Assembly: GCA_017549665.1 (NCBI GenBank)
Contig: JAFYUD010000093.1
Coordinates: 1-30,641 of the forward strand
DNA: 30,641 nucleotides
From: Clostridia bacterium
Lineage (GTDB): Bacteria > Bacillota_A > Clostridia > Oscillospirales > Acutalibacteraceae
Direction of reading: 5' to 3'
The notes below the pieces were generated by a model. The model did not search any database. It had not been told where the DNA came from and saw only the letters and a program-made list of their open reading frames with translations. The translations under genes and the position numbers were made by a program. Below are positions 1 through 30,641 of the stretch, piece by piece. Each line of letters opens with the position of its first letter. The stretch's first letter is position 1.

Positions 1-825
1 CATAACAGACACGGGTGTTGTTTCGCAGATAACCTCTGCAACTGCACTGCCGAGACCGCCGATAACGCTGTGCTCTTCTGCAGTTACGATTGCGCCTGTC
101 TTCTTTGCTGCGTCAATTATGATATCACGGTCAAGAGGCTTGATAGTTGCCATATTGATAACAGCAGCGCTGATACCCTCAGCAGCAAGCATTTCAGCAG
201 CCTGAAGTGCTCTTTCAACCATAAGACCTGTTGCGATGATTGTAACATCTGTGCCTTCTTTAAGGTAAACGCCCTTACCGATTTCAAACTTGTAGTCTTC
301 GTCGAAGATTCTGGGCACTGCAAGTCTGCCGAATCGCATATAAACGGGGCCGTCAATTTCAGCAGCAGCCATAACTGCAAGTCTTGCTTCGATATCGTCA
401 GCAGGATTGATGATTGTCATGCCGGGAATTGTTCTCATAAGAGCAATATCCTCACAGCACTGATGGCTTGCACCGTCTTCACCGACAGAGATACCTGCAT
501 GAGTTGCACCGATTTTTACGTTAAGGTGGGGATAGCCGATAGTATTTCTTACCTGCTCGAATGCTCTGCCTGCAGCAAACATTGCGAAGGAAGAAGCAAA
601 AACAGTGTAGCCTGCTGTTGCCATACCTGCAGCAACACCCATCATATTGCTTTCTGCGATACCGCAGTCGATAAATCTTTCGGGGAATTCCTTTTTGAAC
701 ATTCCTGTCTTGGTAGCAGCTGCAAGGTCAGCATCAAAAACGATAACCTTGTCATTCTTCTGACCGAGTTCAACGAGAGCCTTACCGTAGGCATCTCTTG
801 TAGCTGTTTTGATTACGTCTGCCAT
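1..825 (-). CDS. Transketolase, C-terminal subunit (partial at window edge)
   Basis: This is the C-terminal half of a split transketolase (pyrimidine-binding plus C-terminal domains), which works with the adjacent N-terminal subunit to move two-carbon ketol units in the non-oxidative pentose phosphate pathway in the cytosol. The reverse strand starts ATG at 825 (MADVIKTATRDAYGKAL) and stays open for 275 codons to the edge of the window, so the last few dozen residues and the stop are missing. The motif DCGIAESNMMG carries the glutamate expected to activate thiamine diphosphate; the runs GATHAGISVGEDGASHQ and GLMVERALQAAEML are typical of the family. A ribosome site (GGAGG) overlaps the stop of the N-subunit gene, three bases upstream, so the two are translationally coupled. 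Some family members act as 1-deoxyxylulose-5-phosphate synthase-like proteins, but the split layout favours transketolase. Confidence 0.93.
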   Translation of the reverse strand, partial: MADVIKTATRDAYGKALVELGQKNDKVIVFDADLAAATKTGMFKKEFPERFIDCGIAESNMMGVAAGMATAGYTVFASSFAMFAAGRAFEQVRNTIGYPHLNVKIGATHAGISVGEDGASHQCCEDIALMRTIPGMTIINPADDIEARLAVMAAAEIDGPVYMRFGRLAVPRIFDEDYKFEIGKGVYLKEGTDVTIIATGLMVERALQAAEMLAAEGISAAVINMATIKPLDRDIIIDAAKKTGAIVTAEEHSVIGGLGSAVAEVICETTPVSVM

Positions 826-828
826 TGT

Positions 829-1671
829 TTAACCCTCCAGTTCTGCCTGAGCCTTGTCAAGCTCTGCCATTGCGATTGCGTACTGCTCAGCATTGGGAGC
901 TGAACCGTGCCATGAAACCTGATTTTCCATAAATGAAACGCCCTTGCCCTTAGTTGTCTTTGCAACAATTGCTGTGGGCTTGCCCTTGCATTCCTTTGCC
1001 TTTGCAAAAGCAGAAGCAACCTGCTCAATATCGTTACCGTCGATACAGATAACATTGAAGCCGAATGCTGCAAACTTCTCATCAATGGGATAAGGTGAGT
1101 TTACTTCTTCAATTGTGCCGTCGATCTGAAGATTATTGTTATCAACAATAACACAGAGATTGTCAAGCTTCTTTGCAGAAGCGAACATAGCAGCCTCCCA
1201 TACCTGACCCTCGCCAAGCTCACCGTCACCGAGGATAGCGTATGTTCTGAATGTATCACCGTCGAATTTTGAGCCGAGAGCCATACCTACTGCAGCAGAG
1301 ATACCCTGACCGAGAGAGCCTGTGCTCATGTCAACGCCGGGAACATAATTCATATTGGGATGACCCTGAAGAGGTGAATCACTCTTACGGAGTGTCTTCA
1401 TGTCCTCCATGGGGAAATAACCTGCGTTTGCAAGTTCCGCATAAAGTGCAGGAGCAGCATGACCCTTTGAAAGTACAAGTCTGTCTCTGTCTGCCTTACG
1501 GGGCTGTGAAGGGTCAACATTGAGTTCAACTCTGTAAAGATATGCAAGAATTTCTGCAATTGAAAGTGAACCGCCGGGATGACCTGATTTTGCATTGAAT
1601 GTTCCCTCGATTATACCCTTACGGATATTTACACAATCGAGAAGAAGCTGTTTTTTAAGTGTTGCTTCCAT
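829..1671 (-). CDS. Transketolase, N-terminal subunit
   Basis: This is the thiamine-diphosphate-binding half of a split transketolase, 280 residues, the usual size for this subunit. The cofactor and Mg-binding signature is clear: GDGELGEGQVWEAA followed by the asparagines of IVDNNNLQ. The early motif SGHPGGSLS and the stretch GSLGQGISAAVGMALG are also family hallmarks. I chose the ATG at 1671 (MEATLKKQLL) because AGGAG lies seven bases upstream; an in-frame start 18 codons earlier has no such site. The gene ends three bases before the C-subunit start, so the two form one transcription unit. It follows a metallophosphoesterase gene by about 50 bases. An inverted repeat of TGTAC and GTACA with a 4-base centre lies at 1707-1720 in that gap and could be part of an operator, but this is only suggestive. 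Confidence 0.95.
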   Translation of the reverse strand: MEATLKKQLLLDCVNIRKGIIEGTFNAKSGHPGGSLSIAEILAYLYRVELNVDPSQPRKADRDRLVLSKGHAAPALYAELANAGYFPMEDMKTLRKSDSPLQGHPNMNYVPGVDMSTGSLGQGISAAVGMALGSKFDGDTFRTYAILGDGELGEGQVWEAAMFASAKKLDNLCVIVDNNNLQIDGTIEEVNSPYPIDEKFAAFGFNVICIDGNDIEQVASAFAKAKECKGKPTAIVAKTTKGKGVSFMENQVSWHGSAPNAEQYAIAMAELDKAQAELEG

Positions 1672-1721
1672 ATTATCACTCCTATGATAATCTATAAAAT
1701 TTAAAATGTACGTGTGTACAA

Positions 1722-2570
1722 TCAATTTTCAACTGTTACTGACAGGATTTCGGGACGATTGAAAAGTCGGGGGACAATATAATACCCCTCAAGACCTGCC
1801 GACAGAAACATTTTCATTCTGCCGAAATCGTACTCACCCTTGTCATATTCAGGGAAGAATCCCTGCTCCGGCGCATAGACACCGCCCACAACGGGAAGAC
1901 GCCATATTCCGCCGTGGTCATGTCCGCAGAAAACTGCGTCAATATCCCACTCATCATCTGTATAGATAAATGTATTGGGTCTGTGCATAAGCAGAAGCTT
2001 TACAGCATCAGTATCCTCAAACTCTCTGAGAAATGCGTAGACCTCTGACTTGTGCCACTTGTCACCGTAATCCTCGAGATAAACGCTGTGGTCAAACATT
2101 CCGCCGATACGGACCTTCTGCCCTTTTATCTCAATATCGCAGTAAGAGCCGTCAAGGACAGTAACTCCGCAATTGCGTGCATATTCCATACAGTTCTCAC
2201 CCGTCAGAATGTCATAACGCTTGTCGTGATTTCCCGGGGTTATGTACGTGTCGGCAATCTCACTGACGCTTCTGAGAAATGCGTTGATTTTCTCTGCATT
2301 GCTCTGCCCTGCGTGGTAATCGTAAAAATCACCCACAAGGAAAATAACGTCAGGCTCAGTTGCCCTGACCTTGTCAAGAAGCACACTGTAATCCTTGCCG
2401 TACCATGCAAAATGAAGGTCAGACAAAACTGCAATTTTAAAAGATGCGCAGGTGTCTGCCTTTAATGTATATTCAGTTGTTTTCAGCGCCATATCAGACA
2501 CAGCTGCAACTGTCATTGCGGCAGTCATAAGCGATACGGCAGCAGGAAGAATAATTTTTTTCAGTTTCAT
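1722..2570 (-). CDS. Membrane-anchored metallophosphoesterase (calcineurin-like)
   Basis: This 282-residue protein begins MKLKKIILPAAV with a hydrophobic N-terminal segment (about residues 5-25), so it is probably tethered to or exported across the membrane. All canonical metallophosphoesterase motifs are present in order: LSDLHFAWYG (motif I, D-x-H), LVGDFYDYH (GD), TPGNHDKR (GNH), LLMHRP (H) and FCGHDHGG (GHxH). It resembles the YkuE-type membrane phosphoesterases of Firmicutes; the substrate cannot be read from the sequence. The ATG at 2570 is preferred over an in-frame TTG six codons upstream because an AGG lies at suitable spacing and the signal segment then starts properly. Its dinuclear metal site is intact, unlike motif I of the two secreted paralogs further right, and it is clearly a different subfamily. 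Confidence 0.88.
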   Translation of the reverse strand: MKLKKIILPAAVSLMTAAMTVAAVSDMALKTTEYTLKADTCASFKIAVLSDLHFAWYGKDYSVLLDKVRATEPDVIFLVGDFYDYHAGQSNAEKINAFLRSVSEIADTYITPGNHDKRYDILTGENCMEYARNCGVTVLDGSYCDIEIKGQKVRIGGMFDHSVYLEDYGDKWHKSEVYAFLREFEDTDAVKLLLMHRPNTFIYTDDEWDIDAVFCGHDHGGIWRLPVVGGVYAPEQGFFPEYDKGEYDFGRMKMFLSAGLEGYYIVPRLFNRPEILSVTVEN

Positions 2571-2610
2571 AAAATCATACCTGAACAATACAAAAAAATC
2601 CGTTGTGTAT

Positions 2611-2719
2611 ACAGCAGGGGCGATGATTCATCGCCTGCCTGAACAAACTGAATCACGAATTGTGTTTTTATCCGACAATCTGATACCAACAACAGCCTCC
2701 CTCCCCGAGGGAGCCTTGG
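2611..2719. repeat. Two palindromic intergenic repeat modules
   Basis: The gap between the phosphoesterase and the rluD-like gene (2571-2731) holds two hairpin modules that recur elsewhere in the window. The first, GGCGATGATTCATCGCC at 2619-2635, matches the palindromes at 12038-12054 and 18289-18307. The second, at 2697-2713, is a perfect 7-bp stem (CTCCCTC, loop CCC, GAGGGAG) and recurs in reverse orientation at about 18344-18361, with matching flanks (CAAGG on one side, GCTGTTG on the other). Neither is followed by a strong U-tract in the direction of the neighbouring genes, so they look like dispersed repeats rather than terminators. Confidence 0.75.
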
Positions 2720-2731
2720 TGTAAAAAACAT

Positions 2732-3640
2732 TTATTGTTCTTCCATCTTTTTCAGGAAATCGGTGAAATACTCCGGCAAATCGGATGTGAATTCCATATA
2801 CTCCCCTGTTTTCGGGTGGATAAAGCCGATAACCCTTGCGTGAAGGCACTGACCTTTCAGTCCGTATGTATGCTTTGCGTCACCGTAAACGGTATCACCT
2901 GCAACGGGATGTCCCATTGAAGCCGCATGGACTCGTATCTGATGCGTCCTGCCTGTTTCAAGGATGAATCTGCAGTGGCAGAAGCCTCTGAAACGCTCAA
3001 TGACCTGATAATGTGTCACGGCATTTCTCGGATTCAGACCGTTGATTGCCTGTTTTTTTCTGTCCTGAGGACTTCTTCCCAAGGGACGGTCGATTGTACC
3101 GCTGTCCTCCCTGAAATTACCCACAACAACAGCCTCATACTCACGTCTGAAGCTGTGCGCCTGAATCTGCGCTGCAAGTGAGGTGTGCGCAGTGTCATTC
3201 TTCGCAACTATCAGAAGTCCGCTTGTATCCTTGTCAATTCTGTGGACGATTCCGGGACGGATAACACCGTTTATACCCGAAAGGCTGTCACCGCAGTGGT
3301 ACATCAGCGCATTTACAAGAGTGCCCGTATAATTCCCCGGTGCAGGATGCACAACCATATCCTTCGGCTTGTTTACCACAAGCAGATCGCTGTCCTCATA
3401 AACGATCTCAAGTGGGATATTTTCGGGAAGCACGTCAAGGTTTTCCGGCTCGGGAATCTCAGCCGTAATAGTGTCACCGTTTTTCACCTTGACACTTTTT
3501 GTAGCCGTTTTTCCGTTTACCGTAACCTTGCCTTCCTCAATAAGCTTTGCGCAGACGCTTCTGGAAAGGTCGGAATTGTCGCTTAAAAACTTGTCGAGTC
3601 TTCCGCCGCCGTCATTTACGGCAAGTTCAAGAATTTCCAT
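2732..3640 (-). CDS. RluA-family 23S rRNA pseudouridine synthase (RluD-like)
   Basis: The 302-residue product would isomerise specific uridines of 23S rRNA to pseudouridine. An S4 RNA-binding domain occupies roughly residues 12-60 (RLDKFLSDNSDLSRSVCAKL), and the catalytic domain follows. The signature HRIDKDTSGLL places the catalytic aspartate at residue 136. The size and two-domain order match RluD/RluA-type enzymes. The start ATG at 3640 has GGAGAAGG just upstream. The gene overlaps the end of lspA by 14 bases, the lspA-rluD order common in Firmicutes, so it is the last gene of the long operon. Which uridine it modifies cannot be read from sequence. No clear terminator follows before the repeat-rich gap. 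Confidence 0.93.
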   Translation of the reverse strand: MEILELAVNDGGGRLDKFLSDNSDLSRSVCAKLIEEGKVTVNGKTATKSVKVKNGDTITAEIPEPENLDVLPENIPLEIVYEDSDLLVVNKPKDMVVHPAPGNYTGTLVNALMYHCGDSLSGINGVIRPGIVHRIDKDTSGLLIVAKNDTAHTSLAAQIQAHSFRREYEAVVVGNFREDSGTIDRPLGRSPQDRKKQAINGLNPRNAVTHYQVIERFRGFCHCRFILETGRTHQIRVHAASMGHPVAGDTVYGDAKHTYGLKGQCLHARVIGFIHPKTGEYMEFTSDLPEYFTDFLKKMEEQ

Positions 3641-4136
3641 CTGCCTTCTCCTGCTTCTTGAGCTTTTCTTCCTTTATAATCTCATAAATAAGAATTCCGC
3701 ACAGTCCGAATGTACCGCAGACAACAAGAATATCTGCGAAATTGAACACGGGGAAATCAATAAAAAGTGTCTTTATATAGTCAACCACATAGCCCTGTGC
3801 GAAACGGTCGATAAGATTACCTGCTCCGCCTGCGAAAATACAGACTGTGCAGATATTTTTGATTCTGCCATCGGCAAAAAACATATAAACCGCCACGCCG
3901 ATAAGCATGAGAAGAGTGAATACGGACAGAAGCATTGTTGAGTCCGAAAAAGCACTGAATGCCGCACCTGTATTTTCCGCATAGGAAAGAGCGATAAAAT
4001 TCTTTATAAGAACAATACCCTCTTTACCCATGAGATTATCAACAGCAAGCACCTTTATCCACTGATCAAGACCCACCAGCGCTGCCGAAATGACTATTTC
4101 AACAGCAAAAACTATGAATTTCCGAGAATTTTTCAT
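3627..4136 (-). CDS. lspA: Lipoprotein signal peptidase (signal peptidase II)
   Basis: LspA is the polytopic membrane aspartyl protease that removes the signal peptide from lipidated prolipoproteins. The 169-residue protein has four hydrophobic segments (about residues 8-26, 66-87, 95-106 and 134-152). The conserved blocks are NTGAAF (55-60), GGAGNLIDR with the first catalytic aspartate at 110, and FNFADI with the second at 135. The C-terminus is charged and cytosolic (EEKLKKQEKAD). Its start overlaps the end of the DivIVA-like gene by four bases (ATGA), so translation is probably coupled. A substrate for it lies in this window: the GerC-type lipoprotein at 23453-24598. Confidence 0.95.
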   Translation of the reverse strand: MKNSRKFIVFAVEIVISAALVGLDQWIKVLAVDNLMGKEGIVLIKNFIALSYAENTGAAFSAFSDSTMLLSVFTLLMLIGVAVYMFFADGRIKNICTVCIFAGGAGNLIDRFAQGYVVDYIKTLFIDFPVFNFADILVVCGTFGLCGILIYEIIKEEKLKKQEKADGNS

Positions 4137-6439
4137 CTTCTTCTCTTTTTCTTGTTTCTGCGGTCTCTTCTGGCATTTTCTCTTTCCTGCTTCTTGCCTT
4201 CATCAACCTCAAACATGCTGAAATCTATTTCAAAATCTTCTGCAGGCTCCTGAGCTTCAATTGTGAAGTCTTCAAAATCATCATCAATGAAAGCATCGTC
4301 AGCCGCAATCTGGCTTTCACTTGCTTCGGGCACTTCGGGAACAAAGACCTTTACATCGTCTTCCTTCTCAAAAAGCTCGTCCCAGACATCATCGAAAATA
4401 TCGTCCATGTCATCATTCTGTGCCTCTTCAGCAGCTTCTTCTGCTGTCTCTTCTGCAGCTTCCTCAGCTGTCTCTTCTGCAACTTCTTCGTCATCAGAAA
4501 ATTCAAAATCGAATTCGAATTCTTCTTCAATGAATTCATCAACGTCATCCTCTGCCTGTACAGCAGTTTCAGCCTCTTCCTCTTCAATAACGATTTCTTC
4601 TTCAGCTGCTTCTTCAGTTACTTCCTGAGCAATTTCTTCGGTTTCTTCTGCTGTCTCTTCAGCAATCTCTTCGATTACTTCTTCGGCAACCTCTTCAACC
4701 ACTTCTTCTGCGATTTCTTCAGCAATTTCTTCAGCAGCCTCTTCAACAGCCTCTTCAGCAGCCTCTTCAGCAACCTCTTCGATTACTTCTTCAGCAGCTT
4801 CTTCTATCACTTCTTCAGCGATTTCCTCTGCTGTTTCTTCAGCAGCTTCTTCGGGAATTTCAACAATTATTTCAGCAACTTCTTCTGCTACCTCTTCGGT
4901 TACAGCTTCTTCAATTACTGCAACCTCTTCTTCGGGCATTACAGGCTCAGTGATTTCTACACCCTTAGCCATGATTTCCTCAGTTGACTTAAGCATTTCT
5001 GCGGAATCAATACCGAAACAAAGAAGAATATCCTCAAGATTTTCACTTGCAACTGCAGCTTCAAGAGATTCGCTGTCAGAAGCGAAAACAGCCTCGTCAG
5101 CTTCAAGAAGAGCGATGTCACCAAGCTCCTCGTTTACGGGGATTTCAGTGATAACTGAGCTCATCTTGTGGAACTGAGATGTAAGCTTTGCGTATGCATC
5201 GTCAGCAATTGTCTTTACACTTGTGTAACGCTCAACAGCAGATGTGATAGCTTCGTTTACTGCTGTCATTCTCTCGTTAAGCTCGTCGTTGAGTCTGTTT
5301 ACGTCAGCCTGAGCCTTAAGAAGAATGCCCGTTGCTGCAACCTTTGACTTTGCAACAATACTATGTACATAAGCATCTGTTTCTGCCTTGATTTTTTCAG
5401 CATTTGCAATTGTAGCTTCAGCCTGAGCATTTGCGTTTCTGACAGTTACTTCAGCCTGAGCATTTGCATTGTTTACAGTTGCAACAGCTTCTGCATTTGC
5501 CTTGCTGAGAGTAGCAGCAGCTTCTTCATTAGCCTGGTTTACAGTAGCTTCTGCAGCAGCATTTGCTTCATTTATTGTGGTTGCAGCAGTAGCCTTTGCT
5601 TCGTTTACAGCTGTCTCAGCCTGTGCAACTGAATCTGCATAAGCTTCAGCAGCCTGCTGCTTTGCTTCGTTTACAATTTCCTCTGCCTTTTGTCTTGCTT
5701 CAGCGGTAATTGCGGCTGCATCCTGCTCTGCCTTTGCAATAGTCACCTCTGAATACATGACAGCTTCCTTCTTCATATCGAAAGCTTCTGACTTGAGAGC
5801 TTCAGCATCTGACTTTGCCTTTTCAGCATCAGCAATAATACCGTCTGAAACAGACTGAGCCTTACGTGCAGCCTCATTTACGATTTCCTCAGCAGTCTGA
5901 GTAGCATCGTTGATGACAGTTTCTGCACTGCCGTTTATTTCGTCAACTGTTTTCTGAATATCAAGCTTAGCCTCGTCAACAACTGTCTTTGCTTCCTCAT
6001 CGGCAGCATCCATAACAGCCTGAGCCTTCTGTGTTGCCTCGTCGATGATTTCCTGAGCCTGCTTCTTTGCTTCCTCAAGGATAGCATCTCTGTCAACGTA
6101 AACCTGATTTGAGCGCTCTCTTGCCTCGTTGACAATTTTCTTGCCTTCATTCTTGGCAGCTTCAATCATCTTTGCAACAACAGACTCTGCACCTGCAATA
6201 GTCTGAGCCGCAGTTTTCTGAGCAGTAAGAAGAGTTTCGGTCATGTAGCTTTCAGTCTTCTTATACTCGTCGATTTTCTTAGCAAAGATAGTAAGTCTTC
6301 TTACAATCTCCTTGTTTTCATTGAAAAGCTCATCAAAAGCCTTTGCAGTGGATTCGACAAACGCATCCACTTCGGCTCCTTCGTAATTTCCGTCCTCAAG
6401 GACTTTCAGATTATGTTTTCTGATATCTGCACCGGTCAT
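4133..6439 (-). CDS. Giant DivIVA-like coiled-coil protein with hendecad and acidic tetrad repeats
   Basis: The 768-residue protein probably acts at the division site or membrane. Its N-terminus (about residues 5-60) resembles a DivIVA/GpsB domain: NYEGAEVDAFVESTAKAFDELFNENKE fits the usual pattern of an EVDAFL-type segment followed by a coiled coil, although the membrane-binding loop is less clear. Residues 122-355 form an alanine-rich coiled coil in 11-residue units. Residues 502-672 are extremely acidic, with 16 consecutive four-residue units (AEEI, AEEV, IEEA and so on) at 537-600. The protein ends in a strongly basic tail (NARRDRRNKKKRRR). DivIVA proteins are normally 150-350 residues, so this one is more than twice the usual size. 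It sits directly after sepF, the classic position of divIVA in the Firmicutes division cluster. The start ATG at 6439 has GGAAGG upstream. The DivIVA assignment rests on the N-terminal pattern and location. Confidence 0.72.
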   Translation of the reverse strand: MTGADIRKHNLKVLEDGNYEGAEVDAFVESTAKAFDELFNENKEIVRRLTIFAKKIDEYKKTESYMTETLLTAQKTAAQTIAGAESVVAKMIEAAKNEGKKIVNEARERSNQVYVDRDAILEEAKKQAQEIIDEATQKAQAVMDAADEEAKTVVDEAKLDIQKTVDEINGSAETVINDATQTAEEIVNEAARKAQSVSDGIIADAEKAKSDAEALKSEAFDMKKEAVMYSEVTIAKAEQDAAAITAEARQKAEEIVNEAKQQAAEAYADSVAQAETAVNEAKATAATTINEANAAAEATVNQANEEAAATLSKANAEAVATVNNANAQAEVTVRNANAQAEATIANAEKIKAETDAYVHSIVAKSKVAATGILLKAQADVNRLNDELNERMTAVNEAITSAVERYTSVKTIADDAYAKLTSQFHKMSSVITEIPVNEELGDIALLEADEAVFASDSESLEAAVASENLEDILLCFGIDSAEMLKSTEEIMAKGVEITEPVMPEEEVAVIEEAVTEEVAEEVAEIIVEIPEEAAEETAEEIAEEVIEEAAEEVIEEVAEEAAEEAVEEAAEEIAEEIAEEVVEEVAEEVIEEIAEETAEETEEIAQEVTEEAAEEEIVIEEEEAETAVQAEDDVDEFIEEEFEFDFEFSDDEEVAEETAEEAAEETAEEAAEEAQNDDMDDIFDDVWDELFEKEDDVKVFVPEVPEASESQIAADDAFIDDDFEDFTIEAQEPAEDFEIDFSMFEVDEGKKQERENARRDRRNKKKRRR
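4640..4831 (-). repeat. In-frame 12-bp-period coding repeat (AEEx tetrads)
   Basis: This stretch encodes residues 537-600 of the DivIVA-like protein as 16 uninterrupted four-residue units of the form x-E-E-x, where x is A, V, I or T. The codons vary (GAA and GAG mixed; several Ala, Val and Ile codons), so the DNA is not a fresh tandem duplication although the protein pattern is exact. The minus strand is strongly purine-rich here. A looser continuation of the same composition occurs around residues 652-672. Confidence 0.85.
5375..6076 (-). repeat. In-frame 33-bp-period coding repeat (hendecad coiled coil)
   Basis: Codons 122-355 of the DivIVA-like protein fall into 11-residue units. From residue 122 the units include DEATQKAQAVM and NDATQTAEEIV; from residue 257 they include NEAKATAATTI, NEANAAAEATV and NNANAQAEVTV. 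The register jumps by three residues between the two blocks (near 243-256). An 11-residue period (three helical turns) is the mark of a nearly straight or slightly right-handed coiled coil, unlike the seven-residue period of common left-handed coils. Confidence 0.82.
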
Positions 6440-6469
6440 ACTAAATTACCTTCCGTTCTCATTCTATTA

Positions 6470-7024
6470 TTAAACAAAGAAAACGCCATTGCTCTCAAGC
6501 TCGTAGAGCAGATCACCCATAACGTCAACGTTATAAGGAGTGATGATGAATGTGCTTTTTGCGATCTTTTTGATTTCGCCGTCATTTGCATAAGCAACAC
6601 CGCTGAGGAAGTCAAGAAGTCGGAGTGCCTCTTCCTTATTGGTGGACTCAAGATTAAGAACGATGGTTCTCTTCTCATTGAGATTGTCAGCAATTTCTCT
6701 TGCGTCAGAGAATTTTTCAGGCTTTGTAAGAACAACCTGAAGCTTTGCAGTGGTGTGGATATCCACAACCTTGCTTGAATGACCTGCAGCAGAGGTTCTG
6801 AAAGTAGTTCTGCTCTGTGAAGCAGAGGGTCTTTCAAAAGATGCCAGATTGTAGTCATCCTTAGGTGCTCTGTAAGAAGAATAAGAAGTCTTCTTCTCAG
6901 CAGCTTCCTTTTTTCTGATTACGGGAGCTTCATCCTCCTCGTACTCATCCTCCATCTCCTCATCCTCATCGTAATCAGGTTCAGGAGCGTCCATGTAATT
7001 TTTGAATTTTTCCCAGATTCCCAT
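6470..7024 (-). CDS. sepF: Cell division protein SepF
   Basis: SepF binds FtsZ at the division ring and, through an N-terminal amphipathic helix, ties it to the membrane. The 184-residue product begins MGIWEKFKNYM, the typical SepF membrane-binding helix, followed by a very acidic linker (DYDEDEEMEDEYEEDE, about residues 18-33), a basic low-complexity linker, and a C-terminal SepF domain (about residues 85-184) with the family pattern KPEKFSDAREIADNL, then NLESTNKEEALRLLDFLSG and FIITPYNVDV. I chose the ATG at 7024 because AGAGG lies upstream and the amphipathic helix starts there; an in-frame start six codons earlier lacks this. It lies between the yggS-like gene and the DivIVA-like gene, the conserved Firmicutes order. 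Confidence 0.95.
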   Translation of the reverse strand: MGIWEKFKNYMDAPEPDYDEDEEMEDEYEEDEAPVIRKKEAAEKKTSYSSYRAPKDDYNLASFERPSASQSRTTFRTSAAGHSSKVVDIHTTAKLQVVLTKPEKFSDAREIADNLNEKRTIVLNLESTNKEEALRLLDFLSGVAYANDGEIKKIAKSTFIITPYNVDVMGDLLYELESNGVFFV

Positions 7025-7061
7025 ATTAAACAATCCTCTCAATATATATTATAACGTATTA

Positions 7062-7772
7062 TTACCTGTATATTCTTGGGCCGAAAATTGACGAGCCGAC
7101 TCTTACAAGGTTGGAGCCTGAAAGAATAGCGTCCTCAAAATCGCCCGACATTCCCATAGACAGAATGTCCATACTTACATTATCACTTTTTTTGCTTCCA
7201 ATGTCAATAAACAGACGGTACATTTCGTCAAAAAATTTTCTCAATTCCCCGTTATTTTCGCAGATGGGAGGAATGGTCATAAGACCTTTGATTGCAATAT
7301 GCCGCATTTCGGCAATCTCGGCAAAACTTTCCATAAACAATGACTTGTCCATGCCCGTTTTTGACTCTTCGCCGCCTACATTGATTTCAATAAGCACATT
7401 TGCAGTCATGTTGTTCTTCTCAGCCTGACGCTCAATCTCCTTTGCAAGAGAAACAGAGTCAACGGACTGAATCATGTCAACCTCGGTAATGATTTTTCTT
7501 ACCTTGTTTGACTGCAGATGGCCGATAAGATGCTTTTCGGTATTTTCAAGATTAAGGCTGTCCTTCTTGCCTAAAAACTCCTGCACCTTGTTTTCACCGA
7601 TAAGGTCAATTCCCTGCGCAATTGCATGATTTATGTAAACGGGATCAACTGTTTTTGTAACCGCCATAAAGCGGACATCCTTCTCTTTCCTGCCGCTTTT
7701 AACCGCAGCCTGAGCAATCCTTTCACGGATATGCTTTATATTCTCTTCAATATCAATAAATTTAGGATCCAT
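7062..7772 (-). CDS. YggS-family pyridoxal phosphate homeostasis protein
   Basis: Members of this family (YggS/YlmE/PLPBP) are single-domain TIM-barrel proteins that bind pyridoxal 5'-phosphate and keep vitamin B6 and amino-acid pools in balance; no catalytic activity is established. The 236-residue product shows the PLP lysine in RFMAVTKTVD (lysine 40), the pattern IGENKVQEF, HLIGHLQSNK and a C-terminal phosphate-binding stretch, LSMGMSGDFEDAILSGSNLVRVGSSIFG. I prefer the ATG at 7772 because AAGGCGG sits eight bases upstream; an in-frame GTG three codons earlier would overlap that site. The ribosome site overlaps the stop of the HlyD-like gene. YlmE next to SepF (YlmF) is the standard Firmicutes arrangement. 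Confidence 0.95.
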   Translation of the reverse strand: MDPKFIDIEENIKHIRERIAQAAVKSGRKEKDVRFMAVTKTVDPVYINHAIAQGIDLIGENKVQEFLGKKDSLNLENTEKHLIGHLQSNKVRKIITEVDMIQSVDSVSLAKEIERQAEKNNMTANVLIEINVGGEESKTGMDKSLFMESFAEIAEMRHIAIKGLMTIPPICENNGELRKFFDEMYRLFIDIGSKKSDNVSMDILSMGMSGDFEDAILSGSNLVRVGSSIFGPRIYR

Positions 7773-7785
7773 ATTTTTCACCGCC

Positions 7786-9069
7786 TTAATTTATGATTTT
7801 GCCGTCATAAAGATCCTGACCGTCAACGATGTATTCATCGAAAACACCGATGTAATCAGACTTGCTGACTTTCTGCATTTTTTCATCGTCATTTCTCAGG
7901 AAGGGAGTTGTGACGATGCTGTATTCGTCGCCTGTGTAGGCAATTTCAAGCTTCTTGAAGCGCATTACGCTGCCCTTTACAACATACACACCCACTTCGT
8001 TGTTTTCATCAGAGCGTATTGCCCTGTTATCAACTCTGTAGCCGCTGATTTCCTCGAGAATGATAACTGCACGTTCATTTCTCAGTGTTGAAAGGTCTTC
8101 ATTCATAGTGTTACATTCAAAGACAAGAAGAGACCTGCCCGTTGAAACATCAGACCTTATCATTCTGACAGTTGCCGAGATATCACCTACCGATGAATCG
8201 GGGAAGCTGATCGTTCTGCGACGGCCCTCACGGAGTGTATTGATCTGATTTGTATCAACTATACACGCAAGATACCAGTAGTATCCGTGAACGAGTCTGC
8301 CTATCTGATTTGCAGACACATCTGCAGGCTCAGCAGAAAAAGCTGCTTCCACATCCTCGATTTTCCAGGAATCAACATTGTCATAATCAAGAATATTTTC
8401 ATATCCGTCAACACCTGAGATATAGTATCCCGTACCGCCTGATTTGATTTCATTGTACTTACCTGTCTGTGATTTTAATGCGGCATATTCATTTTCAAGC
8501 TCTGTTATGATGTCAGACAGTTCAAGTCTTATACCCGTTGCAGTCTGCTTTGATGTGATAGCATCACGAAGCTCTGCTTCCGACTTGCGGAGCACTGCAA
8601 AATCACCCGAATCCACCATTGCTGAAAAATCGAAAAGATCCTTCATGATTCTGTTGTCATGCGCTGTGGTATCACCTGAAATTGAAACTGACTGATTCAA
8701 CAGAGCACTGTAATAATCAAGCTCCTCGGTTATCTCCCTCATACGAAGGATATTACCTGCAGAAACACTGTCCGAAAATGAATAAGCAACAGTATCATTC
8801 ACGCCCACACGGGTACTGTCACCCACAGCGGAAACAATATTGCTTCCCGATGCGGTAATTATCTTCTCATCCCTGACTATAAGCATGTCAACATTCAGAG
8901 TCTTCTTTTCAGAAGCAGCGATGGCAACCTCTGTGGTGATGTTGTTTCTGTTTACCGAAATATATACCTGACAGCAGACATATATAAGCACGATAACAGC
9001 AACAACTGCAATACCGATAATCTGACCCTTGGTCAGCTTTTTTGCCGCACCCTTTTCATTTCCTTTCAT
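7786..9069 (-). CDS. HlyD-like membrane-fusion/adaptor protein
   Basis: The 427-residue product has a lysine-rich cytosolic N-terminus, a single membrane helix (about residues 16-36, GIAVVAVIVLIYVCC), then an extracytoplasmic region that looks like a HlyD-type adaptor: a short beta segment (LNVDMLIVRDEKIITASGSN, then the turn VGDSTRVGVNDTVAY), a helical stretch with coiled-coil character (about 105-205) and a second beta-rich part. No partner ABC or RND transporter is encoded nearby. The ATG at 9069 is chosen because AAAGGG lies eight bases upstream; the gene begins six bases after the end of miaA. It is embedded in the division cluster just before the yggS-like gene and sepF, so a role in envelope or division is possible but unproven. 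The HlyD label rests on overall architecture. Confidence 0.7.
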   Translation of the reverse strand: MKGNEKGAAKKLTKGQIIGIAVVAVIVLIYVCCQVYISVNRNNITTEVAIAASEKKTLNVDMLIVRDEKIITASGSNIVSAVGDSTRVGVNDTVAYSFSDSVSAGNILRMREITEELDYYSALLNQSVSISGDTTAHDNRIMKDLFDFSAMVDSGDFAVLRKSEAELRDAITSKQTATGIRLELSDIITELENEYAALKSQTGKYNEIKSGGTGYYISGVDGYENILDYDNVDSWKIEDVEAAFSAEPADVSANQIGRLVHGYYWYLACIVDTNQINTLREGRRRTISFPDSSVGDISATVRMIRSDVSTGRSLLVFECNTMNEDLSTLRNERAVIILEEISGYRVDNRAIRSDENNEVGVYVVKGSVMRFKKLEIAYTGDEYSIVTTPFLRNDDEKMQKVSKSDYIGVFDEYIVDGQDLYDGKIIN

Positions 9070-9074
9070 AAAAC

Positions 9075-10004
9075 TCACCCTTTGAGAAATTCTCTGACTT
9101 TCGCCTTTGCCGCAGCAACAAAGTCCTCAGTGTCGGGATGAACGGAAAATCTCGTTTCATTCCGTCTGAACCATGTCAGCTGCCGTTTTGCGTAGTGTCT
9201 GGTCTCCTTTTTGAGATTATCAAGACACTCCTCAAGTGTACATTCATTTCTGTACCACGGCTTCAGCTCCTTGTAGCCGATAGCCTGCTTTGCAGTAGTC
9301 TCCTCAGGCAGGAAAACATAATTCTCCGCCTCTGTGAGAAGTCCTACATCAACCATCATATCAACACGCATCTCAATGCGGTCATAAAGCTTCTGACGGT
9401 CGTTATATTCAATACATATATATAATGCATCGTAATCACTGCCCTGAAGTCTTGACTTTATCTTCTGCTGAGAAATTGTCTCACCTGTCAGATAGTACAC
9501 CTCCAGCGCACGGATGATTCTTCCCTTATTGTTTTCGTGAAGCTGTGATGCAGTTTCGGGATCAATCCCCCGAAGCTCCTCAAGAAGTGCCGCACTGCCC
9601 TCATTTTCCATTCTTTCATTGAGTTTCATGCGCATTTCCTGATTGTCAGGCACTTCACCGAAATCAATTCCGTTAAGAAGTGAATCAACATAAAGTCCCG
9701 TGCCGCCTGCGATTACGGGGATTTTACCCCTTGAAGCAATGTCGGCAATGCACTTTTTCGCATCCTCCACATACTGAGCAACGCTGTATGTTTCCGACGG
9801 GTCAACAAAATCAATAAGATGATGGGTGATGCCCTGCATTTCATCTGCAGCAGGCTTTGCAGTGGCAATATCCATTCCCTTGTATATCTGCATGGAATCG
9901 GCTGAAACGACCTCACCGCCGAATTCCTTCGCAAGCTCGATTGCAAGTCCCGTTTTGCCCGAAGCGGTAGGGCCTACAACAGCAATAACCTTAATCTTAT
10001 CCAT
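9075..10004 (-). CDS. miaA: tRNA dimethylallyltransferase
   Basis: MiaA transfers a dimethylallyl group to N6 of adenosine 37 in tRNAs that read codons starting with U. The 309-residue size is typical. The P-loop is GPTASGKTG (residues 11-19), followed by the family motif SADSMQIYKGMDIATAKP, the HHLIDFVDPSETYSV segment, GGTGLYVDSLLNG, and the C-terminal TRHYAKRQLTWFRR tRNA-binding segment. Its start codon overlaps the mutL stop by one base (TGATG). The enzyme that completes the hypermodification, MiaB, is encoded at the head of the same operon, so both steps of ms2i6A37 formation are co-located. Confidence 0.97.
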   Translation of the reverse strand: MDKIKVIAVVGPTASGKTGLAIELAKEFGGEVVSADSMQIYKGMDIATAKPAADEMQGITHHLIDFVDPSETYSVAQYVEDAKKCIADIASRGKIPVIAGGTGLYVDSLLNGIDFGEVPDNQEMRMKLNERMENEGSAALLEELRGIDPETASQLHENNKGRIIRALEVYYLTGETISQQKIKSRLQGSDYDALYICIEYNDRQKLYDRIEMRVDMMVDVGLLTEAENYVFLPEETTAKQAIGYKELKPWYRNECTLEECLDNLKKETRHYAKRQLTWFRRNETRFSVHPDTEDFVAAAKAKVREFLKG

Positions 10005-11962
10005 CAGCCGTTTCTCCCGAAAAGCTTTTTGATTTCATATTCACTCATTGTAAACATGACGGGTCTGCCGTGAGGACAATAACGCACATCGTCGTCTGTC
10101 AGCACCTGCTTTGCAAGCTTTTCCATTTCAGGAAGGGTAATATTGTCTCCCGCCTTGACAGCCGCACGGCATGCAGTTGAATGATAAAGCCATTCAAGCT
10201 TTTCAGGCTCAGGGTCAGCAGCATTTCCTGCCAGCTTGTCCGCCATTTCCTGAATGACCGATGCTACATCCTCACCTGACAATTCTGTGGGACATTCACG
10301 GACACGGACAGTGCCGTCACCGAAATCCTCCACCAGATAGCCTGACTTTTCAAAAACATCAAGATTGTTTATAACGGCACCGTAATCCCTTGCGGAAAGT
10401 GTGACCGTTACGGGAATCATAAGAAGCTGTGAATAAATCTGTCTGTCACGTTTTTTCAGCTCATTGAAAATAATTCTTTCATGGGCTGCATGTTTATCTA
10501 TAAAAAGAAGCTGATTATCATGCTCAACGAGAATATAAGTCCTGAAAACCTCACCTATAACCCTGACTTCCACAGCTTTCTGCGGTTTTTCTTCCGGCTG
10601 AGGAATCACTTCAGGCTCTTTTATCTCAACGACCTCAGGCACGGGTTCAACCTTTTCAGCCTTTATTTCTTCAACAGGCTCAGGAATCACAGTCTTTGAC
10701 GGATTATTGAGCACTATATCGTCATCATCCTCATCATCAATCATGAAAAACGGCTTTTTCGGCTCACTCATGATTCTCTGAGAAGGTCTGAATTCGGGCT
10801 TTACACCCTTGTATATCTCTGAAACGGAAGGCGGCTCAGGCTTTTTCTCTGCCTTTGCAGTGTCAATTGAAAGGCTGATTTTCTCAGCAGGCATTTCCAC
10901 CTGCTTTATCTCTGTCTTCGGACGGAAAACAGCATCATTGCGTTTTACCTGAGCTGAAACCTGCACGGGTGTATCCTTCTGCTGAAGCGCTGTGACAGAT
11001 GCAAAGTAAATCGCATCATACACGGGCTTTTCAGATGCAAAACGCACCTGAGTCTTTGCAGGATGCACATTTACGTCAACACTGCCGGGAGCAATCTCCA
11101 GAAACAGTACGCAGGCAGGATATTTACCCACCATAATCTGATTCTTATATGCATTATCAAGCGCAGACGAAGCAACAGGCAATTTTACATATCTGTTGTT
11201 CACGAAGCAATGCTGCATTGAACGGTTTGCTCTGCCGTGGACAGGCTTTGAAATATAGCCTCTGACCTTCACACCGTCTGTACAGCTGTCAGCTTCAATA
11301 AGACCTGATGCAAATTCCTTGCCGAAAACCTCGGAAATAACTGTCAGAAGTCTGCCGTCACCGGGTGTGAAAAGAGTACGTCTGTTGTCTTTTATAAGTG
11401 TAACACTCACTTCGGGGTGAGAAAGAGCGATTTTTGACACAACATCAGAAACATAATTGCCCTCGGTCATGTCTTTTTTCAGGAATTTCATTCTGGCAGG
11501 GGTGTTGTAGAAAAGATCACGGATCATGATGGTCGTGCCGTCGGGGCAGCCTGCATCATCGATACTTTCTTCCGCACCGCCTGAAATAAGGTATCTTGTA
11601 CCGATGCTTTCATCACATGTCTTTGTCAGCATCTCCACATGGGAAACAGCCGCAACGGAAGCCAGCGCCTCACCACGGAAGCCGAGAGTGAAAATGGCAT
11701 CAAGGTCTTCCTGCACCCTGATTTTACTTGTTGCATGGCTGATGAAAGCTGCACGGATATCTTCCCTGTCGATACCGCAGCCGTTATCGGTAATTCTGAT
11801 ATAACGAACACCGCCGTTTTTGATTTCAACGGTGATTTTTGTAGCACCTGCGTCAATGGAGTTTTCCATAAGCTCCTTGACTACGGAGGACGGTCTCTCC
11901 ACGACCTCACCCGCAGCAATCAGCTCTGCAAGATGCTTCGGTAATATATTGATTTTTGCCAT
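10004..11962 (-). CDS. mutL: DNA mismatch repair protein MutL
   Basis: MutL couples mismatch recognition by MutS to strand incision. The 652-residue product has a GHKL ATPase N-terminus (AAGEVVERPSSVVKELMENS, DNGCGI, TLGFRGEAL), a long acidic/proline linker (about residues 370-460) and a C-terminal dimer/endonuclease domain. The endonuclease motif appears as DKHAAHERIIFNE (489-501), with STACRAAVKAG (C598) and CPHGRP (629-634), so this is probably a nicking-competent MutL. The motif is not perfect: the last glutamate of the DQHAxxExxxxE pattern is Asn, with Glu one place later. The ATG at 11962 is chosen because GGAGG lies seven bases upstream; an in-frame start 11 codons earlier lies in a repeat. 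It follows mutS and is fused by overlap to miaA. Confidence 0.97.
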   Translation of the reverse strand: MAKINILPKHLAELIAAGEVVERPSSVVKELMENSIDAGATKITVEIKNGGVRYIRITDNGCGIDREDIRAAFISHATSKIRVQEDLDAIFTLGFRGEALASVAAVSHVEMLTKTCDESIGTRYLISGGAEESIDDAGCPDGTTIMIRDLFYNTPARMKFLKKDMTEGNYVSDVVSKIALSHPEVSVTLIKDNRRTLFTPGDGRLLTVISEVFGKEFASGLIEADSCTDGVKVRGYISKPVHGRANRSMQHCFVNNRYVKLPVASSALDNAYKNQIMVGKYPACVLFLEIAPGSVDVNVHPAKTQVRFASEKPVYDAIYFASVTALQQKDTPVQVSAQVKRNDAVFRPKTEIKQVEMPAEKISLSIDTAKAEKKPEPPSVSEIYKGVKPEFRPSQRIMSEPKKPFFMIDDEDDDDIVLNNPSKTVIPEPVEEIKAEKVEPVPEVVEIKEPEVIPQPEEKPQKAVEVRVIGEVFRTYILVEHDNQLLFIDKHAAHERIIFNELKKRDRQIYSQLLMIPVTVTLSARDYGAVINNLDVFEKSGYLVEDFGDGTVRVRECPTELSGEDVASVIQEMADKLAGNAADPEPEKLEWLYHSTACRAAVKAGDNITLPEMEKLAKQVLTDDDVRYCPHGRPVMFTMSEYEIKKLFGRNG

Positions 11963-11979
11963 GGAAAAACCTCCTTTGC

Positions 11980-12093
11980 AATTAACAATGTACAATTTAC
12001 AATGTACAATTATTTTTAACCAACGGCAACCCTGTAGGGACGATGATTCATCGCCCGATTTGTCGAAGACAAATACGGCATCAGCCGTTCATT
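11980..12093. repeat. Composite intergenic repeat, copy B (reverse orientation)
   Basis: This element fills the mutS-mutL gap. On the plus strand it begins with a 7-bp-period array (units AATGTAC and AATTTAC, 11987-12014), followed by CCTGTAGGGACGATGATTC and its palindrome, a TTCG/CGAA-looped hairpin (ATTTGTCGAAGACAAAT, 12058-12074) and a degenerate GGC/GCC hairpin ending at CCGTTCATTA. It is the reverse complement of copies C1 and C2 in overall order, though more diverged. Its hairpin end overlaps the mutS stop codon (12092-12094) and its array end lies just before the mutL ribosome site. Confidence 0.85.
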
Positions 12094-14692
12094 ACTGAAT
12101 TTTTTTCTTCAGCTCGTAAAGCTTCGTCAGGGCTTCGATAGGTGTAAGTGTATTGACATCAAGCATTTTCAGCTCTTCGATAATCTCTGAATTCATGCCT
12201 GATTCAAATGAAATCTGGTCATCCGGCTCTTCGTGTACAACGCTGACAACGGGTGCAGGCACACCGTTTTCCTCAAGGTCCTTAAGGATTGCCCTTGCTC
12301 TTGTAACCACACTCTGAGGAATACCTGCAAGCTTTGCAACCTCAATACCGTAGCTGCCGTCTGCACCGCCTCTTACGATACGTCTTAAGAAGGTGATGTC
12401 GTCACCACGCTTTTTGACAGAGGTATTGTAATTTTTCACACCGTTCATTGTGTCCTCAAGCTCTGTCAGCTCATGGTAATGAGTTGCGAAAAGTGTCTTT
12501 GCGCCCATTTTCTTTTTATCTGTAACGTATTCAAGCACTGCCCTTGCAATGCTCATACCGTCATAAGTGGAAGTACCTCTGCCGATTTCGTCAAGAATGA
12601 TAAGGCTCTTCTGTGTGGCATTTCTGATAATTGAAGCCACCTCACTCATTTCAAGCATGAATGTTGACTGACCTGCCGCAAGGTCGTCAGATGCGCCTAC
12701 ACGGGTAAAAATTGAGTCAACCATGCCGATTCTTGCACTTCTTGCAGGGACAAATGAGCCTATCTGCGCCATGAGTACGATAATTGCAACCTGACGCATA
12801 TATGTTGACTTACCTGCCATGTTGGGGCCGGTGATAATCGCAGTTCTGTTATCCTCGCAGTCAAGAAGTGTATCATTGGGTACAAAAGGCGCACCCTCAA
12901 GGAATTTTTCAACAACGGAATGTCTGCCGTCACGGATGTCAATAACATCGGAATTATCCACATCGGGACGCTCGTAGCCGTTCTCCACGGCAACCTTTGC
13001 AAATGAGCAGAGAACGTCAATCTGCGCAAGAGCCTCGGCAGTGCGCTTGAGTCTGAACTGAGCCTCTGCAACCTTGTTACGGATGCGTGTGAAAATCTCA
13101 TACTCAAGTCTGACAATTCTCTCCTTAGCGCCGAGAACTGTTGATTCAAGCTCCTTAAGCTCCTGAGTGATATATCTCTCACAGTTTGCAAGAGTCTGCT
13201 TTCTTATATATGTATCGGGAACAAGCTCCTTGTAAGAATTAAGCACCTCGATATAGTATCCGAACACACGGTTATAGCCGATTTTCAGCTTTTTGATGCC
13301 TGTCTTCTCCTGCTCCCTCTCTTCAATCTTAGCAAAATATGATTTTCCGTCCGTTACGATTTCATGCAGTGAATCAAGCTCCTGATTGAAGCCTTTTTTA
13401 ATCATATCGCCCTCACGGACAGAGAAGGGCGGATCCTCGCATATTGCATCATCAATCAGCTTACAGATATCATCAAGAGGGTCAAGCTGTGAGTAAATTT
13501 CACTCAGAAGCTTTGACTTTCCTGAGTCAAGCAATGCTTTTATTGCAGGGATATTTGCGACAGTCTGGGAAAGAGAACGCAGTTCCTTTGCATTTGCCGA
13601 GCCGTAAACAACTCTTGTAAGGATTCGTTCAATGTCATTGACATTTGAAAGAAGCTGCATCACATCGTCACGAAGTGCAGTGTTCTCAAAAAGCTCCGAA
13701 ACGGCATTCTGTCTTGAAATAACAGCAGGTACGCTTACAAGAGGCTGCTCGATCCATGCTCTTATAAGACGTTTTCCCATGGGAGTCTTTGTGCGGTCAA
13801 GCACCCAGAGAAGTGAGCCCTTTTTCTCTCTTCTGCGCTGAGTTTCGCAAAGCTCAAGATTGATTCTTGCAGCTGCATCAAGATTCATGAATTTTTCATT
13901 GTTGTAAACATCAACCTGAGTGAGGTTGACAACATTCTGCTTCTGCACATTTTCAAGGTAGTCAAGAGTTGCACCAAGTGCGGAAACTGCAGCATTCTTG
14001 TCATCAAGTGAAAGCTCTGAAAGCTCCTTGCCGAAATGCTTTTCAACAGTTTCCTTACAGTGATCATACTCAAAATCACCGTCAGAAAGTGTCTGGGCAA
14101 AAACAGTTATACGTCTTGTGAGATATTCTCTCAATTTGCCCATCTGTGCCACAAAATCATTGACAAGCACCTCAGTGGGCATAAAACGGGCGACCTCATT
14201 TATGATTTTGTCCTCAGCATCCCTGCCTGAAAACATAGCCGCATGAATTTCACCCGTGGAAACGTCTGCAAAACACACTCCGCTTTCCGCTTTTCCTGCG
14301 AAAAGACATGCAAGGTAATTATTCTTACCCTCATCAAGCATACTGCTTTCGATAACAGTACCGGGAGTGTGGACTCTTATGACATCTCTTGTGACGATAC
14401 CCTTAGCCGCAGAGGGGTCTTCTGTCTGCTCGCATACGGCAACCTTGTAGCCCTTTGAAACGAGCCTTGCGATGTAGCCGTCTGCCGCATGGAAAGGAAT
14501 TCCGCACATGGGTGCTCTTTCCTCCTGACCGCAGTCCCTGCCTGTAAGCACAAGCTCAAGCTCACGGGATGCAATCCTTGCATCGTCAAAAAACATCTCA
14601 TAAAAGTCGCCGAGACGATAAAACAGAATGGCGTCTTTATAATTCTCTTTAATTTTAAAGTATTGCTTCATCATGGGAGTAAATTCTGCCAT
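12092..14692 (-). CDS. mutS: DNA mismatch repair protein MutS
   Basis: MutS recognises mispaired and unpaired bases and starts mismatch repair. The 866-residue length is typical of MutS1. The mismatch-reading Phe-x-Glu motif is GDFYEMF (F30, E32). The ATPase shows the Walker A motif TGPNMAGKST (621-630), Walker B and signature DEIGRGTSTYDG (701-712), and FATHYHEL. The ribosome site AAAGGA precedes the ATG at 14692. The gene lies between two repeat elements (C1 upstream, B downstream), but mutS and mutL stay in the same orientation with about 130 bases between them, so the mutSL pairing is kept. Confidence 0.98.
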   Translation of the reverse strand: MAEFTPMMKQYFKIKENYKDAILFYRLGDFYEMFFDDARIASRELELVLTGRDCGQEERAPMCGIPFHAADGYIARLVSKGYKVAVCEQTEDPSAAKGIVTRDVIRVHTPGTVIESSMLDEGKNNYLACLFAGKAESGVCFADVSTGEIHAAMFSGRDAEDKIINEVARFMPTEVLVNDFVAQMGKLREYLTRRITVFAQTLSDGDFEYDHCKETVEKHFGKELSELSLDDKNAAVSALGATLDYLENVQKQNVVNLTQVDVYNNEKFMNLDAAARINLELCETQRRREKKGSLLWVLDRTKTPMGKRLIRAWIEQPLVSVPAVISRQNAVSELFENTALRDDVMQLLSNVNDIERILTRVVYGSANAKELRSLSQTVANIPAIKALLDSGKSKLLSEIYSQLDPLDDICKLIDDAICEDPPFSVREGDMIKKGFNQELDSLHEIVTDGKSYFAKIEEREQEKTGIKKLKIGYNRVFGYYIEVLNSYKELVPDTYIRKQTLANCERYITQELKELESTVLGAKERIVRLEYEIFTRIRNKVAEAQFRLKRTAEALAQIDVLCSFAKVAVENGYERPDVDNSDVIDIRDGRHSVVEKFLEGAPFVPNDTLLDCEDNRTAIITGPNMAGKSTYMRQVAIIVLMAQIGSFVPARSARIGMVDSIFTRVGASDDLAAGQSTFMLEMSEVASIIRNATQKSLIILDEIGRGTSTYDGMSIARAVLEYVTDKKKMGAKTLFATHYHELTELEDTMNGVKNYNTSVKKRGDDITFLRRIVRGGADGSYGIEVAKLAGIPQSVVTRARAILKDLEENGVPAPVVSVVHEEPDDQISFESGMNSEIIEELKMLDVNTLTPIEALTKLYELKKKIQ

Positions 14693-14719
14693 TCTGATTT
14701 ATCCTTTCTCGTGTGGAAT

Positions 14720-14860
14720 AATTGTACATTGTACATTTTGATTGCAATGAACGGCTCACGCCGTTATTTGTCTTCGACAAATCGGGCGTCGGGATAACGC
14801 CCCTACAAGGTCGATTTTAGTTGAAAACAATTGTACATTGTACATTGTACATTGTTAATT
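14720..14860. repeat. Composite intergenic repeat, copy C1
   Basis: The ylbF-mutS gap holds a composite element. It starts with two TTGTACA heptamers (14722-14735), followed by three consecutive hairpins: AACGGCTCACGCCGTT (14750-14765), ATTTGTCTTCGACAAAT with a TTCG loop (14766-14782) and GGGCGTCGGGATAACGCCC (14784-14802). It ends with three TTGTACA heptamers and a TTGTTAA (14831-14858). From 14749 to 14860 it matches copy C2 at 108 of 112 positions in the same orientation. The array end lies four bases from the ylbF stop codon. Confidence 0.92.
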
Positions 14861-14864
14861 GTTC

Positions 14865-15272
14865 TTAGCCGCATCCGCCGCAGGTTGAGCAGCTGCCTGA
14901 GCATTCGCTTGCGGGAGCAGGCTCGCATGTTGCAGGGTCTTCACCGTTTACGCAGAGTGAAAGAATCTGCATAACGTAGTTCATCATGTCATCAACGTCC
15001 TGTCTTGCAGTCTCGTATGCCTTCATGTTTTCGTTTGTCATAACCTCGGCATAAACCTCACGGAATTCCTTGTCATACTCAGCCATCTTCTCTTCGTTTG
15101 CTTCACCCTGAGCCTCGTGCTGATAAGACATCTGGATAAGATTGAGCTTGCCGATAAGAGCGTTGAGTGCATCGTCCTTATCGTTTGCATCCTTAGCTGC
15201 CATGAGCTTTGTGTAACGCTCATCAGCCTGAATTGCTTTACCGAGTTCTCTTGTTGCTTCAATTACTGTCAT
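14865..15272 (-). CDS. YlbF/YmcA-family protein with cysteine-rich C-terminus
   Basis: The 135-residue product fits the YlbF/YmcA (RicF/RicA) family of small helical proteins. In Bacillus subtilis these join YaaT in a complex that carries iron-sulfur clusters and tunes RNase Y-dependent RNA processing, with effects on competence, biofilm and sporulation. Residues 1-105 are helical and charged (AIQADERYTKLMAAKDAND, LIGKLNLIQMSY). The last 30 residues hold six cysteines (107, 116, 124, 128, 131, 134); the final four follow C-x3-C-x2-C-x2-C and end in CGGCG, a plausible metal or Fe-S ligand set. AAAGGAG precedes the ATG at 15272. Near-identical repeats flank the gene on both sides (C1, C2). Neither YaaT nor a second YmcA-like gene is in the window. 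Confidence 0.85.
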   Translation of the reverse strand: MTVIEATRELGKAIQADERYTKLMAAKDANDKDDALNALIGKLNLIQMSYQHEAQGEANEEKMAEYDKEFREVYAEVMTNENMKAYETARQDVDDMMNYVMQILSLCVNGEDPATCEPAPASECSGSCSTCGGCG

Positions 15273-15310
15273 TTTTATATTTCTCCTTTAAAATTATTAA
15301 CTGTTCATCG

Positions 15311-15422
15311 GAACGGCTCACGCCGTTATTTGTCTTCGACAAATCGGGCGTTGGGATAACGCCCCTACAGGGTCGATTTTGGTTGAAAACAATTGTACAT
15401 TGTACATTGTAAATTGTTAATT
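15311..15422. repeat. Composite intergenic repeat, copy C2
   Basis: This copy has the same order as C1: hairpin AACGGCTCACGCCGTT, hairpin with TTCG loop, hairpin GGGCGTTGGGATAACGCCC, a spacer with GGTCGATTTTGGTTG, and a heptamer array (15393-15420; TTGTACA twice, then TTGTAAA and TTGTTAA). It differs from C1 at four positions in 112. Its last bases supply the final Asn codon and the TAA stop of miaB (stop at 15417-15419), so the element reaches into the coding sequence. Confidence 0.92.
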
Positions 15423-16832
15423 ACCCTTGATTCTTCCGTACAGAATCCACGTTTTCGCTTCGGTTACCTCGATATCGGCAAACTCACCGATAAGTGAAGC
15501 ATCGCCCTCGAAATCGATTGAAATATTACCCTCTGTTCTGCCTGTGAGCCAGCCCTCTTTATCGTTCGGCTCAACAAGCACTCTGTAAACCTTGCCCACC
15601 ATTGAGGCGGTTCGTCTTGCGGCAATCTCCTCCTGAGCATCGCAAAGCTCACGGAACCATTTTGATTTTTCACTGTAAGGCACGGGATCAGTCATTTCAG
15701 CCGCCTTTGTACCCACACGCTTTGAATATATGAATGTGAAAAGTGAAGTGTATTCAACTTCCTTTATAAGACTGATTGTTTCGAGCAATTCCTCATAAGT
15801 TTCACCGGGGAAGCCGACGATTATGTCACTGGTGATTGAAAGGTCAGGCATCTTTTTCTTTGCGTAAGCGATAAGATCAAGATACTGCTCACGGGTGTAT
15901 TTTCTGTTCATTTCCTTAAGGACTCTGTTGCTTCCCGACTGGACGGGCAGATGAAGATGGTGTGCAACCTTCCTGCACTCAGCCATTGCGTCAAGCAGCT
16001 CGTAAGTGCAGTCCTTGGGATGAGACGTCATAAAACGGATGATGAAATCACCCTCGATATCGTTTATCTGACGGATAAGTGAAGCGAAATTCACACCGCA
16101 ATCGGGATTTTTACCGTAGGAATTAACATTCTGTCCGAGAAGCGTGATGTCCTTTGCACCTGAAGCCACAAGCTCTCTTGCCTCGGCTAAAATATCCTCG
16201 GGGCGTCTGCTTCTCTCTCTGCCTCTGACGTAAGGCACGATACAGTATGAACAGAAGTTGTTACAGCCGTACATGATAGGAAGCCATGCCTTTGCCCCTC
16301 TGTCACGCTCTGTGGGAAGACCTTCGGCAATATTGCCCTCGTGAGGCTCGGTTTCGAAAACTCTCTTACCTCTTGAAAGCACGGTGTAGAGCATTTCGGG
16401 CAGCTTGTGAATCGCAAATGTGCCGAAAACGAGATTTACATAAGGATAGCTCTTTTTTATTCTTTCAGAAACGTGCTTCTGCTGCATCATACAGCCGCAC
16501 AGCACGATTATCAAGTCCTTTTTCTTCTCTTTTATGGGCTTGAGTGCGCCTACATTACCGAAAACTCTGTCCTCTGCATGCTCACGGACTGCACAGGTAT
16601 TGAAAAGTACAAGGTCTGCATCCTCGGGCGTGTCGGTGAAGGTGTAGCCCATTTCCCTGAGCTGACCCTTGATTCTTTCAGAGTCCGAAACGTTACCCTG
16701 ACAGCCGTATGTATGAACATACGCCTTGGGTGAAGACTCATAACGGGAGGACAACACAGTATTCACAAAAGATATAAATTTCCCCTGTTTTTCCAGCTCA
16801 GCAGGTGAAACAAAAACTTCGTTTTTCTCCAA
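15417..16832 (-). CDS. miaB: tRNA-2-methylthio-N6-dimethylallyladenosine synthase
   Basis: MiaB is a radical-SAM methylthiotransferase that adds a methylthio group to i6A37 of tRNA. The N-terminal UPF0004 domain begins at YVHTYGCQGNVSDSE and has its cysteines in YGCQ, FNTCAVRE and VLCGCMMQ. The radical-SAM cluster motif is YGCNNFCSYCIVPY (C-x3-C-x2-C), followed by RGRERSR. A TRAM domain closes the protein (about residues 400-470). I chose a TTG start at 16832, giving 471 residues, because GGAGG lies eight bases upstream of it; the longer reading from a TTG at 16850 would place that ribosome site inside the gene. No suitable ATG is present. It heads the long operon and has its own promoter. 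Confidence 0.95.
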   Translation of the reverse strand: MEKNEVFVSPAELEKQGKFISFVNTVLSSRYESSPKAYVHTYGCQGNVSDSERIKGQLREMGYTFTDTPEDADLVLFNTCAVREHAEDRVFGNVGALKPIKEKKKDLIIVLCGCMMQQKHVSERIKKSYPYVNLVFGTFAIHKLPEMLYTVLSRGKRVFETEPHEGNIAEGLPTERDRGAKAWLPIMYGCNNFCSYCIVPYVRGRERSRRPEDILAEARELVASGAKDITLLGQNVNSYGKNPDCGVNFASLIRQINDIEGDFIIRFMTSHPKDCTYELLDAMAECRKVAHHLHLPVQSGSNRVLKEMNRKYTREQYLDLIAYAKKKMPDLSITSDIIVGFPGETYEELLETISLIKEVEYTSLFTFIYSKRVGTKAAEMTDPVPYSEKSKWFRELCDAQEEIAARRTASMVGKVYRVLVEPNDKEGWLTGRTEGNISIDFEGDASLIGEFADIEVTEAKTWILYGRIKGN

Positions 16833-16872
16833 AATAGTATCCTCCGACAAATAATTATACTTTAACTCATAT

Positions 16873-16901
16873 ATTATAGTATAAATCTTTTCAATTGTAA
16901 A
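16873..16901 (-). promoter_or_regulatory. Sigma-A-type promoter of the miaB operon
   Basis: On the minus strand, TTTACA (16901-16896) and a perfect TATAAT (16878-16873) are separated by exactly 17 bases. Transcription would begin about 35 bases before the miaB start. It is divergent from the secreted phosphoesterase promoter 39 bases away. Confidence 0.8.
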
Positions 16902-16939
16902 CAGGAAAATTTAATTTTTTATTTTAAGAAAAAGACATA

Positions 16940-16968
16940 TTGCATTTATCTGTCTGCTTTGGTAGAAT
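16940..16968 (+). promoter_or_regulatory. Sigma-A-type promoter of the secreted metallophosphoesterase
   Basis: TTGCAT (16940-16945) and TAGAAT (16963-16968) are separated by 17 bases. The leader is about 27 bases and ends in AGAGGTG five bases before the ATG at 17002. The paralog at 28153-29319 has a very similar promoter and ribosome site. Confidence 0.8.
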
Positions 16969-17001
16969 TGAGTTGCAAAACAAAATTTCAGAGGTGTTTT
17001 T

Positions 17002-18174
17002 ATGAAAATTTTCAGGAGATTTATCTGCTTCAGCCTTTCTGTTATGATGCTTATGACAGCATTTTCAATGTTTGCATCAGCAGAAGATGCAGCCGCACTT
17101 AAATTCGGCAGTGACGGAAAATTTCAGATAATGGTTTTCGCAGATATTCAGGACGACGCACCTGTCAAGGAAACTACCATCACTCTTATGACCGAAGCTC
17201 TTGAAAAAGCAAAGCCTGACCTTGTTGTCTATCTCGGTGACAACACCATCGGAGCCGGAATGGAAGACACTATAAAGGAAATTGTTGCACCAACTGTTGC
17301 CGCAGGCGTACCCTTTGCCTTCGTTTACGGCAATCACGACCCCGAATTCGGTGAAAAGGAAGAGCTTTACTCATATTACAAGAATGCAGGCGGAGACCTT
17401 TGTCTTACAACCGATGCAGCTCCCGACACCTATGGCTTCGGCAACTCAAATCTTACCGTAAAATCATCCGACGGAAAGAAAACTGCCTTCAATCTGTGGT
17501 TTATCGATTCAGGCTCATCAAACCCCGATAAGGAAGTGGGCGGCTACGACTACGTTCACGAGGATCAGGTCAGCTGGATGAGGTCAACTGCCGAAAAGCT
17601 TAAGGCTGAAAACGGCGGTGAATACGTCCCCTCAATGCTTTTCCAGCATATCATCATGCCCGAAGTGTATGAAATTCTCTACCCGAAGCTGCCCTTCAAC
17701 ATCGGCAAGGACTACACAATGAACGGCGTTTCATACTTCCCCGTTCCATTCTTTTCAAGACATACGGGCGTTATCCTTGAGCCCTGCAGTCCCTCATTCA
17801 ACTCCGTGGGTCAGTTTGACGCATGTGTGGAAACAGGAGTCATCGCAACCTTCCACGGCCACGACCATGTAAACGATTTCACAACCAATTACAAGGGCGT
17901 TCACATCGTGAACATTCCCACAGTGGGCGGTCAGGCATATTCCGACGCAATTTCACGAGGCGTGGGACTTATCACTCTTGACGAAAACGACCTGACAGAT
18001 TTTGAATACAAGACAATGTACATGTTTGACATGGCACTTGAGGACGGCTCCGAAATCCTTAATTGCGAGGACGCAAGAAGCGAAGGCTACTATAAATTCG
18101 TCAGATTTTTCAGAAAAGCTCTCAACGCAATACATAACATTTCCGTAAGAAAAGCATACGAATATGACAGATAA
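17002..18174 (+). CDS. Secreted metallophosphoesterase (paralog 1)
   Basis: The 390-residue product has a classic signal peptide (MKIFRRFICF, hydrophobic core, cleavage likely near ASA-ED at residue 27/28), so it is exported. It belongs to the calcineurin-like/purple-acid-phosphatase-like superfamily: motif I is FADIQDD (D48, with Gln at 50 in place of the usual His), motif II YLGDNTIG (D80), motif III GNHD (111-114), motif IV LFQHII (H216) and motif V HGHDH (285-289). The substrate is unknown. Both paralogs in the window share this variant motif I. The C-terminal 45 residues (about 345-390) are basic and end without an anchor or dockerin. The gene stands alone with its own promoter and a strong terminator. 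Confidence 0.9.
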   Translation: MKIFRRFICFSLSVMMLMTAFSMFASAEDAAALKFGSDGKFQIMVFADIQDDAPVKETTITLMTEALEKAKPDLVVYLGDNTIGAGMEDTIKEIVAPTVAAGVPFAFVYGNHDPEFGEKEELYSYYKNAGGDLCLTTDAAPDTYGFGNSNLTVKSSDGKKTAFNLWFIDSGSSNPDKEVGGYDYVHEDQVSWMRSTAEKLKAENGGEYVPSMLFQHIIMPEVYEILYPKLPFNIGKDYTMNGVSYFPVPFFSRHTGVILEPCSPSFNSVGQFDACVETGVIATFHGHDHVNDFTTNYKGVHIVNIPTVGGQAYSDAISRGVGLITLDENDLTDFEYKTMYMFDMALEDGSEILNCEDARSEGYYKFVRFFRKALNAIHNISVRKAYEYDR

Positions 18175-18177
18175 TGC

Positions 18178-18210
18178 AAAAAAAACAGTCACGGATGTGA
18201 CTGTTTTTTA
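18178..18210 (+). terminator. Rho-independent terminator
   Basis: A stem AACAGTCAC/GTGACTGTT with loop GGAT, followed by six T residues, lies immediately after the secreted phosphoesterase. The first period-7 repeat array begins at its last base. Confidence 0.9.
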
Positions 18211-18594
18211 ATTAGTAATGCATAATGAGCAATTAGCAATTGCAGAAGGGCTGCGCCCTTACCTGTTTTATTTGTAACACTGCAAGGCGGGCGATGAATC
18301 ATCGCCCCTACAGAAAACAATTGGAAATTACAGATAAACAAGGCTCCCTCGTGGAGGGAGGCTGTTGTTTTTGTTAACTGACAGCGTACCCGTAGGGGCG
18401 TTTATCAAACGCCCGTAGGAACAACTTATAATTTCAATAAATTCAGACAGAAGGAATACTGAATTTTACAATGCTTTCGCATTACCACTACAAAGCAATT
18501 AACAGAAATTTACCAATTAATAAAGCCCCCCTTTAAAATAAAAAGGGAGCTTTTTTTAATTGTAAATTGTACACTGTACATTGTAAATTTATTC
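18210..18594. repeat. Non-coding mosaic of palindromes and period-7 arrays
   Basis: This gap of about 385 bases contains no credible gene. In order it holds: a period-7 array with units such as AATTAGT and AATGAGC (18210-18244); a hairpin AAGGGCTGCGCCCTT (18246-18260); the palindrome GGGCGATGAATCATCGCCC followed by CTACAG (18289-18313) and GAAAACAATTGG, the same junction as in C1/C2 but with the intervening spacer missing; the CTCCCTC-GTG-GAGGGAG hairpin (about 18344-18361); GGGCGTTTATCAAACGCCC (18396-18414); about 110 bases of unremarkable sequence; an imperfect hairpin with a T-run (18523-18557); and a TTGTACA-type array (18560-18587), eight bases from the oxidoreductase stop codon. Confidence 0.85.
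18523..18557 (+). terminator. Imperfect hairpin with T-tract, possible bidirectional terminator
   Basis: AAAGCCCCCCTTT pairs imperfectly with AAAGGGAGCTTT across an A-rich loop and is followed by seven T residues on the plus strand. No plus-strand gene ends right before it; on the minus strand it is about 40 bases after the oxidoreductase stop, where the U-run (TTTATTAATT) is weaker. It could serve the oxidoreductase or simply be another repeat module. Confidence 0.45.
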
Positions 18595-19689
18595 TCAGAA
18601 CTGCGGAATCTCCACAGGCATACCGCCCATTTCTGCTGACTTGTGTGCAAGGATGCCGGGGATTGACATCTGGATTGCAAAATCAACGTCAAGGTCAGGC
18701 TTTCTGCCCTCTGCGATGCAGGAAATGAAATCCTTGACCATTTTTCCGTCGGCACCGCCGTGGCCGCTGTTGTCCTCACCGTCATATGCTGTTGTGACGG
18801 GAATATCAATCTTTGAATTTGCTGAGAATGTACCGGGAACGCTGTGAAGACTTGCAAGTGTATGTGCGTTGTCAACAACTGTTCTGCGGTCTGTTTCAAG
18901 AGTACCTCTCGTGCCGCACACTCTGTAATTGTGGTCGTAGCTTGTGTATGCGCCGAATGAAACGAGAAGTCTGATAACTGCGCCCTTTGCAGTCTTGAAG
19001 AGAGCAACGCCCGTTTCTTTTCTTTCAGGTGTGTAGGGGTCGTAATGAACATCAGCCTCCATGCAGGTTACGCTGACACATTTGTCGTCCATAACGTAGA
19101 GAAGGGGGCCCAGCTCGTGAGTAAGATAATGAATCGCAGGCTGATAGGTTCTCCAGTGACCCTCGGGATAGTAATCGGGTGCGAATTCATTGGGATCAAG
19201 AGCATGGAGATACTCAGCCTCTGCGTAAGCTATCTCACCGAGAAGACCGTCCTTGTGCATCTTTCTCCATGTCTGCACAAATGCCCAGTAGCAGCAGTTT
19301 TCAGCTGCCATATATGTAAGCTCGGGATGAGAATTGACAAGCTCCTTGAGCTGCTTTGCCTCTTCAAGAGAATTTACGGCAGGAATTTCACTGAGAACAT
19401 GCTTACCTGCTTCCATAGCCTTTGTAACGATAGGCACGTGATAAACAGCCTCGGTTGCAACGATAACAGCATCGATATCAGTCTTAAGCATCTCGTCGTA
19501 ATCGCTGAACTGAATAATATCCTTATCTTCAAGAACCTCGGAAAGCTCCTCGTAGCCTGACTTGAGAATTTTGGGATTGTGGTCGCAGCAGGCAATAAGC
19601 TTTGCATTCTTTACGCCCTTGAGACATCTTGCAATGGCTGTACCTCTTCCGAGACCTACAACGCCGACCTTAATGATTTTTTCACTCAT
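18595..19689 (-). CDS. Gfo/Idh/MocA-family oxidoreductase
   Basis: The 364-residue product is an NAD(P)-dependent sugar or inositol dehydrogenase-like enzyme. The Rossmann fold begins at KVGVVGLGRGTAIA (residues 7-20). The usual E-K-P motif at the end of the nucleotide-binding domain is E-I-P here (101-103, HVLSEIPAVNS), so the conserved lysine is missing; the motif is otherwise in the expected place. A histidine-bearing segment, PAIHYLTHELGPL, sits where catalytic histidines lie in related enzymes. The substrate is unknown, and no transporter or sugar gene adjoins it. ATG at 19689 with GAGGAGTG upstream is chosen over an in-frame ATG three codons earlier. The gene is monocistronic, with a clear promoter. 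Confidence 0.9.
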   Translation of the reverse strand: MSEKIIKVGVVGLGRGTAIARCLKGVKNAKLIACCDHNPKILKSGYEELSEVLEDKDIIQFSDYDEMLKTDIDAVIVATEAVYHVPIVTKAMEAGKHVLSEIPAVNSLEEAKQLKELVNSHPELTYMAAENCCYWAFVQTWRKMHKDGLLGEIAYAEAEYLHALDPNEFAPDYYPEGHWRTYQPAIHYLTHELGPLLYVMDDKCVSVTCMEADVHYDPYTPERKETGVALFKTAKGAVIRLLVSFGAYTSYDHNYRVCGTRGTLETDRRTVVDNAHTLASLHSVPGTFSANSKIDIPVTTAYDGEDNSGHGGADGKMVKDFISCIAEGRKPDLDVDFAIQMSIPGILAHKSAEMGGMPVEIPQF

Positions 19690-19727
19690 AAATAACACTC
19701 CTCGGAAACATTAAGTAATACGGTCTT

Positions 19728-19756
19728 ATTCTATCACACAAATCTGCGTAAATCAA
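19728..19756 (-). promoter_or_regulatory. Sigma-A-type promoter of the oxidoreductase gene
   Basis: On the minus strand, TTGATT (19756-19751) and TAGAAT (19733-19728) are separated by 17 bases. It lies in the gap after the DUF4363 gene, so the oxidoreductase need not depend on read-through from the DUF421 promoter. Confidence 0.78.
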
Positions 19757-19763
19757 CCGGATT

Positions 19764-20099
19764 TCAAAAGACATTTCCGAAACTGAGCCTTTCTGTCTGC
19801 CTGATATTTTCTATATATCCCGTTATCACGCCTCTGCTTTCGGAAATTCCCTCGTCGTTCTTGCTGTCAACTTCCTTTTTCAGCGAAAACATTTCCACGT
19901 CAAGGGCGTCAATATCTTCATTTCCCAGAAACATTCCCAGAAAATCCTTTGTTTCCTGCCACAATTCAAATGCTTCTGCGGCATCCTCCTCAAGCACAGA
20001 ATGAAGCTGACTGAGAATATTATCAACCGCCATATTTTCCCACACGGAAAATCCCAGAGAAACAATAATTATCGAAACTGCGATAATCAGCCTTTTCAT
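19764..20099 (-). CDS. DUF4363-family small membrane-anchored protein
   Basis: The 111-residue product starts MKRLIIAVSIIIVSLGFSVWEN, a single N-terminal membrane helix (about residues 3-18), followed by a charged, helical extracytoplasmic domain. The pattern of an aromatic/acidic helix (DNILSQLHSVLEEDAAEAFELWQ) and the position directly after a DUF421 gene fit DUF4363, a family usually found next to DUF421 in Clostridia. Function unknown. Its ATG overlaps the DUF421 stop by one base, indicating coupled translation and probably a joint complex. Confidence 0.75.
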   Translation of the reverse strand: MKRLIIAVSIIIVSLGFSVWENMAVDNILSQLHSVLEEDAAEAFELWQETKDFLGMFLGNEDIDALDVEMFSLKKEVDSKNDEGISESRGVITGYIENIRQTERLSFGNVF

Positions 20100-20773
20100 C
20101 AGTCAGACTCCTTTTTTATAATATCCGTATTCCCCTCAGGGTCAGAAGTCAGCAGCAGAATGTCATGGGCGCTGAGATTTTTTTCCGCAAGAATCTGCCT
20201 TAGTGCGTTTTCCGTCATGCCGCAGTCGTGCATACCTGACTTTATAATTCTGCCGTCACATATAACAACACACTGAATGGAGGATTTTTCACCCTGAAGA
20301 CAGGTGTCACCTACCGTTACATTGCGTTTTTCGGGCTTGAGCAGTACGCTCAGAGACCCGTCAGTTTCAGCAACGGCATACTGCACATCACTGATGCTGA
20401 AAACGTCCTTTTCCCTGAGTGCTTCAAGCAGGTCATCGACGGTGTAACGCAGCCGTTTCATCTGCTTCTGGTCAAGGACACCGTTTCTGATAATGATAAT
20501 TGAATTTCCCTGAATGAGTGAACGGAATCTGATGCTTTTCATTGCAACTGCCGACATGACAATCTCAGACGCAGCCAGAAGAAGCACAGCTACGATTGAG
20601 TTTATCATTGGAATATCATTATCCTGCATGGGAATTGCCGCCACCTCGGAAATGAGCATTGTAATAACAAGCTCCCCCGGCTGCAGCTGACCTATCTGCC
20701 GTTTGCCCATAACACGCATTATAACGATAAGAAGAATATAGAGAATCAGAGTTCTTGCAACAGTAACATACAT
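20099..20773 (-). CDS. DUF421 (YetF/YcaP-type) membrane protein
   Basis: The 224-residue product has three N-terminal membrane helices (about residues 4-22, 37-51 and 58-76) and a soluble domain. The DUF421 signature is GKRQIGQLQPGELVITMLISEVAAIPMQD near residues 23-51, followed by QGNSIIIIRNGVLDQKQMKRLRYTVDDLLEALREK. DUF421 proteins in spore formers are linked to the spore inner membrane; a DUF421 protein (2Duf) is known to raise spore heat resistance in Bacillus. Here the gene is divergent from a gerA operon, which fits such a role. The ATG at 20773 is chosen because AAGGGTG lies upstream; an in-frame start 18 codons earlier would run through the shared regulatory palindrome. Confidence 0.88.
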   Translation of the reverse strand: MYVTVARTLILYILLIVIMRVMGKRQIGQLQPGELVITMLISEVAAIPMQDNDIPMINSIVAVLLLAASEIVMSAVAMKSIRFRSLIQGNSIIIIRNGVLDQKQMKRLRYTVDDLLEALREKDVFSISDVQYAVAETDGSLSVLLKPEKRNVTVGDTCLQGEKSSIQCVVICDGRIIKSGMHDCGMTENALRQILAEKNLSAHDILLLTSDPEGNTDIIKKESD

Positions 20774-20855
20774 AAAATCACCCTTGTCATTATTCCCCCT
20801 GAGATGAAGAATATTCTTGTACTTCACGGGAATACCAACAAGGGTGAATTTTATG
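20771..20855. promoter_or_regulatory. Divergent quasi-palindromic control region, gerA / DUF421
   Basis: The region from one start codon to the other is an imperfect inverted repeat centred on AAGAATATTCTT (20807-20818). Outward from the centre both arms carry GAATA, a 14-base spacer, GGGAATA (20828-20834 on plus; 20797-20791 on minus), then ACAAGGGTGA and ATTTTATG. GAATA with GGGAATAAT (minus arm) fits the sigma-F-type forespore pattern (GnATA, about 15 bases, GGnnAnAnT); the plus arm has GGGAATACC, one mismatch at the final T. If used, both promoters would share an overlapping -35 and give leaders of only about 10 bases. The symmetry is seen directly; the sigma assignment is inferred. Confidence 0.6.
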
Positions 20856-22397
20856 AAAAATTTTTTCAGCTTTATAAAAAAATCAGAAAAAACCGTTTCT
20901 CAGCCTGTAAAAAATCAGCCTTCTGAAGAAATTCCCGACGGGATACGGCTTTCTCTTGACGAAAATATAAATTCTCTTCGTGAAATGTTCGGTGAAAGCT
21001 TTGACCTTGTTATAAAACAAAGTGATATAAACGGTGTGAAAATCGCATTCGTGCTTCTCGACGGAATGTATAATAATCTTCTTGCATCGGAGGCTGTCAT
21101 TCAGCCTGTGCTGAACACGGATTTTTCCTGCACCGAGCCTGAAATTCTGTCTGAATATATCGTTTCCCACCGTGTGACCGAGTGTGACAGCAAAAAGCTT
21201 ACAACAATGCAGTCTGCCGTTGATATGCTTATTTCGGGATGTCTGCTGTTTTTTATTGACGGTGTGACGGAATGCCGAAGCTTCAGCGTGCAGGGATATC
21301 CGAAAAAGTCCATCGGCTCCCCAGAATCGGAAACTCAGGAAAACGGCTCACACGAAGGCTTCGGGGATATGTACAAGGACAATGTCACACTTGTCAGACG
21401 AAGACTTAAGAATCCCTATGTGCGCTTTGAAACGGTCACGGTAGGTGAAACGAGCCGCACGGCAGTGTGCATGTGTTATCACGCCGGGCGTGCAGACCCC
21501 GTAATCGTAAAAAATATCAAAGAAAAACTTGAAGCAATAAGGCTCGACATTGTGTCCGGTGCAGGCGCAATAAGACCGTTTCTTGAGGAAAAACAGCCGT
21601 CACTTTTTTCCACCACGGGTACAACGGAAAGACCTGATGTCTTTGCCGCAAAAATTGCCGAGGGCAGAGTGGGAATCATAGTTGACGGCACGCCCTATGC
21701 CCTTATAGTGCCTCATCTTTTTATTGAAAATTTCCATTCACTTGACGACTATCTCAGCCGTCCTTACTATGCAACCATATCACGGATACTTAAAATCCTG
21801 TGCTTCTTCCTTGCAGTTTTTCTTCCCGGCACTTACGTTGCCGTAGGCACATTTCATCAGGAAATTTTCCCCTCCGCAATAATCTACGACATTGTGTCCT
21901 CACTTGAGAATACGCCCTTTCCTCTGGTGGTTGAGTCACTTGTCATTCATTTTATATACGAAATCGTCAGGGAGGCAGGACTGAGAATGCCGAAAACAAT
22001 CGGTCATGCAGTCAGCATAGTGGGCGCACTTGTAATCGGTGATGCGGCAGTTTCTGCCGGTCTTATCAGCGCACCTATGCTCATTATCGTTGCAATCACT
22101 GCAATCTGCTCGGCCGTTACATCAAATCTGCATCAGCCCACATCTTTTCTCAGGATGATATTCATCATCACGGGCGGAATAACGGGACTTTTCGGTATAA
22201 TGACAGGCTTTGCACTTATGACAGTCGACATCTGCTCACACAATTCCTTCGGAATCCCCGTAACATCTCCGCTGTCACCCTTTGATGCATACGCCGTGCG
22301 TGACAGCGTGCTTTTCGCAGGGTGGAAATCTGTAGGCAGACGCTTTATAAAAATTCAGGATCTGAAAGGAAGTAATACCGATGCAGACAAAAGCTGA
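20853..22397 (+). CDS. Spore germination protein, GerA family (A subunit)
   Basis: The A subunit of a GerA-type nutrient germinant receptor sits in the spore inner membrane and with the B and C subunits triggers germination. The 514-residue product has a hydrophilic N-terminal domain (about residues 1-285) and a C-terminal region with about five membrane helices. The family block GTTERPDVFAAKIAEGRVGIIVDGTPYALIVP (in two parts, about 255-288) is highly characteristic. The start ATG at 20853 has AAGGGTG upstream; a longer in-frame start lies inside the control palindrome. The gene overlaps gerB by 17 bases. SpoVAF is a relative, but the gerA-gerB-gerC order makes this a receptor operon. The germinant cannot be predicted. 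Confidence 0.95.
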   Translation: MKNFFSFIKKSEKTVSQPVKNQPSEEIPDGIRLSLDENINSLREMFGESFDLVIKQSDINGVKIAFVLLDGMYNNLLASEAVIQPVLNTDFSCTEPEILSEYIVSHRVTECDSKKLTTMQSAVDMLISGCLLFFIDGVTECRSFSVQGYPKKSIGSPESETQENGSHEGFGDMYKDNVTLVRRRLKNPYVRFETVTVGETSRTAVCMCYHAGRADPVIVKNIKEKLEAIRLDIVSGAGAIRPFLEEKQPSLFSTTGTTERPDVFAAKIAEGRVGIIVDGTPYALIVPHLFIENFHSLDDYLSRPYYATISRILKILCFFLAVFLPGTYVAVGTFHQEIFPSAIIYDIVSSLENTPFPLVVESLVIHFIYEIVREAGLRMPKTIGHAVSIVGALVIGDAAVSAGLISAPMLIIVAITAICSAVTSNLHQPTSFLRMIFIITGGITGLFGIMTGFALMTVDICSHNSFGIPVTSPLSPFDAYAVRDSVLFAGWKSVGRRFIKIQDLKGSNTDADKS

Positions 22398-23466
22398 AAT
22401 CACAGCCTTTCAGTTTTATACAATCCTTTTTCTCTCACGCATTTTTTCACTTGTAACTTATATTTCAGGAATCAGGGATGTCCTTTCAACCTCAGCTGAA
22501 ATCCTTTCGGTTGTAATCATGAGCGCAATACTTTTTATCTCGGTGATACCTGCCGCATTGCTTCTGAAAAAAGACAACGGCACTTCAATCCTTACAAGAG
22601 CAGAATGCATTTCGCCGTCATTCAGCAAGCTTCTGTGCGTCATTTACCTTATGTTTTTTATCTACAAAGGAATCACCACAGCATCAAGATTCGAGCTGCT
22701 TTTAGGCTCTGTGATGTTTCCCGAAACCAATGTGCAGTTTTTCGTTGCGATTCTGCTCGTTGCCGCTGTATTCTGTGCATTACGGGGCATTGAAGCATTG
22801 GGCAGAGCAAGTGTGATTTTCCTCGTGCCGGTGCTGTTTGCATTCGGATTTGTCTTTCTGTCACTTGCAGATGATTTCGACATTCTCAATCTGTCAGCAA
22901 TTTACAAAAATGAAGCAAAGGGCATTCTCGACGGCGCCGTTTACTCAGCATCAAGGACAAATGAGGTGGCAGTGATTCCGCTGATGATTCCGTTTGTAAA
23001 AAGACACAGATCAAAGCATCTTTTCATCTGGACAGGAGTTATATCAGCAATCATAATACTGACAGAAGTGATGATATCGGGCGTACTTGGCGGCTTCGGG
23101 GAAAATCAGCTTTTCAATATGTATTCTCTGTCCGTCATCGCAAAGCTGGGCTTCATTGAAAGAATGGATGCAATCATCTCATGTATATGGATGATATGCT
23201 CTGCACTGAAGCTTGCACTGACCTTCTTCGTGTGCAACATTCTTCTGTCTTCCCTTACAGACAAAAGCAGACCGAAGCTTTATATCACCCTTTCGGCTGC
23301 TGTGGTTTTTGCAGGAATGATGGTAATTTCACTGAGCATCGTAAGCTTTGCTCAGCTTATCAGAATCCCTCTTATGACCATTTTTTTCACAGCCACGGCA
23401 ATTGTAATTCCGCTGATTATAATTTTCGCAGAAAAATCAAAGGAGAAAAAACATGAAAAAGCTTAA
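22381..23466 (+). CDS. Spore germination permease, GerB family (B subunit)
   Basis: This 361-residue protein with about ten membrane helices belongs to the amino acid-polyamine-organocation-like GerAB family, thought to hold the germinant-binding site in the spore inner membrane. Hydrophobic segments are spread through the whole length (for example FQFYTILFLSRIFSLVTYISG at the N-terminus, cited here as two pieces: FQFYTILFLS and RIFSLVTYISG). The start ATG at 22381 has GGAAG upstream and overlaps gerA; the end overlaps gerC by 14 bases. The C-terminus is lysine-rich (EKSKEKKHEKA). The assignment rests on topology and operon position between the A and C genes. Confidence 0.92.
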   Translation: MQTKAEITAFQFYTILFLSRIFSLVTYISGIRDVLSTSAEILSVVIMSAILFISVIPAALLLKKDNGTSILTRAECISPSFSKLLCVIYLMFFIYKGITTASRFELLLGSVMFPETNVQFFVAILLVAAVFCALRGIEALGRASVIFLVPVLFAFGFVFLSLADDFDILNLSAIYKNEAKGILDGAVYSASRTNEVAVIPLMIPFVKRHRSKHLFIWTGVISAIIILTEVMISGVLGGFGENQLFNMYSLSVIAKLGFIERMDAIISCIWMICSALKLALTFFVCNILLSSLTDKSRPKLYITLSAAVVFAGMMVISLSIVSFAQLIRIPLMTIFFTATAIVIPLIIIFAEKSKEKKHEKA

Positions 23467-24598
23467 ATTCATACTTCTTCTCCTTGTTATCATCACCTTT
23501 TCATCCTGCATTTCAGACGACACCGAAATCAGAAACCGACTTATCATCGAAGGAATCGGCATTGATTTCGACACCCGGACGGATGAATATATCATCACCG
23601 TACAGGCGTTGTCAACAGCCGCCGCAGGCAACGGGCAATCGGAAGGCACTTCCACACCTGTCACAAATTTCACGGTCAGGGGCAGGTCAGTTGCCTCTGC
23701 ACTCGGTTCTCTTTGCGAAAATACGGGCAGAAATCCCCTTTATTCACAGAACAGAGTAATCGTGCTCGGCTCGCAGATTGACAAAAGCTCAGTCGCTGCG
23801 GCGCTTGATTATCTTGTGCGTGAATACACGGCAAGACCTGATGTATATGTTGCCGCCGCAACGGGAAAGGCTTCTGATATTCTTGAAATTCAGTCAGACG
23901 GTGAAATTCCTGCAAAAATCATAGAAGAATCCATTGATCGCAGTGACGAAAACTCCCTTACAAAAAGCACTCAGCTATATAATCTGGTCAATCTCAGAAG
24001 TGAAAAAACCACTGCCCCGACACTTCCGCTTCTTGAAATCGACAAGGACAGAAACAGAAACAGTGACACCGTCAGGGTAACAGGCACCTGCGTTATAACA
24101 GAAAAGGACAAAAAAAATCACCTGTCCTCCGAAGAGACGGTGATGTTCAGAATTATTACGGATGATGTCAGTCAGGGAACAATAAATATCAGCCTCAACG
24201 GGAAAAATGCAGGACTCGATATCATAAAATCCGACACGGATATCAGTGTGAGCATCACAGACGGACAGCCTCATTTTTCTGTAAAAATAAAATGCAGTCT
24301 TGACCTTGTGGAATACGGCACATCAGATTTCGGCAGTATCGCACGCAGGGATATTGATTCACTGCGTGAAGTTGCGGAAAATCATATTTCTTCAGGTGTC
24401 AGACAGGTGCTTGAAAGACAGCTGAAGGAGGAAAAGTGCGATATTTTCCGTTTCGGCAAATATCTGGAGCTTACCTTTCCCGACGTTTACACTTCTCTTT
24501 CTTCCGATTGGGAAAATGCGCTGCCTTCATTCACTTATGATATTTCATCTGATGTCACGATACGGAAAATCGGACAGGAAACACTTAAAAATCCCTGA
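23453..24598 (+). CDS. Ger(x)C-family germination lipoprotein (C subunit)
   Basis: The 381-residue product begins with a lipoprotein signal peptide ending ITFSSC, so Cys19 is the likely lipidated residue; the LspA in this window would process it. The mature N-terminus, DDTEIRNRLIIEGIGIDFD, is the common Ger(x)C opening (an R-x-x-I-x-G-I-D type pattern). Later family-like features are the GRSVASALGSL segment, the SQNRVIVLGSQ segment and the C-terminal domain from about residue 205. AAAGGAG precedes the ATG. Its TGA stop directly abuts the stop codon of the convergent comF gene with no bases between, and no terminator hairpin is seen, so the two transcripts must overlap. Confidence 0.93.
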   Translation: MKKLKFILLLLVIITFSSCISDDTEIRNRLIIEGIGIDFDTRTDEYIITVQALSTAAAGNGQSEGTSTPVTNFTVRGRSVASALGSLCENTGRNPLYSQNRVIVLGSQIDKSSVAAALDYLVREYTARPDVYVAAATGKASDILEIQSDGEIPAKIIEESIDRSDENSLTKSTQLYNLVNLRSEKTTAPTLPLLEIDKDRNRNSDTVRVTGTCVITEKDKKNHLSSEETVMFRIITDDVSQGTINISLNGKNAGLDIIKSDTDISVSITDGQPHFSVKIKCSLDLVEYGTSDFGSIARRDIDSLREVAENHISSGVRQVLERQLKEEKCDIFRFGKYLELTFPDVYTSLSSDWENALPSFTYDISSDVTIRKIGQETLKNP

Positions 24599-25300
24599 TT
24601 ATGAAATAGCAATAACAGCGCAGTAAACTGCCGCCGCACCTGCCAGATGAAGCATTTTTGCGCATTCGTTGAGTGTGCTTGCGCTGGTTTTTATATCGTC
24701 AATAAGCAGAATCGTTCTGCCTTCAATATCTGCGTTGCTGCAGTCAAAAGCACCGAAAACATTTCCGCTTTTAAGAGCAAACGGAAGTCTGTGCTGTCGT
24801 GAGGTTTCACAGACCTTCACAAGAAGAGGCTCAACGGGAATATTCATCTGCCGGCCGGTTTCTTCAGCAAGAGCCTGTCCCTGATTGAACTGTCTGTGTG
24901 CAGATTCATCCTGAGTCTGCGGCACGAATGTTATAACATCGATTTTCTGTACGTCAAAATCCCTTCCGACGCACTCCTTCACACGCTTTGCGAAAAATGA
25001 AACCGAATGAAACGCCGAATAGTATTTCCATCGGGTAATACCCCGTTTTACATTTCCCGTGTAGTTATAAGGCGCAGTGATTCCCTGATAAAAATTGGCT
25101 CTGCCGTTACATTCGCAGTCCTTTTTACTTCTTCCGCAGGAAGCACAGACGGGCTGTTCAATCAGCTTTTCATCACGGGAACACCTTCTGCAAAGCTCTG
25201 TGGTGTGCGGCACAGTCCTGCCGCAGAAGCAGCATCTGTCAGGAAAAACAACTGAGCGGAAAAATCCGCTCAGGTAAGCAAGTCGTGAATCCTTTTTCAT
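24599..25300 (-). CDS. ComF-family protein (phosphoribosyltransferase-like)
   Basis: ComF proteins are cytosolic factors for natural DNA uptake, related to amidophosphoribosyltransferases. The 233-residue product has an N-terminal zinc-finger-like region with cysteines at 23, 24, 26, 37, 40, 52, 55, 62 and 64 (CCFCG, CRRC, CASC, CEC), and a C-terminal phosphoribosyltransferase domain with the PRPP-binding loop TILLIDDIKTSASTLNEC. The segment FVPQTQDESAHRQFNQGQ matches the family's RxRGFNQ-like block. The start ATG at 25300 overlaps the stop of the PfkB-type gene by one base. Whether this organism takes up DNA cannot be judged; no other com genes are present in the window. Confidence 0.93.
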   Translation of the reverse strand: MKKDSRLAYLSGFFRSVVFPDRCCFCGRTVPHTTELCRRCSRDEKLIEQPVCASCGRSKKDCECNGRANFYQGITAPYNYTGNVKRGITRWKYYSAFHSVSFFAKRVKECVGRDFDVQKIDVITFVPQTQDESAHRQFNQGQALAEETGRQMNIPVEPLLVKVCETSRQHRLPFALKSGNVFGAFDCSNADIEGRTILLIDDIKTSASTLNECAKMLHLAGAAAVYCAVIAIS

Positions 25301-26208
25301 CAGATAAGGTCTGCTGATTCGGGATAGAATTCTCTGATGTAATTTTCAACATCTTCCTTTGTGCCCTTGAAGGGTCCGGGAGTTTCCATTTTAAGAGAAA
25401 CTGTTGCAGTTGCATAAAGGAGAGAACGCTCCATTGAATTTGTAAGTCTTTCGTTGATGTATGCTGCGAAGGTTGTATCGCCACGGCCTGTTCTGCCGCT
25501 TAAATTTCTTGCCTTTATAGGGCATGATGCAAAATTCTCACCGTCAAAGGCAATTACCTCTGTGTTGTGAGTGATGACAACTTCCTTTGCACCCCATGAA
25601 TGAAGAAGCTTTGCAGCCTCGTATCTGTCTTCAAGACCTGTCATGATTTCAGCCTCTGCAGCGTCAGTCTTGAGGAAATCGATATAAGGAAGCATTTCCA
25701 TCTTATCTTTCCAGTCTTCAAAGTACATTGTGCCGCCGTTTTCTGTATCAACATGACGAAGGCATGTCTGCACATCAACAGCAACCTTACCTCTCTTTGA
25801 CATTGACTTGATAAGATCGTTTGTGAAGTCACCGTAAACAAGACCTGCAAAATGGAAAATATCAGCAGAAATATCGTCAGGAATATCCTCAGCCTCAAAG
25901 GGAGTGCCTACTGATGTACATACGCACTTTCTTCTCTCCTTGTCGGGAGTGAAATACTGATTATACATATTTGATGAACTGGGGCAATCAAGGCAGAGAA
26001 TGTTTTCCTTGGGCACAGTGAAAGCAGAAAGTCTTTCCTGGTCAGCAAGAGCAACCTTTGTAAGGGCAAGAACATTGTGACCGAGCGCATTTGCAGATGC
26101 AGATGAGAAAATAACTGCACCGCCGGGGCTTCTGATTTCATTATTGAGATGGTCAACGTTTCTGTCCATTGTGATGTGTCCGATTATAACGGATGAATAA
26201 TGCTTCAT
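25300..26208 (-). CDS. PfkB-family carbohydrate/nucleoside kinase
   Basis: The 302-residue product is a ribokinase-like sugar kinase that would phosphorylate a sugar or nucleoside with ATP. The second PfkB signature is LSGRTGRGDTTFAAY, placing the catalytic base at Asp244 with the oxyanion hole glycines before it; the N-terminal GG motif appears as RSPGGAVIFSSASANALG (28-43). FLKTDAAEAEIMTG fits the family pattern of an N/D-x-x-E Mg site. The substrate is not predictable; the sequence resembles no single well-known member. AAAGGAG precedes the ATG at 26208, 33 bases after the PPC-repeat gene, and the gene is coupled to comF downstream. Confidence 0.88.
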   Translation of the reverse strand: MKHYSSVIIGHITMDRNVDHLNNEIRSPGGAVIFSSASANALGHNVLALTKVALADQERLSAFTVPKENILCLDCPSSSNMYNQYFTPDKERRKCVCTSVGTPFEAEDIPDDISADIFHFAGLVYGDFTNDLIKSMSKRGKVAVDVQTCLRHVDTENGGTMYFEDWKDKMEMLPYIDFLKTDAAEAEIMTGLEDRYEAAKLLHSWGAKEVVITHNTEVIAFDGENFASCPIKARNLSGRTGRGDTTFAAYINERLTNSMERSLLYATATVSLKMETPGPFKGTKEDVENYIREFYPESADLI

Positions 26209-26241
26209 AAAATTTATCTCCTTTAAACGTATGATTGTATT

Positions 26242-28071
26242 TTATCCGAACAATGCCGTAAGAATATATCTGTCACTGTTGAAGAACAGACCTGTTTCAA
26301 CAAGAATGAAATATGTGCCTGCCTCAACATTTGCAGTGAATACGATTTCTTCACTGTTCCAATCAGATGTCTGCTGTGCGATTATGTTACCCTGAGAGTC
26401 GATAACGGAAATTACCCAGCCTTCCTTGTCTGCATCATCCCTGCGGATGTGGTTGAAGCTGACCTGAAGTGTTCCTGCAGCTTCAGTACGCACGCTGAAG
26501 TAGTCCTTATCGTAATCAACACCTGTTGCAATAAGCGCACCGTTTACAGCCTTGCCGAATGCAAGCGTATCTGCCGCAGACGGTATATTGTTAGGCTCTG
26601 TTTCCCATGAGCCGTCCTGTACCGAAAGAAGAATCAGCCTGTAAACTATGCTGTTATGATAAATATTATCAGAATCAATAAGAATATAATACTTACCTGC
26701 CGTAAGACCGATATTGGGTGAATGATGGATTGCATCATTCCAGCGAGAAACGGAGGAGTAAGCAATATTGCCGTTTTCATCCATGACGGTTATATGCCAG
26801 CCGTCCTGCTCCTCAGCAAGAGCTTCATGTATGAAATCAAGCACGACAAAGCCGTCATTTTCCATTTCGAATGCATAATAGTCACGGTCGGACTTGTCAT
26901 TTCTTGCAGTAAGTGAGCCTACAATTTCTGTATTGACAGAAACGGGAGTTGCAGCTTCGGTTGAATCATTGAACTCTGTTTCGATTGCAGAATCCTTTGT
27001 GAATGAAACATTCAGCGCATAAGTGACACCGCTGTATACATGGGAATATACCGTTACAAAATAGAATCCCGGTGAAAGGCCCATGATACCGGAGTTGAGC
27101 GATGCGGCATCCATTCCCGATGTCATATAATAATATTCCTTGCCTTCCATATCAGTGATACGGATACGCCATGCCACACTTGAAACGGCATTTGACTGCC
27201 CTGCTTCGTCAGCCTCATGCTCAAAATAAAGAACAGCATAACCCTTTTCGGTTATCCGGAACATATACCAGTCAACGTCGCTTTCGTCATTTGCATAAGT
27301 TGACGCACTTCCGTTCATCGTAACATCGAGAGACATCTGTGTGTAACGTGTTACGGAGTTGTTAGGCTCCATCTCATAACCGGAAGTTGCGGCAAAACCG
27401 ATTGCTATATCATATTTATCCGCAGTAAAGCCTGAGATACATCTGACAACAACTCTGTAATTACCGGGGGAAACACCCACTGCAGGTGATTTACAAGCCG
27501 AACCCACGGATGAATAAGAAACTCTTTCAATTTCACGGAAAGCAGTTGTTTTGCCTGTGCCGTCGGGAGAATATTCTTCATAAAGCGAAATATACCACAT
27601 GCAGTCCTTTGATTCGGACATGGTATGATTGAAGCCGTAAATGATTACGCCTCTTTCATCAATCGTAAAAGTATATACATTTTCTGAAATCAGAGAAGCA
27701 AGAGAATCCCTTATACTGTTATTGATTTTGACGGGAATAATCTTTACGCCTTCTTTTTCTTCATTTACATCAAAATCCACATCACCCGAATTGTCAATAT
27801 CGGGAAGCACATCATCGGGCTTGATGCTTGTATCGTCACCGGGCAGCTTGTCAGAGCTTTCGTAATCATTGTCAGAATATACTATATCTGTGGATTCCTC
27901 TTCTTTTATGTCAGTAGACAGATAAAGTGTGTCTGAGTAATTCCCCTCAAGTCCCACTGCTTCATCCTCAGGTACGGATGCAACCCTGTCAGGCATGACA
28001 ATCTGAGCCGTCAGCAGAATAACCGCTGCCAGCACAAATGCTATTACTGAATAAACAGGATTTCGTTTCAT
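26242..28071 (-). CDS. Exported protein with four PPC-like (bacterial pre-peptidase C-terminal) repeats
   Basis: The 609-residue product has an N-terminal membrane/signal segment (about residues 7-25), an acidic linker rich in Asp/Glu/Ser (30-110), then four beta-rich repeats at about 112-227, 231-357, 361-483 and 488-609. Repeats 2-4 open with the PPC hallmark E-x-N (MEPNNSV, ETEFNDS, ETEPNNI), followed by D-x-D-x-Y/F segments (DVDWYMFRI, DRDYYAFEM, DKDYFSV) and end in G-x-Y-x-x-x-V patterns (SPGFYFVTV, TAGKYYILID, EAGTYFILVE). PPC domains usually hang on secreted peptidases, but no catalytic domain, anchor motif or dockerin is present. It probably stays at the cell surface by its uncleaved N-terminus and may bind ligands. 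Ribosome site GGAGG precedes the ATG. Confidence 0.8.
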   Translation of the reverse strand: MKRNPVYSVIAFVLAAVILLTAQIVMPDRVASVPEDEAVGLEGNYSDTLYLSTDIKEEESTDIVYSDNDYESSDKLPGDDTSIKPDDVLPDIDNSGDVDFDVNEEKEGVKIIPVKINNSIRDSLASLISENVYTFTIDERGVIIYGFNHTMSESKDCMWYISLYEEYSPDGTGKTTAFREIERVSYSSVGSACKSPAVGVSPGNYRVVVRCISGFTADKYDIAIGFAATSGYEMEPNNSVTRYTQMSLDVTMNGSASTYANDESDVDWYMFRITEKGYAVLYFEHEADEAGQSNAVSSVAWRIRITDMEGKEYYYMTSGMDAASLNSGIMGLSPGFYFVTVYSHVYSGVTYALNVSFTKDSAIETEFNDSTEAATPVSVNTEIVGSLTARNDKSDRDYYAFEMENDGFVVLDFIHEALAEEQDGWHITVMDENGNIAYSSVSRWNDAIHHSPNIGLTAGKYYILIDSDNIYHNSIVYRLILLSVQDGSWETEPNNIPSAADTLAFGKAVNGALIATGVDYDKDYFSVRTEAAGTLQVSFNHIRRDDADKEGWVISVIDSQGNIIAQQTSDWNSEEIVFTANVEAGTYFILVETGLFFNSDRYILTALFG

Positions 28072-28092
28072 CTTTTTCCTCCCCGTCTTTTA

Positions 28093-28130
28093 CATAAAGA
28101 AAAGACCATGCTAAGTATAGCACGGTCTTT
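28093..28130 (-). terminator. Rho-independent terminator of secreted metallophosphoesterase 2
   Basis: On the minus strand, AAAGACCGTGCTA pairs with TAGCATGGTCTTT around a four-base loop, including one G-U pair, and is followed by TTTTCTTT. It lies about 22 bases after the stop of the phosphoesterase gene. As RNA it is more stable in this orientation (G-U) than on the plus strand (A-C mismatch). Confidence 0.85.
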
Positions 28131-28142
28131 AAAATTATTCAA
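28114..28142 (-). promoter_or_regulatory. Promoter of the PPC-repeat gene, overlapping the terminator hairpin
   Basis: On the minus strand, TTGAAT (28142-28137) and TATACT (28119-28114) are separated by 17 bases. The -10 box falls in the apex of the terminator hairpin and the spacer in its ascending stem. The leader is about 35 bases to the ATG at 28071. Confidence 0.65.
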
Positions 28143-28152
28143 GTGGTAATCC

Positions 28153-29319
28153 TCAGAAAGGAAGCTTGTAGAAAACTTCGTGGATCTTGTTAAGAAGACC
28201 TCTGAAGAATCTCATGAAAGTAGCTGTGAACTTGCTCATGCCGCCGTCGACCTTTGTAAGTTCTGAGCCCTCTTCAAGAGCCATGTCGAACATATAAACT
28301 GTTTCGTAGCTGTATGTTGTAAGGTCATCCTCGTTAAGAGTGATAAGACCTACACCTCTTGTAAGGTCGTTTGAGTATGAGTTACAGCCTACTGAAGGAA
28401 CTGTTACGATATCAATACCCTGATAATTTACTGTGAAGTCATTGATGTGGTCGTGACCGTGGATAGTTGCAAGAACGTCACCTGTAGCTACGAGTGAATC
28501 GAACTGACCTGCTGAGTAATATGAGGGGCATGAAGGCTCAAACACAACGCCTGTGTGCTTTGAGAATGAGGGGATGGGAAGATAATTTTCGCCCTTGTAA
28601 GTAAATTCCTTAATAGGAATGATTGTTTCTGAGAACATTGCTTCGTAAACTTCAGGAACGATGATGTGCTGGAAAAGGATTGAGGGAACAACCTCACCGC
28701 CGTTAAGCTCCTTAAGCTGGGCTGCTGTGCTTTCGTACCATGCAATCTGATCTTCTCTTACGTAATCATAACCGAGCCATTCGTCACCGTTACGGAGAGA
28801 TGAACCTGAGTCGATGAACCAGAGGTTGAATGCAGGAGCTGCATTGTCTGAACCCATGATAACAAGGTTTGAGTTACCGCAGCCGTAAAGATCAGCAGCA
28901 TCCCATGTAAGGCAGAGATCTCCGCCTACTTCCTGATAGATAGCAAGAAGGTCTTCCTTGTCAACGCCGTTTTCCTGGTCGTGGTTACCGAAAACGAGTG
29001 CGAAGGGAACATTTGCTTCAAGACAGGGAGCAAGGATAGCTTCGATAGCAGCATACTGATTGTCGTAACCGCTTGCAACAGTGTTGTCACCAAGGAAAAC
29101 AACAAGGTCAGGCTGGTACTTTGCAATACCTTCCTTCATAAGCTGAGTTGTTGATGCTTCAAGCTCTTCATCATCCTGGCTGTCAGCAAAAATCATAATC
29201 TGGAATTCGCCGTTGTCATCAAAACGAAGACCTGCGTCAGCCTGAGCTGATGCAAAAACGGGAACTGCAGTCATAACCATAAGACATGCCAGAAGAACAG
29301 TGATAATTTTTTTAATCAT
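28153..29319 (-). CDS. Secreted metallophosphoesterase (paralog 2)
   Basis: The 388-residue product has a signal peptide (MIKKIITVLLACLMVMTAVP, cleavage likely near ASA-QA at residue 25/26) and is a clear paralog of the plus-strand gene at 17002, sharing long blocks such as FNLWFIDSGSS, PEVYE, ATIHGHDHINDF and YMFDMALE. Metal motifs: FADSQDD (D46, with Gln48 where His is usual), FLGDNTVAS (D78), GNHD (112-115), LFQHII (H218) and HGHDH (287-291). The substrate is unknown; the variant motif I is shared by both paralogs. ATG at 29319 with AGAGGTG upstream is chosen; an in-frame start 19 codons earlier would overlap the promoter. The gene has its own promoter and a terminator. Confidence 0.9.
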   Translation of the reverse strand: MIKKIITVLLACLMVMTAVPVFASAQADAGLRFDDNGEFQIMIFADSQDDEELEASTTQLMKEGIAKYQPDLVVFLGDNTVASGYDNQYAAIEAILAPCLEANVPFALVFGNHDQENGVDKEDLLAIYQEVGGDLCLTWDAADLYGCGNSNLVIMGSDNAAPAFNLWFIDSGSSLRNGDEWLGYDYVREDQIAWYESTAAQLKELNGGEVVPSILFQHIIVPEVYEAMFSETIIPIKEFTYKGENYLPIPSFSKHTGVVFEPSCPSYYSAGQFDSLVATGDVLATIHGHDHINDFTVNYQGIDIVTVPSVGCNSYSNDLTRGVGLITLNEDDLTTYSYETVYMFDMALEEGSELTKVDGGMSKFTATFMRFFRGLLNKIHEVFYKLPF

Positions 29320-29347
29320 ATAAAACACCTCTTTCTGATATAGTGCT

Positions 29348-29376
29348 ATTTTAACAAAATATTCCGTAAATTGCAA
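29348..29376 (-). promoter_or_regulatory. Sigma-A-type promoter of secreted metallophosphoesterase 2
   Basis: On the minus strand, TTGCAA (29376-29371) and TAAAAT (29353-29348) are separated by 17 bases. It closely resembles the promoter of paralog 1 (TTGCAT-17-TAGAAT). The U-tract of the preceding gene's terminator ends just before the -35. Confidence 0.82.
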
Positions 29377-29380
29377 GAGA

Positions 29381-29414
29381 AAAATAAAAAAAGGATGACA
29401 TCAGCCATCCTTTT
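29381..29414 (-). terminator. Rho-independent terminator of the dockerin gene
   Basis: On the minus strand, AAAAGGATG pairs with CATCCTTTT around an eight-base loop and runs into TTTTTTTATTTT. It lies seven bases after the dockerin gene stop. Confidence 0.88.
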
Positions 29415-29421
29415 GTGCACA

Positions 29422-30267
29422 TTATATAAGCTCGAACTGACTCAGATCGAAGTAAGAAGCATTCACCTGTGCATTGATTGAAGAAATAAAAACAGTATCG
29501 ATCTTATTTCCGTTTTCGTCATAGTTTTCAATTGCAGTAATCACACCGTAAGCATCAGTCACGATTCTGCTCATGGCATTTTCTTCACCTGCGCTGTAAA
29601 CGTATGAAACCTTGCCGTTTTCCTCTACCCTTTCAGGTGTGCCAAGCTCATCGGGAATGAACATTGAAATGCTGTCTGCAAGATTTTTGATATCATCAAC
29701 AGAAATTCCCATTGTGTCATAAAGCTCAGCAGGAATATACATTGCGATATCATTACCCTTATTCTTGTAAGTCATATAAAGCTTGTTGTCACAGTACATA
29801 ACGCCGCAGTCTTCCATACCCATCTGAGCAAGCTCACCACCGATATCCGCACCGAGAATACGGGAATCAGCACCTTTTTTTACAACAGTGAAGGACATAT
29901 CATCAAACGCAACACTCATAACATAGTTTTCGCTTTTGATAGCTCTGATTGAATTTGGTACGCCGTTTGCATCGAAGCCGTATGTCAGCTCACCGAGACC
30001 TGCAGACTTGCGAAGAAGAAGACGTGCATCAGCAGCGGAAAGCTTTCCGTTACCGTCAGCATCATAATTAAGAAAGCTGAGACCTGCAGAGCTTTCAAGG
30101 GTTGCAGACATTCTGAGCACCTTTCTTGCATCAGAGGCAGTTATTTTACCGTCAAGATTGATGTCACCCATCATAGGGAATTTTTCACCCTCAGCACCCT
30201 GAACAGAAATTGTCATAGGGATAAGAAGCATTATTGCACATAAAAGCAATGAAATAAGTTTTTTCAT
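29422..30267 (-). CDS. Secreted protein with N-terminal type I-like dockerin domain
   Basis: The 281-residue product has a signal peptide (MKKLISLLLCAIMLLIPMTI, cleavage near residue 24) followed immediately by a dockerin-like module (about residues 33-92) made of two Ca-binding F-hand repeats: GDINLDGKITASDARKVL with ligands D35, N37, D39 and D46, and YDADGNGKLSAADARLLL with D69, D71, N73 and D80. Dockerins bind cohesins and attach enzymes to scaffoldins; in most cellulosomal proteins they are C-terminal, so the N-terminal location is unusual. The remaining residues (93-281) are a beta-rich region I do not recognise; no catalytic motif is visible. AAGGTGG precedes the ATG. The gene is monocistronic with promoter and terminator. 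Confidence 0.85.
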   Translation of the reverse strand: MKKLISLLLCAIMLLIPMTISVQGAEGEKFPMMGDINLDGKITASDARKVLRMSATLESSAGLSFLNYDADGNGKLSAADARLLLRKSAGLGELTYGFDANGVPNSIRAIKSENYVMSVAFDDMSFTVVKKGADSRILGADIGGELAQMGMEDCGVMYCDNKLYMTYKNKGNDIAMYIPAELYDTMGISVDDIKNLADSISMFIPDELGTPERVEENGKVSYVYSAGEENAMSRIVTDAYGVITAIENYDENGNKIDTVFISSINAQVNASYFDLSQFELI

Positions 30268-30297
30268 AATTGACCACCTTATATTAAATATATATAC

Positions 30298-30326
30298 ATT
30301 ATATATCAGAATGTCCGATATTACAA
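30298..30326 (-). promoter_or_regulatory. Sigma-A-type promoter of the dockerin gene
   Basis: On the minus strand, TTGTAA (30326-30321) and a perfect TATAAT (30303-30298) are separated by 17 bases, with an A/T-rich leader of about 25 bases to the ribosome site. Confidence 0.85.
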
Positions 30327-30396
30327 GAGAAAAACACTCCCATTTGCGCCCGTTTAAAAAAAGTTAAAAAAATTTCAGATTTTTTAAAAAAAGGTA

Positions 30397-30425
30397 TTGA
30401 CAAATGCGTTTTGTTTTGATATAAT
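30397..30425 (+). promoter_or_regulatory. Consensus sigma-A promoter of tRNA-Leu
   Basis: A perfect TTGACA (30397-30402) and a perfect TATAAT (30420-30425) are separated by 17 bases. An A/T-rich stretch upstream (30355-30392) could act as an UP element. The tRNA begins 21 bases after the -10. Confidence 0.92.
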
Positions 30426-30446
30426 TCAAAACGTTCCAAACGGAAT

Positions 30447-30530
30447 GCGAGAGTGGCGGAATCGGCAGACGCGCACGTTTGAGGGGCGTGTGGTAATCCC
30501 GTACGGGTTCAAGTCCCGTCTCTCGCACCA
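30447..30530 (+). tRNA. tRNA-Leu, anticodon GAG
   Basis: The 84-base gene has acceptor arms GCGAGAG and CTCTCGC, discriminator A and an encoded CCA (30528-30530). The D arm is GCGGAATCGGCAGACGC, the anticodon stem CACGT/GCGTG encloses the loop TTGAGGG, giving anticodon GAG (reads CUC and CUU), and the T arm is ACGGG-TTCAAGT-CCCGT. The class II variable arm fits leucine. Confidence 0.95.
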
Positions 30531-30531
30531 T

Positions 30532-30577
30532 ATTGAGTATTCATAAGGGATTTGACCTGTGAATACTCAATTTTTTT
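30532..30577 (+). terminator. Rho-independent terminator of tRNA-Leu
   Basis: A 12-base stem (ATTGAGTATTCA with TGAATACTCAAT, 16-base loop) is followed by a run of seven T residues. It begins two bases after the tRNA CCA. The last 64 bases of the window, after it, show no supported gene. Confidence 0.92.
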
Positions 30578-30641
30578 GCTTAAAATAGAGTTTTGTATAT
30601 AGTTTGATAAATTTTTATGTATCGTCGCATTCCTTTCGGAG

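Follow-up and report, generated by a model that had tools for sequence, protein, structure and literature searches.

Forespore promoters of the sigma-F/sigma-G type carry a -35 element GNATA and a -10 element GGNRANANTR/RANANTR, with 14-16 bp between the two. As far as the accessible sections of the cited papers go, the C. difficile sigma-F/sigma-G consensus is much like that of B. subtilis (PMC3789822), and in B. subtilis PsigG a 14-nt spacer occurs, 15 nt being commoner, and is suboptimal, lengthening helping most in early sporulation (PMC5942855). The bidirectional promoters described by Warman/Grainger in E. coli and Salmonella have a symmetric -10 element in common, and their two starts are usually separated by 18 bp (PMC10268837, accessible sections), and in E. 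coli their basal activity is reported as too low for competition, which was seen only after one direction had been strengthened (PMC12825309, likewise). Among DUF421 proteins, the accessible sections of another report describe YetF, YdfS and 2Duf as forespore-expressed and required for full spore resistance, the B. subtilis genes following a sigma-F/G pattern (PMC10126465), and in PMC3789822 (accessible sections) CD1789, a DUF421 gene of C. difficile, appears under sigma-G. Given this regulation elsewhere, joint forespore expression of a DUF421 gene and a germinant receptor is to be expected. Here we describe an 85-bp region between two such genes which, judging from sequence comparison, is with a probability of roughly 85% a conserved bidirectional forespore promoter.

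In the stretch of DNA analysed (the window, 30,641 nucleotides), the A, B and C subunit genes follow one another in order (20853-24598) as in a gerA-type germinant receptor operon, and a DUF421 gene is transcribed divergently from it (Table 1). A sequence-only reading had delimited the control region between them, and its coordinates were correct, with both ATGs properly placed. The centre of the region, AAGAATATTCTT at 20807-20818, is a perfect 12-base palindrome. Reading outward, both arms were said to present GAATA, 14 bases, GGGAATA, ACAAGGGTGA and ATTTTATG at the same distances; this order holds as far as ACAAGGGTGA, but the final ATTTTATG is one base out of register, due to an extra A in the gerA arm. 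The estimate of about 25 matches in the first 35 positions of the arms was borne out by a count of exactly 25, as was the remark that the spacers differ, only 4 matches being present among the 11 spacer positions that separate octamer and -10. The window's 25 of 35 is the top loop-free (ungapped) 35-base dyad across the 30.6 kb, the runner-up reaching 23.

Table 1. Positions of the control region, its predicted promoter parts and the flanking genes in the window.
Feature	Position	Strand	Details
Divergent control region, ATG to ATG	20771..20855		85 bp
DUF421 start codon ATG	20773-20771	minus	
gerA start codon ATG	20853-20855	plus	
Shared octamer GAATATTC (GNATATNC type), contains both predicted -35 elements	20809..20816		
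Predicted -35 GAATA, gerA-directed promoter	20809..20813	+	matrix score 12.8, 14-bp spacer
Predicted -10 GGGAATACCA, gerA-directed promoter	20828..20837	+	promoter matrix
gerA ribosome site AAGGGTGA	20840..20847	+	sequence reading
Predicted -35 GAATA, DUF421-directed promoter	20812..20816	-	matrix score 16.1, 14-bp spacer
Predicted -10 GGGAATAATG, DUF421-directed promoter	20788..20797	-	promoter matrix
DUF421 ribosome site AAGGGTGA	20778..20785	-	sequence reading
DUF421 (YetF C-terminal domain) gene, 224 aa	20099..20773	-	Pfam PF04239; conserved N-terminus
DUF4363 gene, one-base overlap with DUF421 end	19764..20099	-	Pfam PF14276; only in some relatives
gerA A-subunit gene	20853..22397	+	Pfam PF03323, E 1.8e-145
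gerA B-subunit (Spore_permease) gene	22381..23466	+	Pfam PF03845
gerA C-subunit gene	23453..24598	+	Pfam PF25198 and PF05504

Elsewhere in the window, the next-best dyads lie at 18537, 28245 and 30293 (23, 22 and 22 of 35), the first of them near the ends of two converging genes, where it may be a terminator. The window also encodes, at 26242-28071, a 609-aa protein with weak matches to the Por_Secre_tail and PPC domains, which are unexpected for a Clostridia-like genome.

To collect relatives of the window's GerA, its close homologues were aligned and the alignment was run against genome contigs; the best 80 of 213 were used. DUF421 lies divergently upstream of gerA, within about 0.5 kb, in 77 of these best 80, the three loci with no DUF421 beside gerA being L047, L055 and L056. 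A class-wide sample of 60 genomes, 48 of them with GerA, was represented by 30 loci, each the top match of one of 30 genomes, and none of the 30 had a DUF421 match in the upstream stretch examined (up to about 1.5 kb; 0.4 kb in L203). The pairing of DUF421 with gerA thus seems, on these sequence surveys, to belong to one GerA subfamily. Among viral contigs, 106 stretches fit a pattern and none of them encoded a GerA relative.

The closest loci, L001-L009, come from genomes (G001-G009) that fall within one genus of 11 genomes, and the GerA tree places the window among them; we refer to these ten loci as the window's clade. DUF421 had been read as one half of a DUF421/DUF4363 pair, of which only the first member is constant: a whole-genome search recovered DUF4363 in three of the nine clade genomes (G007, G008 and G009) and not in the other six, and the loci L001-L006 are without it. 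In a set of 18 relatives that includes L001-L006, the frame downstream of DUF421 is DUF4363 by Pfam in 10, these having been preselected for possessing it, and L044 and L065 have a frame that resembles it in look. With only three of nine clade genomes carrying DUF4363, we regard DUF421 as the conserved neighbour and DUF4363 as optional, so that DUF421 may act without it. Two database predictions for relatives of the window's DUF421 protein, P0001 and P0002, begin it 18 residues before the conserved Met, so that their frames extend across the promoter. Of the residues encoded there, P0002 has two changed in the spacer and keeps those covering the -35 and the -10.

The promoter model was trained apart from the gerA-DUF421 region, on gpr and other forespore genes taken from relatives' genomes. 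The gpr gene was located in 19 of 20 genomes, of which 18 loci were used. When the 150 nt upstream of the chosen start were searched, the top site had its end 13-18 nt from that start in 15 of these 18. A consensus-seeded weight matrix was then built from 24 sites, belonging to gpr (15) and to a second PF03862 gene (9); these were retained out of 33 candidates with an imposed distance of 12-20 nt to the start, and their spacers measure 14 (13 sites), 15 (10 sites) or 16 bp (one site). With the same seed, the upstream regions of SASP genes and of spoIIR gave no consistent site, and those of spoVAC gave sites at a common distance (18-21 nt) in only 8 of 14, so that all three were excluded, leaving the matrix with two gene families as its basis. 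Both the matrix and the choice of start codons are simple, and the loci are mostly draft metagenome assemblies. In the window, the forespore -35/-10 pattern is found in both directions and the matrix recognises both arms (Table 1), which supports the earlier proposal of a sigma-F/sigma-G-like promoter pair with overlapping -35 elements. The gerA-directed -10 (AATACCA) has one mismatch, a C where T is usual, and the same is true of 12 of the 27 loci with a shared octamer.

Two other patterns were seen upstream of spore genes. The sequence GCAAACGC occurs within 150 nt of the start in 13 of 13 SASP genes (L102-L114), beginning 36-39 nt before the start in 12 of them, and in none of 60 upstream regions of other spore genes. 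In spoIIR (L145-L157), 11 of 13 upstream regions (last 90 nt) contain a perfect inverted repeat, each arm 8-11 nt long, for example ACCGTCTATCATT...GACAGACGGT, which is possibly a terminator or attenuator; inverted repeats of at least 8 nt were found in 9 of 18 gpr regions, 3 of 15 regions of the second PF03862 gene and none of 14 spoVAC regions.

Two scans were carried out over the 78 regions (77 loci and the window). The first, in which the -10 had to end 9-24 nt before the start, covered 73 regions, L013, L036, L039, L063 and L077 being left out for gap length or lack of a start. In 28 of the 73, each gene had a site of 5 bits or more directed at it, against 0.55 in dinucleotide shuffles; in 20 of those 28 both -35 elements overlap in one octamer, where 0.05 were expected. 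The second, with leaders of any length within the first 260 bp and a cut-off of 6, covered 75 regions (L036, L039 and L063, shorter than 60 bp, being out) and found that 25 of 75 regions, among them the window's own, have the geometry of a shared GNATATNC-type octamer, against 0.08 by shuffles. The remaining 50 have another layout or are without one clear site: some show two good sites at offsets such as -10 or -44, others one clear site, and many loci score weakly in one of the two directions. Since the loci are phylogenetically related, these counts are not independent.

Within the window's clade the geometry is present in 9 of 10 loci, L002 being the exception and L008 tying with another offset. 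Both arms thus retain their -35 and -10 blocks in nine of ten loci while the spacers drift, and the same blocks recur elsewhere in the GerA tree; what relatives keep is therefore not only the ribosome sites, the outcome that would have told against the sequence-only reading. In a quick GerA tree, where L008 and L057 were counted as having another layout, the shared octamer (27 rows) appears in several separate groups, with a minimum of 8 changes, of which well-supported branches force 6, a pattern that fits either an old state often lost or repeated origin. Compactness does not force the geometry, since it persists in the four Anaerotruncus-type loci L043, L061, L065 and L066, whose gaps are 115-128 bp; there the two promoters again come together in one octamer, GGATATTC, and the gerA-directed one has a spacer of 16 bp. 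One of these loci, L061, belongs to Anaerotruncus colihominis DSM 17241, for which a complete genome exists. A degenerate pattern with at most one mismatch and 14-bp spacers only was also searched for in 20 relatives' genomes. It matched 18 places in 12 genomes, nine of which are the gerA-DUF421 region, judged by matching letters, and it misses that region in 11 of the 20; the nine places elsewhere, compared with six for a reversed-pattern control, give no clear excess. A second kind of overlap, in which the -10 of each promoter contains the -35 of the other (offset 22), was found in 6 of 75 regions, for example L037, L044, L049 and L064, with 0.00 expected by shuffles. As GTATT and AATAC are reverse complements, this would be another way of placing two forespore promoters on top of each other.

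In regards to the origin of the symmetry, the idea that it arose by chance, or by inverted duplication of a local segment, and plays no part in promoter function deserves next to no credence. The ribosome sites and ATGs on both sides do inflate the arm match, and the window's 25 of 35 is the maximum among the 27 shared-octamer loci, the next reaching 21, and is reached in no more than 10 of 702 comparisons across loci, so that the likeness of its arms may be partly luck. Yet 2000 mononucleotide shuffles of this 85-bp region never attained 25 (mean 14.4, maximum 21), and the excess of shared geometry over shuffles in the 75 regions speaks against chance as well. The preservation of blocks and loss of spacers among relatives already contradict this explanation, and inverted duplication was rejected.

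The sequence-only reading had offered a binding site for a dimeric regulator as an alternative, and we took this as an operator through which a dimeric forespore regulator (a SpoVT-like protein, for example) would control both genes, the likeness to -35 elements being incidental. The perfect palindrome at the centre of the window speaks for it. We nevertheless consider it decidedly improbable. The centre was compared across the 27 loci kept out of the 29 that score at least 5 at offset 3 (L008 and L057 were excluded, another offset scoring equal or better). Bases two and seven of the octamer are complementary in 13 of 27 loci, against 13.6 expected if they were independent; there is no covariation, the self-complementary centre is not conserved as such, and the operator was rejected. 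Some centres, GTATATTC and GGATATTC among them, lack palindromic symmetry; the geometry is tied to the -10 elements, mostly at 14 bp, and the two arms of one locus agree at 17.7 of 35 positions, scarcely more than the 17.3 for arms taken from different loci. Nor is there symmetry in the spacers, with 2.9 matches of 11 within a locus and 3.3 between loci. Finally, GNATATNC occurs in none of the 24 one-way forespore promoters, and at L047, the one informative locus among the three in which DUF421 did not turn up next to gerA, the gerA-directed site scores 11.1 and the octamer reads GTATGAAA. Two overlapping promoters account for the symmetry better than a dimer operator does, as far as sequence can tell: GNATA set against its own reverse complement gives GNATATNC, so both -35 boxes fit one octamer.

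It could also be that in any species only one direction works, the other decaying or being driven from elsewhere. The full GNATATNC is present in 18 of the 27 loci, and each of the other 9 has TAATA as one of its -35 elements, so that one side may be weaker there; together with the many loci in which one direction has weak sites, this would be in line with such an asymmetry. In the window, however, the two arms score 12.8 and 16.1, and 9 of 10 clade loci keep both sites at 6 or more, and we find this explanation improbable, if less so than the operator.

The -10 elements end 14 nt (DUF421) and 15 nt (gerA) upstream of the start codons. Transcription typically starts 6-7 bases beyond the -10, and the predicted leaders would therefore be about 8-10 bases long, beginning inside the ribosome site AAGGGTGA on both sides. 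A leader of about 10 bases had been called odd, a description that we abandoned: it is usual here, as 15 of 18 gpr loci of the same genomes have their promoter just as near the start.

The bidirectional forespore promoter would thus consist of two sigma-F/sigma-G-type promoters (GNATA, 14 bp, GGNRANANTR-like), one directed towards gerA and one towards DUF421, whose -35 elements overlap by two bases, each spacer beginning within the opposite -35. We infer that forespore RNA polymerase could dock either way round, in one orientation at a time, and this would put both operons on in the same cell and at the same stage. By analogy with the low basal activity, without competition, of the E. coli promoters, such exclusion may not limit expression. 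If element boundaries are counted as in PsigG, the 14-bp spacer hints at late, sigma-G-type use. The conservation of the shared -35 layout argues for function. A broader interpretation, to which we hold only tentatively, the odds being somewhat against it, is that forespore promoter parts, being nearly reverse-complementary (-35 with -35 as GNATATNC, -35 GTATT with -10 AATAC), are used in at least two ways (offsets 3 and 22) to superimpose divergent GerA and DUF421 promoters, with one polymerase-binding event at a time, and that DUF421, with or without DUF4363, is a dedicated partner of the receptor. DUF421 spore membrane proteins, whose role is unclear, are here tied to one GerA subfamily, mostly of uncultured gut bacteria, and this tie makes a functional partnership directly testable.

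In the titles and abstract openings of the open literature that deals with forespore promoters in divergent or overlapping arrangement, or with DUF421 and spore germination, the present layout is not described, which is weak evidence as subscription papers are mostly outside it. YetF, YdfS and 2Duf belong to the same DUF421 family as the window's protein; 2duf sits in spoVA2mob and ydfS is a single gene, and the accessible sections of that report mention a gerA neighbour for neither (PMC10126465). The sigma-F/sigma-G promoters of B. subtilis and C. difficile resemble those predicted in the window in their -35 and -10 elements and spacing, with similar sites before the relatives' gpr, and differ in that here two opposed promoters share one octamer. 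With the Warman/Grainger promoters the control region would have the principle in common that pseudo-symmetric DNA lets polymerase bind in two orientations, the symmetry being seen in the region and the binding predicted. The region is not a member of that class, however, since its -10 elements are apart (20788-20797 and 20828-20837) and only the -35 is shared; its predicted starts are about 60-65 bp apart, its elements are of the forespore type, and protein-coding genes lie on both sides. The concept of symmetric bidirectional promoters would thereby be widened from the sharing of a -10 to the sharing of a -35 by a developmental sigma factor.
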